Source: Pseudomonadota bacterium (lineage in GTDB: Bacteria > Pseudomonadota > Gammaproteobacteria > Burkholderiales > Burkholderiaceae_C). From it: 62,874 bases of DNA. Numbering within the stretch: the first letter of the stretch is position 1; each line of letters opens with the position of its first letter. A model generated the notes under the pieces. It was not told the origin of the DNA. It saw nothing but the letters and a program-made list of their open reading frames with translations, and ran no database searches. Where the stretch lies: contig JAVHYA010000015.1 of the NCBI GenBank assembly GCA_031119395.1, positions 18,927 through 81,800 of the forward strand, written 5' to 3'. A program made the translations under genes and the position numbers. Below, piece after piece: positions 1 through 62,874 of this stretch.

Positions 1-2
1 GT

Positions 3-212
3 GCCGACAGATTCAAACTCGTGGCCTACGACATCCCGCGCGGCAACCTGGCCGCCTACTACCCCGAGACCAACCCGCTGGTGCCGCTGTCGGCCACGGC
101 GATCGCGGCGGGCACGCCGACCTCCAAGGCCATTCCCGTCGTGCTGGTGCCCCATGGACGCGGTGGCGACGCGGCTGCGGGCGCGGCGACGGCAGACGTT
201 GTCGCGGCCTGA
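3..212 (+). CDS. C-terminal fragment of FdhF/YdeP-family molybdopterin oxidoreductase
   Basis: Only the last 69 residues lie in the window; the gene begins upstream of base 1. The visible end reads ...VAYDIPRGNLAAYYPETNPL... followed by S-K-AIPV and a short low-complexity tail. This matches my memory of the end of the molybdopterin-dinucleotide-binding domain in YdeP-like formate dehydrogenase alpha-subunit homologues, where A-YYPE-N-LVP and SAIPV are conserved. YdeP-type proteins are cytoplasmic and have uncertain substrates. The Mo ligand and Fe-S motifs lie outside the window, so activity cannot be judged. The next gene starts about 20 bases after this stop on the same strand and is probably co-transcribed. 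Confidence 0.7.
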   Translation, partial: ADRFKLVAYDIPRGNLAAYYPETNPLVPLSATAIAAGTPTSKAIPVVLVPHGRGGDAAAGAATADVVAA

Positions 213-231
213 AGGCGAGGCGCCGTCCGCG

Positions 232-480
232 ATGGACGAACTCACGGTCGCCATCCTGCGTGCGCTGGCCGAGGATCCCGGGCCGGCCGGCATGTCGCTG
301 CCGCGCCTGGGCAAGCGCCTGGGGCAGGGCGCCAGCGTGCTGCTGCGCCAGCTGGCACGCATGAGCGACGCGCCGGTCGGCGGCGTGGCGGGGCCGGGCT
401 GGGTGCGCGTGGTGCGCGAGGACGATCGCTGGACCGTGCACCTGACCGATGCCGGCCGGCAGGCGGCACGGGCGGGCTGA
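232..480 (+). CDS. Small winged-helix-like protein next to the oxidoreductase
   Basis: An 82-residue protein starting MDELTVAILRAL. The sequence looks like a compact winged helix-turn-helix: helix 1 (about residues 2-14), helices around SLPRLGKRL and SVLLRQLARM (about 22-46), then a wing-like VRVVREDDRWTVHLT strand pair and a final short helix. I infer DNA binding from this pattern only; no named family is recognised. An in-frame ATG at 154 would lengthen it by 26 residues and overlap the upstream stop, but the extension is Arg-rich and unlike a folded domain, so 232 is preferred. It may regulate or accompany the oxidoreductase immediately upstream. The function is unknown. Confidence 0.6.
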   Translation: MDELTVAILRALAEDPGPAGMSLPRLGKRLGQGASVLLRQLARMSDAPVGGVAGPGWVRVVREDDRWTVHLTDAGRQAARAG

Positions 481-524
481 AGCCTCGCGCCGCGCGCCCG
501 CACACCCGGGCGGATTCGGAGCCA

Positions 525-577
525 AATCGGGCTCCAGCGCCCATGGGGCCTGCGCGAGCAGCTATTGATTTCGTAGC
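525..577 (+). repeat. Family A palindromic repeat, copy 1
   Basis: This copy carries the family A hallmarks: a CAGCGCCC block, a GC-rich centre, then GAGCAGCTATTGATTTCGTAGCA. The last part forms a small hairpin (GCTA...TAGC). It lies in the 200-base gap between the winged-helix gene and the acyl-CoA dehydrogenase gene. No other feature is visible in that gap. Confidence 0.7.
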
Positions 578-682
578 AAAGGGCGCTGCTTTCCGACAGG
601 CGCTGTCTGCGTCGGCCGTCCGCCCGGCGCGCGCGAGCGCCCGACCATGCGCCGGGGCGCCGTCGCGCCCGGGAGATTTCGC

Positions 683-2956
683 ATGACCCTCGCGTCCTGG
701 ATCGGCCACCGTGCCATGAAGCCCTTCGCCAAGGCCCTGCCGCCCCTGGGCGAGACCGAGCGCGCGGCGCTGGAGGCCGGCACGGTCGGCTTCGAAGGCC
801 AGCTCTTCGCCGGGCGGCCCGACTTCGACGCGCTCGTCGGCATGGGCCCCAACCGTCTCACGCCCGCCGAGCAGTCCTTCCTCGACCACGAGGTGCGCCA
901 GCTGTGCCGCATGCTCGACGACCACGCCATCGACGAGGCGCAGGACCTGCCGGCCGAGGTGTGGGACTACCTGCGCGAGAAGCGCTTCTTCGGGATGATC
1001 ATCCCGCAGGCCTTCGGCGGCCTGGGCTTCAGCCACCACGCGCATGCCACGGTGGTGGCGCGCATCGCCACCGTCAACGTGGCCACCGCGGTGACGGTCA
1101 TGGTGCCCAACTCGCTCGGCCCGGCCGAACTGCTGCTGCGCTACGGCACCGAGGCCCAGCAACAGCACTACCTGCCGCGCCTGGCCGACGGGCGCGAGCT
1201 GCCATGCTTCGGCCTCACCTCGCCCTACGCCGGCTCCGATGCGGCGGCGATCCCCGACCGCGGCGTGCTGGTCGAGCGCGAGTTCGAGGGCCGCATGACG
1301 CGCGGCTTCCTGGTCGACTTCGACAAGCGCTACATCACGCTCGCGCCGGTCGCCACCGTGGTGGGCCTGGCCTTCCACGCGCACGACCCCTCGCAGGCCG
1401 AGTGGGCGCGCGACCTGGGCATCACCTGCGCGCTGATCCCCGTGCCGCAGGCCGGCATGGACATCGGCCGGCGCCATCGGCCGATGGATTCGGCCTTCAT
1501 GAACGGCCCGATCCGCGGCGAGCAGGTGTTCGTGCCCATGGACTGGGTCATCGGCGGCGAGGCGCAGGTGGGCCAGGGCTGGCGCATGCTGATGGAATGC
1601 CTGGCGGCGGGCCGCGCGATCTCGCTGCCGGCCCTCGGCTCGGCGATGCAGCAGACCGCGCTCTTCGTGGCCAACGGCTACGGGCAGGTGCGTGAGCAGT
1701 TCGGCCTGCCGATCGGCCGCTTCGACGCGGTGGCGGGCCTGGTGGCCGGCATGGCGGCCGAGCTCTACGCCACCGACGCGGCGCGGCGCTACACGGCAGC
1801 GGCGCTCGACGCGGGCGAGCGGCCCAGCGTCGCCAGCGCCATCCTCAAGGTGCAGCTCACCGAGGCGGGGCGCCGCGCCGTCAACCACGGCATGGACATC
1901 CTGGGCGGCAAGGGCATCATCGCCGGCCCGTCGAACCTGCTGGGCATCGCCTACCGGCAGGCGCCCATCGCCATCACGGTGGAAGGCGCCAACCTGTTGA
2001 CGCGGGCGCTGATCGTCTTCGGCCAGGGGGCCGTGCGATGCCACCCGCACGTGCAGGCCGAGATGGCCGCGGTGCAGGCCCGGGACGAGGAAGCGCTGGG
2101 CCGCGCGCTGCTGGCCCACGGACGGCACGTGGTGCGCAACTTGTTCGCCGGCCTGTTCGGCGCCGGCGTGCGCGGCAATCCGCCCGAGGCGCTCGCGCGC
2201 GAGGCGCGCCTGATCGCTCGCATGAGCGCCAAGTACGCCTTCACCGCCGACCTGGCCATGGGGCTGCTGGGCGGCAAGCTCAAGCGCATGGAGCTGCTGT
2301 CGGCGCGCCTGGGCGACGTGCTGGCGCACCTGTACCTGGCCAGCGCCTGCGTGTGGCGATTCCAGGTGATGGACCAGGGCTCGCCCACGATGCTGCCGGT
2401 GGCCCGTGCCGCGATCCGCCTGCAGCTCGACGCGGCGGCGGGCATCCTGCGCGAGCTGTACGCCAACCTGCCCACGCCCGGCCGGCGCGCGCTGGGCGCT
2501 CTGGTCATGGCCGGCACCGGCCGCCTGGCGCCGATGCGCGACGTGCCGCTGCTGCAGCTGGCCGAGCAGCTGCGCACCGAGCCGGCCCTGGTCGCGGCCC
2601 TGGTGCCCGACCTGGCCCGGCCCGCGGCCGGCGGCCTGCGCGATCTGATGGAGGCGCTGGAACTGGCGCAGCGACTGGGCCCCGAAACCGCGACGCTCAA
2701 CCGCGCGCTGCGCCGCACGCGTTCGCTGGACGAGGCGGCCCGCTCGGCCCGCGATCCGGCGCTGGCGCGCGCCTACCTGGAGGCGGCCGACCGCGTGATC
2801 CAGGTCGACGACGTGCCCGGCCCCGCCAGCCGCCGGCAGTCGCAGCCGGCCAACGAGGCGCCGGCGGGCTTCACTGCGGAACGAGCGAGCGCAGGGCCTG
2901 GGCCGTCGGCGCATCCGCCGGAAAGAAGGACTCCACGGCCAGTTCCTGCAGGGTGA
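683..2956 (+). CDS. fadE: FadE-like long acyl-CoA dehydrogenase
   Basis: This 757-residue flavoprotein should catalyse the first step of fatty-acid beta-oxidation, acyl-CoA to trans-2-enoyl-CoA, with FAD. It matches the long FadE branch rather than the ~380-residue short-chain class. Visible family blocks are FFGMIIPQAFGGLGFS (about residue 94), LTSPYAGSDAAAIPD (FAD/substrate region, about 175), the DILGGKGI segment and ITVEGANLLTRALIVFGQGA (about 425-450), followed by the FadE-specific C-terminal domain. Unlike E. coli FadE there is no N-terminal membrane segment. The ATG at 683 is chosen because GGGAGA precedes it; an upstream in-frame ATG at 647 has no ribosome site. The last 29 codons overlap the convergent regulator gene and look like a non-conserved tail. 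Confidence 0.85.
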   Translation: MTLASWIGHRAMKPFAKALPPLGETERAALEAGTVGFEGQLFAGRPDFDALVGMGPNRLTPAEQSFLDHEVRQLCRMLDDHAIDEAQDLPAEVWDYLREKRFFGMIIPQAFGGLGFSHHAHATVVARIATVNVATAVTVMVPNSLGPAELLLRYGTEAQQQHYLPRLADGRELPCFGLTSPYAGSDAAAIPDRGVLVEREFEGRMTRGFLVDFDKRYITLAPVATVVGLAFHAHDPSQAEWARDLGITCALIPVPQAGMDIGRRHRPMDSAFMNGPIRGEQVFVPMDWVIGGEAQVGQGWRMLMECLAAGRAISLPALGSAMQQTALFVANGYGQVREQFGLPIGRFDAVAGLVAGMAAELYATDAARRYTAAALDAGERPSVASAILKVQLTEAGRRAVNHGMDILGGKGIIAGPSNLLGIAYRQAPIAITVEGANLLTRALIVFGQGAVRCHPHVQAEMAAVQARDEEALGRALLAHGRHVVRNLFAGLFGAGVRGNPPEALAREARLIARMSAKYAFTADLAMGLLGGKLKRMELLSARLGDVLAHLYLASACVWRFQVMDQGSPTMLPVARAAIRLQLDAAAGILRELYANLPTPGRRALGALVMAGTGRLAPMRDVPLLQLAEQLRTEPALVAALVPDLARPAAGGLRDLMEALELAQRLGPETATLNRALRRTRSLDEAARSARDPALARAYLEAADRVIQVDDVPGPASRRQSQPANEAPAGFTAERASAGPGPSAHPPERRTPRPVPAG

Positions 2957-3698
2957 CGTCCACGGGCGTGCCGAAGATCGTCGTGGTGCTGATGAAGCTC
3001 AGCACGCCGGCGTCGGTGCGCAGGCGGAAGGGCACCACCACGCTGGCGAGTTCGCCGCCGCCCGCCGCCGCCTCGGTGCCGGGGTCGGCCACGGGGTAGG
3101 CCGCCAGTTCGTCGTGCAGGGCCTGCAGCTGCGCGTCCCCGGTCGCGGCGATCTGCTGCAGCAGCCGCTCCAGCAGGTGGGCACGCCATTGCGCCAGGTT
3201 GGCGATGCGCGGCGCCAGGCCCTCCGGGTGCAGGCTCAGGCGCAGCACGTTGATCGGGCCTTCGAGCAGCCGCGGCGCCGCGCCGGCCATCAGCAGCGGC
3301 ACCAGCGCGTTGTGCGCCACCAGCTGCCAGTGGCGGTCGACGGCCAGGGCCGGGTAGGGCTCGTGGCCCTTGAGCACGAGCTGCACGGCATTGCGCGCCG
3401 CCGCCAGGGCGGGGTCGTCCAGCGCGCGCTGGCGGTACATCGGCGCATAGCCGGCCGCCACCAGCAGCGCGTTGCGTTCGCGCAGCGGCACCGCCAGGCG
3501 CTCGGCCAGGCGCAGCACCATCTCGCGGCTGGGTGCGGCGCGGCCGGTCTCCACGTAGCTCAGGTGGCGGGTGGAGATGTCCGCTTCCTGCGCCAGGTCG
3601 AGCTGGCTCATGCGGCGGTGCTGGCGCCAGTGCCGCAGGTGCATGCCGAAGGGGTCGCGGGCGCCGGGGCGGCCGGCGTGGGCGTGGGCGGTCGTCAT
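2871..3698 (-). CDS. XRE-family regulator with MmyB-like ligand-binding domain
   Basis: A 275-residue transcription factor. Residues about 17-75 form an XRE helix-turn-helix (LRHWRQHRRMSQLDLAQEA, then HLSYVETGRAAPSREMV). The rest matches the MmyB-type ligand-binding domain by pattern: LDDPALAAARNAVQLVL, YPALAVDRHWQLVAHN and NVLRLSLHPEGLAPRIANLA, which in this family resembles a PAS-like lipid-binding fold. Such genes usually regulate a divergent neighbour; here that is the small membrane protein starting 138 bases away on the other strand. The start at 3698 (MTTAHAHAG) puts the HTH near the N-terminus; longer in-frame starts up to 3821 would intrude into the divergent promoter. Its 3' end overlaps the fadE-like gene by 86 bases. 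Confidence 0.85.
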   Translation of the reverse strand: MTTAHAHAGRPGARDPFGMHLRHWRQHRRMSQLDLAQEADISTRHLSYVETGRAAPSREMVLRLAERLAVPLRERNALLVAAGYAPMYRQRALDDPALAAARNAVQLVLKGHEPYPALAVDRHWQLVAHNALVPLLMAGAAPRLLEGPINVLRLSLHPEGLAPRIANLAQWRAHLLERLLQQIAATGDAQLQALHDELAAYPVADPGTEAAAGGGELASVVVPFRLRTDAGVLSFISTTTIFGTPVDVTLQELAVESFFPADAPTAQALRSLVPQ

Positions 3699-3835
3699 GC
3701 GGCGGATTCTGGCGCGGCCCGCCGTCGCGCGGCCATGACCTGCGAGGTCATCGACCGTGGAGTGCGCCAGCGGAATCATGGCTCCAACGCCGGGGGAACC
3801 GCCCGCGGCGGACCCCCCCACCCCAGGAGCCAGCC

Positions 3836-4255
3836 ATGTCCTCGATCTTCGCCTCGCCCCGTTTCCTGTCCCGCGTCATGTGGGTCGATGCCGCCTCCTG
3901 CGCCGCCACCGGCGCGCTGCAGGTCGGCCTCACCGATGCGCTGGCGCGCCTGACCGGGCTGCCGGCCGGGCTGCTGCTGGGCACGGGCATCTTCCTGCTG
4001 GCCTATGCGGCGCTCGCCGCCGTGATGGCGATGCGCGCCACGCCGCCGCGCACGCTGATCGGCCTGGTCGCGGTCGGCAACCTCGGCTGGGCCGCGGCCT
4101 GCGCCGCGCTGCTGGCGAGCGGCATGTTCACCGTCACTGCCCTGGGCATGGCCTGGGTGGTGGCGCAGGCCGTGACCGTGGTGCTGCTGGCCGAGGCGCA
4201 GTGGATGGGCCTGCGCGCCACCCGGGCCGCCCGCGCCCGCGCCGCGCTTGCCTGA
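3836..4255 (+). CDS. Small four-helix membrane protein
   Basis: A 139-residue, very hydrophobic protein preceded by an AGGAG ribosome site. Hydrophobic stretches at about residues 16-33, 42-62, 71-92 and 100-122 predict four transmembrane helices, ending in an Arg/Ala-rich cytoplasmic tail. I do not recognise a catalytic motif. The gene is divergent from the XRE/MmyB-like regulator, and that arrangement is typical of a regulator and its target in this family, often a dehydrogenase or small membrane protein. Regulation by that neighbour is inference. The function is unknown. Confidence 0.75.
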
Positions 4256-4265
4256 CCATCCAGGC

Positions 4266-4323
4266 AAAAAATGGCTGCAGCGCCCGCGGGACGGGCGCAG
4301 GCAGCTATCAATTCAGTAGCAAA
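4266..4323 (+). repeat. Family A palindromic repeat, copy 2
   Basis: Hallmarks: ATGGCTGCAGCGCCCG, an inverted CGCCCG/CGGGCG pair in the centre, then GCAGCTATCAATTCAGTAGC. It lies in the 170-base gap between the membrane-protein gene and acnA. The acnA ribosome site (AAGGAG at 4413-4418) follows about 90 bases later. Confidence 0.75.
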
Positions 4324-4425
4324 CCGATGCTGCCACGCCCGGCGTGGACGGGGGCTTGGCCGACCACGCCGGTCACCGAAGCCTGCTATCTTTGTGGAGA
4401 ACCACGAACCACAAGGAGTGCCCCC

Positions 4426-7290
<2,865 letters not shown>

Positions 7291-7329
7291 GGCTTCGCCG
7301 CGAAGCAAAGGCTGCGGCGAGTCTTCGAA

Positions 7330-8682
7330 TCAACCCGCAGTCGACGCCGGAACGAGCACGATACGGACGCTGGCACCACCGGCCGGAGATTCGTCCACGA
7401 TCAGCGTCCCTCCGTGCATCTGTGCCACTTCCGACACCAGATGCAGGCCGAGGCCGGCGCCGCGTCCGCGTGGATGAATGCGGTGAAAGGGCTCCACCAC
7501 GCGCTCGCGTTCCTCCAGCGGGATGCCGGGGCCGGAGTCGTTGACGACGATGGTGCCGGGCGCCTGCACCAGCACCTGGATCTCGCCGTGCCGCCCCCCG
7601 TGCTCGATGGCGTTCTGGATCAGGTTGCCCACCGCGCGCTCGATCGCCGCAGCGTCCACCCGAATGAACACGGACCGCGGCGCATCCACGGCGATCGAGC
7701 ACTCGCTCATGACGGCCAGCGGCGCCAGCTCGCCGGCCACGCGCTCGCAGATCTCGCGCAGGTCGGTCAGCGCGGTGGGTGCACGGGCACGCTCGAGGCG
7801 CTGGAGGTCCAGCAATTGCTCCGCCAGCGTCATGAGCCGCGTCGTGGCCCGCACCAGCGGTGCCTTGTGCGCCGTGTCCGGCAGTGAGTCGGCCTGGATC
7901 CGCAGGGTGGTGATCGGCGTGCGCAACTCGTGCGCGGCATCGGCGAGGAAGCGTGCCTGGCGGCGGTAGCCCTCGTCGAGGCGGTCGAACGCGCGGTTCA
8001 CCGCTTCGACCAGCGACACGACCTCCGCCGGCACGCCATGCACCGGCAGGCGCGTGGCGAGCGCATCGATGTTGACGTTCTCCGCCTGCGCCGCGGTGGC
8101 GACCACGCCCCGAAGCCCGCGCCGGATCACGAACGGCGTGGCCACCACCACCACCAGGCAGGTGACCAGCATGGTGGGCGCGACGAGGATGAGGAAGGCC
8201 ACCGTCCACCACTTCAGCTTGTTCTTCCAGGAGAACGGTGCCCCCGTCTTGACCACGAGGTTGACCGGGCCTCCGGCCGTCTCGATCCGCTCGAAGCGAG
8301 CGGCCGGCCGCGCGTTCGAATCCGCGAGGTCGAGCGACACGCGCGCCAGCCCGTCGAGCACGCGTACCATCTCCACGTAGCGTGGCGGCACGTCGCCGTA
8401 GCGGAACTCCTGCCCCCGTGCGTCGCGCGCGATGAACCACAGGCCGGGCGAGGACTTGAGCAGCCACTGGATCTCCTCGGCGTCGCCCAGCATCAACTGC
8501 CCACCGGGCGCATGCTGCAGCGCGGCACCCACCGTCTCCGCCGTCTTCTCGCCGCCTTCGTCGACGAAGCGGCCCAAGGTCCAGAACCAGGCGATGAAGC
8601 CCACCAGGACCAGCACGCTCGCGGTCACCTGCAACATGACCAGGTTGCGGACCAGTCGCCATCGCAGCGAGCCCGCGGTCAT
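7330..8682 (-). CDS. Sensor histidine kinase (PmrB/QseC type)
   Basis: A 450-residue inner-membrane kinase. Helices at about 12-34 and 159-182 bracket a ~125-residue periplasmic sensor, followed by a HAMP region and the dimerisation/phosphoacceptor box FLADAAHELRTP with His251. The N box (NLIQNAIEHGG), G1 (NDSGPGIP) and G2 (GAGLGLHLVSEVA) complete a full HATPase domain, so the enzyme looks active. Its ATG overlaps the response-regulator stop (ATGA), giving tight translational coupling. Together with the PAP2 phosphatase gene it forms a three-gene leftward operon. The closest overall layout is the PmrB/QseC/TctE group, which senses envelope-related cues; the actual stimulus is unknown. Confidence 0.93.
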   Translation of the reverse strand: MTAGSLRWRLVRNLVMLQVTASVLVLVGFIAWFWTLGRFVDEGGEKTAETVGAALQHAPGGQLMLGDAEEIQWLLKSSPGLWFIARDARGQEFRYGDVPPRYVEMVRVLDGLARVSLDLADSNARPAARFERIETAGGPVNLVVKTGAPFSWKNKLKWWTVAFLILVAPTMLVTCLVVVVATPFVIRRGLRGVVATAAQAENVNIDALATRLPVHGVPAEVVSLVEAVNRAFDRLDEGYRRQARFLADAAHELRTPITTLRIQADSLPDTAHKAPLVRATTRLMTLAEQLLDLQRLERARAPTALTDLREICERVAGELAPLAVMSECSIAVDAPRSVFIRVDAAAIERAVGNLIQNAIEHGGRHGEIQVLVQAPGTIVVNDSGPGIPLEERERVVEPFHRIHPRGRGAGLGLHLVSEVAQMHGGTLIVDESPAGGASVRIVLVPASTAG

Positions 8683-9368
8683 CCGCGTTCGCCGCCGGTC
8701 GCCTCGCGCAGCAGGTAGCCCACGCCACGCACGGCATGGATCTCCACCCCGGCATAGGCCGCGTCCAGCTTGCTGCGCAGGCGCGAGACATGCGAATCCA
8801 GCGAGTTCGACTGGATGTCTTCCCCCTCGCCATAGACGCGCTCGACCAGCCGTTGTCGATGCACCGTCCGCCCCTTGGACAGCAGCAGCGTTTCCAGGAC
8901 CAGCCATTCCCGGCGCGGAAGCGCCAGGGGCCGATCGGCGACCAGCACCTGCCGATCCTCATGATCCAGGCTCAGCGCGCCGGCGCTGCTGAACCGTTGC
9001 GCACGCCCGGCCGGCCGTCGTCCCAGCGCACGGATGCGGGCCATCAGCTCGTCGCGGGCGAAAGGCTTGCCCAGGTAGTCGTCGGCCCCGTAGTCCAGGC
9101 TGCGCACCCGCTCCACCACGTCGATCATGGCGGTCAGGACGATCGCGGGCGTGTGCACCCGGGCGTCGCGCAGGCGCTCGATCAGCGACAGGCCGTCGCC
9201 GTCGGGCAGGCCGCGGTCCACCACCAGCACGTCGTACGCGCTGCCGAAGGCCAGGTCGCCGGCTTCCCGCAGGGAAGACGCCACATCCACCACCATGTGT
9301 TGATCGCGCAGCGCCGAGGCCAGGGCCTGCGCCAGTTCGGCGTCGTCTTCGACAACAAGAATCTTCAC
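8679..9368 (-). CDS. OmpR/PhoB-family response regulator
   Basis: A 229-residue two-domain regulator. The receiver domain shows the acidic pair in VVEDDAE, phosphoacceptor Asp51 in VLVVDRGLPDGDG, Thr79 in VLTA and Lys101 in GKPF. The C-terminal winged helix ends ...SLDSHVSRLRSKLDAA...AVRGVGYLLRE, typical of OmpR/PhoB. The start is a GTG overlapping the PAP2 stop by four bases; it gives the canonical MKILVVEDD-like N-terminus, and no ATG fits. It is surely the partner of the kinase that follows with another four-base overlap. Targets are not visible, but autoregulation of the operon, including the PAP2 enzyme, is likely. Confidence 0.94.
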   Translation of the reverse strand: MKILVVEDDAELAQALASALRDQHMVVDVASSLREAGDLAFGSAYDVLVVDRGLPDGDGLSLIERLRDARVHTPAIVLTAMIDVVERVRSLDYGADDYLGKPFARDELMARIRALGRRPAGRAQRFSSAGALSLDHEDRQVLVADRPLALPRREWLVLETLLLSKGRTVHRQRLVERVYGEGEDIQSNSLDSHVSRLRSKLDAAYAGVEIHAVRGVGYLLREATGGERG

Positions 9369-10192
9369 CTGCGAGGGGCCTCTCGATAGGAACGCGGCGC
9401 TGCCTCGCCCGTGAACGCCCGGGACCAGGCCCGGCCGACCGGGGCGACCATTCTCTGCGCATGAGGCGCAGGCGCGGTCCCGGCCGCCCGGGTTGCTCGG
9501 TGGACCCGCTGGCGCCGACGTCGGGCATGGCGTCGCCCGAGTGCGACCAGTCTCAAGGCGGCACAGGTGGTGAGTGCGCCGCCCGCCACGTCCAGCGCGA
9601 CGTGCTGGTGGATCGCCAGCGTGGAATAGGCGATGGCGACGCACCACGCCCCATTGATCGCGCGTGCCCATCGCGGCGCCTGGATGCTTCGGAGCTGGCT
9701 GCCGATGACGATGGCCGTGTAGCAGGCGAAGGCCACGTGCAGCGACGGGAACGCGTTCCCGCCGGCGTCGGCGGTCTTCAGGAAGCGCAGCATGGGGTAC
9801 ATCGCCCAGTCGACGCCGAAGGAAGGGGTGACCGTCGGAAACACCCAGTAGGTCGCGAACGCCAGCCCGATGATGGCCAGGGCCCCGACCATGTAGGAGC
9901 GCAAGGCGCCCAGGTTGGCCGCAAAGGCCGGCGCCAGGGAAACGTAGAGCCACAACGACGCGTACGGCACGAGGGCCCACGAATTCAAGCCGACCCATGC
10001 GTCGAGCGCCGTCGTCGGAACCGTCACCGCGCGGTGCGCCGTGGCCTCCATCAGCCAGAAGTAGGCGACGAAGAAGCTGCTGATGGACACGGCGGTGCCG
10101 ACCATCTTGATCCACCAGAGGTGGCACACGCGCTGCCAGAGCAAGTGCGACCAGGATGGCGGCGCGAGGGGGAGGGCATCGGGGATCGGCAT
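9365..10192 (-). CDS. PAP2-superfamily membrane phosphatase
   Basis: A 275-residue integral membrane protein with about six hydrophobic segments. The PAP2 active-site parts are visible: the NAFPSLHVAFACY block (catalytic His, about residue 150) and IHQHVALDVAGG (second His plus Asp, about 193-200). The first C1 motif (KxxxxxxRP) is not evident, as in the Aur1/Ipt1-like subgroup. Members dephosphorylate lipid phosphates such as undecaprenyl pyrophosphate, phosphatidylglycerol phosphate or lipid A. It is first in an operon with a two-component system, which suggests a role in envelope remodelling (inference). The C-terminal ~60 residues are Arg-rich and probably cytoplasmic. Confidence 0.85.
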   Translation of the reverse strand: MPIPDALPLAPPSWSHLLWQRVCHLWWIKMVGTAVSISSFFVAYFWLMEATAHRAVTVPTTALDAWVGLNSWALVPYASLWLYVSLAPAFAANLGALRSYMVGALAIIGLAFATYWVFPTVTPSFGVDWAMYPMLRFLKTADAGGNAFPSLHVAFACYTAIVIGSQLRSIQAPRWARAINGAWCVAIAYSTLAIHQHVALDVAGGALTTCAALRLVALGRRHARRRRQRVHRATRAAGTAPAPHAQRMVAPVGRAWSRAFTGEAAPRSYREAPRR

Positions 10193-10369
10193 TCAGGCGG
10201 TGTCAGGCGGACAAGTGGCGTTGGTGAGCCGAAGCTTAGGCACGCAGGTTGCGTGAACATTGCGCGTGGCCTGTCGGGCAACAGGCCGCGCGCCGGCCGC
10301 GTCGGACTGAAGCGGTCGCTGGCCTGGAGGCGCCTCACGTCCGCTGCCCGCCAGGGCATCAATACCCAC

Positions 10370-10390
10370 AAATGAGAACCACTCTTATTT
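10370..10390 (+). promoter_or_regulatory. Fur-box-like operator before efeU
   Basis: AAATGAGAACCACTCTTATTT is an imperfect palindrome resembling the Fur consensus (AATGAGAAT-type repeats). It lies 87 bases upstream of efeU. A -10-like TATGCT at 10398-10403 would place the box over the -35 region, the usual position for iron-dependent repression. The rest of the 285-base gap between the PAP2 and efeU genes shows nothing else recognisable. Confidence 0.65.
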
Positions 10391-10477
10391 GATGCGGTAT
10401 GCTTCCACCGCCCTCCGTCGAGTGCGGTGCATGTGTCCAGCGCCGGCTCCGGGGGCTTTGCCTTTTTCCGGACTCCG

Positions 10478-11308
10478 ATGCTCATTCCCTTTCTCATCAT
10501 GCTGCGCGAAGGCATCGAAGCCGCGCTCATCGTCGGCATCGTCGCCAGCTACCTCCAGCAAAGCGGCCGCGGGCGCCTGATGCCGGCCGTGTGGGTCGGC
10601 GTGCTGCTGGCGGTGGCGCTGTCGCTGTTCGCCGGCGCGGGGCTGCAACTGATGGCGGCGGAATTTCCGCAGAAGCAGCAGGAGCTGTTCGAAGGCATCG
10701 TCGGCCTGATCGCGGTGGTCATGCTGACCTCGATGGTGTTCTGGATGCGCAAGACGGCGCGCTCCATCAAGGGCCAGCTGCACGCGTCGATCGACCGGGC
10801 GCTGGGGCACGGTGACGGCCAGGGCTGGGCGCTGATCGGCATGGTGTTCCTCGCGGTCGCGCGCGAGGGGCTCGAGTCGGTGTTCTTCCTGCTGGCCATC
10901 TTCCAGCAGAGCAGCGGCTGGGAGGCGCCGGTGGGCGCGCTGGCGGGCATCGCGGTGTCGGTGGTGATCGGCTACGGCCTGTACTCGGGCGGCGTGCGGC
11001 TGGACCTGCGCCGCTTCTTCCGCTTCACGGGGCTGTTCATCCTGCTGGTGGCGGCGGGGCTGCTGGCCGGCGTGCTGCGCAAGCTGCACGAGGCGGGCGT
11101 GTGGAACCAGCTGCAGACGGTGGTGTTCGACATGAGCGCGACGCTGCCCATGGACAGCCCGCTGGGCGCGGTGCTGTCGGGGCTGCTGGGCTACCAGGCG
11201 GCGCCGGTGGTGGGCGAAGTGATCGTCTACCTGGTCTTCCTGGCGGTGTCGCTGTATTTCTTTCTCCGGCCCGTCACGGCCGCGCCTTCACCGGCGGCTG
11301 CGCGCTGA
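10478..11308 (+). CDS. efeU: Ferrous iron permease EfeU
   Basis: A 276-residue inner-membrane protein of the OFeT/FTR1 family with seven predicted helices. Both REXXE iron-binding motifs are present: REGIE in the first helix ([15 protein letters not shown]) and REGLE in the fourth ([11 protein letters not shown]). The start at 10478 ([12 protein letters not shown]) aligns with the known N-terminus of EfeU; an earlier in-frame ATG at 10427 adds an unrelated stretch. EfeU imports iron with periplasmic EfeO and the heme peroxidase EfeB, whose genes follow. The Fur-box-like site upstream suggests induction under iron limitation. Unlike the frameshifted E. coli K-12 copy, this frame is intact. Confidence 0.94.
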
Positions 11309-11319
11309 GGGCTTCTTCG

Positions 11320-12516
11320 ATGGCTTCCACCCCTTCTTCGACACCCTCGTCCCGCGGCATGCGTGTGGCCGTCGCGGGCTCCGCGCTGCTGGTCGCCGCC
11401 GGGCTCGCGGCCTTCTGGTATGCCTCGGGCGTGGCGCGCAAGGCGCCGCCCAAGGCCGCCGACCACGCCGTCACCGTGACCATCCAGGGCAACGTGTGCC
11501 AGCCCAACGAGATCACGGTGCCCGCCGGCCGCACGACCTTCACCATCGTCAACCAGTCGAGCCGCGCGCTCGAGTGGGAGATCCTCGACGGCGTGATGGT
11601 GGTGGAGGAGCGCGAGAACATCGCGCCCGGCTTCTCGCAGACCATGACGGTGAAGCTGCCGCCCGGCGAGTTCGACATCACCTGCGGCCTGCTGAGCAAC
11701 CCGCGCGGCAAGCTGCGCGTCACCCCCTCGGCCGCGTCCGACGCCGAGGCGGCGCGGCCCTCGCTGGTCAACTACGTGGGCGCACTGGCGGAGTACCGCG
11801 TGTTCCTGGCGCTCGAATCCGGCGCCCTGCAGGACGCGGCCCAGGCGCTGGCCGACGCGATCCAGGCCGGCGACCTGAAGCAGGCACAGGCGCTCTACGC
11901 GCCGGCCCACCAGGCCTACAAGCGCATCGAGCCGATGGCCGAGCGCTTCGCCGACCTCGACACGCGCCTGAACGCCCGCGCCGACTACTTCGAGAAGCGC
12001 GAGGCCGACCCGGCCTTCAGCGGTTTCCACCGCATCGAACACGGCCTCTTCGGCCCGGATGCCGCCAAGGGCGACGTGAAGGCCCTCGCGCCGGTGGCCA
12101 CGCAACTGGTGGCGGACGTCGGCACGCTCAAGGAGCGGCTGCGCGCGCTCAACGTCCCGCCCGAGCGTCTGGCGAGTTCGGGTGCCAAGCTGCTGCGCCG
12201 CGTGGCCGACAACCTGCCGGCAGGTGGCGAAGACCACGAGGGCCACGGCGAGCTGGTGAACCTGCAGGGCACCTTCGAGGGCACGAAGAAGATCGCCGAC
12301 CTGCTTTCGCCGCTGCTGGCCAAGGCCTCGCCCGAACTGCAGAAGGGCATCGACCAGCGCTTCGCGGCCTTCGCCGCCGCGCTCGACCCGTACCGCGAGG
12401 GCGAGGGCTTCAAGGCGGTGTCGCTCGACGAGGCGCAACGCAAGGCGCTGGCCGCGCCGGTGCTCGCGCTGGCCGACGAGATGGCGAAGGTCAACGCCGC
12501 GCTGGGACTGGAATGA
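11320..12516 (+). CDS. efeO: Iron uptake protein EfeO (cupredoxin plus imelysin domains)
   Basis: A 398-residue exported protein. After a charged N-terminus, residues 15-35 form a signal or anchor segment ([20 protein letters not shown]). A cupredoxin-like domain (about 45-130, with [11 protein letters not shown] and FDITCGLL) precedes an imelysin/M75 domain whose hallmark [10 protein letters not shown] (HxxE) lies near residue 230. EfeO binds iron and/or copper in the periplasm and hands iron to EfeU. The start at 11320 follows the efeU stop by 11 bases; the 3' end overlaps efeB by four bases, as in other efeUOB operons. A His-rich GGEDHEGHG loop (about 306-315) may help bind metal. Confidence 0.92.
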
Positions 12517-13877
12517 CGATGAAGCCGACCGAACACGACCGCACCTCCCTGCCGGGCGACAGCGCCCCGGCCTCGCCGCACCGCCGCCGCATGCTCGGCG
12601 GATTGGGTGCCGCCGGCGCCGCGCTGGCCGGCTTCGCCGCCGCGGGCCGCGGCGTGGCCGCACCCGCACCCTCGGGCCCGCCCGAGGGGCCGGCCGCCGG
12701 TGCGCAGGTCACGGACGCGCCCCAGAGCACCCACACGCAGGACCGCGTGCCCCACCTGGGCGTGCACCAGGCGGGCGTGACCACGCCGCGGCCGACGGCG
12801 GGCATGGTCGCCTCCTTCTTCGTGCTGGCCGAGAACCGCCGCGACCTGGAGCGCCTGTTCCGCACGCTGACCGAGCGCATCGCCTTCCTCACGCAGGGCG
12901 GCCCCGAGCCGGTGCTGGACCCCAAGCTGCCGCCGGCCGGCTCCGGCATCCTGGGCCCGGTGGTGCAGCCCGATGCGCTGACGGTGACGGTGTCGGTCGG
13001 CAACTCGCTGTTCGACGAGCGCTTCGGCCTGGCCAAGTTCAAGCCCGTGCGGCTGCACCAGATGCAGCGCCACCCGAACGATGCGCTCGACGCCGCGCTG
13101 TGCCACGGCGACCTGTCGATCCAGTTCTGCGCCAACACGCCCGACACCAACATCCACGCGCTGCGCGACATCATCAAGAACACGCCCGACCTGCTGGTGC
13201 TGCACTGGAAGCAGGAGGGCAGCGTGCCGCCGATCCCCGCCGTGCCGGGGCAGCCGGCAGAGAGCGCGCGCAACTTCCTGGGTTTTCGCGACGGCTCGGC
13301 CAATCCCGACTCGGCCGACGCGAAGCTGATGGAGCGCATCGTCTGGGTCGGCGCCGACGACCCGGAGCCGGCCTGGGCGCGCAACGGCACCTACCAGGCG
13401 GTGCGCATCATCCGCAACTTCGTCGAGCGCTGGGACCGCACGCCGCTGCAGGAGCAGGAGGCCATCATGGGCCGCGTCAAGCCCACCGGCGCGCCGCTGG
13501 ATGGCGGCAAGACCGAGCACGACGTGCCCGACTACTCGAAGGACCCCGAGGGCAAGCGCACCCCGATGGATGCGCACATCCGCCTGGCCAACCCGCGCAC
13601 CCAGGCGTCCGAGGCCAACCTCATGCTGCGCCGGCCCTTCAACTATTCCAACGGCGTCACCAAGTCGGGCCAGCTGGAGATGGGGCTGCTCTTCATCTGC
13701 TACCAGGCCGACCTGGAGAAGGGCTTCGTCACGGTGCAGAAGCGCCTGGACGGCGAGCCGCTGGAGGAATACATCAAGCCCATCGGCGGCGGCTTCTTCT
13801 TCACGCTGCCGGGCGTGCGGGACGAGCGCGACTGGCTCGGCCGCACGCTGATGGAGGCCTCCGCCGGCCCGGCCTGA
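12513..13877 (+). CDS. efeB: Deferrochelatase/Dyp-type peroxidase EfeB
   Basis: A 454-residue periplasmic heme peroxidase. The N-terminus has a twin-arginine type leader ([20 protein letters not shown]) that suggests Tat export of the folded, heme-loaded enzyme. The Dyp hallmark [10 protein letters not shown] (GxxDG, catalytic Asp) is near residue 260, and the axial heme-His region near the C-terminal third is consistent with the family. EfeB is thought to oxidise ferrous iron for the EfeUO system, or to release iron from heme. The ATGA overlap with efeO shows translational coupling. Length and order match EfeB. Confidence 0.92.
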
Positions 13878-13926
13878 CCGGGGCGCCACTTTTTTCCAAC
13901 CACCGCACTGTCAGAGAAGGAGAGTC

Positions 13927-14763
13927 ATGTCCGTGCAAATCCGCCGCCGTTTCCTCGCCACCCTGGTGGCCACCGCTGCCGGCTTCGGCATGGTGGGCGC
14001 CCAGGCCGCCGTGTCGCCGCTGGAGCTCGTCGCGCCCATCGCCGAATACAAGATCTACGTGGCCGAGAACGTGCGCAAGCTGGTGGCGGACACGCGCGTG
14101 TTCGTCGCGGCGGTGAAGGCCGGCGACATCGAGAAGGCCAAGAAGCTCTACGCGCCCACGCGCACCAGCTACGAGAAGATCGAGCCCGTGGCCGAGCTGT
14201 TCAGCGACATGGACAGTGCCATCGACTCGCGCGCCGACGACCACGAGAAGGCCGAGAAGGACCCGGCCTTCGGCGGCTTCCACCGCATCGAATACGCCCT
14301 GTGGACGCAGAAGAGCACCCAGGACGTGGGCAAGACGGCCGACAAGCTCCTGGCCGACGTGCTGGAGCTGCAGAAGCGCCTGGGCGCGCTGACCTTCCCG
14401 CCCGAGAAGGTGGTCGGCGGTGCCGCCGTGCTGATGGAGGAGGTGGCCGCCACCAAGATCTCCGGCGAGGAGAACCGCTACAGCCACACCGACCTGTGGG
14501 ACTTCCAGGCCAACTTCGAGGGCGCCTACAAGATCGTGGAACTGCTGCGCCCGCTGGTGGTGAAGGAGAACAAGGCCTTCTCGGACAAGACCGACGCGAA
14601 CTTCAAGGTCGTCTTCGACACGCTGGCCAAGTACCGCACGCCGGACGGCGGCTTCGAGACCTATTCGAAGCTCACGGAGCGCGACCGCAAGCTGCTGGCC
14701 GGCCGCGTCAACACGCTGGCCGAGGACCTGTCCAAGCTGCGGGGCATGCTGGGCCTGAACTGA
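13927..14763 (+). CDS. efeM: Second imelysin-domain protein (EfeM-like)
   Basis: A 278-residue exported protein consisting of a signal peptide (IRRRFLATLVATAAGFGMVGAQA; the RRRFL could also be read as a Tat signal) and an imelysin domain only. The GFHRIEYALW HxxE motif is present. It is clearly homologous to the second half of EfeO: TRTSYEKIEPVAELFSDMD parallels [19 protein letters not shown]. No cupredoxin domain is present, which defines the EfeM form. A strong GAGAAGGAGAG ribosome site precedes the ATG, 49 bases after efeB. It is probably transcribed with efeUOB and acts as an extra periplasmic iron-binding partner; that role is inferred. Confidence 0.87.
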   Translation: MSVQIRRRFLATLVATAAGFGMVGAQAAVSPLELVAPIAEYKIYVAENVRKLVADTRVFVAAVKAGDIEKAKKLYAPTRTSYEKIEPVAELFSDMDSAIDSRADDHEKAEKDPAFGGFHRIEYALWTQKSTQDVGKTADKLLADVLELQKRLGALTFPPEKVVGGAAVLMEEVAATKISGEENRYSHTDLWDFQANFEGAYKIVELLRPLVVKENKAFSDKTDANFKVVFDTLAKYRTPDGGFETYSKLTERDRKLLAGRVNTLAEDLSKLRGMLGLN

Positions 14764-14815
14764 CCGCCGGCCGACCGGCTGCAGGGTGATGGGGGCAATG
14801 GTTCGCGCAGCGTAG

Positions 14816-14835
14816 TGCGAATTGTTAGCATTCGG
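14816..14835 (+). promoter_or_regulatory. Possible Fur box before feoA
   Basis: TGCGAATTGTTAGCATTCGG contains an imperfect GAAT...ATTC dyad like betaproteobacterial Fur sites. It lies about 45 bases upstream of the chosen feoA start in the 115-base gap after efeM. The match is weaker than the one before efeU. Confidence 0.45.
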
Positions 14836-14878
14836 GTTTTGTATCCAGGCGTTCCGCCCAGGCGGGGCGCGATTCCCC

Positions 14879-15178
14879 GTGCATTCACCCGACCCGGGCA
14901 GCCGCCTGCCTTCCTCCGCCCTGCGGCTCGACCAGCTGCCCGACCGCCAGTGGGCCACGGTGCTGGACGTGGCGCGCAGCAGCGCGCCCGAAGACCAGGA
15001 GATCGTGCTGCGGCTGACCGAGATCGGCTTCATCCCCGGCGAGGCGGTGCGCATCGTCGCCAGCGGCGTGCCGGGGCGCGAGCCGCTGGCCGTGCGCCTG
15101 GGCCACACCACCTTCGCGCTGCGCCGCCACGAGGCGGCGCTGATCCACGTCGTGCCGGGGGCCGCCGACCATGGTTGA
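14879..15178 (+). CDS. feoA: Ferrous iron transport protein A (SH3-like)
   Basis: A small cytoplasmic FeoA-domain protein that regulates FeoB. The domain runs from LRLDQLPDRQWATV through LTEIGFIPGEAVRIV to LAVRLGHTTFALRRHEAALIHV. The start is uncertain: GTG at 14879 gives 99 residues with a ~14-residue extra N-terminus, no ATG is available just before the domain, and a longer frame begins with TTG at 14822. The 3' end overlaps feoB by eight bases. The possible Fur box upstream suggests iron repression. Confidence 0.82.
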   Translation: MHSPDPGSRLPSSALRLDQLPDRQWATVLDVARSSAPEDQEIVLRLTEIGFIPGEAVRIVASGVPGREPLAVRLGHTTFALRRHEAALIHVVPGAADHG

Positions 15179-17063
15179 GGCGACCCTTCATTTCCAGGCG
15201 CTCGCCGGTGCCGCGCCGCCGGGGCGCATCGCGCTGCTGGGCAACCCCAACTGCGGCAAGACCGCGCTCTTCAACCTGCTGACCGGCAGCCGCCAGAAGG
15301 TGGCCAACTACGCCGGCGTGACCGTCGAGCGCAAGGAAGGCGAACTGCGCACGCCCTCGGGCCGCAGCGTCTTCGTGCTCGACCTGCCGGGCGCCTACAG
15401 CCTGAACGCGCTCTCGGCCGACGAGGCCGTGACGCGCGACGTCGTGACCGGCAAGAGCCGCGAGCCGCTGCCCGACCTGATCGTGGCCGTGACCGACGCC
15501 ACCAACCTGCGGCTGAACCTGCGCCTCGTGCTCGAGGCCAGGAAGCTCGGCCTGCCGATGGTGGTGGCGCTGAACATGACCGACATGGCGCGCCGCCAGG
15601 GCATCGAGGTGGACGTCGACGTGCTCTCGCGCGAGCTGGGCATGCCCGTGATCCGCACCGTGGGCGTGCAGCGCCAGGGCGCCCAGGAACTGCTGGCCGC
15701 GCTCGATGCGCCGGTGGCGCCGGCCACGCCGCTGCCCTGGGAGGCCCCGGGCCTGGACGACGTGCTGGCCACCCAGCGCGAGGTGCGGCGCATCCTGTCG
15801 CTGGCCGTGCGCGAGCCGCGCGGCAGCCTGGCCACCAGCGACCGCATCGACCGCGTGGTGCTGCACCCGCTGTGGGGCATGGTGGTGCTGGCCGTCACGC
15901 TGTTCCTCATGTTCCAGGCCGTGTTCAGCTGGGCCAACGTGCCCATGGACGCCATCAAGGCCGGCACCGAGGCGGCCGGCAACCTGGTCAAGAGTGTGAT
16001 GCCCGAGGGGCTGCTGCAGAGCCTGCTGGTCGACGGCGTGATCGCCGGTGCGGGCGGCGTGGTCGTGTTCCTGCCGCAGATCCTGATCCTCTTCCTCTTC
16101 ATCCTCGCGCTGGAGGATTCGGGCTACCTGCCGCGCGCGGCCTTCCTGCTCGACCGCGTGATGGGCACGGTGGGGCTGTCGGGCCGCTCCTTCATCCCGC
16201 TGCTGTCGAGCTTCGCCTGCGCCATCCCCGGCGTGATGGCCACGCGCACCATCGGCAACTGGCGCGACCGGCTCACCACCATCATGATCGCGCCGCTCAT
16301 GACCTGCTCGGCGCGGCTGCCGGTGTATGCGCTGCTGATCGCGGCCTTCATTCCGCAGCGCGAGATCGGCGGCGTGTTCAACCTGCAGGGGCTGGTGCTC
16401 TTCGGGCTGTACGTGTTCGGCATCGTCTCGGCGATGGCCGTGGCCTGGGTCATGAAGCGCTTTCGCACGCAGCAGGGGCACTCGCCGCTGATGATGGAGC
16501 TGCCGGCGTACCGCTGGCCCAACCTGCGCAACCTGCTGCTGGGGCTGTGGGAGCGGGCGTGGATCTTCCTGCAGCGCGTGGGCACGATCATCCTCACGCT
16601 GACCATCCTGCTGTGGTTCCTGGCCACCTTCCCGTCGCCGCCCGAGGGCGCCACCGGCCCGGCCATCGAGTACAGCCTGGCCGGCATGCTGGGGCGCGGG
16701 CTGCAGACCATCTTCGCGCCCATCGGCTTCAACTGGCAGATCAGCATCGCGCTGGTGCCGGGCATGGCCGCGCGCGAAGTCGCGGTGGGCGCGCTGGGCA
16801 CCGTCTACGCGCTGTCGGCCTCGGGCGAAGAGGTGGCGGGCGCGCTGGAGCCGTTGATCGCCGGCAGCTGGTCGCTGGCCACGGCGCTGTCGCTGCTGGT
16901 GTGGTTCGTCTTCGCGCCGCAGTGCATCTCGACGCTGGCCACCGTCAAGCGCGAGACCAACTCGTGGAAGTACGTCTGGATCATGGCCGCCTACCTGTTC
17001 GGTCTGGCGTACGTCGCCTGCTTCGTCACCTACCGCGTGACGCTGGCGCTCACCGGAGGATGA
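15171..17063 (+). CDS. feoB: Ferrous iron transporter FeoB
   Basis: A 630-residue inner-membrane protein with an N-terminal G domain. Visible motifs are G1 GNPNCGKT (residues 24-31), the switch region NYAGVTVERK with the G2 threonine, G3 DLPGAYSL and G4 NMTD. The membrane part contains the paired Gate segments, including SGRSFIPLLSSFACAIPG and a conserved GMAAREVAVG block with late Cys (FAPQCISTLA). It imports ferrous iron under low-oxygen or reducing conditions. It overlaps feoA (8 bases) and the next small gene (4 bases), so three proteins are made from one transcript. It is somewhat shorter than E. coli FeoB (773 residues), as is common for this branch. Confidence 0.96.
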   Translation: MVEATLHFQALAGAAPPGRIALLGNPNCGKTALFNLLTGSRQKVANYAGVTVERKEGELRTPSGRSVFVLDLPGAYSLNALSADEAVTRDVVTGKSREPLPDLIVAVTDATNLRLNLRLVLEARKLGLPMVVALNMTDMARRQGIEVDVDVLSRELGMPVIRTVGVQRQGAQELLAALDAPVAPATPLPWEAPGLDDVLATQREVRRILSLAVREPRGSLATSDRIDRVVLHPLWGMVVLAVTLFLMFQAVFSWANVPMDAIKAGTEAAGNLVKSVMPEGLLQSLLVDGVIAGAGGVVVFLPQILILFLFILALEDSGYLPRAAFLLDRVMGTVGLSGRSFIPLLSSFACAIPGVMATRTIGNWRDRLTTIMIAPLMTCSARLPVYALLIAAFIPQREIGGVFNLQGLVLFGLYVFGIVSAMAVAWVMKRFRTQQGHSPLMMELPAYRWPNLRNLLLGLWERAWIFLQRVGTIILTLTILLWFLATFPSPPEGATGPAIEYSLAGMLGRGLQTIFAPIGFNWQISIALVPGMAAREVAVGALGTVYALSASGEEVAGALEPLIAGSWSLATALSLLVWFVFAPQCISTLATVKRETNSWKYVWIMAAYLFGLAYVACFVTYRVTLALTGG

Positions 17064-17329
17064 ATCCCATGTGGCAGAACGTCATCGTCTTCCTGATCGT
17101 GGCCGGTGCCGCGCTGTATGCCGCCTGGCGCTGGATGCCCGCCGGCTGGCGCCGGGGTGCCGCGCGGCAGGTGGCGGCGGGCTCGCAGCGAGCGGGGCTG
17201 GTGGATGCGCAGCAGGCGCAGAAGCTGGCCGCGTCGCTGGCCAAGACGTCGGGCTGCGGCAGTTGCGACAGCTGCGGGAGCTGCGCCACGCCGCGCACGG
17301 GCGGTGCGGCCGATCCGCCGCAAGCCTGA
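17060..17329 (+). CDS. FeoB-associated Cys-rich membrane protein
   Basis: An 89-residue protein with one N-terminal transmembrane helix (about residues 5-22), a basic linker, and a C-terminal cysteine cluster CGSCDSCGSC (about 71-80). The ATG overlaps the feoB stop. This position and architecture match the FeoB-associated Cys-rich family, which takes the place of FeoC in many bacteria. A role in binding or gating Fe(II), or in redox sensing at FeoB, is inference. The four cysteines in ten residues could bind a metal or Fe-S centre. Confidence 0.8.
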   Translation: MNPMWQNVIVFLIVAGAALYAAWRWMPAGWRRGAARQVAAGSQRAGLVDAQQAQKLAASLAKTSGCGSCDSCGSCATPRTGGAADPPQA

Positions 17330-17375
17330 TCCGCCACCCCCCGACCCGCCGCGCGGCAGGGCATCATCGCGCGCC

Positions 17376-18575
17376 ATGACTTTGCAGATCCTGATCGCCG
17401 GCGGCGGCATCGGCGGACTGGCCGCGGCACTGGCCCTGGCGCAGCAGGGGCACCGCGCCGAGGTGCTGGAGCAGGCCGCGGCCTTTCGCGAGGTGGGCGC
17501 GGGCATCCAGCTCGGCCCCAACGTGACGCGGCGGCTGCGGGCACTGGGCCTGCACGAAGGCCTGGCCCGCATCACCGCACGCCCCGAGATGCTGCGCGTG
17601 CGCAGCGCGCATGACGGCCTCGAACTGGCGCGGCTGCCTTTCGGCGATGCCTTCCGTCGTCGCTACGGCGCGCCCTACCTGTGCGTGCACCGTGCCGACC
17701 TGCACACGCTGCTGCTCGAGGCCGTGCGCAACGGCGCGGTGGCTGCGCAGGTGGGCCTGCACACCGATGCGCGCGTGCTGCGCGTGTCCACCCGCGGCGG
17801 CGAGGCGGTGTGCGCCGAGAGCTCGCGCGCCCGTGCCTGGGAAGGCGATGCGCTGGTCGGCGCCGACGGGCTGTGGAGCCATGTGCGCAGCGCGCTCGCC
17901 GAGAACGACCCCCCGGCGCTGCCCACCGGCCACACGGCCTGGCGGGCGCTGGTGCCGCAGGCGGACCTGCCGGCCGCCTCGCGCAGCACGCGCGTCGAGG
18001 TGTGGCTGGGGGCGCGGCTGCACGCCGTGGCCTATCCGGTGCGCGGCGGCGACTGGCTCAACGTCGTCGTGCTGGCCGAGACGGCGCCGCCGGGCGACGC
18101 GCAGCGCGCGCAGGACTGGGACCAGGCCGCCAGCCTGGCCAGCCTGCAGCAGGCCACGGGCCGCACCAGCCCGCAGCTGCAGGCCCTGCTCGAGGCCATG
18201 CCCGGCTGGCGCGCGTGGAGCCTGCACGACCGCCCGCCGCTGACGGGCGCGGGGCAGATGGCCAACGAACGCATCGCGCTGCTGGGCGACGCGGCGCACC
18301 CGATGCTGCCGTACCTCGCGCAGGGCGCGGGCATGGCCATCGAGGACGCGCTGGCCCTGGCCGAGGCCCTGAAGGGCGTCGCCCGCGCCGAGGTGCCGGC
18401 CGCCCTGGCGCGCTACGCCGACGCGCGCTGGGCGCGCAACGCGCGCGTGCAGGCCCGTGCGCGGCGCAACGGCGAGATCTTCCACGCCACCGGGCCGATG
18501 CGCGTGGGGCGCGACCTGGCGCTGCGCCTGGGCGGCGCGAAGGTGCTGGACGTGCCCTGGCTCTACGCCGGCTGA
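17376..18575 (+). CDS. FAD-dependent aromatic monooxygenase (salicylate hydroxylase-like)
   Basis: A 399-residue single-component flavoprotein monooxygenase. The N-terminus shows the dinucleotide fold ILIAGGGIGGLAAALAL with Glu at the end of strand 2 (EVLEQA). The DG motif (ALVGADGLWSHVR, about 160) and the GD motif (RIALLGDAAHPMLPYLAQGAGMAIEDA, about 303-330) complete the family signature. Such enzymes use NAD(P)H and O2 to hydroxylate aromatic acids such as salicylate, 3-hydroxybenzoate or 6-hydroxynicotinate; the substrate cannot be read from the sequence. It is monocistronic, 46 bases after the FeoB-associated gene, and unrelated to iron uptake. The opposite-strand ankyrin gene converges on it. 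Confidence 0.88.
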   Translation: MTLQILIAGGGIGGLAAALALAQQGHRAEVLEQAAAFREVGAGIQLGPNVTRRLRALGLHEGLARITARPEMLRVRSAHDGLELARLPFGDAFRRRYGAPYLCVHRADLHTLLLEAVRNGAVAAQVGLHTDARVLRVSTRGGEAVCAESSRARAWEGDALVGADGLWSHVRSALAENDPPALPTGHTAWRALVPQADLPAASRSTRVEVWLGARLHAVAYPVRGGDWLNVVVLAETAPPGDAQRAQDWDQAASLASLQQATGRTSPQLQALLEAMPGWRAWSLHDRPPLTGAGQMANERIALLGDAAHPMLPYLAQGAGMAIEDALALAEALKGVARAEVPAALARYADARWARNARVQARARRNGEIFHATGPMRVGRDLALRLGGAKVLDVPWLYAG

Positions 18576-18583
18576 CGCCCGGC

Positions 18584-18640
18584 TTTGCTATCGAATTCGT
18601 AGCTGCTCGCGCAGGCTGGGCGGGCGCTGCAGGCCGATTG
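18584..18640 (-). repeat. Family A palindromic repeat, copy 3
   Basis: Inverse orientation: TTGCTATCGAATTCGTAGCTGCTCG, then GGGCGGGCGCTGCAGGCCGATT. It fills the 85-base convergent gap between the monooxygenase gene and the SUKH-ankyrin gene, where it could serve as a bidirectional 3'-end structure. Confidence 0.75.
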
Positions 18641-18660
18641 GGCTTGCAACCGGCCCACGC

Positions 18661-19917
18661 TCACCATTCGAAGGCGCGCAGGTGCTCGGCGCGCTGCATC
18701 AGGCCCTCGGCGCCCAGGTAGTGGCTGAGCCGGCCCTCGCGCACCTGGGCCAGCGAGCCTTCGAGGTCGTCCAGCAGCGTGGCGCGCGCGGCGTCGAAGA
18801 CGCGCGGCACGTCCTCGCCGCGCGCCTGCAGGGCCTGGCCGATCACGCGCGCGCTGGCCGGGGCGCCGCAGGCCACGCACTGCGCCATGGCGTCGGCGTC
18901 CGGCTGCGCGCCGGCGGCGAGGAGCCGGGTCGTGAGCTCGGGCGCCAGCGCGTGGTCGATGCTGTCCAGGACGTCGGCCGCCACCGGCGCACCGGCGTCG
19001 AGCAACGCCGCCGCGGCCGCCCAGGCGCCGTGGCCCACCGCCAGGTCGACCGCGTTGGCGCTGCCCTGCAGCGGCGCGCCGAGCGCGACGCCGGCGTCCG
19101 CCAGCGCGCGCACCAACGCCGCGTCGTCGGTCTGGACCGCATGGCGCAGCGCAATGTGGGCCAGCCCGGCGTCCTGCGCCAGCGTGCCGGCCTGCAAGGC
19201 GCCGCGCCAGTCGCGCATGGCGCGGCGATAGAAGGCGACCAGCCTGTCGGACAGTTCCAGCGCGAGACCATGCGACTCGTGGCGCTCGTCGAGGTACTCG
19301 AGCAGCGCCTGGCCGGTGAAGTGATCGCCCGTGGGCGCCAGCGGGTCCTCGTCGAGGTGCAGCGCGGCGAAGGCGCCTTCCACGCTGTCGGCGAGGCTGG
19401 CCAGGCTGTCCTCGTGCAGCCGGTGCTGCCAGGCCGCCGGCAGGCCCTTCTTCCAGGCCAGCACGTGGCCGTTGGCGGGATGCAGGGCATCGACGATCAC
19501 GTAGATGCGGTCCAGGTACTCGAAGCCGCCGATGGGCAGGTAGCTCAGCCGGCCGGTCCACGGCACGCCGTCCTCCTCGGCGGCTTCCTGCGCCAGCGCC
19601 AGTTCATGGTCGATCCAGCCCTGCAGGTCGTGGTAGCCGTCGCTGCCGTTCCAGAACAGTTCGCTCCAGCTGATGGCCTCGTCGTTGCCGCCCATGCGCA
19701 GGCGCAGGTCGTAGTCGAGTTGGCCGCCGGCCGTCTCGCGCCACAGCGCCAGCAGGCCCGGCGGCAGCGGCCCGGCGCACAGGGCCTGCACGGCGTCGAT
19801 CTGCGCCTGCGGCATCGGCGGCCGCGCATCGAAGACGACGCGCTGCGCGAAGAGCACGATGCCGTGCGCGCGCAGCGTGGCGCGCTCGTCGGCGGTGAAG
19901 AAATCGTGTGCGTCCAT
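18661..19917 (-). CDS. SMI1/KNR4 (SUKH) domain plus ankyrin-repeat protein
   Basis: A 418-residue cytoplasmic protein. Residues about 25-175 look like a SUKH/SMI1-KNR4 domain: LPPGLLALWRETAGGQL is its signature, followed by GFEYLDRIYV and a Trp-rich patch. Residues about 245-370 contain degenerate ankyrin-like helical pairs (ALRHAVQTDDAALVRALADAG, VDLAVGHGAWAAAAALLDAGA). SUKH proteins are often immunity proteins against contact-dependent toxins, though some are housekeeping regulators. No toxin gene is adjacent, so the role is open. The start at 19917 (MDAHDFFTADE) was taken because the next in-frame starts upstream add an unstructured Arg/Pro stretch. It is a single gene, convergent with the monooxygenase. 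Confidence 0.75.
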   Translation of the reverse strand: MDAHDFFTADERATLRAHGIVLFAQRVVFDARPPMPQAQIDAVQALCAGPLPPGLLALWRETAGGQLDYDLRLRMGGNDEAISWSELFWNGSDGYHDLQGWIDHELALAQEAAEEDGVPWTGRLSYLPIGGFEYLDRIYVIVDALHPANGHVLAWKKGLPAAWQHRLHEDSLASLADSVEGAFAALHLDEDPLAPTGDHFTGQALLEYLDERHESHGLALELSDRLVAFYRRAMRDWRGALQAGTLAQDAGLAHIALRHAVQTDDAALVRALADAGVALGAPLQGSANAVDLAVGHGAWAAAAALLDAGAPVAADVLDSIDHALAPELTTRLLAAGAQPDADAMAQCVACGAPASARVIGQALQARGEDVPRVFDAARATLLDDLEGSLAQVREGRLSHYLGAEGLMQRAEHLRAFEW

Positions 19918-20041
19918 GGCCTGCCTCCTGGGTCTTGTGGCGGACCATGCTAGCCAAGCCGGCGGCACAGGCGTCGGGAGAAACATCAAGGCCCGCAGGC
20001 CCATCGTGCGCGCATGCTCGCCGGTGGTGCCGGCGGCGTGC

Positions 20042-20911
20042 TCACAGGTCGGTGCGCAGCTTCCAGAGTTCGGGGAACAGCACCACGTCGAGCATCTTGC
20101 GCAGGTAGCTCACGCCGCCCGTGCCGCCGGTGCCGCGCTTGAAGCCGATCACGCGTTCCACCGTGGTCACGTGGCGAAAGCGCCAGAGGCGGAAGGCGTC
20201 CTCGATGTCGGTGAGCTTCTCGCCGAGCTGGTAGGCGTCCCAGTTCGCGTGCGGGTCGCGGTAGACGGCGAGCCACGCAGCCTCGACGGCGTCGCTCGTG
20301 ACGTAGGGCTGCGTCCAGTCGCGCGCCAGGTGGTCGGCCGGCACCGGCAGGCCGCGCCGTGCCAGCAGGCGCAGCGCCTCGTCGTACAGCGAGGGCGCAC
20401 GCCAGGCGGCCTCCACCTGCGCCAGCAGGTCGGGCCGGTGCGCATGGGGCTTGAGCATGGCGGCGTTCTTGTTGCCCAGCGCGAACTCGATGCAGCGGTA
20501 CTGCGCGCTCTGGAAGCCGCTGGAGCTCGCGAGGTAGGGGCGCATCGCGCTGTACTCGGGCGGCGTCATGGTCGAGAGCACGGTCCATGCACCCACCAGC
20601 TGCTCCATGATGCGCGTCACGCGCGCCAGCATCTTGAAGGCATCGGGCAGCCGGTCGCCGGCGATGGCGCCGATGGCGGCGCGCAGCTCGTGCAGCATGA
20701 GCTTCATCCACAGCTCGCTGGTCTGGTGTTGCACGATGAAGAGCATCTCGTCGTGCGCGGGCGAGAGCGGGTGCTGCGCGTTGAGGATCTCGTCCAGGTG
20801 CAGGTAGTCGCCGTAGCTCATCGACTGGCTGAAGTCGAGCTGGGCCTTTTCTTCATGGACGATGGCTTCGGGCGCCGGCGGTTGCGACGGGGCGGGGGGC
20901 GTGGGGTTCAT
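20042..20911 (-). CDS. kynA: Tryptophan 2,3-dioxygenase
   Basis: A 289-residue heme dioxygenase opening the indole ring of tryptophan to N-formylkynurenine. Family blocks are [49 protein letters not shown] (substrate-binding Arg and Ser), [20 protein letters not shown] (heme-ligand His and loop) and the terminal FPELWKLR. The start MNPTPPAP gives a ~25-residue Pro-rich lead before the conserved part. It is last in the leftward operon kynB-kynU-(small gene)-kynA; the three enzymes convert tryptophan to anthranilate. A regulator such as KynR is not visible nearby. Confidence 0.96.
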
Positions 20912-20948
20912 GGCGTGGTCCGGGATCTCGATGGCAAGGGCTCGTGTT

Positions 20949-21242
20949 TCACAGGCAGGCTTCGGCCCGGTCCACGGCGTCGCGGCGGCCCCAGGCGAGA
21001 TGGCCGATGCGCGCGTCGGGCGCCCATTCGGCGCGCACCGCCAGGTGCGCGGCGTGCCAGACGAGGTGGCGGGTCTCGCCGAAGCGGTCGCCACGCTCGA
21101 GCATGGCACCTGCGGGCATCCTGCGGCGGGCCTCGGCGGCCGTGTGGCCCACGCGCAGGCCGAAGGGAGCGGCGGCGCGCGCCGGCAGGCCGGCCAGCAG
21201 GCCCAGCAGCACGCAGGCCGGCCAGAGCTTGGCGTTCGTCAC
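20949..21242 (-). CDS. Small exported protein between kynU and kynA
   Basis: A 97-residue frame starting four bases after the kynU stop. It has a clear signal peptide ([21 protein letters not shown], cleavage after about residue 24), then a ~70-residue domain containing [19 protein letters not shown] and [19 protein letters not shown]. The phrase G-VGH-AAEAR resembles periplasmic calycin-like modules that start with a conserved LG-s-eva pattern, but I cannot assign a family. Its position inside the kynurenine operon on the same strand argues that it is translated. Function unknown. Confidence 0.6.
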
Positions 21243-21246
21243 GGCC

Positions 21247-22626
21247 TCAGGTCACCGCGTTGCGGGTGTTGAATTCGGGGCGGCGGTACTCCTCTTCCTC
21301 CAGCACCTGCGCGAGGTTGCCGACGGCGTTCCACACGTCCTCGAAGCCGAGGTACAGCGGCGTGAAGCCGAAACGCAGGATGTCGGGCAGACCCCGGCCC
21401 CCAGGGCTCGGCGTACCGAGCCCGTCCCCCGAGGGGCGCTCGGCCGCCCGTGACCGGCCCGGCGCGGCTTCGGGTTCATCCCCGGCCCTGAAGTCGCCGA
21501 TCACGCCGCGTGCAATGAGGGCCTGCACGATCGCGTAGGCCGGCCCGCCGATGCGCTGGCCCGGATCGGCCATGCGCAGGCACACCTGCGAGCCGCGCTG
21601 CGCATGCTCGCGCGGCGTGACCAGCGCGAAGTGCCCGGGGCAGCGCTGCTCCACCAGCGCGATGAAGGCGTCGGTGAGCGCGAGCGACTTGGTGCGCAGC
21701 GCCTGCATGCCGCCCAGCGGCTCGGCCGCCAGCATCGCATCGAGCCCGCAGCCCAGCGCGGTGAGGCTGAGGATGGGTTGCGTGCCGCACAGGTAGCGGC
21801 CCACCCCCGGGGCGGGGCGGTAGCCGGGCGTGAAGGCGAAGGGCGCCGCATGGCCCCACCAGCCCGACAGCGGCTGTTCCCAGGCGTCGGCGTGGCGTGC
21901 GTTCACCCACGCGAAGGCCGGCGCACCGGGGCCGCCGTTGAGGTACTTGTAGCCGCAGCCGATGGCGAAGTCGGCGTCGGCATCGTTGAGCGCCACCGGC
22001 ACGGCGCCGGCGCTGTGCGCGAGGTCCCACACCGCGAGCGCGCCGGCCTCGTGCGCCCGCTTCGTCAGCGCCGCCATGTCGTGCATGGCGCCGGTGCGGT
22101 AGTTCACGTGCGTGAGCATCAGCACCGCCACCTCGGCCGTGAGCGCCGCGGGAATCTCCGACGGGTCGTCCACCAGCTTCAGCGTCAGGCCGCGCTCGCG
22201 GCACAGCGACTCGGCGATGTAGAGGTCGGTCGGGAAGTTGCTGCGCTCGGAGACGACGATCGTGCGACCTTTGTCCTTCTTCTGCGCCGACAGCGCCGCG
22301 AACAGCACCTTGTACAGGTTGACCGAGGTGCTGTCGGTGCACACCACCTCGCCCGGCGCGGCGCCGATGAGGCGTGCCACCTGGTCGCCCAGGCGCTGCG
22401 GCAGGTCGAACCAGCGCGCCTCGTTCCACGAGCGGATGAGGCCGGTGCCCCATTCCTGCGTCACCGCCTCGGCGATCCGTGCGGGTGCGGCCTTGGGCAG
22501 CACGCCCAGCGAGTTGCCGTCGAGGTAGATCACGCCCTCGGGCAGGATGAACAGGTCGCGCAGCGCGCGCAGCGGGTCTTGGGCGTCGAGGCGCCGGCAG
22601 TCGTCGAGGGTGAGGGAAGTGGTCAT
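21247..22626 (-). CDS. kynU: Kynureninase
   Basis: A 459-residue PLP enzyme hydrolysing kynurenine to anthranilate and alanine. Family blocks are [65 protein letters not shown] and the PLP-lysine loop [16 protein letters not shown], then [10 protein letters not shown] and [20 protein letters not shown]. It is ~35-40 residues longer than typical bacterial kynureninases. The excess is one in-frame Gly/Pro/Arg-rich insert between RGVIGDFRA and DILRFGF, at about bases 21388-21487. The start at 22626 is taken at MTTSLTLDD; upstream codons belong to the kynB-kynU intercistronic repeat. The second gene of the operon. Confidence 0.95.
21388..21487 (-). repeat. In-frame repeat-like insert within kynU
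   Basis: About 33 codons ([17 protein letters not shown]... in the protein) interrupt a block normally contiguous in kynureninases. The DNA contains an inverted repeat GGCTCG-GCGTAC-CGAGCC (21405-21422) flanked by C-runs and G-runs, like an intergenic palindromic element. The boundaries are approximate. Confidence 0.5.
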
Positions 22627-22654
22627 GGTGAGGGTCTTCGAAATCCGGGCTGCC

Positions 22655-22756
22655 GTACGCGAAGGGCGCGAAGATTCCGCGAAGGTCGCAAAGGGAACAG
22701 CCAACTTCTATTTCTGCTTTCGCGTCCTTCGCGTGACCTTCGCGGCCTTCGCGTAC
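22655..22756. repeat. Long inverted repeat between kynB and kynU
   Basis: The left arm (22655-22694, GTACGCGAAGGGCGCGAAG...) and the right arm (22718-22756, ...GCGGCCTTCGCGTAC) are complementary over ~38 bases with a few mismatches, leaving a ~23-base A/T-richer loop. The repeated CGCGAAGG unit resembles dispersed elements known in beta- and gammaproteobacteria. It occupies most of the 148-base gap and would form a large hairpin in the kynB-kynU transcript. Confidence 0.75.
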
Positions 22757-22774
22757 GAATGTTCCTGTGTGCTT

Positions 22775-23449
22775 CTACGTGGCGAGCTCGCGCAGCACCG
22801 CGCGCACCGGCGAGGCATCGGCGGTCACCAGCTTGAGGGGCAGGGCGATGAGTTCGTAGTCGCCTTCGGGCACGTCGTCGAGCACGAGGTTCTCGAGCAC
22901 GCGCATGCCGTGGCGGCGGATGGTCTGGTGGCTGTCCAGGGTCTTGCTGTCGGCGGGGTCGATGCTGGCGGTGTCGATGCCGATGAGCTGCACGCCGCGG
23001 GCGGCCAACTGCTCGACGGTGTCGGGCGCGTAGGCGGCGAGCTGCGGGTCCCAGCGGTCGACCGGCATGCGTTCGTAGGTGCGCACCAGCACGCGCGCGG
23101 GCAGGCTGTCGTCGATCGCATGCGCGATGTCCGCCCAGGTGACGAGCGGGCCGCGCCCGATGGCGTGGATCACGCGGCACGGGCCGAGGAAGGGCGCGAG
23201 GTCGGTGTCGCCGATGCTGGCGCCCCCGGCGTCGTAGTGCAGCGGTGCGTCGGCATGCGCGCCGACGTGGGGCGAGAGCGTGATCTCGCTGACGTTGACG
23301 GGGCAGCCGGGGCCGATCGAGGCGGCCCAGCGCTGGCGGTAGGGCGTGTCGCCCGGGAACACCGGTGCGCCGGCATGCACGGGCGGCGAGATGTCCCACA
23401 CGCGCAGCGTGCGCTGCGCAGCGGCCGTGGGGGCGGGGTCGGAAAGCAT
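22775..23449 (-). CDS. kynB: Kynurenine formamidase
   Basis: A 224-residue metal-dependent arylformamidase hydrolysing N-formylkynurenine to kynurenine. The zinc/manganese-binding motif [14 protein letters not shown] (HxxxHxD) is at about residues 59-72, preceded by [20 protein letters not shown], the typical KynB opening. Further family blocks are [18 protein letters not shown] and [18 protein letters not shown]. It is the first gene of the kyn operon; a family A repeat lies 96 bases upstream. Length and motifs leave little doubt. Confidence 0.95.
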
Positions 23450-23544
23450 GCGGCGAAGTTAGCGCCGCGCGCGGGGTCGTGGTGTCGGTTATTTCCAACG
23501 GATGCCGAAACGAGCCGCACGTGGCGCCGGCGTGGCCGGCCGGA

Positions 23545-23600
23545 TGCTATCGAAATCGTAGCTGCTCGCACAGGCGCGGCGGGCGCTGCAGCCCGATTCG
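23545..23600 (-). repeat. Family A palindromic repeat, copy 4
   Basis: Inverse orientation: TGCTATCGAAATCGTAGCTGCTCG, then GGCGGGCGCTGCAGCCCGATT. It lies between the YkgJ stop (three bases away) and the kynB start. The kynB promoter must lie in or near this 153-base gap, but I cannot pick a convincing -10. Confidence 0.75.
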
Positions 23601-23602
23601 AT

Positions 23603-23914
23603 TCAGAAGCCGGCGACCGGCGCGAGACCGTGCCGCGCCCGCGCGCGCTGGCAGGCGTCGCTGCCCGCCTCGAGTTCCTGGCAGGGGCCGGGCCGCCATT
23701 CGTAGATGCCGCAGCTCACGCGCTCGCCGATACGGCCCGTCAGCGCGGCGCAGCGCGGCGGCGTGTGGTCGGTGCCGCGCAGGCGGCACAGCGTGTCGTT
23801 CAGCGCCACCGCCAGGCCCGCGGGCACGCGGCCGCCCTCGCCGTCCAGTTCGTGGACGCTGAAATCGACGCGGAAGGCGGCGCAGCAGGCGCCGCAGGAC
23901 TGGCAGGGGTTCAT
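23603..23914 (-). CDS. YkgJ-family cysteine-cluster protein
   Basis: A 103-residue cytoplasmic protein with the YkgJ/UPF0153 pattern: CQSCGACC near the N-terminus (residues 4-11), a mid Cys in TLCRL, then C in PRCAAL, and CGIYEWRPGPCQEL near residues 68-80. These Cys positions are thought to bind zinc or iron-sulfur; biochemical function is unproven. It is preceded by no co-directional partner closer than the carotenoid oxygenase gene 59 bases upstream, so the two may be co-transcribed. Confidence 0.85.
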   Translation of the reverse strand: MNPCQSCGACCAAFRVDFSVHELDGEGGRVPAGLAVALNDTLCRLRGTDHTPPRCAALTGRIGERVSCGIYEWRPGPCQELEAGSDACQRARARHGLAPVAGF

Positions 23915-23973
23915 CGGGGAGGGCGCGCCGCGGCGATGCGGCGTGCCCGATTCTCGCGCCGCGCGGCCCGCTG

Positions 23974-25524
23974 TCAGGCCGGCAGGTACACCGCGTGCAG
24001 CCCCAGCGGCATGACGCGCGGCAGCACGCCCTGCGCGACGGGGCCGGCGGCCAGCTGGCGCGCGTCGAAGACCGAGAACAGCATGGCGCGGCGGCGGACG
24101 TCGAGCGCGGTGCCCAGCAGCCAGCCCTCGCCTTCGCGCGCACCGCGTCCGGTGCGCGGGACGAAGACGTGCTCCTCCGCCATCACGTCCGGCCCGTAGC
24201 GGTAGCGGTCGACGCGGCCGCTGGCGACATCCACCCGGGCGACGGCGTCGAACATCGGCTGGTTGCCGGTGCCCACGCGCTGTGCCACGAAGACCTCGCG
24301 GTGGCGCTGCGAGACGCGGCGCGGGTCGACGCGCGGGAACTCCACCCGCGCGGCCAGCGCGTCCTGCCGCGCGCGGCCGCTGCGCAGGTCCAGCGCGAGC
24401 ACGGTGAGCCAGGTGGGCGGCGGCACGTCGTGCTCGCCGCGCATGACCTGGCGCAGGCCGTGCGTGGCGTAGGAGGCGTCGTCCGAGCGGACGTAGTCGA
24501 GGTGGATCGTTTCGCCCTTGGCGTCCTCCCAGGCGTTGCCGACGTGGAAGACGAAGCCGGCCGGCAGCTCGAACCAGCGCGGTGCGTCGAGCCGGTCCTT
24601 CGGCAGCACCAGCACGCGCATGCCCAGCTCGGGCCGCCACACGTGGCTGTCCAGGAAGGTCGCGCCCGCGTCGGAGCGCGCCACGTCGAAGACCAGCGAG
24701 GGCAGCAGGAACACGAGGTGCCGCTCGGTCACTGCGAAGTCGTGGACCATGGCGATGTCGGGCACCTTCATGCTGGTGGCCTGCACGTCGCGCCCATCGG
24801 GCGAGATGCGGTAGATCGACAGCACGCCCTGCCGGCTGCTGACGCCGAAGTTCCACAGCACGCCGCCGGGCCCGATCTTGGGATGGGCCGAGAAGGGCAT
24901 GCCGGCGTAGTCGGCGTTCAGCGTCTTCACGCCCAGGGTGTCGAGGCTGGCCGGGTCGACGCGCGTGGCCGAGCCGCCCTCCCACAGCGCGAGGAACTCC
25001 CCGCCGTGGCTCACCAGGCTGGTGTTGGCGACGTTGATGGCGTCGGGCGAGGTGATCGGCTCCATGCCCGGCGGGAAGGTGCCGAAGGCCGCGCGCACCG
25101 GGTGGCCGGCGGCCGTGTCGGCCGCGAACTTCTCGGTGCGCACGAAGCGGCCGCGGTGCACGATGCCGCCGGCGCCGATCTCGTACTTCTGCACCATGCC
25201 GTCGCCGTCGAACCAGTGGTGGTAGCGCTGGCCGCCGAGCGTGTGGCGGGCCGGGCCGTTGCGCAGGAAGGCGCCGCGCAGGTCGGGCGGCAGGCGGCCG
25301 TGCAGCTTCAGCGGCATCGGCGCCACGTCGGCCTGCAGGCCCTCGAAGCCCATCTGCCAGGGGTGTTCGGCGCGGTGGCGGTCGAAGGCGGCCTGCCAGT
25401 CGTCGGGCTGGAAGGCGCTGGGCGCTGCCGGGTCGGCGGCCGGGGTGCGCGCCTGCGCGCCGCCAGGCAGGAAGGGCAGGCCGGCGGTGCCGGCCAGGCC
25501 TCGCAGGAAATCGCGGCGTTCCAT
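23974..25524 (-). CDS. Carotenoid oxygenase family protein (Tat-exported)
   Basis: A 516-residue protein with a twin-arginine leader (MERRDFLRGLAGTAGLPFL), implying periplasmic location. The carotenoid cleavage dioxygenase fold is indicated by GAFLRNGPARHTLGG, HHWFDGDGMVQKY and the candidate iron-binding histidines in SAHPKIGP, MVHDFAVTE, FVFHVGNAWED and the terminal LGLHAVYLPA. These enzymes cleave double bonds of carotenoids or of phenylpropanoid/stilbene substrates using non-heme iron. The substrate cannot be told, and no carotenoid biosynthesis genes are in the window. The DUF2141 gene lies 26 bases upstream on the same strand, so the pair looks like an operon. Confidence 0.88.
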   Translation of the reverse strand: MERRDFLRGLAGTAGLPFLPGGAQARTPAADPAAPSAFQPDDWQAAFDRHRAEHPWQMGFEGLQADVAPMPLKLHGRLPPDLRGAFLRNGPARHTLGGQRYHHWFDGDGMVQKYEIGAGGIVHRGRFVRTEKFAADTAAGHPVRAAFGTFPPGMEPITSPDAINVANTSLVSHGGEFLALWEGGSATRVDPASLDTLGVKTLNADYAGMPFSAHPKIGPGGVLWNFGVSSRQGVLSIYRISPDGRDVQATSMKVPDIAMVHDFAVTERHLVFLLPSLVFDVARSDAGATFLDSHVWRPELGMRVLVLPKDRLDAPRWFELPAGFVFHVGNAWEDAKGETIHLDYVRSDDASYATHGLRQVMRGEHDVPPPTWLTVLALDLRSGRARQDALAARVEFPRVDPRRVSQRHREVFVAQRVGTGNQPMFDAVARVDVASGRVDRYRYGPDVMAEEHVFVPRTGRGAREGEGWLLGTALDVRRRAMLFSVFDARQLAAGPVAQGVLPRVMPLGLHAVYLPA

Positions 25525-25550
25525 GGTGGGACTCCTTCGCGGCGGGCGGG

Positions 25551-25985
25551 TCAGCGCAGCGTGATGGCGGTGGTCATGTCGCCCTGGACGTCGATCACGG
25601 CGTCGTCGAAGGCGGCCGGGCCCATGCGGCCGCGCGCGTCGCGGCTGAAGCCGGTGGGCTCGGTGGGCATGCCGACCACGTTGGTGTCGACCTTCTCGTT
25701 GCCGTTCTCGTCATGGAAGGCCGAGAGCGCATAGCGGCCCGGCGGGAGGTTCCTGAAGACCAGCACGGTGACGGGTTGCGCGGCCGGCGCGCGTGCGCCC
25801 TGGAGCTTCTGCGGCTCCTTGAGCCAGGTGTCGGCGCTGCCGTAGAGCGCGGCGCTCACGGTGCCCTGCGTCGATTTGGCGCCGCTCACCTCGACGGTGA
25901 GGTCGGCGGCCTGGCTGGTGCCGGCGATCAGCGCGAGGCTGAACGCGGCCAGGATGGCGTGGTGCGGGCGCGGAAGCAGAGGCAT
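25551..25985 (-). CDS. DUF2141 exported protein
   Basis: A 144-residue protein with a signal peptide (HHAILAAFSLALIAGTSQA, cleavage about residue 26) and a DUF2141 domain: LTVEVSGAKSTQGTVSAALYG, FRNLPPGRYALSAFHDENGNEKVDTN and GFSRDARGRMGPAAFDDA. The DENGNxKVDTN loop is the family hallmark and may bind calcium or another metal. DUF2141 proteins often sit beside carotenoid oxygenases or oxidoreductases; this is seen here too. Function unknown. An AGGAG-like GGAGAAC site precedes the ATG. Confidence 0.85.
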   Translation of the reverse strand: MPLLPRPHHAILAAFSLALIAGTSQAADLTVEVSGAKSTQGTVSAALYGSADTWLKEPQKLQGARAPAAQPVTVLVFRNLPPGRYALSAFHDENGNEKVDTNVVGMPTEPTGFSRDARGRMGPAAFDDAVIDVQGDMTTAITLR

Positions 25986-26142
25986 GGCGGTTCTCCTGGG
26001 CGGCGGGCGGCGAATGCCGTCCCTGGTGCGCACTGTGGGCGATCCGGATGACGATGACCAGCGGCCTGCGACGGAATGCCCCAGCGCGGCGCGAGATGCA
26101 GGGCCGCGGCGGCGGCCTGCGGGCGGGCGCCGCCGCCGCGGC

Positions 26143-26304
26143 TCAGGCGGTGCGCCCGGGCCGCAGGAACCCCGTCAGCGCCTGCCGGACGTGCTTGCGG
26201 TTGCAGCGTCGGCCGCAGCCTGCGGCTGCGCCACGTCCGCTGCACGGGCAGGGGCCGGCGCCGGAACCGGTCGGGGGCACGCCGCGCAGCGGCGTGCATG
26301 TCAT
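26143..26304 (-). CDS. Possible Cys-rich 53-residue protein overlapping argF stop
   Basis: A short frame whose ATG overlaps the argF stop (ATGA). The product contains CPCSGRGAAAGCGRRC, reminiscent of but not matching a SEC-C zinc motif, and ends ...LTGFLRPGRTA. The four-base overlap argues for coupled translation; the short length and GC-rich composition argue against. About 157 bases of sequence with no other feature separate it from the DUF2141 gene. Confidence 0.3.
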   Translation of the reverse strand: MTCTPLRGVPPTGSGAGPCPCSGRGAAAGCGRRCNRKHVRQALTGFLRPGRTA

Positions 26305-27227
26305 GCGATCCGGCCGAGCAAGAGGTACTCCATGAGTGCCTTCTGCACGTGCATCCTGTTCTCGGCCTCGTCCCACACCACCGACTGCGGCCCGTCGATC
26401 ACTTCGGCCTGCACCTCCTCGCCGCGGTGCGCGGGCAGGCAGTGCATGAAGAGGGCGTCGGGCTGGGCGGCGCGCATCATCTCCTCGTCGACGCACCAGT
26501 CGGCGAAGGCCTTGCGGCGGGCCTCGTTCTCGGCCTCGTAGCCCATGCTGGTCCACACGTCGGTGGTCACCAGGTCGGCGCCGCGGCAGGCGTCCATCGG
26601 GTCCTTGAAGACCTTGTAGCTGTCGGCCGAGCGGATGCCGGCGACGTTCTGGTCCACCTCGTAGCCCGAGGGGGTGCTCACGTGCACGGTGAAGTCCAGG
26701 ATCTCGGCCGCCTGCAGCCAGGTGTTGGCCATGTTGTTGCCGTCGCCGACCCAGGCCACCGTCTTGCCCCGGATCGAACCGCGGTGCTCGATGAAGGTGA
26801 AGAGGTCGGCCAGGATCTGGCAGGGATGGAACTCGTTGGTCAGGCCGTTGATGACCGGCACGCGCGAGGCGGCGGCGAAGGCCTCGATCTTGGCCTGCTC
26901 GAAGGTGCGGATCATCACCAGGTCGACCATGCGGCTGATGACCTTGGCGCTGTCGTCGATCGGCTCGGAGCGGCCGAGCTGGCTGTCGCCGGTGGTCAGG
27001 TGCACCACGCTGCCGCCGAGCTGGTACATGCCGGCCTCGAAGCTCACCCGGGTGCGGGTGCTGGCCTTCTCGAAGATCAGGGCCAGGGTGCGGTCGGTCA
27101 GGGGCTGGTGCTTCTCGTAGGCCTTGAACTTGGCCTTGATGAGGGCGGCGCGCTCGAACAGGTAGGCGTACTCGTCGGCCGTGAAATCGCTGAACTGGAG
27201 GTAATGGCGGATCGCGGGTGCGGTCAT
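26301..27227 (-). CDS. argF: Ornithine carbamoyltransferase
   Basis: A 308-residue cytoplasmic enzyme making citrulline from ornithine and carbamoyl phosphate in arginine biosynthesis. The carbamoyl-phosphate motif STRTR (in FEKASTRTRVSFE), HPCQ (NEFHPCQILADL), the ornithine-binding DVWTSMG block and the HCLPAHRGEE motif are all present, so it should be active. The start at 27227 (MTAPAIRHYLQ) fits the family; an ATG 18 bases upstream is possible. In many relatives argF and argD are close together; here a LysR/OYE/aldo-keto reductase module separates them by ~3.2 kb. Confidence 0.97.
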   Translation of the reverse strand: MTAPAIRHYLQFSDFTADEYAYLFERAALIKAKFKAYEKHQPLTDRTLALIFEKASTRTRVSFEAGMYQLGGSVVHLTTGDSQLGRSEPIDDSAKVISRMVDLVMIRTFEQAKIEAFAAASRVPVINGLTNEFHPCQILADLFTFIEHRGSIRGKTVAWVGDGNNMANTWLQAAEILDFTVHVSTPSGYEVDQNVAGIRSADSYKVFKDPMDACRGADLVTTDVWTSMGYEAENEARRKAFADWCVDEEMMRAAQPDALFMHCLPAHRGEEVQAEVIDGPQSVVWDEAENRMHVQKALMEYLLLGRIA

Positions 27228-27297
27228 GGCAGAAGGGGCGGGCACGGCATGCCCGGTGCGCTCAAAGGTGCATTGTGGCAGGCGTTGCGCGCGCGGC

Positions 27298-28218
27298 TCA
27301 GCCTGCGGGGGCTTCGTGCGCGGCCAGTTCGGCCGCCACCTCGGCCACCAGCGAACGCAGCCAGCGATGCGCCGGATCGTGGCGGTGCCGCACGTGCCAG
27401 GCCATCTCGACCGGGAAGCGGCCCAGGTCGACCGGCGTGGGCAGCACCTTCAGCCGCGGGTCGCCGGCCAGGCGCCGGCAGATCTGGCGGGGGAGGGTGG
27501 CGCAGTAGTCGGTGACGGCCACCATCTCCGGAATGGCCAGGAAATGCGTCACCGACACCGCCACCTCGCGCCTGAGGCCCTGGCGCTCCAGCGCCTGGAA
27601 GAGGCCGGCGCGCAGGCGGCCGGGCGGCAGCACGTTGACGTGCTTCAGGGACTCGTACTGCTTCTTCGTCAGGCGCCCGCCCACCAGCGGATGGTCGGCG
27701 CGCAGCACGCAGGCCAGGCCGTCGTCCATCAGCCGCTGCACGACCAGGTTGTCGGGCGGGTCGACGAAGCGGCCCAGTGCCATCGCGGTGGTGCCGGTGG
27801 CCACGCCGGTCTCGGCCAGGTCGGCGCCGTAGGGCGTGAGCCGCAGCCGCATGCCGGGCGCGCGCTCGCGCAGCCGGGCGGCGAGCGCCGGCACCAGCAC
27901 GAATTCGACATAGCTGTTGGGCGCCAGGGTGACGAGCTGCTGCGCCTGGGCGGGGTCGAAGTCCTGCTGGCCCAGCACCACCTCGTCCAGCTGCGCCAGC
28001 GCGGCGGCGATCACCGGTGCCAGCGCCTCGGCCTGCGGCGTGGGCTGCATGCCGTAGCGTGCCCGCACGAACAGCGGGTCGCGCAGCATCGTGCGCAGCC
28101 GCGCCAGAGCGTTCGACAGCGCCGGCTGTGTGATGCCCAGGCGCCCGGCGGCGCGGGTCACGTTGCGCTCCTCCATGAGGGCCAGGAAGACGGGCAGCAG
28201 GTTCAGGTCGTAGCGCAT
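27298..28218 (-). CDS. LysR-family transcriptional regulator
   Basis: A 306-residue regulator. The N-terminal HTH (LNLLPVFLALMEERNVTRAAGRLGITQPALSNALARLR) is canonical, of the NodD/SyrM-like subgroup in which DLNLL opens the protein. The C-terminal effector domain contains GLACVLRADHPLVGG and VTDYCATLPRQICRRL. It is divergent from the OYE gene with a 119-base AT-richer gap containing an inverted repeat, so it most likely controls the OYE-aldo/keto reductase pair and itself. The inducer is unknown; electrophilic enones or quinones would suit an OYE target (inference). Confidence 0.92.
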   Translation of the reverse strand: MRYDLNLLPVFLALMEERNVTRAAGRLGITQPALSNALARLRTMLRDPLFVRARYGMQPTPQAEALAPVIAAALAQLDEVVLGQQDFDPAQAQQLVTLAPNSYVEFVLVPALAARLRERAPGMRLRLTPYGADLAETGVATGTTAMALGRFVDPPDNLVVQRLMDDGLACVLRADHPLVGGRLTKKQYESLKHVNVLPPGRLRAGLFQALERQGLRREVAVSVTHFLAIPEMVAVTDYCATLPRQICRRLAGDPRLKVLPTPVDLGRFPVEMAWHVRHRHDPAHRWLRSLVAEVAAELAAHEAPAG

Positions 28219-28247
28219 CCAGATATGTTGATTGGTGAATGACTGGA

Positions 28248-28267
28248 ATTCAATGAATAAATTGGAT
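28248..28267 (+). promoter_or_regulatory. Candidate LysR operator
   Basis: ATTCAAT-N6-ATTGGAT is a 7-base inverted repeat with one mismatch, in an unusually AT-rich stretch between the divergent LysR and OYE genes. It sits 30 bases from the LysR start codon and 71 from the OYE start, where LysR proteins usually bind. Confidence 0.5.
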
Positions 28268-28337
28268 GAATGCGAGGCCGCGCCCCAAACTTCGCTTCAC
28301 CCGGGACCCGTCACCCACCACTTTCGAGGACAGCACC

Positions 28338-29429
28338 ATGACCACCGACACCCTCTTCACCCCGACCCGCCTGGGCGCCATCGCCGTCAAGAACCGCATC
28401 GCCATGGCCCCGCTCACGCGCTCGCGCGCCGGCATGGACGGCGTGCCCTCGCCGCTGGCGGCCCGCTACTACGCCCAGCGCGCCTCCGCCGGCCTGCTGA
28501 TCGCCGAGGCCACCAACATCTCGCCCCAGGCCCGCGGCTACGCCTACACGCCCGGCCTCTACACCGATGCGCAGGTCGCGGGGTGGAAGCAGGTCACCGA
28601 AGCCGTGCACGCGGCGGGCGGCCGCATCGTCGTGCAGCTGTGGCACGTGGGCCGCATGTCGCACACCAGCCTGCAGGCGCATGGCGCCGCGCCCGTCGCG
28701 CCCTCCGCGCTGCAGGCCGGCGGCAACGTCTTCACCGAGGCCGGCTTCGAAACGCCCTCGATGCCGCGCGCGCTGGAACTGCACGAGATCGCCGCCATCG
28801 TCGAGGATTACCGTGTGGCGGCTATGCGCGCCAAGGAGGCCGGCTTCGACGGTGTCGAGGTGCATGCCGCCAACGGCTACCTGCTGGAACAGTTCCTGCG
28901 CGACAGCACCAACCGGCGCACCGACCTGTACGGCGGCTCGGTCGAGAACCGTGCCCGGCTCACGCTGGACGTGGTCGAGGCCGTGGCCGGCGTCTGGGGG
29001 GCCGACCGCGTCGGCGTGCGCCTGTCGCCGCTGTCCACCGCGATCGGCGACACGCCGCTGGACAGCCAGCCGCAGGAAACGCACGCCTACCTCGCCGGCC
29101 GCCTCGGCGCGCTGGGCCTGGCCTACCTGCATGTGGTGGAAGGCCAGATGCACGGCGAGGACGGCACGAGCCGCTTCGACAACCAGGCCTTGCGCCGGGC
29201 CTTCGGGGGCGCCTACATTGCCAACAACGGCTACGACCGCCAGCGCGCCATCGACGCCACGGCCTCGGGCCATGCCGACATGGTCGCCTTCGGCCGCGAC
29301 TTCATCGGCAACCCGGACCTGGTCGAGCGGCTGCAGCACCGCCTGCCGCTGTTCGACGCCCCGGCGTCGGGCTACTTCGGCGGCGGCGCCGAGGGCTACA
29401 CCGAATTCACGCTGGCGCAGGCCGCCTGA
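28338..29429 (+). CDS. Old yellow enzyme-family alkene reductase
   Basis: A 363-residue FMN flavoprotein of the NemA/OYE class, reducing activated C=C bonds or nitro-esters with NAD(P)H. Family marks are LGAIAVKNRIAMAPLTRSRA at the N-terminus, QLWHVGRMSH (about 100), FDGVEVHAANGYLLEQFLRD with substrate-binding His-Ala-Ala-Asn, NRRTDLYGGSVENR, and ADMVAFGRDFIGNPDLVERL for FMN phosphate binding. The AGGA site precedes the ATG at 28338. It is followed after 28 bases by the aldo/keto reductase gene and is probably activated by the divergent LysR protein. Confidence 0.94.
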   Translation: MTTDTLFTPTRLGAIAVKNRIAMAPLTRSRAGMDGVPSPLAARYYAQRASAGLLIAEATNISPQARGYAYTPGLYTDAQVAGWKQVTEAVHAAGGRIVVQLWHVGRMSHTSLQAHGAAPVAPSALQAGGNVFTEAGFETPSMPRALELHEIAAIVEDYRVAAMRAKEAGFDGVEVHAANGYLLEQFLRDSTNRRTDLYGGSVENRARLTLDVVEAVAGVWGADRVGVRLSPLSTAIGDTPLDSQPQETHAYLAGRLGALGLAYLHVVEGQMHGEDGTSRFDNQALRRAFGGAYIANNGYDRQRAIDATASGHADMVAFGRDFIGNPDLVERLQHRLPLFDAPASGYFGGGAEGYTEFTLAQAA

Positions 29430-29457
29430 ATCACCGCACACACGAGAGGAGCACACC

Positions 29458-30471
29458 ATGGCACTCAAGGACCTGCTGCCCGGCCGGCTCGGCTTCGGCA
29501 CCGCCCCGCTGGGCAACATGTTCCGCGACATCCCCGAGGCCGAGGCGCGCGCCACGGTCGACGCGGCGTGGAACGACGGCATCCGCTACTTCGACAACGC
29601 GCCCTTCTACGGCGCCGGCCTGGCCGAGATCCGCATGGGCGAGGCGCTGGCCGGCCGGCCGCGCGACGAGTACGTGATCAGCACCAAGGTCGGCCGGCTG
29701 GTGCTGGACGAGGTCGAGGACGTCGCGGCGCGCGACAACGGCGAGAAGGGCGAGGTGTTCAAGCACGGGCGCCCCAACCGCGTCGTCAACGACTACTCCG
29801 AGGACGCCACGCTGCGCTCCATCGAGGACAGCCTCAAGCGCCTGAAGACCGACCGCATCGAGATCGCCTGGGTGCACGACGTGGCGCAGGACTTCTATGG
29901 CGACGAGTGGCTGTCGGTCTTCGAGAGCGCGCGCAAGGGCGCCTTCAAGGCCCTGGATCGCCTGCGCGACGAAGGCGTGATCCGGGCCTGGGGCCTGGGC
30001 GTGAACCGCGTGGAACCGATCGAACTGCTGCTGGACCTGCAGGGCCCGCGGCCCGACGGCTTCCTGCTGGCCGGCCGCTACACGCTGCTGGACCATGGCC
30101 GCGCCTTGCAGCGCGTGATGCCGAAGGTGGCCGAGCGCGGCCTGGGCATCGTGGTGGGCGGGCCCTACAGCTCGGGCGCGCTGGTCGGGGGGCCGAACTT
30201 CGAGTACGCACCCATCCAGCCGCCGATGCGCGCACGCATCGATGCCATCCGCGCGATCGCGCAGCGCCATGGCGTCAGCATGAAGGCGGCGGGGCTGCAG
30301 TTCTCGCTTGCCCATCCGGCCGTGGCGGCCGTCATCCCCGGCGCAAGCCAGCCGGGCCGCATCGCGGAGGACCGCGCCGCGCTGCAGGAGAAGGTGCCCG
30401 CCGATTTCTGGCGCGAGCTGCGCGCGGCGGGACTGGTCGATCCCGCCGCGCCTTTGCCCGGCGGCGGCTGA
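29458..30471 (+). CDS. Aldo/keto reductase
   Basis: A 337-residue NAD(P)-dependent TIM-barrel oxidoreductase. The catalytic tetrad is visible: Asp in RYFDNAPFYG, Tyr in FYGAG, Lys in ISTKVGR and His in IAWVHDV. The C-terminal cofactor block reads VIPGASQPGRIAEDRAAL. It most resembles the D-threo-aldose 1-dehydrogenase/pyridoxal 4-dehydrogenase branch, which oxidises sugars or aldehydes; substrate is not certain. GAGAGGAG precedes the ATG. It shares an operon with the OYE gene, and the pair would reduce an enone and then act on the carbonyl (inference). Its stop is seven bases from the convergent argD stop. Confidence 0.9.
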   Translation: MALKDLLPGRLGFGTAPLGNMFRDIPEAEARATVDAAWNDGIRYFDNAPFYGAGLAEIRMGEALAGRPRDEYVISTKVGRLVLDEVEDVAARDNGEKGEVFKHGRPNRVVNDYSEDATLRSIEDSLKRLKTDRIEIAWVHDVAQDFYGDEWLSVFESARKGAFKALDRLRDEGVIRAWGLGVNRVEPIELLLDLQGPRPDGFLLAGRYTLLDHGRALQRVMPKVAERGLGIVVGGPYSSGALVGGPNFEYAPIQPPMRARIDAIRAIAQRHGVSMKAAGLQFSLAHPAVAAVIPGASQPGRIAEDRAALQEKVPADFWRELRAAGLVDPAAPLPGGG

Positions 30472-30478
30472 GCGGGGC

Positions 30479-31675
30479 TTATTCCTCCAGGAAGGCCTTC
30501 ACGATCGGCGCCAGGATGGCGACGATCTCGTCGGCCTCGGCCGTCGTGAGGATCAGCGGCGGCACCAGGCGGATCACGGAATCGGCCGTCACCGACAGCA
30601 GCAGGCCGGCGTCGCAGGCCCGGCCCAGGATGGCACCGGCCGGGCGGTCGAGCTCGATGCCCAGCATCAGGCCCTGGCCGCGCACTTCCTTCACGCCGGC
30701 CACGCCCTCGAAGGCGGCCTGCAGCGCGGACTTGAGGTGCGTGCCGACCTTCTCCACATGGGCCAGCAGTTGCTGCTCTTCCATGATGCGGATGGTCTCG
30801 ATGCCGGCGCGCATCGCCAGCGGGTTGCCGCCGAAGGTGGTGCCGTGGTTGCCCGGCTGGAAGATGTTGGCCGCCCTCGGGCCGGCCACCACCGCGCCGA
30901 TCGGCACGCCCGAGCCCAGGCCCTTGGCCAGCGGCATGACGTCCGGCACGATGCCGGCCCACTGGTGCGCGAACCACTTGCCCGTGCGGCCCATGCCGCA
31001 CTGGACCTCGTCGATCATCATCAGCCAGTCCTTCTGGTCGCACAGGGCACGGACCTGCTTGAGGTAGTCCCAGCGCATCGGATGGATGCCGCCTTCGCCC
31101 TGGATGGTCTCGAAGAACACGGCCACCACGTTCGGGTTGCCTTCGGTCGCCTTCTTCAGGGCCTCGATGTCGTTGAGCGGCACGCGGATGAAGCCTTCCA
31201 CCAGCGGGCCGAAGCCGGCCTGGATCTTCGGGTTGCCGGTGGCCGACAGCGTCGCGATGCTGCGGCCGTGGAAGGCCTTCTCGTAGACCACGATCTGCGG
31301 CTTCTCGATGCCCTTGTCGTGGCCGAACTTGCGCGCCAGCTTGATGGCCGCCTCGTTGGCCTCCAGCCCGGTGCAGCAGAAGAACGCGTTGGTCATGCCC
31401 GACAGCTCGGTGAGCTTCTTGGCCAGGATCTCCTGGCCGGGCACGTGGTAGTAGTTGGAGCTGTGGATGATCTTCGTCAGCTGGTCCTGCAGCGCCGGCA
31501 CGAGCTGCGGATGGTTGTGGCCCAGCGTGTTGACGGCGATGCCGCCCAGGCCGTCGAGGTAGGCCTTGCCGTTGGTGTCCCACACGCGGCAGCCCTGGCC
31601 GTGCGACAGCGCGATCGGCAGCCGGCCGTAGGTGTTCATGACGTGGGGCGAGGTGGGTTCGGCAACGGCGCTCAT
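30479..31675 (-). CDS. argD: Acetylornithine aminotransferase
   Basis: A 398-residue class III PLP aminotransferase of arginine biosynthesis, also able to act in lysine synthesis. Blocks: YLDGLGGIAVNTLGHNHP, FFCCTGLEANEAAIKLARKF, YEKAFHGRSIATLSATGN, ETIQGEGGIHP, MMIDEVQCGMGRTGKWFAHQ and the PLP-lysine loop MPLAKGLGSGVPIGA, then HGTTFGGNPLA. It is complete and of the usual length. It is transcribed leftward; a 170-base gap separates it from the divergent DUF3579 gene, and these two neighbours are commonly adjacent in Comamonadaceae. Confidence 0.96.
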   Translation of the reverse strand: MSAVAEPTSPHVMNTYGRLPIALSHGQGCRVWDTNGKAYLDGLGGIAVNTLGHNHPQLVPALQDQLTKIIHSSNYYHVPGQEILAKKLTELSGMTNAFFCCTGLEANEAAIKLARKFGHDKGIEKPQIVVYEKAFHGRSIATLSATGNPKIQAGFGPLVEGFIRVPLNDIEALKKATEGNPNVVAVFFETIQGEGGIHPMRWDYLKQVRALCDQKDWLMMIDEVQCGMGRTGKWFAHQWAGIVPDVMPLAKGLGSGVPIGAVVAGPRAANIFQPGNHGTTFGGNPLAMRAGIETIRIMEEQQLLAHVEKVGTHLKSALQAAFEGVAGVKEVRGQGLMLGIELDRPAGAILGRACDAGLLLSVTADSVIRLVPPLILTTAEADEIVAILAPIVKAFLEE

Positions 31676-31797
31676 CGGCTCTCCAGAAGGTGCTTCGTCA
31701 AAGGAAGGGAAATTCTAGGGGCCGCCCATGACCCCTTCGTTGAGGATTCCGCATCACAGCCATGCCCGCGGGCACGGTGTGTGCAAGGCACAGCCGG

Positions 31798-31803
31798 TAG
31801 AAT
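31798..31803 (+). promoter_or_regulatory. -10-like element for the DUF3579 gene
   Basis: TAGAAT lies 42 bases before the DUF3579 ATG, in a context (GCCGGTAGAATCCTTG) typical of sigma-70 promoters in this group. No good -35 hexamer is visible. A start near 31810 would give a leader of ~36 bases. Confidence 0.5.
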
Positions 31804-31845
31804 CCTTGTGCACTGCAGCACCTCGCCTGCAGGCGCTTTGCAAGC

Positions 31846-32166
31846 ATGGCTTCCCCCCCCGGTAAAGAGATCTTCATTCAGGGCATCACGAGCACCGGCC
31901 GCACCTTCCGGCCGAGCGACTGGGCCGAACGTCTCGCGGGCGTGATGTGCCAGTTCCGCCCCGGCGGCGCCACCCGCGACAGCTACCTCAGCTACTCGCC
32001 CTGGTGCGTCCCCACCGTGATCGGCGGCGTGAAATGCGTGGTGGTGCACGAAGACCTGCGCGACGCCGAGCCCATGGCCTGGGACTTCGTCATGAACTTC
32101 GCCAAGGACAACGACCTCCAGGTGGGCGAGGCCTGCCTGATGCCCGAGGCACGGCCGGCGACCTGA
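31846..32166 (+). CDS. DUF3579 protein
   Basis: A 106-residue soluble protein: KEIFIQGITSTGRTFRPSDWAERLAGVM, then RDSYLSYSPWCVPTVIGGVKCVVVHEDL and EPMAWDFVMNFAKDNDLQ. This is the DUF3579 signature, restricted mainly to betaproteobacteria and usually found between argD and rpsT. Function is unknown. It is monocistronic, followed by a strong terminator. Confidence 0.88.
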   Translation: MASPPGKEIFIQGITSTGRTFRPSDWAERLAGVMCQFRPGGATRDSYLSYSPWCVPTVIGGVKCVVVHEDLRDAEPMAWDFVMNFAKDNDLQVGEACLMPEARPAT

Positions 32167-32208
32167 GCCCGCTCCCTCGCGATTCGATTGATTTCCCCGC
32201 GCCCAAGA

Positions 32209-32239
32209 AAAAACCGCCCGAAGGCGGTTTTTCTTTTTT
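32209..32239. terminator. Bidirectional intrinsic terminator between DUF3579 gene and rpsT
   Basis: Perfect stem AAAAACCGCC (32209-32218), CGAA loop, GGCGGTTTTT (32223-32232), then CTTTTTT. A-run and T-run on both sides let it end transcripts of both converging genes. Confidence 0.93.
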
Positions 32240-32304
32240 GCTTGCTGCAGCGCACCCGATCAAACGGCGGGGCGCTCTTCAGCGACCCGGGCTGACCTGA
32301 AACG

Positions 32305-32616
32305 TCAGGCGGCGGCCTTCTCGGCGGTGGCCAGGGCTTTCACCTTGGCGGCCAGGCGGCTCTTGTCGCGCGAGGCCTTGTTCTTGTGGAAGATGCCCTT
32401 GTCGGCCACGATGTCCACCACGCTCTGGGCCTTGGCGAACAGTTCGGCGGCCTTCGTCTTGTCGCCGGCGGCCACGGCCTTCTCGACGTTCTTGACGGCG
32501 GTGCGGTACTTCGAGCGCAGCGAGCTGTTGGCTGCGTTCAGCTTGGTGTCCTGGCGGACGCGCTTGCGGCCCGACGCGAGGCGCGGGTTCTTCTTCTTGG
32601 GCTTGGCGGATGCCAT
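32305..32616 (-). CDS. rpsT: 30S ribosomal protein S20
   Basis: A 103-residue basic protein binding the 5' domain of 16S rRNA. The opening [19 protein letters not shown] and [20 protein letters not shown] and the [20 protein letters not shown] block are the S20 pattern; the Ala/Lys-rich tail is slightly long. AAGGA lies 8-12 bases before the ATG. It converges with the DUF3579 gene onto the shared terminator. Upstream, TATACT (complement of 32672-32677 area, AGTATA) is a plausible -10. Confidence 0.97.
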
Positions 32617-32680
32617 GTGTAGGTTCCTTAGAGGGTCTGTGGATGTTGCAGCAAAGCTCTCTAGTATAGCCCACCCCCAG

Positions 32681-32790
32681 TCTGCGCGCACTTCGTGTCG
32701 CTCCGCCAACCCCCTGCAAGGGGGCACGCCCTGCGGCCCGGCAAAGCCGGTTCCGCGGGCGTCGCTGAGACGGCCTGCTCCGCGGCCACC
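32681..32790 (+). repeat. Family B repeat, copy 1
   Basis: A block reading TGCGCGCACTTCGTGTCGCT...CCCCCTGCAAGGGGGCACGCCCTGCGG...CGGCAAAGCCGGTT, with two internal hairpins (CCCCC-TGCAA-GGGGG and CCGG-CAAAG-CCGG). A second copy with the same order lies at 54611-54720. It fills most of the gap between rpsT and murJ. Confidence 0.8.
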
Positions 32791-32815
32791 AGACCGGACG
32801 GCCGGATCGGCCGCC

Positions 32816-32821
32816 TACACT
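32816..32821 (+). promoter_or_regulatory. -10-like element directly before murJ
   Basis: TACACT ends eight bases before the murJ GTG (32830). A start site 6-8 bases downstream would give a leaderless or nearly leaderless mRNA. No Shine-Dalgarno sequence precedes the GTG, in agreement. Confidence 0.5.
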
Positions 32822-32829
32822 CCCGCCCC

Positions 32830-34392
<1,563 letters not shown>

Positions 34393-34413
34393 CGGCGCAC
34401 CGCCGGCGGTGCC

Positions 34414-34442
34414 TTGACGCTCGCCGGCACCTCCACTACAAA
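34414..34442 (+). promoter_or_regulatory. Sigma-70-like promoter of the SirB1-like gene
   Basis: TTGACG (34414-34419), a 17-base spacer and TACAAA (34437-34442). The -10 ends five bases before the ATG at 34448, so the transcript would start at or within a base or two of the start codon; no ribosome site fits between them. Confidence 0.6.
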
Positions 34443-34447
34443 GACCC

Positions 34448-35299
34448 ATGCCATTCAGCTTCGAGCCGCCGACGCCGCTCGCGTACTTCACCGCGCTGGT
34501 GCAGAGCGACGACCATTTCCCGCTGCTGGAGGCCGCCGCCAGCCTGGCGCAGGACGAGTACCCCGACCTCGACGTCCAGCAGGTGCTGGGCGACGTCGAC
34601 CAGCTGCTCGCGCGGCTGAAGCGCCGCCTGCCGGCCGATGCGGCGCCACTCGCACGGCTGCGCGCCCTCAACCAGTTCTTCTTCCACGACCTCTCGTTCG
34701 GCGGCAACGTCAACGACTACTACGACCCCGACAACAGCTACCTCAGCGCCGTGCTGCGCACGCGCCGCGGCATCCCGATCTCGCTGGCGGTGCTGTGGAT
34801 GGAGCTGGCGCAGGGGCTGGGGCTGCATGCGCGCGGCGTGAGCTTCCCCGGCCACTTCATGCTCAAGGTCACGCTGCCCAAGGGGCAGGTCGTGATCGAC
34901 CCGTTCACCGGCAAGTCGCTCTCGCGCGAGGAGCTCAGCGAGCGGCTCGATCCCTACAAGCGCAGCAGCGGCCTGGTGGGCGACTTCGACGTGCCGCTGG
35001 GCCTGTACCTGCAGCCGGCCATGCCGCGCGAGATCGTCGGGCGCATGCTGCGCAACCTCAAGGAGATCCACCGCACGCAGGAAGACTGGGTGCGGCTGAT
35101 CGCGGTGCAGGACCGCCTGGTCGTGCTGCTGCCCGAGGCCTGGGCCGAGTACCGCGACCGGGGCCTGGCCCACGCCGAGCAGGGCCACACCGAACTGGCC
35201 GTGCGCGACCTCGAGACCTACCTCGCGCATGCCGAGGACGCGCTCGACGTCGATGCCGTCGCCGAGCGCGTGGCGGCGCTGCGCCGCGAGCGAAGCTGA
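34448..35299 (+). CDS. SirB1-family transglutaminase-like/TPR protein
   Basis: A 283-residue cytoplasmic protein. The SirB1 core contains LRALNQFFFHDLSFGGNVNDYYDPDNSYL, VLRTRRGIPISLAVLWMELAQGLGL and GVSFPGHFMLKV, a transglutaminase-like fold; the GHF segment holds the usual His, while a classical catalytic Cys is not evident, as is common for the family. The last ~70 residues form two TPR-like helical pairs (AWAEYRDRGLAHAEQGHTELAVRDLETYL). Often found near murJ in betaproteobacteria; function unresolved. It may be leaderless (promoter directly upstream). Confidence 0.88.
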   Translation: MPFSFEPPTPLAYFTALVQSDDHFPLLEAAASLAQDEYPDLDVQQVLGDVDQLLARLKRRLPADAAPLARLRALNQFFFHDLSFGGNVNDYYDPDNSYLSAVLRTRRGIPISLAVLWMELAQGLGLHARGVSFPGHFMLKVTLPKGQVVIDPFTGKSLSREELSERLDPYKRSSGLVGDFDVPLGLYLQPAMPREIVGRMLRNLKEIHRTQEDWVRLIAVQDRLVVLLPEAWAEYRDRGLAHAEQGHTELAVRDLETYLAHAEDALDVDAVAERVAALRRERS

Positions 35300-35312
35300 A
35301 GGACCTGCCCGC

Positions 35313-35789
35313 ATGGACACCGCGCCGACCCGTCCGCAAGGCACGCCGGTGCCGGGACGGGCGGCACCCCTGGCCGAGCGCCACGCCTTCCACGGCCTGC
35401 AACCGGTGCTGCCCGTGGCCGACGTGCAGCGCGCCGCGCGCTGGTTCTGCGAGGTGCTGGGCTTCCAGCTGGACTTCGTCGCCGGCGAACCCCCCAGCTA
35501 CGCGCGGGTGCGACATGTGCCGACGGCGGCCGGCGCGGGCTGGCAGGGCGCCTGCGATGGCGGCGAGCCGATGTACATCCGCCTGTGGCAGTGCGCGCCG
35601 CAGGCGATGCCGCCGTGGCGTGGCGAGCTGGTGCTGCACGTCGGCCACGACATCGACGGCCTGCACGCGTCCTACCTCGCGCGCGGCGTGACGGTGCTGG
35701 AGCCGCCCATCTCGCAGCCCTGGGGCGTTCGCGAGTTCGCGATCCGCGAGCCCGACGGCCATGTGCTGCGCTTCTGCGCGGCTGCCTGA
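35313..35789 (+). CDS. Glyoxalase/bleomycin-resistance (VOC) family protein
   Basis: A 158-residue protein with two beta-alpha-beta-beta-beta modules: LQPVLPVADVQRAARWFCEVLGFQLDFV and ELVLHVGHDIDGLHASYLARGVTVLEPP, ending REFAIREPDGHVLRFC. The DGHVLRF end supplies the usual Glu/His-type metal or ligand residues. VOC proteins include glyoxalase I, dioxygenases and antibiotic-binding proteins; substrate cannot be assigned. The start ATG lies 14 bases after the SirB1-like stop with a GAAGGA ribosome site, so the two are co-transcribed. Confidence 0.85.
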   Translation: MDTAPTRPQGTPVPGRAAPLAERHAFHGLQPVLPVADVQRAARWFCEVLGFQLDFVAGEPPSYARVRHVPTAAGAGWQGACDGGEPMYIRLWQCAPQAMPPWRGELVLHVGHDIDGLHASYLARGVTVLEPPISQPWGVREFAIREPDGHVLRFCAAA

Positions 35790-35902
35790 GCGACCGGCGC
35801 CCGTGTGGCCCGAAGGCGTGGCCGCCGCATCGGCCGCGCGTCAGCGTCGGCATGCCAGAATGCGTCCCCCGCGGCACCGGGCCCCTCTGCAGGCTTCCGA
35901 GT

Positions 35903-35958
35903 CGAATCGCCCTGCAGCGCCCGTCCAGCGGGCGCGAGCAGCTATCGAAATGAGAGCA
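35903..35958 (+). repeat. Family A palindromic repeat, copy 5
   Basis: CGAATCGCCCTGCAGCGCCCGTC, central CGCCCGTCCAGCGGGCG dyad, then GAGCAGCTATCGAAATGAGAGCA. It lies in the 231-base gap between the VOC and FUSC genes, the rest of which shows nothing recognisable. Confidence 0.75.
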
Positions 35959-36020
35959 GAATGGGCGCCCGGCGCTTGCCGCCCCGGCGGTGGCACGCAT
36001 CCTGCGCCGCATCGGCCGAC

Positions 36021-38279
36021 ATGAACTTCCTTCCCCTCGACACCCTGCGCCTGCACTGGCAGGCCCTGGCCGCGCGCGCCCAGCCGTTGCGCGTGCTGCT
36101 GGTGCTCGGCGGCCTCATGGCGGCCTGCCGCGCGACCGGCAGCCAGGAGGCGGTGATCCCGCTCTTCCTCGGCGCCATCGCCAGCGCGCTGGCCGAGACC
36201 GACGACAGCTGGCAGGGCCGCCTGCGTGCGCAGCTCGTCACGCTGGCCTGCTTCGCGGTCGCGGCCTTCTCGGTCGAGGCGCTGTTCGGCCGGCCGCTGC
36301 TCTTCATCGTCGCGCTCTCGCTCGCGGCCTTCGCGCTCACCATGCTCGGCGCGGTGGGCGCGCGCTACAAGGCCATCGCCTATGCCACGCTGATCCTGGG
36401 CATGTACACCACGCTCTCGGCCGACCATGCGCAGGCCATGCCGGTGCCGCCGCCGCGCTGGCACGAGCCGGCGCTGCTGCTGGCCGGCGCGGCCTGCTTC
36501 GGCGTGGTGTCGGTGCTGTGGTGCGCGCTCTTTCCCGCGCAGCCCGTGAAGGCGCAGCTCGAACGGCTGTTCCACGTGCTGGGCGACTACGTGCAGTACA
36601 AGGCCTCGCTCTTCGAGCCGCTGCGCGACCTGGACATCGAGCGCAAGCGGCTCGCGCTGGCCCAGCTCAACGCGGCCGTGGTGTCGGAGCTCAACGCGAC
36701 GAAGGAGGCCATCTTCAGCCGCGTCGGCCCGCGCACGCCGACCGGCCGCATCGCGCGCTACCGCGGCCTGTACCTGATCGCGCAGGACGTGCACGAACGC
36801 GCCAGTTCGTCGCACGACGACTACCGCGCGCTGGCCGACGCCTTCTTCCACAGCGACCTGCTCTACCGCTGCCAGCGCGTGCTCGCGCTGCAGGGCGAGG
36901 CCTGCCATCGCCTGGCGCAGTCGATCGGCCGGCGCGAACCCTTCGTCGCCGGCAGCCAGAGCGTGCAGGCCCTGGCCGAGCTGCGCAGCGCCATCGCCCA
37001 TGCGCGCAGCCAGGCCGTGCCCGAAGGCCCGATGCAGCGCGCCGCGCTGCTGCGCTCCATCGAGGCGCTGGCGCGCAACCTGGCCCAGCTCGACGGCCAG
37101 CTGGCCGGCGCCAGCCACACCGCGCACCCGGCGGCGCGGCTGGGCCGCACCGACATGAGCCTGTTCGACCGCTCGCCGCAATCCTGGCGCGACGCGGCCG
37201 CGCGCGTGCGGCGCCAGCTCACGCCGCGCTCGCCGCTGTTCCGGCACGCGGTCCGGCTGGCGGTGGCGCTGGCGGTGGGCTACGCGGTGATGCGCAGCAT
37301 CCACGCGAAGCAGGGCTACTGGATCCTGCTGACCACGCTCTTCGTCTGCCAGCAGGGCTACGGCGACACCATCGCGCGCATGGGCCAGCGCATCGCCGGC
37401 ACGGCGGTGGGCGTGGTGGCGGGCTGGGCGCTGATCGAGCTGTTCCCGCAGCCCCTGGTGCAATCGGCGCTGGCGGTGGCGGCGGGCGTGGTGTTCTTCG
37501 CCACGCGCGGCAGCCGCTACCTGGTGGCCACCGCCTGCATGACGCTGCTGGTGCTGCTGTGCTTCAACCAGGTGATCGACAGCGGCGTGCTGATCGTGCC
37601 GCGGCTGGTCGACACGGCCATCGGCAGCGTGATCGCCGGGCTGGCGGTGCTGCTGGTGCTGCCGCACTGGCAGTCGCGCCGCATCCACGAGGTCGCGGGT
37701 GCCGCGCTGCGCAACGAGGCGAGCTACCTGCGCGCCATCGCCGCGCAGTACCGCGAGGGGGCGGGCGACACGCTGGCCTACCGCCTGGCGCGCCGCAACG
37801 CCCACAACGCCGACGCGGCCCTCACCACGGCCGTGTCGGAGATGTTCCGCGAGCCGGGCTTCGTGCGCCCGCGCGCCGGCGTGGCGCTGCGCTTCCTGAT
37901 CCAGGCGCACACACTGCTGAGCTACCTGTCGGCGCTGGGCGCCCACCGCATGCAGGTGCCCGAGGGCCCGCGCCGCGCGGTGCTCGAGACCGCCGCGGAG
38001 CAGCTGGCGCAGGCGCTGGAGCGGCTCGCGCAGGGGCTCGAAGCGGGCACTGTCGACGTTCAGGACAGCGCCGAGGCCGTGCAGGCCCGCCGGGCGCTGT
38101 CGGCCCTGGGCGAAGCCGAGGGCGCGCCCGACGACGAGGCCGAGGCCGCGCTGCGGCTGGTGCGCACGCAGCTGTCGCTGCTGTGGCTGCAGCTCGATGC
38201 GCTGCGCGAGCATGCGCAGGCCTGGCTGGCGCCGCAGGCCGGCCCGGCACCGGAGCCGGGCGTGGTGCAGGCGCCGTGA
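36021..38279 (+). CDS. YccS-like FUSC-family membrane protein
   Basis: A 752-residue protein with two hydrophobic domains of ~5-6 helices each (about residues 25-170 and 410-540), each followed by a long soluble helical region. This is the YccS/YhfK architecture of the fusaric-acid resistance/aromatic acid exporter superfamily. The second domain has the FUSC-2 pattern HAVRLAVALAVGYAVMRSIHAKQGYWILLTTLFVCQQGY and GQRIAGTAVGVVAGW. Substrate is unknown; relatives are proposed to export aromatic acids. No membrane-fusion partner lies nearby, so it probably acts alone. Start MNFLPLDTLRLHW, with no strong ribosome site. Confidence 0.9.
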   Translation: MNFLPLDTLRLHWQALAARAQPLRVLLVLGGLMAACRATGSQEAVIPLFLGAIASALAETDDSWQGRLRAQLVTLACFAVAAFSVEALFGRPLLFIVALSLAAFALTMLGAVGARYKAIAYATLILGMYTTLSADHAQAMPVPPPRWHEPALLLAGAACFGVVSVLWCALFPAQPVKAQLERLFHVLGDYVQYKASLFEPLRDLDIERKRLALAQLNAAVVSELNATKEAIFSRVGPRTPTGRIARYRGLYLIAQDVHERASSSHDDYRALADAFFHSDLLYRCQRVLALQGEACHRLAQSIGRREPFVAGSQSVQALAELRSAIAHARSQAVPEGPMQRAALLRSIEALARNLAQLDGQLAGASHTAHPAARLGRTDMSLFDRSPQSWRDAAARVRRQLTPRSPLFRHAVRLAVALAVGYAVMRSIHAKQGYWILLTTLFVCQQGYGDTIARMGQRIAGTAVGVVAGWALIELFPQPLVQSALAVAAGVVFFATRGSRYLVATACMTLLVLLCFNQVIDSGVLIVPRLVDTAIGSVIAGLAVLLVLPHWQSRRIHEVAGAALRNEASYLRAIAAQYREGAGDTLAYRLARRNAHNADAALTTAVSEMFREPGFVRPRAGVALRFLIQAHTLLSYLSALGAHRMQVPEGPRRAVLETAAEQLAQALERLAQGLEAGTVDVQDSAEAVQARRALSALGEAEGAPDDEAEAALRLVRTQLSLLWLQLDALREHAQAWLAPQAGPAPEPGVVQAP

Positions 38280-38386
38280 GCGGCAGCGCCGCGACGCGTC
38301 TGCCCTTCGCGTTCTCCCGGGCTGCCTTCTCGTTCCCGTTCTCTCCGAACCGTTCACGCAGAGCCCGTTGATGCGCTGCGCAGGGG

Positions 38387-38435
38387 CTTCGACCCTTCGA
38401 CACGCTCAGGGCAGGCCAAGCTCAGCCCGAACGGG
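38387..38435. repeat. TTCGACA...CTCAGCCCGAACGG-type repeat
   Basis: CTTCGACCCTTCGACACGCTCAGGGCA and AGCTCAGCCCGAACGGG are the two halves of a widely dispersed bacterial palindromic repeat. It follows the FUSC gene by about 105 bases. Confidence 0.65.
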
Positions 38436-38445
38436 TGTTCGCGAT

Positions 38446-38502
38446 CAAAAATGGCTGCAGCGCCCGTCCCACCTGCACGAGCAGCTATGGTTTCGATAGC
38501 AT
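38446..38502 (+). repeat. Family A palindromic repeat, copy 6
   Basis: CAAAAATGGCTGCAGCGCCCGTC..., then GAGCAGCTATGGTTTCGATAGCA. It sits next to the TTCGACA-type repeat in the 235-base convergent gap between the FUSC and GlxA-type genes. Confidence 0.75.
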
Positions 38503-38514
38503 TTCGGGCGTGAG

Positions 38515-39507
38515 TCAGCGCACCGGCACCGCCTCCGACGGCGAGCCCGGCAGCCCGAACTGCCGCCACGCGCGGCGCAGCTGCGTGTCCGAGCCGAAGC
38601 CCGACTGTTCCGCCGCGCGCGTGACGCTGGCGCCCGCGGCCAGCGCCGCCTGCGCGGTCGCCAGCCGCAGCTGCCGCAGCCAGGCCAGCGGCGCGATGCC
38701 GGCGTGCTCGACGAACAGGCGCGTCAGGTGCCGCGGCGAGGTGTGCGCCACCTCGGCCATGCGCGGCACGTTCCAGTCGGCCTGGGGCTGTTCGCTCACC
38801 GCGTCCTGCACGCGGTGCAGCGCGGCGTGCAGGTGGTTGCGGTGCGCCAGGAAGGGCGACAGCTCCGGGTCGTGCGGCCCGCGGCGCAGCGCCACCACCA
38901 TGCTCTGCGCCACCTGGGCGGCCAGCGCCTCGCCGCACAGGGCGGCGATGCGGTGCAGCACCAGGTCGATGCCCGTCGTCACGCCGGCACTGCTGTAGAG
39001 CGGCGGATCGAGCACGAACACGCGGTTGGCCACCACGTCGCAGTGCGGCTCCAGCTCGGCCAGCTCCTGCAGGTGGTGGTGGTGCGTGGTGGCCCGGCGG
39101 CCGGCCAGCACGCCCGCATGCGCGGCCAGCACCGCACCTGCACAGACGGTGATCAGCTCCAGCCGCCCGGCGGCGAAGCGCTGGCCGCGCAGCCAGTGCA
39201 GCAGCGCGCGCGCCTCGGGCGTGCCCACGTCGATGCGCCGGCCGGGCTGTCCGACGAGCACGATCCACGCCGGCTCCGGCCCCCACTGCGTGGGCAGGGG
39301 CGCGAGGCCCGCGATCTGCACCCCGACCGAGCTGCGCGCGCTGGGGCTCGGCCCGGCGAACTCCACGCGGAAGCGCTCGGGCTGGCCGGCCGCAACCCGC
39401 AGCTGGTTGGCGATGCGCAGCGCCTCGGCCGGGCCTGCCCAGTCGAGCACGAGGCTGTCGGGCAGCAGCACGAAGACGACGCGCACCGGCAGGATGGCGT
39501 CGCTCAT
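38515..39507 (-). CDS. GlxA-type AraC-family regulator
   Basis: A 330-residue transcription factor. Residues 1-200 form a DJ-1/PfpI-like amidotransferase domain (VVFVLLPDSLVLDWAGPAEALR; nucleophile elbow ITVCAGAVLAAHAGVLAGRRATTHHH), which in regulators serves as a ligand-sensing domain. Residues ~230-325 hold two AraC helix-turn-helix motifs (MAEVAHTSPRHLTRLFVEHAGIAPLAWLRQLRLATAQ and VTRAAEQSGFGSDTQLRRAWRQFGLPG). It overlaps the upstream PfpI gene by four bases and is last in a leftward four-gene operon; it probably regulates that operon. Confidence 0.92.
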   Translation of the reverse strand: MSDAILPVRVVFVLLPDSLVLDWAGPAEALRIANQLRVAAGQPERFRVEFAGPSPSARSSVGVQIAGLAPLPTQWGPEPAWIVLVGQPGRRIDVGTPEARALLHWLRGQRFAAGRLELITVCAGAVLAAHAGVLAGRRATTHHHHLQELAELEPHCDVVANRVFVLDPPLYSSAGVTTGIDLVLHRIAALCGEALAAQVAQSMVVALRRGPHDPELSPFLAHRNHLHAALHRVQDAVSEQPQADWNVPRMAEVAHTSPRHLTRLFVEHAGIAPLAWLRQLRLATAQAALAAGASVTRAAEQSGFGSDTQLRRAWRQFGLPGSPSEAVPVR

Positions 39508-40109
39508 GCGTCGGCCCACCGGTAGTCCATCTGCCGGGCCGTGGCCACGGCCAGCGCCCGGCCCGCGAGCCGCGCCACCAGGTGCAGGCTCATGTCGATG
39601 CCCGCGCTGATGCCGGCCGAGGTGACGATGCGCCCCTGGTCCACCCAGCGGCGGGACCGGTCCACCCGAAGCGCCGGAAAGCGCGCCTGCAGGTCGTCGG
39701 CGTCTTCCCAGTGCGTGGTCGCCGGACCGCCGGCGAGCACGCCGGCCGCGGCCAGCACGAAGGCGCCGGTGCAGACCGAGGCCGTGAGTTGCGCCGCCGC
39801 ATGCGCCTGCGCGACCCAGCGCAGCAGCCGCGCATCGTCCAGGCAGGCGTCGACCACGCCGCCGGGAACCAGCAGCAGCTCGGCCGCCGGCGCGTCGTCC
39901 AGCGTGTTGTCGGGCAGCATCGCGAGGCCGGCGCGGGCGCGCACCGGACCCGGCCGCGGGGCGACGCTGTGGACGGCGAAGGGCGGCGCCGCGCCGGGGC
40001 GCTGCCGCCCGTGCACGCGGCTGGCCGTGGTGAAGACCTCGAAGGGCCCGGCGAAATCCAGCACCTCCATGCCGTCGAAGGCGAGGATCGCGACACGGTG
40101 CGATGGCAT
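39504..40109 (-). CDS. DJ-1/PfpI family protein
   Basis: A 201-residue single-domain protein. It opens HRVAILAFDGMEVLDFAGPFEVFTTA, has the nucleophile-elbow Cys in ASVCTGAFVLAAAGVLAGGPATTHW and a following ITSAGISAGIDMSLHLVARLAG block. The fold matches the sensory half of GlxA regulators and also isonitrile hydratase (InhA), which shares the TTHW and TSAGISAGID segments. Its activity is therefore open: isonitrile hydratase or another small-molecule hydrolase. Coupled to the GlxA gene by an ATGA overlap. Confidence 0.88.
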   Translation of the reverse strand: MPSHRVAILAFDGMEVLDFAGPFEVFTTASRVHGRQRPGAAPPFAVHSVAPRPGPVRARAGLAMLPDNTLDDAPAAELLLVPGGVVDACLDDARLLRWVAQAHAAAQLTASVCTGAFVLAAAGVLAGGPATTHWEDADDLQARFPALRVDRSRRWVDQGRIVTSAGISAGIDMSLHLVARLAGRALAVATARQMDYRWADA

Positions 40110-40117
40110 GGTGCGGA

Positions 40118-40426
40118 TCACCGCCGCTCGGGCGGCAGGCCGCACTGCGCCGCCACCAGCGCCGCATGGGCCGCCAGGTCCGCGGGCCGGTGCTTCGTGC
40201 TCGTCGAGGCGGGCCGGCTTGCGAGGCTCACGCCCGGCACCCAGGCGCGTGCCGGCCGGATCGGCCGCGGCGCGAAACCGCCGCCGCAGTTGGGGCAGAC
40301 GTTGCCGAGCAGCCCCTCGGCGCAGGACGCGCAGAAGGTGCATTCGAAGCTGCAGATCCGCGCTTCGGTCGAGGCCGGCGGCAGGGCGGTGTTGCAGTGC
40401 TCGCAGGTCGGGCGGAGTTCGAGCAT
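40118..40426 (-). CDS. DUF1272 zinc-ribbon protein
   Basis: A 102-residue protein. The first ~55 residues are the DUF1272 domain: LELRPTCEHCNTALPPAS, ARICSFECTFCASCAEGLLGNVCPNCGGGF, with about eight Cys that can bind two zinc ions. The C-terminal half (ASTSTKHRPADLAAHAALVAAQCGLPPE) is an added tail. DUF1272 genes commonly sit beside PfpI or isochorismatase-like genes. Function unknown. Confidence 0.88.
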   Translation of the reverse strand: MLELRPTCEHCNTALPPASTEARICSFECTFCASCAEGLLGNVCPNCGGGFAPRPIRPARAWVPGVSLASRPASTSTKHRPADLAAHAALVAAQCGLPPERR

Positions 40427-40444
40427 CGGCTGCCTCCGGGGCTC

Positions 40445-41017
40445 TCAGGCGGGCGCGAGCGCACCCGCGCGGGCCAGCGCCTCGTCGACGGTGCACACGG
40501 TGGCGAAGCGGCCCTGCAGCACGGTGGCGGTGCGGGCCTTGATGTCGGCGGCCGCGAGCGGCCGGCCGTCGGGCTGCGTCATGTCGAAGGTGAGCGTGGC
40601 GTCGAGCACGTAGTCGACCTCCCAGCCCAGGTCCGAGGCGTGGCGCGTGGTGGTCTCGCAGCACTGCTCGGTGCGGATGCCGCTCACGATCAGGCGGCCG
40701 ATGCCATGGCGCGTGAGCCAGACCTCGAGCCCGCTGCCCACGAGGGCGCTGTGGCGGTGCTTGACGAAGGTGGCGGCCGCCGCGAAGTCGACCAGGCCGG
40801 CGATGGGCCGCACGAGCCCGGATTCCTCGGCGAAAGGGTTCGAGGCCTCGGCCGGCGCGTCGACATGGAACACGCGCACCACCGGCACGCCGGCGGCCAC
40901 GCAACCCTCGATCAACGCGTTCTGCGCCGCCAGGTAGGCGGGCACATCGTCGGGTCGGAAGTAGGGGCGGTGGCGGAACGACTCCTGGGCGTCGATCACA
41001 ATCAGACAGGTTTTCAT
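40445..41017 (-). CDS. Isochorismatase-family cysteine hydrolase
   Basis: A 190-residue alpha/beta hydrolase. The catalytic triad candidates are Asp in LIVIDAQESF, Lys in FVKHRHSALVGSGLE and Cys in GIRTEQCCETTTRHASDLGWEV. Members hydrolyse N-carbamoyl or amide compounds (nicotinamidase, N-carbamoylsarcosine amidase) or isochorismate; the substrate here is unknown. It is the first gene of a leftward operon with DUF1272, PfpI and GlxA-type genes. A palindrome 60 bases upstream may be its operator. Confidence 0.9.
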   Translation of the reverse strand: MKTCLIVIDAQESFRHRPYFRPDDVPAYLAAQNALIEGCVAAGVPVVRVFHVDAPAEASNPFAEESGLVRPIAGLVDFAAAATFVKHRHSALVGSGLEVWLTRHGIGRLIVSGIRTEQCCETTTRHASDLGWEVDYVLDATLTFDMTQPDGRPLAAADIKARTATVLQGRFATVCTVDEALARAGALAPA

Positions 41018-41077
41018 GGCGGGTGCTCCGGGCATCTGGGTGGGTGGTGCGCCTGATTCTTCTGTACTGGCGGCCGT

Positions 41078-41099
41078 TCGTCCGTCGGCGGACGGACGA
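41078..41099. promoter_or_regulatory. Perfect-arm palindrome upstream of the isochorismatase operon
   Basis: TCGTCCGTC-GGCG-GACGGACGA, 9-base arms. It lies between the methyltransferase stop and the isochorismatase start, both on the minus strand. No T-run follows on either side, so an operator is preferred over a terminator. Confidence 0.5.
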
Positions 41100-41134
41100 G
41101 ATGCGATCAGTTTAGGACATGACCTGCGGGCCAG

Positions 41135-42172
41135 CTACCCGAAGCACAGGTCCAGCCGCACGAGCGCGCCGGCGCGGTCGATGCGCTCGGCACGGAAGTA
41201 GTGCCGCCCGCGGTACGCGTCCAGCCGCAGCGGCAGCGCGACCGGGTCGCTCCAGCTGCGCAGCGAGAAGCCGCGCCGCGCCAGGCTCTGCAGCAGCGCG
41301 TCGAGCTCGGCGTCGTTGGGCGCGACGCGCAGGTCGGCGTCCGCCGGGACACCCGAGGCGGGGTCCTGCAGCCAGCGCGCGAAGCTGCCGAAGACCGTGA
41401 AGCGGTGGCCCTCGGCGCGAAGGGCATCCAGCAGCGCGGCGGTGGCGGCCAGATCGACGGTCTCGCGCCGCTTGCGGGCGATGAGGGCGTACTCGTGGCT
41501 GCGGTTGCTGCGCGCGTCCATCGGCGCCGCCGGGCCGACGGCGCGGTCGTAGACGATCACGCGCTCCTCCTCGAGCACGAAAAGGCTGCCCAGGATGCGC
41601 GCGAGGTCGAAGGCCAGCGGCAGCGTGCGATCGCCCAGGCGCAGGTTCTCGGCCATGGCGATGCAGAACCCGCCGTCGGCCAGCACGTCGCGCACGCGGT
41701 GGAACACCTCGCGCAGCCCGGTCAGGTGCGCCTCGTAGGTGGCGCTGCCGTAGAGCTGGTCCGGCGCCGGCTCGCCGCGCCAGCGGCAGCCGAAATAGGG
41801 CACGTTGGTCAGGCACAGGTCGATCGGCGGCATCGCGCCATCGGCCAGCGTGTCGCAGGAGGCCGCGAACACCGTCGGCGGGGCCAGGCCCAGGCGCGCG
41901 AAGCGCTCGCCGATCGTCGCGGCGCGCGCGGCGTCGATCTCGCAGCCGACCGCCTCGCGCCCCTCCAGCCGCGCCGCCAGCAGCGTGCTGCCCAGGCCGG
42001 CGAAGGGGTCGAGCACGCGGCCGCCCGCCGGGCAGAACTGGCGCACGAAGGGGCGCATCTGCGTGACCCAGCCGATGTCGCGCCCCGCCAGGGGATCGCG
42101 CGCGGCGACGTCGGCCGGCAGGGCGTGCTCGGCCGGCTCGGCCGCGAGCCGCATCCAGCTGCGGTCATCCAT
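41135..42172 (-). CDS. DNA-methyltransferase-like protein with nucleotidyltransferase-like C-terminus
   Basis: A 345-residue two-part protein. Residues ~25-235 form a class I SAM methyltransferase: motif I VLDPFAGLGSTLLAARLEG (52-71), acidic GCEID (76-80) and a motif IV-like TNVPYFG (122-128). In N6-adenine/N4-cytosine enzymes motif IV is usually (D/N/S)PPY; here the first Pro is Val. Residues ~240-345 contain VFGSFARW (260-267) and DADLRV (278-283), resembling the GS-x(n)-DxD core of minimal nucleotidyltransferases, with a possible third Asp near 341. No target-recognition domain is obvious. The ATG overlaps the radical SAM stop by eight bases. Target (DNA, RNA or small molecule) is not known. 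Confidence 0.75.
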   Translation of the reverse strand: MDDRSWMRLAAEPAEHALPADVAARDPLAGRDIGWVTQMRPFVRQFCPAGGRVLDPFAGLGSTLLAARLEGREAVGCEIDAARAATIGERFARLGLAPPTVFAASCDTLADGAMPPIDLCLTNVPYFGCRWRGEPAPDQLYGSATYEAHLTGLREVFHRVRDVLADGGFCIAMAENLRLGDRTLPLAFDLARILGSLFVLEEERVIVYDRAVGPAAPMDARSNRSHEYALIARKRRETVDLAATAALLDALRAEGHRFTVFGSFARWLQDPASGVPADADLRVAPNDAELDALLQSLARRGFSLRSWSDPVALPLRLDAYRGRHYFRAERIDRAGALVRLDLCFG

Positions 42173-43295
42173 GCGCGGGCTCCGCGGCGCGGGTGTCGAG
42201 CAGCACGTCGTGGCCCGGCTCCCATCCGGCGCACAGCTGGCCGTTGGCGAAGTAGACGAGCTTGTAGACATCGCCGCTCGCGTGGCGCCGGTGCATGGCG
42301 GCGTAGTCGGAGCGCTCGAACACCACCTGCAGCCCGCCGCGCGTGCGCAGGCGCAGGTTCCAGAAGTAGTAGCCCTCGGTGAGCGACTCGATCTCCCATC
42401 CGGCACGGGTCGCCGCGTCGGCCAGGCAGGCCTGCAGCAGCGCTGCCATCGGCACGCGGGCCGCGCCCAGGTAGCGTGCGGTGGCGTTGTCGCGGTAGCC
42501 CGCGTCCAGTTCGGAGAACTCGCGCAGGATCACCGTGCCCGCGCCGTGCGCGCGCGCCCAGCCGAGGTAGGCCGCCACGTCCTGCGGCGTGCGCACGCCG
42601 CCCTGCTGCAGCAGGCAGACCAGGCGCACCGGGAAGGTGTCGGCAAGCCCCGCCAGCACGCGCTCGAACACGGCCTGTTCGGCGATCGGCTCGCCGGCGC
42701 GAAAGCGCATCAGCGCCTGGTTGGCGGCGCCGTCCTGGTGGTGGCGCGACAGCTCGATCCAGCTGAGCCCGAAGCGCAGCAGCGCGTCGCGCAGCGCCTG
42801 GCCCTGCGGGTGTGCGAAGCCGGCCCCGTTCGAATAGAGCACGCGGTCCTCGGCCACGACCCCGTCGCGCTCGGCCGCCCGCAGCGTGTCCAGCAACTGG
42901 CGCAGCCAGGCGGCGTCGTCGGTGTTTTCCAGCCCCGACAGCGACCACGAGAGCGGCACGCCGCGCAGCGCGGCCAGGGCCCGGCGCAGCCCTGCGAAGT
43001 AGGCGGCGTCGGGCCGCAGGCGCGCGGCCGGCATGCCGCCGCGCGCGGTGCGCAGGTTCTCGGAGCAGAAGGCGCAGCGGGCCGAGCAGGGCCGGCTGGA
43101 GGCATAGGGCGTGAAGGTGATCGGCCGCGCCAGGCGCCAGTCGCGCCCGCCGATGCGCAGCGTGTGCCAGCGGGTGTCGTCATCGGCGTCCGGCGCACGG
43201 TGGACGATCCGCGGCGCGCGGGCCCGCAGGGCGTCGAGCAGGGCGGCCTCGTCGCTCGCCGGCGCCGGGGGGTGGAAGCGCACGGGGGCGTCCAT
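42165..43295 (-). CDS. Radical SAM enzyme paired with the methyltransferase
   Basis: A 376-residue protein with the radical SAM cluster motif CSARCAFC (Cys70, Cys74, Cys77; Cx3Cx2C) in TFTPYASSRPCSARCAFCSENL. The SAM-binding glycine region appears as WSLSGLENTDDAAW (117-130). Further conserved-looking blocks are LYSNGAGFAH, WIELSRHHQDGAANQALMRFRAGE, LVCLLQQGGVRTPQDVAAYLGW and TEGYYFWNLRLRT. I do not recognise a known subfamily such as TYW1, viperin or a SPASM maturase; there is no extra Fe-S Cys cluster. It overlaps the methyltransferase gene by eight bases and starts 16 bases after the AI-2E transporter stop. The reaction is unknown. Confidence 0.8.
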   Translation of the reverse strand: MDAPVRFHPPAPASDEAALLDALRARAPRIVHRAPDADDDTRWHTLRIGGRDWRLARPITFTPYASSRPCSARCAFCSENLRTARGGMPAARLRPDAAYFAGLRRALAALRGVPLSWSLSGLENTDDAAWLRQLLDTLRAAERDGVVAEDRVLYSNGAGFAHPQGQALRDALLRFGLSWIELSRHHQDGAANQALMRFRAGEPIAEQAVFERVLAGLADTFPVRLVCLLQQGGVRTPQDVAAYLGWARAHGAGTVILREFSELDAGYRDNATARYLGAARVPMAALLQACLADAATRAGWEIESLTEGYYFWNLRLRTRGGLQVVFERSDYAAMHRRHASGDVYKLVYFANGQLCAGWEPGHDVLLDTRAAEPAHG

Positions 43296-43311
43296 GGCTC
43301 GGGCGGCGCCC

Positions 43312-44409
43312 TCAGACCAGCCGGGCGGCCTGCAGCTCTTTCTTGAGGTACGCGTAGAAGAGCGGCGCCGCCACCAGTCCCGCCGGCCCGAACACCGCCT
43401 CGGCCGCGAACATCACGGCCAGCAGCTCCCACACGGCGATGTGCGTGCGGCTGCCCACCACCTTGGCGTTGATGACGTATTCGGCCTTGTGGATCAGGAT
43501 GAGGAAGGCCAGGCAGGCGGCGGCCGTGAGCGGCGACACCGACAGCCCCACCAGCGTGATCACGACGTTGCACAGCAGGTTGCCGACGATCGGGATCAGC
43601 CCGGCCAGGAAGGTGAGCGTGATGAGCGCCGGTGTGTAGGGCAGGCTGAGGTTCCAGACCGGCAGGATGAACAGCAGGAACACGGCCGTCAGCGCCGTGT
43701 TGAAGGTCGCGATCCAGAACTGCGCCGCCACGATCTGCCGGAAGGCCTGGCCGAAGACGCTGATGCGCCGGTGCATCTGCGCGGCCAGCGGCTGGCGCAG
43801 CGCGGGCGGACGCGCCACGGCGGCCAGTCCGCCGACGATCAGGCCCACGTAGGCGAACAGCAGGGCGGTGAGCCAGGCGCGGCCGGCCAGGGCGAGCGAG
43901 CCGGCCTGGGTGCGCAGATAGTTGGCGACCATGTGCTGAACGTCGCCGGCGGCGGCGGGCAGCGAGGCGGCCAGGTCGGGCGGCAGCTTCTCGCGCAGGT
44001 CGAGGATGGTGCGGGCCACGTAGTCGAGCAGCTCGCGGTACTGCTGCGGCGCGTCGACCACGAATTCGCGCGCCTGCGACAGCCCCACGCCCAGCAGGGC
44101 CAGCGGACCCGCCACCACGACCACGATGGTCAGCGCCTGGATCAGGCTCTGGATGCGCGCGGGCAGGCTGCGGCCGGCGGACTGGGGCCAGAAACGCGCG
44201 ATCACGCGCTCGGCCAGCCGGATCACGCCCCGCACGAAGGTCCGCGTGGCGAGGAAACCCACGCACACCGCCAGCAGCCCCACCAGCAGGTGGTTGAGCA
44301 GCATGCCCAGCAAGGCCGTGCCCATCAGCACGTAGCTGGCACCGACGACCCAGCGCGAGGCCGGGGCCTCGTGGGTGGCGGCGGCTGCGGCGGGATCGGT
44401 GGTGCTCAT
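43312..44409 (-). CDS. AI-2E-family transporter (PerM-like)
   Basis: A 365-residue inner-membrane protein with about eight helices. The family region includes FRQIVAAQFWIATFNTALTAVFL, FLAGLIPIVGNLLCNVVITLVGLSVS and LVAAPLFYAYLKKELQAARLV, where the P-GN-L and terminal YAYLKKEL segments are typical of the AI-2E/PerM superfamily. Substrates range from autoinducers to ions; none can be named. Its place next to purM and hda is conserved in betaproteobacteria. The radical SAM gene follows 16 bases downstream on the same strand. Confidence 0.9.
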   Translation of the reverse strand: MSTTDPAAAAATHEAPASRWVVGASYVLMGTALLGMLLNHLLVGLLAVCVGFLATRTFVRGVIRLAERVIARFWPQSAGRSLPARIQSLIQALTIVVVVAGPLALLGVGLSQAREFVVDAPQQYRELLDYVARTILDLREKLPPDLAASLPAAAGDVQHMVANYLRTQAGSLALAGRAWLTALLFAYVGLIVGGLAAVARPPALRQPLAAQMHRRISVFGQAFRQIVAAQFWIATFNTALTAVFLLFILPVWNLSLPYTPALITLTFLAGLIPIVGNLLCNVVITLVGLSVSPLTAAACLAFLILIHKAEYVINAKVVGSRTHIAVWELLAVMFAAEAVFGPAGLVAAPLFYAYLKKELQAARLV

Positions 44410-44460
44410 GACGAGCGCGGGATCGAATCTGGACGGAGGGGGGCTGCGTGGGCGACTACG

Positions 44461-44540
44461 GCGCAAAGGCCAGCGGGGTTCATCCCGAAAAACTTCTGCG
44501 CCCTCTGCGAACCCTCTGCGCCCTCTGCGTTCGGCTGCCC
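44461..44540. repeat. CTCTGCG-type tandem/dyad repeat
   Basis: GCGCAAAGG on the left and CTGCGCCCTCTGCGAACC...CTCTGCGCCCTCTGCG on the right resemble the arms of a decayed dispersed palindrome (GCAAAGG-CGCAGAGG type). It occupies the 143-base gap between purM and the AI-2E gene. Confidence 0.55.
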
Positions 44541-44552
44541 GTATTCCACACG

Positions 44553-45593
44553 TCAGCCCACGACCACCGCAGCACCGTCGCCACGCTCGGCGATGGCGCC
44601 GATCTCGTACACCGTCTCGCCTTCGGCACGCAGCGTGGCGGCACAGGCCGCCGCCTCGGCCGCGTCGATCACCACCACCATGCCGATGCCGTTGTTGAAG
44701 GTGCGGTTCATCTCGATGTCGTCGATGCCCGCGACCTTCTGCAGCCAGGCGAAGAGTTCGGTCTGCGGCCAGCTGCCCTTCTTCAGGTGCGCGGCGGTGC
44801 CTTCGGGCAGCACGCGGGGGATGTTTTCCAGCAGGCCGCCGCCGGTGATGTGGGCCAGGGCCTTGATCGGGTGTTTCTGCAGCGCCGCCAGCACCGGCTT
44901 GACGTACAGGCGCGTCGGCGCCATCACCGCCTCGCGGAAGGGCTTGCCGTCCAGGGTGGCGGGCAGCTCGGCGCCGGCGCGCTCGATCACCTTGCGCACC
45001 AGCGAGAAGCCGTTGGAATGCACGCCGTGCGAGGCCAGCCCCAGCACCACGTCGCCGGGCCTGACGTTCTGGCCGGTGAGGATCTTCGACTTCTCCACGG
45101 CACCGACCGCGAAGCCCGCCAGGTCGTACTCGCCGGCCGGGTACATGCCGGGCATCTCGGCCGTCTCGCCGCCGATCAGGGCGCAGCCCGACAGCTCGCA
45201 GCCCCGGGCGATGCCGCCGACCACGCGGGCGGCGGTGTCGACGTCGAGCTTGCCGCAGGCGAAGTAATCGAGGAAGAACAGCGGCTCGGCGCCCTGCACC
45301 AGCACGTCGTTCACGCTCATGGCCACCAGGTCGATGCCCACGGTGTCGTGCATCTGCCACTCGAAGGCCAGCTTGAGCTTGGTGCCCACCCCGTCGGTGC
45401 CGGAGACCAGCACCGGCTCCTGGTAGCGCTTGGGCACCTCGAACAGGGCGCCGAAGCCGCCGATGCCGGCCAGCACGCCCTCGCGCATCGTCTTCTTCGC
45501 CAGCGGTTTGATGCGGTCGACCAGCGCGTCGCCGGCATCGATGTCGACACCGGCGTCCTTGTAGCTGAGCGGGGTGGAAGAGGGCGAAGTCAT
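44553..45593 (-). CDS. purM: Phosphoribosylformylglycinamidine cyclo-ligase
   Basis: A 346-residue AIR synthetase, fifth step of purine synthesis (FGAM + ATP to AIR). Blocks: [93 protein letters not shown] and [16 protein letters not shown]. Complete and canonical. It is divergent from hda with a 135-base gap, and its order AI-2E gene-purM-hda is conserved in the group. Confidence 0.97.
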
Positions 45594-45648
45594 GGTCGGC
45601 AGGCGGGAGGGGTGGAAGAGGCGCCGCCGCTCGATGCGGGCGGGCCGA

Positions 45649-45654
45649 TAGAAT
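45649..45654 (+). promoter_or_regulatory. -10-like element for hda
   Basis: TAGAAT in CCGATAGAATTTCGGG, 75 bases before the hda start in the purM-hda divergent gap. No clear -35 is visible. Confidence 0.4.
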
Positions 45655-45728
45655 TTCGGGTGATTTTAAGGGCCGTCCCCTGGCGTTCCCGGCCGATCCC
45701 CCTCCCTTTCTCCCTTCCCATCCATGGC

Positions 45729-46412
45729 ATGAAGCAGCTCGCGCTCGACATCGGTCTGCAGGCCGGGCCGACCCTCGCCAGCTTCTTCGCCGGCCCCAAC
45801 GAGGCCGCCCTGCGGCACCTGCAACTGTGGGTGGGCGCCGGTCGCGGGGCGGTGCATTCGCCGGTGCCGACCTACCTGTGGGGCGAAGGCGGGAGCGGCA
45901 AGACGCACCTGCTCGAATCGGTGCGCACCGCGCTGCGCGAGCAGGGCGCCGAGGTCGGCTGGCTGCACCCGGGCCTGTTCGAGCCGCCGCCCTTCGACGA
46001 GCGCTGGAGCGCCGTGGTGATGGACGACGTGCACCTGTACACCGCCGTGCAGCAGCATGCGGCCTTCAACTGGTTCGTCAACGCCCAGACGCTGCAGCGC
46101 GGCGTGGTGGCGGCCGGCAGCCTGCCGCCGGCCGACCTGCCGCTTCGCGAGGACCTGCGCACGCGCCTGGGCTGGGGCCACGTGTTCCAGCTGCAGGTGC
46201 TCAGCGAGGCCGAGCGTCGCGCCGTGCTGCGCCAGGCCGCCGACGCGCGCGGCGTGATGCTGTCGGACGATGTGATCGACTACGTGCTGCACCGCTTCAG
46301 CCGCGACCTGGGCAGCCTGATGGAGCTGCTGGAGCACCTGGACGGCTACGCGCTGCGCACCCAGCGGGCGGTGACCATCCCCCTGATCCGCTCCATGCTG
46401 GAAAACGAATGA
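45729..46412 (+). CDS. hda: DnaA regulatory inactivator Hda
   Basis: A 227-residue AAA+ protein homologous to DnaA domain III but without its DNA-binding domain. It starts MKQLALDIGLQAGPTLASFFAGPN, where QLALDIGL matches the clamp-binding motif of Hda. Walker A is LWGEGGSGKTHLLE and the Walker B-like segment VVMDDVHLY. With the beta clamp it stimulates DnaA-ATP hydrolysis after initiation. ATG at 45729 is chosen because it puts the clamp motif at the N-terminus. It may be co-transcribed with pcnB, 30 bases downstream. Confidence 0.94.
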   Translation: MKQLALDIGLQAGPTLASFFAGPNEAALRHLQLWVGAGRGAVHSPVPTYLWGEGGSGKTHLLESVRTALREQGAEVGWLHPGLFEPPPFDERWSAVVMDDVHLYTAVQQHAAFNWFVNAQTLQRGVVAAGSLPPADLPLREDLRTRLGWGHVFQLQVLSEAERRAVLRQAADARGVMLSDDVIDYVLHRFSRDLGSLMELLEHLDGYALRTQRAVTIPLIRSMLENE

Positions 46413-46442
46413 GGCGCCGCCAGGCGCCCACTGACTGAATTC

Positions 46443-48059
46443 ATGATCAAGACCTTCATCGACAAACTCCTGGGCAAGTCCAAGGCCGGCACCAAGTCGC
46501 GCTTCGGCAAGCGCGAGGAGGTCGACGCCAGCGTGCACGGCATCAACCCCGACCTGGTCGACGAGCGGGCGAAGAACGTCGTCACCACGCTGCAGCAGGC
46601 CGGTTTCGAGGCCTACATCGTGGGCGGCGCGGTGCGCGACCTGCTGCTGGGCCTGCGGCCCAAGGATTTCGACGTCGCGACCAACGCCACGCCGGAGGAG
46701 GTCAAGGGGCTGTTCCGCCGCGCCTTCATCATCGGGCGGCGCTTTCGCATCGTGCACGTGGTGTACGGCCGAGGGCGCGAGCACGAGGTGATCGAGGTCT
46801 CGACCTTCCGCGCCTACATGGACAACACGGCCGCCGAGCAGGTGGCGGGCAACGAGCGCACCAGCAAGAGCGAGCTGGCGGCCATGAAGCACGCGGTGGA
46901 CGCCAGCGGCCGCGTGCTGCGCGACAACGTCTGGGGCCCGCAGGACGAGGATGCCGCGCGGCGCGACTTCAGCGTCAATGCGATGTACTACGACCCGGCG
47001 CGGCAGATCGTGGTCGACTACCACCACGGCATCCGCGACGCCAAGAAGCTGACGCTGCGCATGATCGGCGACCCGGCCACGCGCTACCGCGAAGACCCGG
47101 TGCGCGTGATCCGGGCGATCCGCTTCTCCGCCAAGCTGGCGGCGCTGGGCTTCAAGATGGAAGCCAAGACGGCGGCGCCGCTGGTGGAGTCGGCCAGGCT
47201 GCTGGCCGACGTGCCGCAGAGCCGGCTCTTCGACGAGATGCTCAAGCTGCTGCAGACGGGGCACGCCATCGCCACCATCGAGCAGCTGCGCAAGCTGGGG
47301 CTGGCCAGCGGCATCTACCCGCTGCTGGACGTGGTGGTCGAGCGCGCCGACCAGCCCTTCGTGAAGGCCGCCCTGGCCGACACCGACCGCCGCGTGGGCG
47401 AGGGCAAGCCGGTGGCGGCCAGCTTCCTCTTGGCCTGCGTGCTGTGGAACGACGTGCGCGAGGGCTGGCAATCGCGCATGCAGGACCACGGCGGCCAGCG
47501 CGGCCAGGCCCCGTTCCCCGCGCTGCAGGACGCGATCGACGACGTGTTCAACGCCCGCATCGGCGACGTCTCGGGCCGCGGCAAGCTCGCGGCCGACATG
47601 CGCGAGATCTGGATGATGCAGCCGCGCTTCGACAAGCGCAGCGGATCCACCCCCTACAGCCTGGTGGAGCAGGCGCGCTTTCGCGCCGCCTTCGACTTCA
47701 TGCGCCTGCGCGCCGACGTGGGCGAGGTCGACGAGGCCATCGCCGAATGGTGGCAGGAGTTCAGCACGGCCGACGACCTGCGCCGCCAGGACCTGATGGA
47801 CCAGGTGCGGGCCGAGCAGCGCAAGGGCCAGCGGCAGCCGGGCCCGCGCGTGCATGTGCGCGCACCCGCGCCCCGTGCCCCGCGGGAACCGCAGGAGGCC
47901 GCGGCCGATGCGGCCGACGACCTGGTGGCCGAGACGGAGGCGGCGGGCGAGGTGACGCCCGGTGCGCCGCGCAAGCGCCGCCGGCGCCGCAAGCCCCGTG
48001 CGGGTGGCGGCGCAGCGCCGGCGGCCGGCGGCGACACGGGCGGCGGCACCGGCGAATGA
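46443..48059 (+). CDS. pcnB: Polynucleotide adenylyltransferase (poly(A) polymerase I)
   Basis: A 538-residue class II nucleotidyltransferase adding poly(A) tails that mark RNA for decay. The active site reads YIVGGAVRDLLLGLRPKDFDVATNA (Asp75, Asp77), followed by FRIVHVVYG and ARRDFSVNAMYYDP, and the RNA-binding RIGDPATRYREDPVRVIRAIRFSAKLAALGF block. The C-terminal ~80 residues are Pro/Ala-rich then strongly basic (PRKRRRRRKPRAGG), a common RNA-binding tail. It is distinguished from tRNA CCA transferase by the longer form and PcnB-type LRPKDFDVAT. Overlaps folK by four bases. Confidence 0.95.
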   Translation: MIKTFIDKLLGKSKAGTKSRFGKREEVDASVHGINPDLVDERAKNVVTTLQQAGFEAYIVGGAVRDLLLGLRPKDFDVATNATPEEVKGLFRRAFIIGRRFRIVHVVYGRGREHEVIEVSTFRAYMDNTAAEQVAGNERTSKSELAAMKHAVDASGRVLRDNVWGPQDEDAARRDFSVNAMYYDPARQIVVDYHHGIRDAKKLTLRMIGDPATRYREDPVRVIRAIRFSAKLAALGFKMEAKTAAPLVESARLLADVPQSRLFDEMLKLLQTGHAIATIEQLRKLGLASGIYPLLDVVVERADQPFVKAALADTDRRVGEGKPVAASFLLACVLWNDVREGWQSRMQDHGGQRGQAPFPALQDAIDDVFNARIGDVSGRGKLAADMREIWMMQPRFDKRSGSTPYSLVEQARFRAAFDFMRLRADVGEVDEAIAEWWQEFSTADDLRRQDLMDQVRAEQRKGQRQPGPRVHVRAPAPRAPREPQEAAADAADDLVAETEAAGEVTPGAPRKRRRRRKPRAGGGAAPAAGGDTGGGTGE

Positions 48060-48529
48060 GCGTTGCGCGTGCCCCGGTCCTGGCCTACGTGGGGATCGGC
48101 GGCAACCTGGGCGACGCGCAGGCCACCGTGCGTCGCGCCATCGCGGCGCTCGGGCAGCTGCCCGGCACCCGTCGCGTCGCCTGCTCGTCGCTCTACCGCA
48201 GCGCGCCGGTCGATGCGGGCGGGCCGGATTTCATCAACGCCGTGGCCGCGCTGGAGACGACCCTGACGGCGCCCGCCCTGCTGGCCGCCCTGCAGCGCAT
48301 CGAGCAGGCCGAAGGCCGCGAGCGCCCGTACCGCAACGCGCCGCGCACGCTCGATCTGGACCTGCTGCTGTACGGCGACGGCCGCATCGACAGCACCGCC
48401 CTCGTCGTGCCGCACCCGCGCATGCAGGCGCGGGCCTTCGTCCTGCAACCGCTGGCCGAGATCGCGCCGGCGCGCGTGTCCGATGCGGCGCTGGCGGCGG
48501 TGGCCGGCCAGCCGATCGAACGGCTCTGA
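48056..48529 (+). CDS. folK: 6-hydroxymethyl-7,8-dihydropterin pyrophosphokinase
   Basis: A 157-residue folate-pathway kinase. Signature: YVGIGGNLGDAQATVRRAI at the N-terminus, SSLYRSAPVDAGGPDFINAVAALET, and RPYRNAPRTLDLDLLLYGD, which holds the magnesium-binding Asp pair, then VVPHPRMQARAFVLQPLAEIAP. Its ATG overlaps the pcnB stop (ATGA), a conserved pcnB-folK arrangement. Complete. Confidence 0.96.
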   Translation: MSVARAPVLAYVGIGGNLGDAQATVRRAIAALGQLPGTRRVACSSLYRSAPVDAGGPDFINAVAALETTLTAPALLAALQRIEQAEGRERPYRNAPRTLDLDLLLYGDGRIDSTALVVPHPRMQARAFVLQPLAEIAPARVSDAALAAVAGQPIERL

Positions 48530-48561
48530 CGCCGCCTCGGCGGCCGCGCAGGTCGGCCATT

Positions 48562-48567
48562 TACACT
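48562..48567 (+). promoter_or_regulatory. -10-like element for the DUF47-pit operon
   Basis: TACACT in CATTTACACTCGCGGG, 58 bases before the DUF47 ATG. The gap of 96 bases contains nothing else obvious except AAGGAA (48612-48617), the ribosome site. Confidence 0.5.
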
Positions 48568-48625
48568 CGCGGGCTGCCCGGGTGTCATCACCCTGTCGCA
48601 CACACCGTGTAAGGAACCCGTCGCC

Positions 48626-49270
48626 ATGCTTGGCAAGCTGCTGCCCCGTGAGGGCAATTTTTTCGAGATGTTCAACCAGCACGCCGAGCGCATCGTCGAG
48701 GCCGCGCGCGCCTTCGAGCAGCTCGTCGCCAACTACAACGACCTGCACCTGCGCGAGCAGTACAACCGCGACGTCGACAACGCCGAGCGTGCCGCCGACC
48801 GCGTGACGCACGAGGTCAACCGCGTGTTGCACAAGACCTTCATCACGCCCATCGACCGCGAGCAGATCCACAAGCTCATCAACACCATGGACGACGTGGC
48901 CGACCTGATCCAGGACTGCGCCGAGACCATGGCGCTGTACGACGTGCGGCACATGACCGAGGAGATCACGCGCCTGACCACGCTGAGCGTCAAGTGCTGC
49001 GATCGCCTCAAGGACGCCGTGAAGTACCTGGGCAAGATCGCCGATCCGGCGATCGCCGAGGCCACGCTCAAGACCTGCGAGGAGATCGACCGCCTGGAGT
49101 CGGATGCCGACCGCGTGATGCGCAGCGCCATGAGCAAGCTCTTCCGCGAGGAGCCCGACGTGCGCGAGGTGATCAAGCTCAAGGCCATCTACGAGCTGCT
49201 GGAGACCATCACCGACAAGTGCGAGGACGTGGCCAACGTGATCGAGGGCATCATCCTCGAGAACTCCTGA
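48626..49270 (+). CDS. DUF47 (PhoU-like) Pit accessory protein
   Basis: A 214-residue all-helical cytoplasmic protein: LPREGNFFEMFNQHAERIVEAARAFEQLV, NAERAADRVTHEVNRVLHKTFITPIDREQIHKLINTMDDVADLI and ELLETITDKCEDVANVIEGIILEN. These carry the E/DxxxD metal motifs of the PhoU/DUF47 fold. The gene precedes pit by 13 bases, the usual pairing, and the product probably tunes phosphate flow through Pit. No pst genes are in the window. Confidence 0.93.
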   Translation: MLGKLLPREGNFFEMFNQHAERIVEAARAFEQLVANYNDLHLREQYNRDVDNAERAADRVTHEVNRVLHKTFITPIDREQIHKLINTMDDVADLIQDCAETMALYDVRHMTEEITRLTTLSVKCCDRLKDAVKYLGKIADPAIAEATLKTCEEIDRLESDADRVMRSAMSKLFREEPDVREVIKLKAIYELLETITDKCEDVANVIEGIILENS

Positions 49271-49283
49271 GCAGGGCGTTCCG

Positions 49284-50294
49284 ATGGCAACGGTTCAGGT
49301 CGCCCTCTGGGTGGTGGTGCTGCTGGTCGCGCTGGCGATCGCCTTCGACTTCATGAACGGTTTCCACGACGCGGCGAACTCCATCGCCACCGTCGTGTCC
49401 ACCGGCGTGCTGCGGCCCGGGCAGGCGGTGCTCTTCGCCGCCTTCTTCAACCTCATCGCGATCTTCGTGTTCCACCTCAGCGTGGCCGCGACGGTGGGCA
49501 AGGGCATCGCGCAGCCCGGGGTGGTCGACACGCACGTGGTCTTCGGCGCGCTGGTCGGCGCCATCAGCTGGAACCTGGTCACCTGGTACTACGGCATTCC
49601 CAGCAGCTCGTCGCACGCGCTCATCGGCGGCATCGTCGGCGCCGTCATGGCCAAGACGGGCGCCTCGGGCCTCGTGGCCGCCGGCATCTGGAAGACGGTG
49701 GCCTTCATCTTCGTGTCGCCGCTGCTGGGCTTCCTGCTGGGTTCGCTCATGATGGTCGCGGTGGCCTGGGTGTTCCGCCGCTCGACGCCCTCGCGGGTGG
49801 ACCGCTGGTTCCGGCGGCTGCAGCTGGTCTCGGCCGGCGCCTACAGCCTGGGCCACGGCGGCAACGACGCGCAGAAGACCATCGGCATCATCTGGATGCT
49901 GCTGATCGCCACCGGCTACGCCTCGGCCGGCGAGGCCGAACCGCCGCTGTGGACGATCGTCAGCTGCTACACCGCCATCGCCCTGGGCACCATGTTCGGC
50001 GGCTGGCGCATCGTGCGCACCATGGGCCAGAAGATCACCAAGCTCAAGCCCGTGGGCGGCTTCTGCGCCGAGACGGGCGGGGCGCTGACGCTGTTCATCG
50101 CCACGGCGCTGGGCATCCCGGTGTCGACCACGCACACCATCACCGGCGCCATCGTCGGCGTGGGCGCCACGCAGCGCATGAGCGCGGTGCGCTGGGGCGT
50201 GGCGGGCAACATCGTGTGGGCCTGGATCTTCACCATCCCGGCGGCGGCCTTCGTGGCCGCGATCGCCTACTGGGTCAGCCTGCAGATCTTCTGA
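49284..50294 (+). CDS. pit: Low-affinity inorganic phosphate transporter
   Basis: A 336-residue inner-membrane PiT-family symporter with ~10 helices. The two inverted signature repeats are present: AFDFMNGFHDAANSIATVVSTGVL near the N-terminus and SLGHGGNDAQKTIGIIWML (about residue 190). GIPSSSSHALIGGIVGAV and GIPVSTTHTITGAIVGVGA are also typical. It imports phosphate (as metal-phosphate) with protons. Operon with the DUF47 gene. Confidence 0.95.
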   Translation: MATVQVALWVVVLLVALAIAFDFMNGFHDAANSIATVVSTGVLRPGQAVLFAAFFNLIAIFVFHLSVAATVGKGIAQPGVVDTHVVFGALVGAISWNLVTWYYGIPSSSSHALIGGIVGAVMAKTGASGLVAAGIWKTVAFIFVSPLLGFLLGSLMMVAVAWVFRRSTPSRVDRWFRRLQLVSAGAYSLGHGGNDAQKTIGIIWMLLIATGYASAGEAEPPLWTIVSCYTAIALGTMFGGWRIVRTMGQKITKLKPVGGFCAETGGALTLFIATALGIPVSTTHTITGAIVGVGATQRMSAVRWGVAGNIVWAWIFTIPAAAFVAAIAYWVSLQIF

Positions 50295-50350
50295 TCGCTA
50301 TCTTTTCGATAGCTGCTCGCGTAAGCGGGGCGGGCGCTGCGGGCCGATTT
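50295..50350 (-). repeat. Family A palindromic repeat, copy 7
   Basis: Inverse orientation: CGCTATCTTTTCGATAGCTGCTCG, then GGGCGGGCGCTGCGGGCCGATTT. It exactly fills the convergent 55-base gap between pit and the next gene, abutting both stop codons. Confidence 0.75.
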
Positions 50351-50838
50351 CACTGTGAAATCTTGCGGCCCTCCTCGATCTGGTGCTCGAAGTAGCGCTG
50401 GAAGCTGAACACGATGCTCGACATGAGCACGGTGGTGCCGAACAGCAGCGCGAACACGACGGCGCCGATGGTGAACCAGTTGGTGCGGCCCGGTGCCGCG
50501 TCGGGCGCCAGCGCGGGGTTGTGGCGGGCGTTCCATTTCTCCGGCGTCGCCAGGCCGTAGATGATCGCCATCAGTGCGCAGCCGGCGATGGTGAAGCCCA
50601 CGAAGGGAATCAGCACCCAGCTCCAGCCGTCGTCCAGGCCGTAGAGGCGCGCGCGCTCGATGCCGTACAGGCCCAGCGCCGTGGGAATGGGCAGCAGCCA
50701 GCCGAGCAGGTCGCCCGGCCCGTGCAGGTAGAAGCGGTGCAGGCCCAGCGGCCCGCCGAGGAAGGCGAGCCAGGCGGCGAGCGTCTTGCTCTTGGGCGAA
50801 CGGGCGATCGCGGCGGGGGTGGTGGCGTCGGCGGTCAT
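50350..50838 (-). CDS. TM2-like membrane protein
   Basis: A 162-residue protein with about four hydrophobic segments. The part KSKTLAAWLAFLGGPLGLHRFYLHGPGDLLGWL resembles the TM2 domain (K...A-LA-flGg-G-HRFYLG). Later LYGLDDGWSWVLIPFVGFTIAGC and TNWFTIGAVVFALLFGTTVLMSS are further membrane segments. It ends with a cytoplasmic helix (YFEHQIEEGRKIS). Function unknown. Its stop codon touches the family A repeat. The GNAT gene is 10 bases upstream on the same strand. Confidence 0.78.
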   Translation of the reverse strand: MTADATTPAAIARSPKSKTLAAWLAFLGGPLGLHRFYLHGPGDLLGWLLPIPTALGLYGIERARLYGLDDGWSWVLIPFVGFTIAGCALMAIIYGLATPEKWNARHNPALAPDAAPGRTNWFTIGAVVFALLFGTTVLMSSIVFSFQRYFEHQIEEGRKISQ

Positions 50839-50848
50839 GGGTGAGATC

Positions 50849-51376
50849 TCATTCGGGGGCGGTGCCGCTGCCTTCGCCCAGCACCTTGTCCATCAGCACC
50901 ACGTCGCGCCACTGGCCGAACTTCCAGCCGCAGTCCTTGAGCACGCCGACGTGCGCGAAGCCCTGCTTGCGGTGCACGCCGATGGAGCCCGCGTTGGCCG
51001 AGTCGCCGATCACCGCGATCAGCTTGCGCACACCCGCTGCCTGTGCCGCGTCGGCCAGCGCGGCCAGCAACTGCGTCCCCACGCCGCGGCCCCGCGCCGC
51101 CTCCGCCAGGTAGATCGAGTCCTCGGCCGAGTAGCGGTAGGCCGGGCGGGGCTTGAACCAGTTGCAGTAGGCGAAGCCCAGCAATCGGCCGGCCTCGTCC
51201 TCGGCAACGAGGTAGGGCAGGCCCTTGCCCAGCACGTCGGCACGCCGCGCGGCCATGTCCGCCTCGCCAGGCGGCTCGGTCTCGAAGGTGCCGGTGCCGT
51301 GCAGCACGTGGTGCGCATAGATGGCGGTGACGGCCGGAACGTCCTCGTCGCGGCTCGGGCGGATGTGCAGGCTCAT
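50849..51376 (-). CDS. GNAT N-acetyltransferase (phosphinothricin-acetyltransferase-like)
   Basis: A 175-residue acetyl-CoA-dependent acetyltransferase. It opens HIRPSRDEDVPAVTAIYAHHVLHGTGTFETEPP, typical of the PAT/Bar-like group, with the acetyl-CoA loop EAARGRGVGTQLLAALADAAQAAG (Q/RxxGxG/A) and GIGVHRKQGFAHVGVLKDCGWKFGQW near the end. Such enzymes acetylate phosphinothricin, methionine sulfoximine or amino acids; the natural substrate is unknown. It is followed by the TM2-like gene. Confidence 0.9.
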   Translation of the reverse strand: MSLHIRPSRDEDVPAVTAIYAHHVLHGTGTFETEPPGEADMAARRADVLGKGLPYLVAEDEAGRLLGFAYCNWFKPRPAYRYSAEDSIYLAEAARGRGVGTQLLAALADAAQAAGVRKLIAVIGDSANAGSIGVHRKQGFAHVGVLKDCGWKFGQWRDVVLMDKVLGEGSGTAPE

Positions 51377-51414
51377 GGGGGCTGGAAAAAGAATGGGGGG
51401 ACAGGCGCTCGGGC

Positions 51415-51539
51415 TATAATGGAAGGCTTTTCAGCGTGTCGCTGGCCGGGTGGCCATGTCGCGTGTCTCAACGCTGGAGGAAATTCGGCAGCCTCTCGAT
51501 CTTCTTGTAGAGGCGCCGGCTCCACCCGAAGGATAAATC
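51415..51539 (+). promoter_or_regulatory. Promoter -10 and leader of the rpsP operon
   Basis: A perfect TATAAT (51415-51420) is followed by GGAAGGCTTTTC and a ~113-base leader to rpsP. The leader contains GCCTCT-N12-AGAGGC-type pairing around 51491-51517. A very similar TATAAT..GRGGCTTTTC sequence precedes rplS. S16-operon feedback control is possible but not shown. Confidence 0.6.
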
Positions 51540-51803
51540 ATGGTCGTCATTCGACTCTCCCGCGGCGGTTCCAAGCACCGTCCGTTCTTCAACATCGTCG
51601 TGGCCGACAAGCGCACCCGTCGCGACGGCCGTTTCATCGAGCGCCTGGGTTTCTACAACCCCGCCGCCAAGGAAAACGAGGAAAGCATCCGCATCGCGCA
51701 GGATCGCCTGACCTACTGGAAGAGCGTCGGCGCCCAGGCTTCGCCCACCGTCGTTCGCCTGATCAAGCAAGCCGCTGCCGCGGCGCCCAAGGCCGCCGCC
51801 TGA
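51540..51803 (+). CDS. rpsP: 30S ribosomal protein S16
   Basis: An 87-residue basic protein needed for 30S assembly. [41 protein letters not shown] is the S16 signature; the tail is Ala/Lys-rich. GAAGGA lies 6-11 bases before the ATG. It is first in rpsP-rimM-trmD-rplS, the usual bacterial order. Confidence 0.98.
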
Positions 51804-51817
51804 GCGGTTTGTCCGCG

Positions 51818-52369
51818 ATGCTGCCCACGCTCGAAGCCGCCGAACTGCCGGCGGACGCGATCGAGGTGGGGCGCATCGCCGATGCCTGGGGGATCAAGGG
51901 CTGGTTCAAGGTCCTCCCCCACAGCGCCCAGCCCGAGGCGCTTTTTTCTTCCAAGCGCTGGTTCCTGCAGGCCCCGGGCGACAGCTCGCAGGTCTTCCGC
52001 CTGCCCGTGCGCGAGGCGAAGGAGCACTCCGATTGCATCGTGGCCGCGTCGGCCGAGGTGCCCGACCGCACGGCGGCCGAAGCCTTGCGCGGCGCCCGCG
52101 TGTTCGTGCCGCGCTCGAGCTTTCCCACGCCCGGTGACGACGAGTACTACTGGGTCGACCTGATCGGCCTGTCGGTCGTCAACCGCGAAGGCGTGGCCCT
52201 GGGCACGGTGCGCGAACTGATGGCCAACGGTCCGCAGACCACGCTGGTGCTCGCGACCGAGCAGGACGGCAAGGCGGTCGAGCGCCTGATTCCCTTCGTG
52301 GCAGCCTTCGTCGACAAGGTCGACCTCGCCGGTCGCCTCATCACCGTCGACTGGCAAGCCGATTACTGA
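51818..52369 (+). CDS. rimM: Ribosome maturation factor RimM
   Basis: A 183-residue two-domain protein: N-terminal RimM domain ([22 protein letters not shown]) and C-terminal PRC barrel ([26 protein letters not shown], then [22 protein letters not shown]). It assists maturation of the 30S head by interacting with S19. The ATG at 51818 is 14 bases after the rpsP stop. Complete. Confidence 0.97.
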
Positions 52370-52398
52370 GCGGCCGCCTCGCCAGGTCGCCTGCATCG

Positions 52399-53151
52399 AT
52401 GCGTTTCGACGTCATCACCCTGTTCCCCGAACTGTTCAAGCCCTTCCTCGAAAGCGGCGTGACGCGGCGTGCCTACGCCTCGGGCCAGGTCGAGGTGGTG
52501 CTCTGGAACCCGCGCGACTTCGCCGAGGGCAACTACCGCCGTGTCGATGACCGCCCCTTCGGTGGCGGCCCGGGCATGGTCATGATGGCCGAGCCGCTGG
52601 CGGCCTGCCTCGACGCGGCGCTGGCGGCGCGCGGGCAGGCGGAAGGCGTGCCGGTGGTGCTGTTCTCGCCGATCGGCGAGGCGCTGCGCCACGAGGGCGT
52701 GGCCGGCTGGGCGGCGGGCGAGGGCGCGGTGCTGGTGTGCGGCCGCTACGAGGGCATCGACCAGCGCTTCATCGACCGGCGTGTCACCCACCAGATCAGC
52801 CTGGGCGACTTCGTGCTCTCGGGCGGCGAGATCCCGGCCATGGCGCTGCTCGACGCCGTCGCCCGGCTGCAGCCGGGCGTGCTGGGCGACGAGGGCAGCC
52901 ATGTGCAGGACAGCTTCAATCCGGCGCTGGACGGACTGCTCGACTGTCCCCACTACACGCGCCCCGAGGTGTGGCAGGGCGAGGCGGTGCCTGCGCCCTT
53001 GCTGTCGGGCCACCACGCGCAGATCGAGCGCTGGCGGCGCGACCAGCGTCTGCGGATCACGGCCGATCGGCGCCCGGACCTGGTCGAGGCGGCACGCTCG
53101 CAGGGACGCCTGAGCCGCGCGGACGAGACAGCCCTGGCGAAAAAGCTATAA
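52399..53151 (+). CDS. trmD: tRNA (guanine-N1)-methyltransferase TrmD
   Basis: A 250-residue SPOUT methyltransferase making m1G37 in tRNAs, which prevents frameshifting. Signature: [75 protein letters not shown] (trefoil knot) and [22 protein letters not shown]. Complete. The last codons contain TATAAT (53147-53152), likely an internal promoter for rplS. Confidence 0.98.
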
Positions 53152-53291
53152 TCGAGGGCTTTTCGATCCTCTGCCCGGCCGCGGCTTACGACTGGCTTGC
53201 CGTCCGGACCCTCTCCAGACGACTGCCGTGCCCCTCTTCAAGACGGGCGCCGCCTTCTGTGTAGCGCGGGCACGATCCATTGCAGGAAACC
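53147..53291 (+). promoter_or_regulatory. Internal promoter and leader of rplS
   Basis: TATAAT straddles the trmD stop and is followed by CGAGGGCTTTTCGATC, closely matching the start of the rpsP leader. The ~133-base leader to rplS contains GAGGGCTTTTCGATCCTC (hairpin-forming) and further GC-rich dyads. It would let L19 be made independently of the upstream genes. Confidence 0.55.
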
Positions 53292-53675
<384 letters not shown>

Positions 53676-53713
53676 GGCCTGCTGCTGGGTGCCGACAGGC
53701 GCCCGGCGCCGAG

Positions 53714-53750
53714 AAAAAGCCGCCCGCCTGGGCGGCTTTTTGCTTTTTTC
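53714..53750 (+). terminator. Intrinsic terminator after rplS
   Basis: Stem AAAAAGCCGCCC (53714-53725), loop GCCT, GGGCGGCTTTTT (53730-53741), then GCTTTTTTC. The remaining 140 bases before the NUDIX gene show no clear feature. Confidence 0.93.
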
Positions 53751-53891
53751 GCCACATCCTTGCGGGTCCAGTCCACTTTTGTGACTTATGGCCCTCGATG
53801 CCCGCTGCGGCGGTGCACGGCCGGCCCGCTTGTTCGTTATCTTGAAGAACCTTCCACACCCTTGACCGATTCCCTGTCCTGCGAACCCGCC

Positions 53892-54605
53892 ATGCACGCC
53901 GCCCCCGAAGTGATCAACGTCGTGCCGCAGATGGTGCCGATCACCGACCCGCGCGCCGTGCCCGTGAGCGCGGTCGACAGCGACCTGCCTGCGGTGCCGG
54001 TCGATCGCCTGAGCGCGCAGGCGCTGCGCCGGCGTTTCGCCTCGCCGCCGGTGTGGACGCCCGAACTGCGCCGCGAGCCGCGCATGACCGAGCGCCAGCC
54101 TGCGCAGGCCGCGGTGCTGGTGCCCATCGTGCAGCGCGACGAGCCGATGGTGCTGCTCACCGAACGGGCCACGCGCATGTCCACCCATTCGGGGCAGATC
54201 GCCTTCCCCGGCGGGCGGGTCGATCCGGAGGACGCCAACATCGCCGCCGCGGCCCTGCGCGAGGCATGGGAAGAGGTCGGCCTGTCGGCGCGCTTCATCG
54301 AGGTGCTCGGGCAGCTGCCCACCTACACCACGGTGACCTCCTTCATCGTGACGCCGGTGGTGGCGCTGGTGGAGCCGGGCTTCGATCTGGTGCCCAATCC
54401 CGCCGAGGTGGCCGATGTCTTCGAGGTGCCGCTGGCCTTCCTCATGGACCCGGCCCACCACCGCCGGCACCTGGCGGACCCGGGTGGGCCCTCGGCGCGG
54501 CACTGGTTCTCCATGCCCTACCAGGACGGCCCGCACGAGCGTTTCGTGTGGGGCGCCACGGCCGGCATGCTGCGCAACCTCTATCGCTTCCTGATCGCAG
54601 ATTGA
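53892..54605 (+). CDS. NUDIX hydrolase, CoA pyrophosphatase-like
   Basis: A 237-residue hydrolase. The NUDIX box reads GGRVDPEDANIAAAALREAWEEVGL (G-x5-E-x7-REUXEEXGU form), and the preceding MSTHSGQIAFPGGR matches the CoA/NudL branch, which cleaves coenzyme A and acyl-CoAs to phosphopantetheine derivatives and 3',5'-ADP. VLVPIVQRDEPMVLLTERAT and FVWGATAGMLRNLYRFL also fit NudL. The ATG at 53892 is chosen; TTG or GTG codons upstream would add a Pro/Thr-rich stretch. Unlinked to neighbours. Confidence 0.88.
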   Translation: MHAAPEVINVVPQMVPITDPRAVPVSAVDSDLPAVPVDRLSAQALRRRFASPPVWTPELRREPRMTERQPAQAAVLVPIVQRDEPMVLLTERATRMSTHSGQIAFPGGRVDPEDANIAAAALREAWEEVGLSARFIEVLGQLPTYTTVTSFIVTPVVALVEPGFDLVPNPAEVADVFEVPLAFLMDPAHHRRHLADPGGPSARHWFSMPYQDGPHERFVWGATAGMLRNLYRFLIAD

Positions 54606-54610
54606 GGCCG

Positions 54611-54720
54611 CCCCCAGGCCGCGCGCACTTCGTGTTGCTCCGCCGCCCGCCTGCGAGGGCACATCCTGCGGCGCGGCAAAGCCGGTTGCGTGGATGTTCC
54701 CGCGTGGCCGGCTGCGCGGC
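54611..54720 (+). repeat. Family B repeat, copy 2
   Basis: GCGCGCACTTCGTGTTGCTCCGCC...CTGCGAGGGCACATCCTGCGG...CGGCAAAGCCGGTT, the same order and orientation as copy 1 at 32681-32790. It begins directly after the NUDIX stop. Confidence 0.8.
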
Positions 54721-54797
54721 CTTCGGCTTCCTGAGGGGCTGGTGCAACCGGCACTCGGACGGCCCAGCGGATGCCCCGGCCCCGAGACGGCCGTCGC

Positions 54798-54803
54798 TAT
54801 CAT
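54798..54803 (+). promoter_or_regulatory. -10-like element directly before the CobD/CbiB-like gene
   Basis: TATCAT ends seven bases before the ATG at 54810, so a transcript would begin at about the start codon. GAAGGA lies between the two and could still serve as a ribosome site for longer transcripts. Confidence 0.4.
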
Positions 54804-54809
54804 CGAAGG

Positions 54810-55811
54810 ATGAGCTTCTTCGCCATCCTGTGCGCGTTGTTGATCGAGCAGGTGCGTCCGCTCGCGCATCACAACCCCGTGTATGGCGCCGTGCTGGCCT
54901 GGACGCGCTGGACCAGTCGCAATTTCGATGCCGGCAAGCCGCACCACGGCTGGGTGGCCTGGGCGCTGGCGGTCGGCGTGCCCACGCTGCTGGCCCTGGG
55001 CATCCACTGGCTGCTGCTGCTCACCCTGCCGCTGCCCTTCGCGGTGCTGTGGAGCATCGCGGTGCTCTACGTCACGCTGGGCTTCCGCCAGTTCAGCCAC
55101 CACTTCACCGGCATCCGCGACGCGCTGGACATCGGCGACGAAGCCCTCGCGCGCTCGCTGCTCGCGCACTGGAAGCGCGTCGACGCGGCCGACCTGCCGC
55201 GCAGCGAGATCGTGCGCCACGTCATCGAATACTCGGTGATCGCCGCGCATCGCCACGTGTTCGGCGTGCTGGCCTGGTTTTCGGTGCTGGCGGCCCTGGG
55301 CCTGGGCCCCGCGGGTGCGGTGTTCTACCGCATGAGCGAGTTCGTGGCGCGCTACTGGGCGCACAAGAACAACGCCTCCATCCAGCCCGCCAGCGTGTGG
55401 GTGCAGGAGGCCGCCGACCGCGCCTGGGCCACCATCGACTGGCTGCCCGCACGCATCACCGCGCTGGGCTTTGCGGTGGTCGGCAGCTTCGAAGAGGCGA
55501 TCGACTGCTGGCGCAACGACGCGCGGCGCTTTCCCGACCCGAACGACGGCGTCATCCTCGCCGCCACCTCGGGCGCGCTCAACGTGCGCCTGGGCGGCGG
55601 GCAACTGCGTGCCATCGCCGTGCCCGACGCGCTGCCGCATGCGCAGGCCGGCGATCCGGTCAGCGGCATGGCGGTGCTCGACAGCGGCAGCACGCCGGGC
55701 CGCGAGCCGGAACCCGGCCATCTGCGCAGCGTGGTCGGCCTGGTGTGGCGCTCGGTCGTGATGTGGATGGTGCTGCTGGCCCTGCTGACGCTGGCGCGTC
55801 TGCTGGGCTGA
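54810..55811 (+). CDS. CobD/CbiB-family membrane protein
   Basis: A 333-residue inner-membrane protein with about five helices: MSFFAILCALLIEQVRPL, AWALAVGVPTLLALGIHWLLLL, LWSIAVLYVTLGFRQFSHHFTGIRDAL. HVFGVLAWFSVLAALGLGPAGAVFYRMSEFVARYW is typical of CobD/CbiB/AmpE-like proteins. True CbiB makes adenosylcobinamide in cobalamin synthesis; in Comamonadaceae this copy usually stands alone outside cob operons, and no cob genes are seen here, so a cobalamin role is doubtful. It is followed by hisC after 70 bases. Confidence 0.85.
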   Translation: MSFFAILCALLIEQVRPLAHHNPVYGAVLAWTRWTSRNFDAGKPHHGWVAWALAVGVPTLLALGIHWLLLLTLPLPFAVLWSIAVLYVTLGFRQFSHHFTGIRDALDIGDEALARSLLAHWKRVDAADLPRSEIVRHVIEYSVIAAHRHVFGVLAWFSVLAALGLGPAGAVFYRMSEFVARYWAHKNNASIQPASVWVQEAADRAWATIDWLPARITALGFAVVGSFEEAIDCWRNDARRFPDPNDGVILAATSGALNVRLGGGQLRAIAVPDALPHAQAGDPVSGMAVLDSGSTPGREPEPGHLRSVVGLVWRSVVMWMVLLALLTLARLLG

Positions 55812-55823
55812 ATCTCCATCAAG

Positions 55824-55881
55824 CCAAACCGGCCGCCGGCGCCCGCGAAAAGACGGGCGCCAGCAGCCACGAATCCATAGC
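55824..55881 (+). repeat. Family A palindromic repeat, degenerate copy 8
   Basis: AAACCGGCCGCCGGCGCCCG, a GCGCCCG/CGGGCGC dyad, then CCAGCAGCCACGAATCCATAGC directly before the hisC ATG. The AGCAGC-x-A and ATAGCA parts match the family; the hairpin at the right end is weakened. Confidence 0.6.
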
Positions 55882-56967
55882 ATGACGACGCCGATCCCCT
55901 CGTTCTGGAGCCCGCGCATCGCGGCCCTCGAGCCCTACGTGCCGGGCGAGCAGCCGCGCATTCCGGGACTCGTGAAGCTCAACACCAACGAGAACCCCTG
56001 CCCACCCTCGCCGCGCGCGCTGCAGGCCATCGCGCGCGCCGCGCAGGAGGGGCTGGAGCGCTATCCCGACCCGGCGTCCACCGCGTTGCGCGAGGCCATC
56101 GCCCGCCGGCACGGCCTGCAGCCGGGCGAGGTCTTCGTCGGCAACGGCTCCGACGAGGTGCTCGCGCACGCGTTCTTCGCCTTCTTCCAGCAGCCGGGCC
56201 AGGCCCTGCTGTTCGCCGACGTGACCTACAGCTTCTACAAGGTCTACGCGCAGCTCTACGGCATCGAGGCCGCGCTGATGCCGGTCGACGAGGGCCTGGG
56301 CATCGACGTCGACGCGCTGGCGGCGCGTGCGGCGCAAGGCTGCGCGGGCATCGTCGTCGCCAACCCGAATGCGCCGACCGGCATCGGCCTGCCGCTCGCC
56401 GCCATCGAGCGGCTGCTGGCCGCGGCGCCGCAACGCGTGGTGCTGGTCGACGAGGCGTACGTGGATTTCGGCGGCGAGAGCGCCGTGCCGTTGATCGCGC
56501 GCCATCCCAACCTGCTGGTGGTGCACACGCTGTCCAAGTCCCGCTCGCTGGCCGGCCTGCGCGTCGGCTATGCGATGGGGCAGGCGCCGCTGGTCGAGGC
56601 GCTCGACCGGGTGAAGAACAGCTTCAACTCCTATCCGCTCGACCGCTTGGCCGAGGCCGGCGCCATCGGTGCGCTGGAGGACGAGGCCTACTTCGAGCGC
56701 ACCCGCCGCGACGTCATGGACACGCGCGAGGGCCTGGCGCTGCAACTGGAAGACCTCGGCTTCGAGGTGCTGCCCTCGCAGGCCAACTTCGTGTTCGCAC
56801 GCCATGCGCAACACGATGCCGGCGAGCTGGCGGCCGCGTTGCGCGCGCGTGCCGTGCTCGTGCGGCATTTCCGCCAGCCGCGCATCGACGCATGGCTGCG
56901 CATCAGCATCGGCACGCGGGACCAGTGCGGGCTGCTGGTGCAGCGGCTGCAGGAGATCCTCGCGTAG
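55882..56967 (+). CDS. hisC: Histidinol-phosphate aminotransferase
   Basis: A 361-residue class I/II PLP aminotransferase of histidine biosynthesis. Blocks: LVKLNTNENPCPPSPRALQAI, VFVGNGSDEVLAHAFFAFF, ANPNAPTGIGLPLAAIERLL, VLVDEAYVDFGGES and the PLP-lysine loop VVHTLSKSRSLAGLRVGYAMG, then SQANFVFARH and VRHFRQPRIDAWLRISIGT. It is a lone hisC outside a his operon, common in this group, which often carries a second copy elsewhere. Start ATG lies at the end of a family A repeat and has no ribosome site. Confidence 0.94.
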   Translation: MTTPIPSFWSPRIAALEPYVPGEQPRIPGLVKLNTNENPCPPSPRALQAIARAAQEGLERYPDPASTALREAIARRHGLQPGEVFVGNGSDEVLAHAFFAFFQQPGQALLFADVTYSFYKVYAQLYGIEAALMPVDEGLGIDVDALAARAAQGCAGIVVANPNAPTGIGLPLAAIERLLAAAPQRVVLVDEAYVDFGGESAVPLIARHPNLLVVHTLSKSRSLAGLRVGYAMGQAPLVEALDRVKNSFNSYPLDRLAEAGAIGALEDEAYFERTRRDVMDTREGLALQLEDLGFEVLPSQANFVFARHAQHDAGELAAALRARAVLVRHFRQPRIDAWLRISIGTRDQCGLLVQRLQEILA

Positions 56968-56978
56968 CGCTCGGTACC

Positions 56979-57938
56979 TCAGTACTTGGGCGCGCTCAGT
57001 TCGGCGAACAGGTCGCTATAGATCTTGTAGCGCGTCGCGCTGATCTGGCCTGCGTTGGCGGCCGATTCGACCTGTGAAATCACGCCGCAGCCCGGTTCGT
57101 GCAGGTGGGTGCAGTTGTAGAACCTGCACTCGCCCGCGTGGGCCGCGATGTCGGGCATCAGCGCGGCAAGCTGCATCGGCTCGATGTGGTGCAGGCCGAA
57201 CTCCTGGAACCCCGGCGAGTCGATGAGTGCGGTCTGCCGCTCAGCGTCGACCCAGTACCAGGTGGTGGTCGTCGTCGTGTGCTTGCCCGAGTTGAGCGCC
57301 TGCGAGATCTCGCCCGTCAGCGCGGTGGCGCCGGGAACGAGCAGGTTGATCAGCGTGCTCTTGCCCGCGCCCGAGGGGCCGAGCACCAGCGTGGTCTTGC
57401 CGGCGAGCTGGTGCATCAGCGCCTCGCGGTCGACCTCGCCCGACGCCGTGAGGGACAGCGGCAGCACGCCGTAGTGCATGTGCCGGTAGGGCGCCAGGCG
57501 CGCCCACGCGCGCGCGAATGGCTCGACCAGGTCGCTCTTGTTGAGCGCGATGACGGGGCGGATGCGTTCGGCCTCGGCCGCGATCAGCGCGCGTGCCAGC
57601 TGGTGCTCCGAAAACTCGGGCTCGGCCGCCACGAGGATCAGCACCTGGTCGAGGTTGGCCGCGAAGGACTTGGTGCGGATCTCGTCCTGCCGGTAGAACA
57701 GGTTGCGCCGCTCCAGCACGCGCTCGATCGTGCCTTCGTCCTCGCTGGCCTGCCATTGCACGCGGTCGCCGACCACGGCCTGGCTCTTCTTGCCGCGCGG
57801 GTGGCAGATGCGGCGTTCGCCGTCGGGCGTCTCCACCACGCAGTGCCGGCCGTGGCTGCCGACGACCAGGCCGTCCTGGAGCGTCGCACCGCCGGGGGTG
57901 GGGCCGGCGCTGCGCCCCCGCTGCCTGGACGAAGCCAT
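56979..57938 (-). CDS. rsgA: Ribosome small-subunit GTPase RsgA
   Basis: A 319-residue circularly permuted GTPase acting in late 30S maturation. The OB-fold (TLQDGLVVGSHGRHCVVETPDGE) comes first, then G4 ALNKSDL (131-137), G1 GPSGAGKSTLINLL (187-200), the switch KHTTTTTT and G3 DSPGF. The C-terminal zinc finger reads ECRFYNCTHLHEPGCGV. Complete. Overlap-free operon with the upstream pterin dehydratase gene (7 bases) and the M48 protease. Confidence 0.96.
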   Translation of the reverse strand: MASSRQRGRSAGPTPGGATLQDGLVVGSHGRHCVVETPDGERRICHPRGKKSQAVVGDRVQWQASEDEGTIERVLERRNLFYRQDEIRTKSFAANLDQVLILVAAEPEFSEHQLARALIAAEAERIRPVIALNKSDLVEPFARAWARLAPYRHMHYGVLPLSLTASGEVDREALMHQLAGKTTLVLGPSGAGKSTLINLLVPGATALTGEISQALNSGKHTTTTTTWYWVDAERQTALIDSPGFQEFGLHHIEPMQLAALMPDIAAHAGECRFYNCTHLHEPGCGVISQVESAANAGQISATRYKIYSDLFAELSAPKY

Positions 57939-57945
57939 GTGCGAA

Positions 57946-58302
57946 TCAGCCGCTGCTGGGCTCGCCCAGCAGCGCGTCGGCCTGCCGGGCGCAGTCGAGG
58001 TCGGTGGCCGAGATGCCGCCGACGTCGTGCGTGTTGAAGCGGACCACGCAGCGGTTGTAGTGCACCGACAGGTCGGGATGGTGGTCCTGCCGGTGCGCGA
58101 CCATGGCCAGCGCATTCACGAAGGCGATGGTCTCGAAGTAGTTCGCGAAGGTGTAGGTCTTCTCGATCGCGACATCGGCGCCGTCGCCCGCGAGCTTCCA
58201 GCCCGACAGGCGCGCAAGGCCGCTCACGATGTCGCTCGGCCCCAGCGCCTTGCGGGGTGGCGCGGACTTCCAGTCGGTGATGGTCAGCATGCTGTGGCTC
58301 AT
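57946..58302 (-). CDS. phhB: 4a-hydroxytetrahydrobiopterin dehydratase
   Basis: A 118-residue pterin-4a-carbinolamine dehydratase. The active-site block HRQDHHPDLSVHYNRCVVRFNTHDVGGISATDLDCAR shows the conserved His-His-Pro and the downstream His. FANYFETIAFVNALAMVA is the helix preceding it. It recycles the pterin cofactor of aromatic amino-acid hydroxylases; no phhA is in the window. Operon M48 protease-phhB-rsgA. Confidence 0.92.
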   Translation of the reverse strand: MSHSMLTITDWKSAPPRKALGPSDIVSGLARLSGWKLAGDGADVAIEKTYTFANYFETIAFVNALAMVAHRQDHHPDLSVHYNRCVVRFNTHDVGGISATDLDCARQADALLGEPSSG

Positions 58303-58317
58303 GGTCGGGCTCTCCGT

Positions 58318-59589
58318 TCAGGCGGCCGCGGGGCCGGCGCCCATGCGGGCCAGCCGTTCGGACGCGGGGGGGTGCGAGTAGTAGAACTTGACGAAGACCG
58401 GGTCGGGCGTGAGCGTCGACGCGTTGTCCTGGTAGAGCTTGAGCAGCGCGGCGGACAGGTCCCGCCCGCTGGTCTGCGCGACGGCATAGGCGTCGGCCTC
58501 GAACTCGTCGCGGCGCGACAGCCGGGCCAGCAGCGGCGACACGAACACGGTGAACACCGGCACGGCCAGCATGAAGAGCAGCAGCGCCAACGCATCGTTC
58601 GGCCCCGTCATGTTCGGCTGCACGCCCAGGCCGGTGTAGAACCAGGTGTGGCGCGAAACCCAGCCGAGCACGGCGAAGGCGGCCAGGCTCAGCGTGAACA
58701 TCGTCGCCATGCGCTTGACGATGTGGCGGTGCTTGAAATGGCCGAGCTCGTGCGCGAGCACGGCCTCCACTTCGCCCGCGCTGAGCTGCTTGAGCAGCGT
58801 GTCGAAGAACACCACGCGCTTGTTGCGGCCGAAGCCGGTGAAGTAGGCGTTGGCATGCGCGCTGCGGCGGCTGCCGTCCATCACGAACAGGCCCTTGGCC
58901 GCGAAGCCGCAGCGCGCCATGAGCGCGTTCACGCGCTGCTTGAGGGTCAGGTCCTCGAGCGGCTCGAACTTGTTGAACAGCGGTGCGATCCAGGTCGGCA
59001 GGATGAACTGCAGCAGCAGCATCCAGGCCGTGAGCGCGGCCCAGGCCCAGAGCCACCAGCTGTCGCCGGCCCGGCCCATCAGCCAGAGCACGAGCGCGGC
59101 CAGCGGCAGACCGATGACGGCGCCCAGCAGCGTGCCCTTGACGGCATCGGCCAGCCACAGCTTCCAGGTCATCTTGTTGAAGCCGTAACGCTGCTCCAGG
59201 CGGAAGGTCTGCCACAGCGTGAAGGGCAGGTCGAGCAGCCCGCCGATGAGGCTGAAGGCGACCAGCAGGGCGAGCTGCTGCAGCATGCCGCTGCCCATCC
59301 AGGCCAGCAGGGCCTTGTTGAGCAGGTCGAGGCCGCCGAGCAGCGTCCAGCCGAGCAGCACCGCGGCGCCCCAGGCCAGTTCCAGCACGCCGAAGCGCGC
59401 CTTGGCGATGGTGTAGTCGGCGGCCTTCTGGTGCGCCGCGAGGCTGATGGTCTGCGCGAAGGCGGCAGGCACGCGGTCACGGTGCCGCGCCACGTGGCGC
59501 ACCTGGCGCGTGGCCAGCCAGAACTTCACGACGAGGCCCAGCACGAGCGCGGCCGAGAAGGCGAGGGTGAAGGCGAGGGAGGCGGACAT
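58318..59589 (-). CDS. M48 family (Ste24-like) zinc metalloprotease
   Basis: A 423-residue membrane protease related to CAAX prenyl protease 1/Ste24. About seven helices, with the zinc motif HELGH at residues 280-284 ([14 protein letters not shown]) and the third ligand Glu in [12 protein letters not shown]. The [24 protein letters not shown] and [24 protein letters not shown] segments are typical. In bacteria it probably removes damaged membrane proteins; no prenylation is implied. First gene of the leftward operon with phhB and rsgA. Divergent from orn. Confidence 0.94.
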
Positions 59590-59674
59590 TCGTGGGCGGT
59601 CGGGGAAGGGCGGAAGTGTAGTTCCGGCCCCCGGCCGCGGCGCCGGCCGGCCCCGCGCCCCGCAAGGCCTCGTG

Positions 59675-59680
59675 GACAAT
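59675..59680 (+). promoter_or_regulatory. -10-like element directly before orn
   Basis: GACAAT ends six bases before the orn ATG (59687). A start 7 bases downstream would coincide with the A of the ATG; no ribosome site is visible between them. Confidence 0.45.
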
Positions 59681-59686
59681 GGCCGC

Positions 59687-60289
59687 ATGTCCGAGTCCAC
59701 CGCTTCCGAACCGATCCCCGCCACCCCGATCCCCGAGCTGCGCAAGAGCGACCAGAACCTGGTCTGGCTCGACTGCGAGATGAGCGGGCTGGACCCGGAG
59801 AAGGAGCGGCTGCTCGAGATCGCCGTCGTCGTCACCGGCCCCGACCTCACGCCGCGCATCGACGGCCCGGTGCTCGTGATCCATCAGGGCGATGCGCTGC
59901 TCGACGCCATGGACGCCTGGAACAAGGGCACCCACGGCCGCAGCGGCCTGATCGACAAGGTGAAAGCCTCCACGCTCGACGAGGCGACGGCCGAGCAGCA
60001 GCTGATCGACTTCATCTCGCGCTACGTGCCGAAGAACGGCTCGCCCATGTGCGGCAACACCATCGGCCAGGACCGGCGCTTCCTCGTCAAGTACATGCCG
60101 AAGCTGGAAGCCTTCTTCCACTACCGCAACCTCGACGTCAGCACGCTCAAGGAACTGGCCAAGCGCTGGAAGCCCGCCGCCTACAGCGCCTTCAAGAAGC
60201 AGCAGGCCCACACGGCTCTGGCCGACGTGCACGAGTCCATCGAGGAGCTGGCGCACTACCGAGACACCTTCCTGCGCCTGCAGGATTAG
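59687..60289 (+). CDS. orn: Oligoribonuclease
   Basis: A 200-residue DEDDh 3'-5' exonuclease that degrades short RNAs and pGpG. The active-site residues are in [22 protein letters not shown] (Asp, Glu), [38 protein letters not shown] (Asp) and [18 protein letters not shown] (His, Asp). A ~17-residue Pro/Thr-rich N-terminus precedes the domain. Usually essential; it probably starts from a leaderless transcript. Confidence 0.95.
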
Positions 60290-60301
60290 GTAAAAACCCC
60301 G

Positions 60302-60552
60302 ACCCGTGTCATAATCGTGGGCTTGCCTGAGGGCGCCAACGTGTTTGGCAGTGCTTTTCAGGCGTGATCCTGCATCTCCCTTCTCGCACATCGGCTGGCC
60401 GTCGGGCGCCCCTCCAGGGCGCCGTCTGAACGGCAGAGGAAAGCCAAGACGGCACTGCCGCCGTCTCATGTCGTTGGATGGTTGATGTTTTTTGACCCTC
60501 CAACGCGCGCATCCGCCTCGGGTGCGTTGCGTGCGAAAAATTGAGTTCTCTC
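60302..60552 (+). promoter_or_regulatory. Promoter and long structured leader of the DEAD-box helicase gene
   Basis: A -10-like CATAAT lies at 60309-60314, giving a ~230-base untranslated leader. It contains dyads such as GCCTGA...TCAGGC around 60325-60364, GGCGCC..GGGCGCC near 60407-60423, and TTGGATGGTT/GACCCTCCAA with a GATGTTTTTT loop at 60474-60506. Long leaders are common for cold-inducible RNA helicases; this one is unannotated to my knowledge. Confidence 0.5.
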
Positions 60553-62352
60553 ATGACCGACTCCCTGCAAGACGTGCAGGGCGCTGCTGCGCCTGCGTCC
60601 CTTTCCAACGAAGTTTTCAACGAATCCTTCACGCCCGTCGTGCCTGCCACGCCGGACACCGGCGCGCCCCAGGCGCCCGTCCAGGCCGACGCGCAAGCGT
60701 TTGCCGAACTGGGCCTGGCGCCCGAGCTCGTCGCCGCCGTGCGCGACCTCGGCTACACCGAGCCCACCGCCGTGCAGCACAAGGCCATTCCCCTGGCCAT
60801 GGGCGACGCCAACACCGCCATGGTCGACCTGATGGTGTCGAGCCAGACCGGCAGCGGCAAGACCGCGGCCTTCCTGCTGCCCGTGCTGCACACCCTGCTG
60901 GCCCAGCAGAACGCAGCGCACGCCCAGGCCGAAGCCGACTTCGCCCGCCAGTGCGCCGAGGCCGCCGAGCGCGGCGAGCCCGCGCCCAAGCGCCCGCGTC
61001 GCCAGAATCCGACCAACCCGCGCCAGTTCAAGGCCGCGACCCCCGGCGCGCTCGTGCTGTGCCCCACGCGCGAGCTCGCGCAGCAGGTCGCGCACGACGC
61101 CATCGGCCTGGTGCAGCACTGCCGCGGCCTGCGCATCGCCAACGTGGTGGGCGGCATGCCCTACCAGCTGCAGATCGCGCGCCTGCAGAACGCCAACCTC
61201 GTCGTCGCCACGCCGGGCCGCCTGCTCGACCTGCAGCGCTCGATGCAGATCAAGCTCGACCAGGTGCAGTTCCTCGTCGTCGACGAGGCCGACCGCATGC
61301 TCGACCTCGGCTTTGCCGACGACCTGGCCGAGATCAACCAGCTGACCATCCAGCGCAAGCAGACCATGATGTTCAGCGCCACCTTCGCGCCGCGCATCCA
61401 GCAACTGGCTGCCCGCGTGATGCGCGAGCCGCGCAAGCTGCAGATCGACTCGCCGCAGGAAAAGCACGCCAACATCAAGCAGATCCTGCACTGGGCCGAC
61501 CACTTCGACCACAAGCGCGCGCTGCTCGACCACTGGCTGCGCGACTCGTCGATCCAGCAGGCCATCGTCTTCGCCAGCACGCAGGTCGAATGCGACGGCC
61601 TGGCCAACGACCTGCAGCAGGCCGGCTTCTCGGCCGTGGCGCTGCACGGTGCACTGAGCCAGGGCCTGCGCAACCGCCGCCTCATGGCGCTGCGCAACGG
61701 CCAGGTGCAGATCCTCGTGGCCACCGACGTCGCCGCCCGCGGCATCGACGTGCCCAGCATCAGCCACGTCTTCAACTTCGGCCTGCCGATGAAGGCCGAG
61801 GACTACACCCACCGCATCGGCCGCACCGGCCGGGCGGGCCGCGACGGCATCGCCGTCACCTTTGCCGAGTTCCGCGACCAGCGCCGCGTGTTCGACATCG
61901 AGGCCTTCACCCGCCAGCAGTTCAACGCCGAGATGATCCCCGGCATGGAACCCACGCGCCGTGCGCCCACCGCCCAGCCGCCGCGCGGCTTCGGTGGCGG
62001 CAAGGGCCGCGGCCGGCCGGGCGAGGGCGGTGGTGCCCGCGGTCCGCGTCGTGACCACGGCGGTTTCCATGGCGGCCGTGCGCCGGGTTGGGGCGAGGCC
62101 GCAGCGCCGTCGCACCCGCGCAGCCATGCGCGCGACGGTTTCCAAGGCAAACCGGCCCATCACGCAGACGGGGCGGGCGCGAAGCGCTATCAGAAAGATA
62201 GCGGTGCGTTTGCCGGCCAAGGCAAGAGCGCCGGTGCCACGCGCACCTGGTCGCCCGATCGCGACGCACGCGGTGGCTTCGGCGGCAAGGGTGGCGGCAA
62301 GCCGGCCGGGCGCCCGCAAGGCGGCCGGGTTTTCGTGCCGCGCGATCGCTGA
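60553..62352 (+). CDS. RhlE-type DEAD-box RNA helicase
   Basis: A 599-residue ATP-dependent RNA helicase. Motifs: Q motif FAELGLAPELVAAVRDLGYTEPTAVQ, motif I SSQTGSGKTAAF, Ia PTRELAQQV, II VVDEADRML (DEAD), III SATFA, V ATDVAARGID and VI HRIGRTGRAGR. Compared with E. coli RhlE there is a ~45-residue Gln/Ala/Glu-rich insert after motif I (QQNAAHAQAEADFARQCAEAA), charged and probably looped out. The C-terminal ~150 residues are Gly/Arg-rich, an RNA-binding tail. The ATG at 60553 is taken; an in-frame TTG 12 bases upstream is possible. Likely cold-inducible, with a long leader. Confidence 0.94.
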   Translation: MTDSLQDVQGAAAPASLSNEVFNESFTPVVPATPDTGAPQAPVQADAQAFAELGLAPELVAAVRDLGYTEPTAVQHKAIPLAMGDANTAMVDLMVSSQTGSGKTAAFLLPVLHTLLAQQNAAHAQAEADFARQCAEAAERGEPAPKRPRRQNPTNPRQFKAATPGALVLCPTRELAQQVAHDAIGLVQHCRGLRIANVVGGMPYQLQIARLQNANLVVATPGRLLDLQRSMQIKLDQVQFLVVDEADRMLDLGFADDLAEINQLTIQRKQTMMFSATFAPRIQQLAARVMREPRKLQIDSPQEKHANIKQILHWADHFDHKRALLDHWLRDSSIQQAIVFASTQVECDGLANDLQQAGFSAVALHGALSQGLRNRRLMALRNGQVQILVATDVAARGIDVPSISHVFNFGLPMKAEDYTHRIGRTGRAGRDGIAVTFAEFRDQRRVFDIEAFTRQQFNAEMIPGMEPTRRAPTAQPPRGFGGGKGRGRPGEGGGARGPRRDHGGFHGGRAPGWGEAAAPSHPRSHARDGFQGKPAHHADGAGAKRYQKDSGAFAGQGKSAGATRTWSPDRDARGGFGGKGGGKPAGRPQGGRVFVPRDR

Positions 62353-62378
62353 GCGCGTCATCGCCAGACACAACGATG

Positions 62379-62407
62379 AAAGCGGCCCTTCGGGGTCGCT
62401 TTTTTTT
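62379..62407 (+). terminator. Intrinsic terminator after the helicase gene
   Basis: Stem AAAGCGGCCC (62379-62388), TTCG tetraloop, GGGTCGCTTT (62393-62402), followed by T to 62407. One mismatch/wobble in the stem. The next 150 bases hold nothing clear. Confidence 0.9.
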
Positions 62408-62561
62408 GCGTGCTCGCCGTCGCCTCCTGTCACGGGTCGGCCACGGCGTGCGACGCAGCGGCCCCGTGTCAGCCGATCACTTGCACGCGCACGCGAATTC
62501 CGCCGGTGGTTCGAGCCCGGTGCGGTGGCGATCCTTCGGGTCCTGACACAAGGAGATTGCT

Positions 62562-62747
62562 GTGAACCCGTCCTCGCCTGCCTCTGAACCCATCGTCGTG
62601 CCACGTTCCGTCGTGGACGTCACACGCGCGGAAGAAATCGCCTACTGGATGGCGACGCTCGGTGTGTCGGAAATGGATCTGCGTCGTGCCGTCGCTGCCA
62701 GTGGCGAAGCGGCGGGCGACGTGCGGGACTACCTCGGCGTCAAATGA
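62562..62747 (+). CDS. DUF3606 protein
   Basis: A 61-residue protein starting with GTG; AGGAG at 62551-62555 fixes the start. The core EEIAYWMATLGVSEMDLRRAVAASGEAAGDVRDYLG is the DUF3606 pattern (helix-turn-helix-like, Y/W-M-LG). Function unknown; such proteins are often stress- or stationary-phase-associated. Followed by a strong terminator. Confidence 0.85.
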   Translation: MNPSSPASEPIVVPRSVVDVTRAEEIAYWMATLGVSEMDLRRAVAASGEAAGDVRDYLGVK

Positions 62748-62788
62748 GCGTCGGCGCGGCCGACTCCTGATCAGAGGCCGAAAAAGAA

Positions 62789-62826
62789 AAATGCCCCGCA
62801 TGCGGACATGCGGGGCATTTCGTGTT
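62789..62826. terminator. Bidirectional terminator between the DUF3606 gene and tRNA-Lys
   Basis: Perfect 14-base stem AAATGCCCCGCATG (62789-62802) and CATGCGGGGCATTT (62807-62820), four-base loop; an A-run precedes and T's follow. It can serve the DUF3606 gene and the tRNA on the other strand. Confidence 0.93.
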
Positions 62827-62827
62827 T

Positions 62828-62874
62828 TGGTGGGCCCTGAGTGACTCGAACACTCGACCTACGGATTAAGAGTC
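62828..62874 (-). tRNA. tRNA-Lys(CUU), 3' part only
   Basis: Read on the minus strand from the window edge: GACTCTTAATC gives an anticodon loop CTCTTAA with anticodon CUU (Lys). This is followed by a variable loop, the T arm GAGTG-TTCGAGT-CACTC, acceptor strand AGGGCCC, discriminator A and an encoded CCA. The D arm and 5' acceptor strand lie outside the window. Confidence 0.93.

Follow-up and report, generated by a model that had tools for sequence, protein, structure and literature searches.

This locus raises the question of what a radical SAM protein (RSAM) and a fused methyltransferase-nucleotidyltransferase (MT-NT), encoded by overlapping genes, might do together. Both lie within the window, i.e., the whole 62,874-nucleotide stretch that was analysed from contig JAVHYA010000015.1 of a Pseudomonadota bacterium, in the following arrangement:

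42165..43295, minus strand: RSAM, radical SAM protein of 376 aa (open reading frame)
41135..42172, minus strand: MT-NT, fused methyltransferase-nucleotidyltransferase of 345 aa, with its ATG at 42172 (open reading frame, homology)
42165..42172, minus strand: overlap of the RSAM and MT-NT reading frames, exactly 8 bp (open reading frame coordinates)
43312..44382, minus strand: AI-2E family transporter gene, 16 bp upstream of RSAM, start codon unsettled, context only (PF01594, synteny)
40445..41035, minus strand: isochorismatase-like gene, downstream of the pair (synteny)

The original prediction had coupled the two genes on account of an eight-base overlap on the same strand, and positions 42165-42172 are indeed common to both minus-strand frames. 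The motifs that it named are likewise present: Cys70-x3-Cys74-x2-Cys77 in RSAM, and DPFAGLGST (residues 55-63), NVPY (123-126), GSFAR (262-266) and DADL (278-281) in MT-NT. The G+C content of the pair is ~75%, versus 71% for the window. The downstream gene is presumably isochorismatase-like, a name given from its sequence.

The radical SAM assignment depends on motif and fold. Two sites of the protein could be placed from alignments:

43065..43088, minus strand: [4Fe-4S] motif C70-SAR-C74-AF-C77
42927..42938, minus strand: SGLE, residues 120-123, replacing the usual GGEP SAM-binding motif

The three cysteines of the CX3CX2C motif are invariant in 16/16 aligned RSAM proteins and in 19/19 of a second, overlapping set, in which C70, C74, C77, S120, G121, E123, C227, R258 and E259 are all kept. 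GGEP is the usual SAM-binding motif of radical SAM proteins, and it occupies the SGLE site in the relatives P0004, L081 and L082. The AlphaFold model (mean pLDDT 86.6) displays a radical SAM fold with a partial (beta/alpha) barrel, whose nearest fold neighbours are Tes, MoaA, ChlB and viperin; several of the fold neighbours have peptide or lipid substrates. Against a viral structure library, the model gave 22 matches at E <=0.001 (best 7.1e-12, 15% identity), of which the named ones are mostly phage radical SAM proteins and none is closer kin. RSAM has no match in Pfam, NCBIfam, PADLOC or PHROG, searched to E 1, 1, 1 and 0.5, respectively, and the claim that it lies outside the known subfamilies is borne out in that no curated subfamily model matches it. 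PF04055 gave no match at E 1 to the RSAM of the window or to P0001, and its cut-off is passed by P0004 and L010, relatives that align with RSAM; the miss is a detection gap, outweighed by the motif and the fold.

RSAM also differs from its best-known fold neighbours. MoaA, a GTP 3',8-cyclase, carries cysteines for a second cluster; however, RSAM does not match the MoaA model and has no invariant counterpart of those cysteines, C227 being the sole invariant Cys besides C70, C74 and C77 across 19 rows. Identity to viperin/pVip, the enzyme that turns CTP or UTP into ddhNTP, is 12%, the NCBIfam viperin model NF038283 does not match RSAM (to E 1), and we know of no viperin that is linked to a nucleotidyltransferase. 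The peptide maturases ChlB, SuiB and SkfB among the fold neighbours would suit RiPP maturation, with a short precursor peptide as the substrate of RSAM; however, no third gene or peptide ORF (at least 25 residues, stop to stop) recurs across contexts in the 1.2 kb flanking each side of the pair, an invariant second Cys cluster is missing, and no NCBIfam model, RiPP maturases included, matches the protein, making this reading very improbable.

MT-NT is composed of two domains, with the following elements:

41498..42172, minus strand: MT domain, residues ~1-225, N6/N4-class amino-methyltransferase (PF01555)
41984..42010, minus strand: MT motif I DPFAGLGST, conserved as DPF.G.G[ST]T in 8/8 aligned fused proteins
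41795..41806, minus strand: MT motif IV NVPY, conserved as [NS][VL]PYFG in 8/8 aligned fused proteins
41138..41497, minus strand: NT domain, residues ~226-345, minimal pol-beta-type nucleotidyltransferase (homology to the standalone Hymenobacter NT)
41384..41389, minus strand: NT motif G262-S263, GS or GT in 19/19 aligned proteins
41333..41341, minus strand: NT catalytic-type D278-x-D280, invariant in 19/19
41150..41152, minus strand: NT third Asp D341, invariant in 19/19, the window protein ending four residues later

The MT domain matches PF01555 with E 1.4e-15 and 58.3 bits, above the curated cut-off of 26.7, in two stretches, of which the better covers residues 41-86 (profile positions 171-216), and it has a local match to the structure 2zie (E 5.8e-10). 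It departs from the PF01555 N6_N4_Mtase methylases in that its best match is limited to this short stretch, its motif I precedes motif IV, and it is fused to NT. The canonical motif IV of N6/N4 methylases, (D/N/S)PP(Y/F/W), is absent from MT, which instead has NVPY, or [NS][VL]PY across all 8/8 fused proteins. The listed PADLOC and PHROG matches of MT-NT fall in its first 200 residues; the 25 listed of 38 matches in PADLOC-DB 2.0 all concern the MT part, being to methyltransferase models or mad2. Among the matches listed, the last 120 residues have none in Pfam, PADLOC or PHROG.

This C-terminal part is recognizable from its homologues. The G[ST], DxD and third Asp of the pol-beta-type nucleotidyltransferase superfamily are present in 19/19 NT sequences, with G262, D278, D280 and D341 kept throughout. 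The model of the standalone Hymenobacter NT folds most nearly like TM1012, MenT1, LnuA and ANT(2''), and also like MenT3 and MenT4; all 50 listed fold matches belong by title to the nucleotidyltransferase/polymerase superfamily, of which we take FKRP, one of these matches, to be a member. The fused protein is thus an N6/N4-type methyltransferase joined to a domain homologous to pol-beta-type nucleotidyltransferases. Both the RSAM fold and the NT fold are predictions, because sequence searches against solved structures with RSAM, NT and the MT-NT profile A2 returned nothing or chance matches, and the absence of a family from either list of fold neighbours excludes nothing.

Whether the two genes belong together was addressed by counting their co-occurrence. 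A scan of an 84,980-species genome collection with two RSAM proteins and two short peptide patterns yielded 16 loci, namely Comamonadaceae bacterium ALPHA2B, Xenophilus (three records), Hydrogenophaga palleronii, a Lysobacterales MAG, Burkholderia sp. Ac-20379 and nine Hymenobacter; whole-genome searches added RSAM members in G663, G959, G748, G1501 and G1503. After the removal of apparent copies of the same genome, recognized by equal identity values, 22 distinct RSAM-family loci of Proteobacteria and Hymenobacter remain, and an overlapping, NT-bearing next gene is present in 21 of them. The pairing count is biased only to the extent that paired members went into the profile; the locus counts and prevalences are lower bounds because of the two short peptide patterns and the limited number of candidates (6 to 15) scored per genome in the large whole-genome searches. 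The 19-row alignment leaves out L018 (strain name the same as L017), G820, G1511, G1510 and G1502 (regarded as duplicates of L017, L016 and L031), and also L021, L111 and L112, the latter two of which were read by eye.

The NT domain is fused to MT in 10 loci, all proteobacterial (the window, L016, L017, L031, L019, L020, L077, L078, L111 and L112), and stands alone in 11 Hymenobacter loci (L013, L022-L030 and L079). The RSAM and NT frames overlap by 8 bp in 9/10 fused loci, by 4 bp in the remaining one (L020) and by 4 bp in 11/11 standalone loci. On the Hymenobacter swuensis plasmid, an RSAM with 39% identity to that of the window is followed by a gene for a 171-aa protein that lacks a methyltransferase and matches the C-terminal portion of MT-NT (E 7e-11, 37% over 93 columns). 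Pairwise distances of RSAM and NT correlate with r 0.92 over 19 rows, with Spearman coefficients of 0.96 within Proteobacteria (Mantel p 0.0002) and 0.87 within Hymenobacter (Mantel p 0.0001), although the clade-wise correlation could stem in part from species history. That the two genes are mere chance neighbours with no joint function, as the solitary RSAM of Burkholderia L021 might hint, is scarcely credible and is refuted by the 21/22 loci that are paired, their frames overlapping, across two phyla and many gene neighbourhoods. In L021, a contig end cuts the upstream side, the following gene is one that we take to encode a penicillin-binding protein, and a search of the genome did not find NT.

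The predicted joint system of both genes is therefore supported: rare co-occurrence, named in advance as its refutation, does not hold, the pair being intact in 21/22 distinct loci. Its composition has to be redrawn. The conserved core is RSAM plus NT, and MT is a lineage-specific add-on, because NT is fused in the 10 proteobacterial loci and standalone in the 11 Hymenobacter loci. None of the latter (11/11) has an MT homologue beside RSAM and NT, and a search of 8 of these Hymenobacter genomes, that of L027 not among them, found no full-length MT elsewhere, two of the genomes each having just a weak fragment. Among 369 genomes of the class, the MT-NT search gave two full-length matches, in the own genome and G663, both adjoining RSAM, and two weak matches to MT only; the NT search in the other phylum (247 genomes) returned only the reference genome itself. 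The earlier proposal of a radical SAM enzyme and a methyltransferase as the functional pair is thus not supported; the emphasis shifts to the C-terminal GSFAR...DADL part, which, rather than MT, is the conserved partner.

The optional nature of MT bears directly on DNA base modification or self-marking, to which the membership of MT in the N6/N4 DNA-methylase family of Pfam, along with its matches to a PADLOC type II methyltransferase and a PHROG DNA methyltransferase, would otherwise lend itself. However, MT is missing beside 11/11 standalone pairs, its part of the fused protein comprises only ~225 aa with no target-recognition domain recognized from sequence, and no nuclease partner was seen. 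A scanned collection of viral contigs contained, within the reach of the method, no carrier of the pair, only two contigs that match the MT part. This reading is distinctly unlikely.

The distribution of the pair is patchy. RSAM occurs in 7/15 genomes of the genus, 3/250 of the family and 2/299 of the phylum, the own genome included in each case, and in 6/80 genomes of the family of the Hymenobacter genome G665 (reference included). The order-level search gave 4/300, comprising, besides the own genome, three distant relatives that lack NT at the locus. All 7 carriers within the genus have MT-NT adjoining RSAM, behind the transporter gene. In G921, of the same genus, the same gene order is found with the pair absent between the transporter and isochorismatase-like genes, and G959 has the same pair-free order, with the pair on another contig. 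In the RSAM tree, the fused form and L021 constitute a proteobacterial clade (100/99), and the members with a standalone NT a Hymenobacter clade (98/94). The one true member carried by a plasmid is on Hymenobacter swuensis pHsw1; two Embleya plasmid records have a distant RSAM only, one of them (L014) checked at the locus, and among phages a single distant RSAM was found, in Dulem virus 40, without NT at that locus.

By a simple counting method, whose values are rough with high-G+C codons, dN/dS ranges over 0.09-0.41 for both genes in the 25 locus pairs compared. For five proteobacterial loci, it amounts to 0.25-0.41 in RSAM, 0.26-0.39 in MT and 0.21-0.40 in NT, and for six Hymenobacter loci to 0.09-0.20 in RSAM and 0.15-0.36 in NT. 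RSAM, MT and NT are thus under purifying selection, and RSAM plus NT is a real, selected and horizontally mobile two-gene module.

The surroundings of the pair at 12 loci were sampled through 52 neighbour proteins. Most were picked by hand from 182 roughly predicted genes (>=90 aa), the others coming from annotation or earlier results, and some of the predicted genes may be wrong. No recurrent defence gene was found among these 52 proteins: 13 PADLOC families are represented, each in one member; they include mad2 (5e-15), and the best matches are to PDC-M37B (1.2e-37) and DolB (6.1e-25). Among the 25 of 75 Pfam families listed, only DUF4132 and DUF7737 recur, each twice. A few short and weak matches aside, flanks are alike only where kin share a locus or nearby gene. 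Neither RSAM nor, among the matches listed, NT is part of a described anti-phage system in PADLOC-DB 2.0. The suggestion of self-marking or defence is accordingly not sustained, with no recurrent defence gene and no restriction partner in sight; the case for DNA marking or classical defence is weak, as MT is optional and neither a nuclease nor a constant antitoxin nor a defence neighbour that recurs was seen.

A toxin-antitoxin or abortive defence role, in which NT would be a toxin that extends tRNA in the manner of MenT, and RSAM would control it or act alongside it, draws on the fold likeness of NT to MenT1, MenT3 and MenT4, on the patchy and mobile occurrence of the pair, and on the single neighbours that match the PDC-M37B and DolB defence models. 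In addition, among the standalone NT sequences, 10/11 carry K at column K138 and 11/11 carry D at column D146. K137 and D152 are residues that were mutated in the MenT1 study (PMC10435456), and the K138 and D146 columns are possible counterparts of these. However, the C-terminal segment with K and D is found in none of the 8 aligned fused NT sequences, which would separate them from MenT1. No antitoxin or other third gene is constant beside the pair; the sole constant neighbour of NT is RSAM, an enzyme that might itself be the control partner. PF08843 (AbiEii) matches neither the window protein nor P0002, an hhalign comparison with AbiEii is not significant (E 0.031, probability 1.6%), and each PADLOC family occurs in one of the 52 neighbours only. 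A toxin is therefore an unlikely explanation.

For the pair, a nucleic-acid or nucleotide substrate is plausible, and we tentatively propose, as our first choice, that it modifies something present in all cells, e.g., RNA or a nucleotide. A universal substrate is likely because no substrate gene accompanies the pair through its many unrelated contexts in two phyla, and RNA or a nucleotide is preferred because the groups to which the domains belong often act on nucleotides or RNA. The substrate would be an RNA (e.g., a tRNA end), a free nucleotide or a nucleotide cofactor, on which RSAM, with its one recognizable [4Fe-4S] site, may make a radical change, NT may transfer a nucleoside monophosphate, and MT, in Proteobacteria only, may methylate a ring or amide nitrogen. 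The overlapping pairing, the distance correlation, purifying selection, the empty sites, the folds and the PF01555 match were counted in favor of this proposal, as was the lack, in the flanking 1.2 kb, of any gene or peptide that is conserved across contexts. Counted against it were the RSAM of L021 without NT, the lack of the K and D segment in the fused NT, whose fold is predicted by way of the standalone NT, and the unusual motifs SGLE in RSAM and NVPY in MT.

Fold likeness also counts against the proposal, as it gives no substrate: LnuA and ANT(2'') act on antibiotics, and MenT1 acts on tRNA. The second choice, possible if somewhat unlikely, is that the pair tailors or inactivates a small molecule other than a nucleotide, such as a signal or an antibiotic-like compound, which NT would nucleotidylate like LnuA/ANT(2'') and which RSAM and MT would alter further. 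Unlike LnuA/ANT(2'')-Ia, NT adjoins RSAM in all 21 NT loci, most of them found via RSAM, and the standalone NT has no sequence-level match in Pfam or NCBIfam, its one Pfam match being at chance level (E 0.24). Counted against a small-molecule substrate are that, to our knowledge, no nucleotidyl resistance gene includes an RSAM, and that no recurrent transport, resistance or biosynthesis family lies beside the pair among the 25 of 75 Pfam families listed.

Returning to modification of RNA or nucleotides, a more specific scheme is conceivable by analogy, in which RSAM alters a cellular nucleotide in a viperin-like manner, NT attaches the altered nucleotide to a tRNA end or a protein, and MT caps or tunes the product in Proteobacteria. 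It is speculative and improbable in this exact form; if true, it would tie nucleotide radical chemistry to a dedicated transferase through overlapping genes. Should the pair act on RNA or nucleotides in general, it would constitute a new route of nucleotide modification, and should its substrates be small molecules, a new tailoring pair. In either case, it comprises a radical SAM family unseen by Pfam, NCBIfam, PADLOC and PHROG models with a near-constant, minimal nucleotidyltransferase partner, and the Hymenobacter form, RSAM with an NT of ~165 aa, is the smallest version of the system. None of the literature titles and abstract openings listed describes an RSAM and NT pair, although papers beyond these may do so, and no literature was found on DUF6036.

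A link of the pair to NAD was considered and rejected, as NAMPT- or ADP-ribose-type neighbours were not seen at loci other than two. In L020, a NAMPT gene lies directly before the pair, and the distant RSAM L083 sits among KptA, PARG, NrtR and ADP-ribosylglycohydrolase genes.

The pair formed by the radical SAM protein (RSAM) and the nucleotidyltransferase (NT) is plasmid-borne in Hymenobacter swuensis (L013, 7881-9496), in which it lies on pHsw1, a plasmid mobilizable by typing, and both genes are annotated there only as hypothetical proteins. In a Lysobacterales MAG (L020, 6517-10132), a gene for nicotinamide phosphoribosyltransferase (NAMPT) is followed directly by the pair. RSAM is present with no NT gene behind it in Burkholderia sp. 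Ac-20379 (L021, 3-1019), and NT was not found when sought in the genome of this strain; this RSAM represents either a solitary form or the result of a loss.

Within the window's genus, the 13 kb around the pair in genome G1501 (L111) contain no match to the window's downstream isochorismatase-like gene, and a PfpI-like gene is located directly 3' of the fused methyltransferase-nucleotidyltransferase gene. In the window itself, a short stretch between the transporter gene and purM (about 44493-44541) has about 30 matching places among the matches listed in genome G820, frequently arranged as facing pairs, and is a REP-like repeat.

Distant relatives of RSAM are encoded in cassettes with two radical SAM genes, namely:

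L015, 6171-8324: Dulem virus 40
L081, 6055-9303: bacterial, genome G263
L082, 133-3012: bacterial, genome G131

The products of these cassettes measure about 239-255 aa and 343-370 aa, and the second radical SAM protein, which has a normal GGEP motif, is the RSAM relative. An AMP-binding-like gene precedes the two genes in both bacterial cassettes; in the phage a gene annotated as 'NAT SF protein' is situated 3' of both.

Another distant cousin of RSAM, of 446 aa, is encoded at L083 (genome G099, C11, 5942-13232), with these neighbour genes:

aminotransferase-like (labelled from its resemblance to a gene of L014, an Embleya locus)
methyltransferase
DSP phosphatase
KptA/Tpt1
microbial PARG
NrtR-type NUDIX regulator
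ADP-ribosylglycohydrolase

These surroundings are NAD/ADP-ribose-like.
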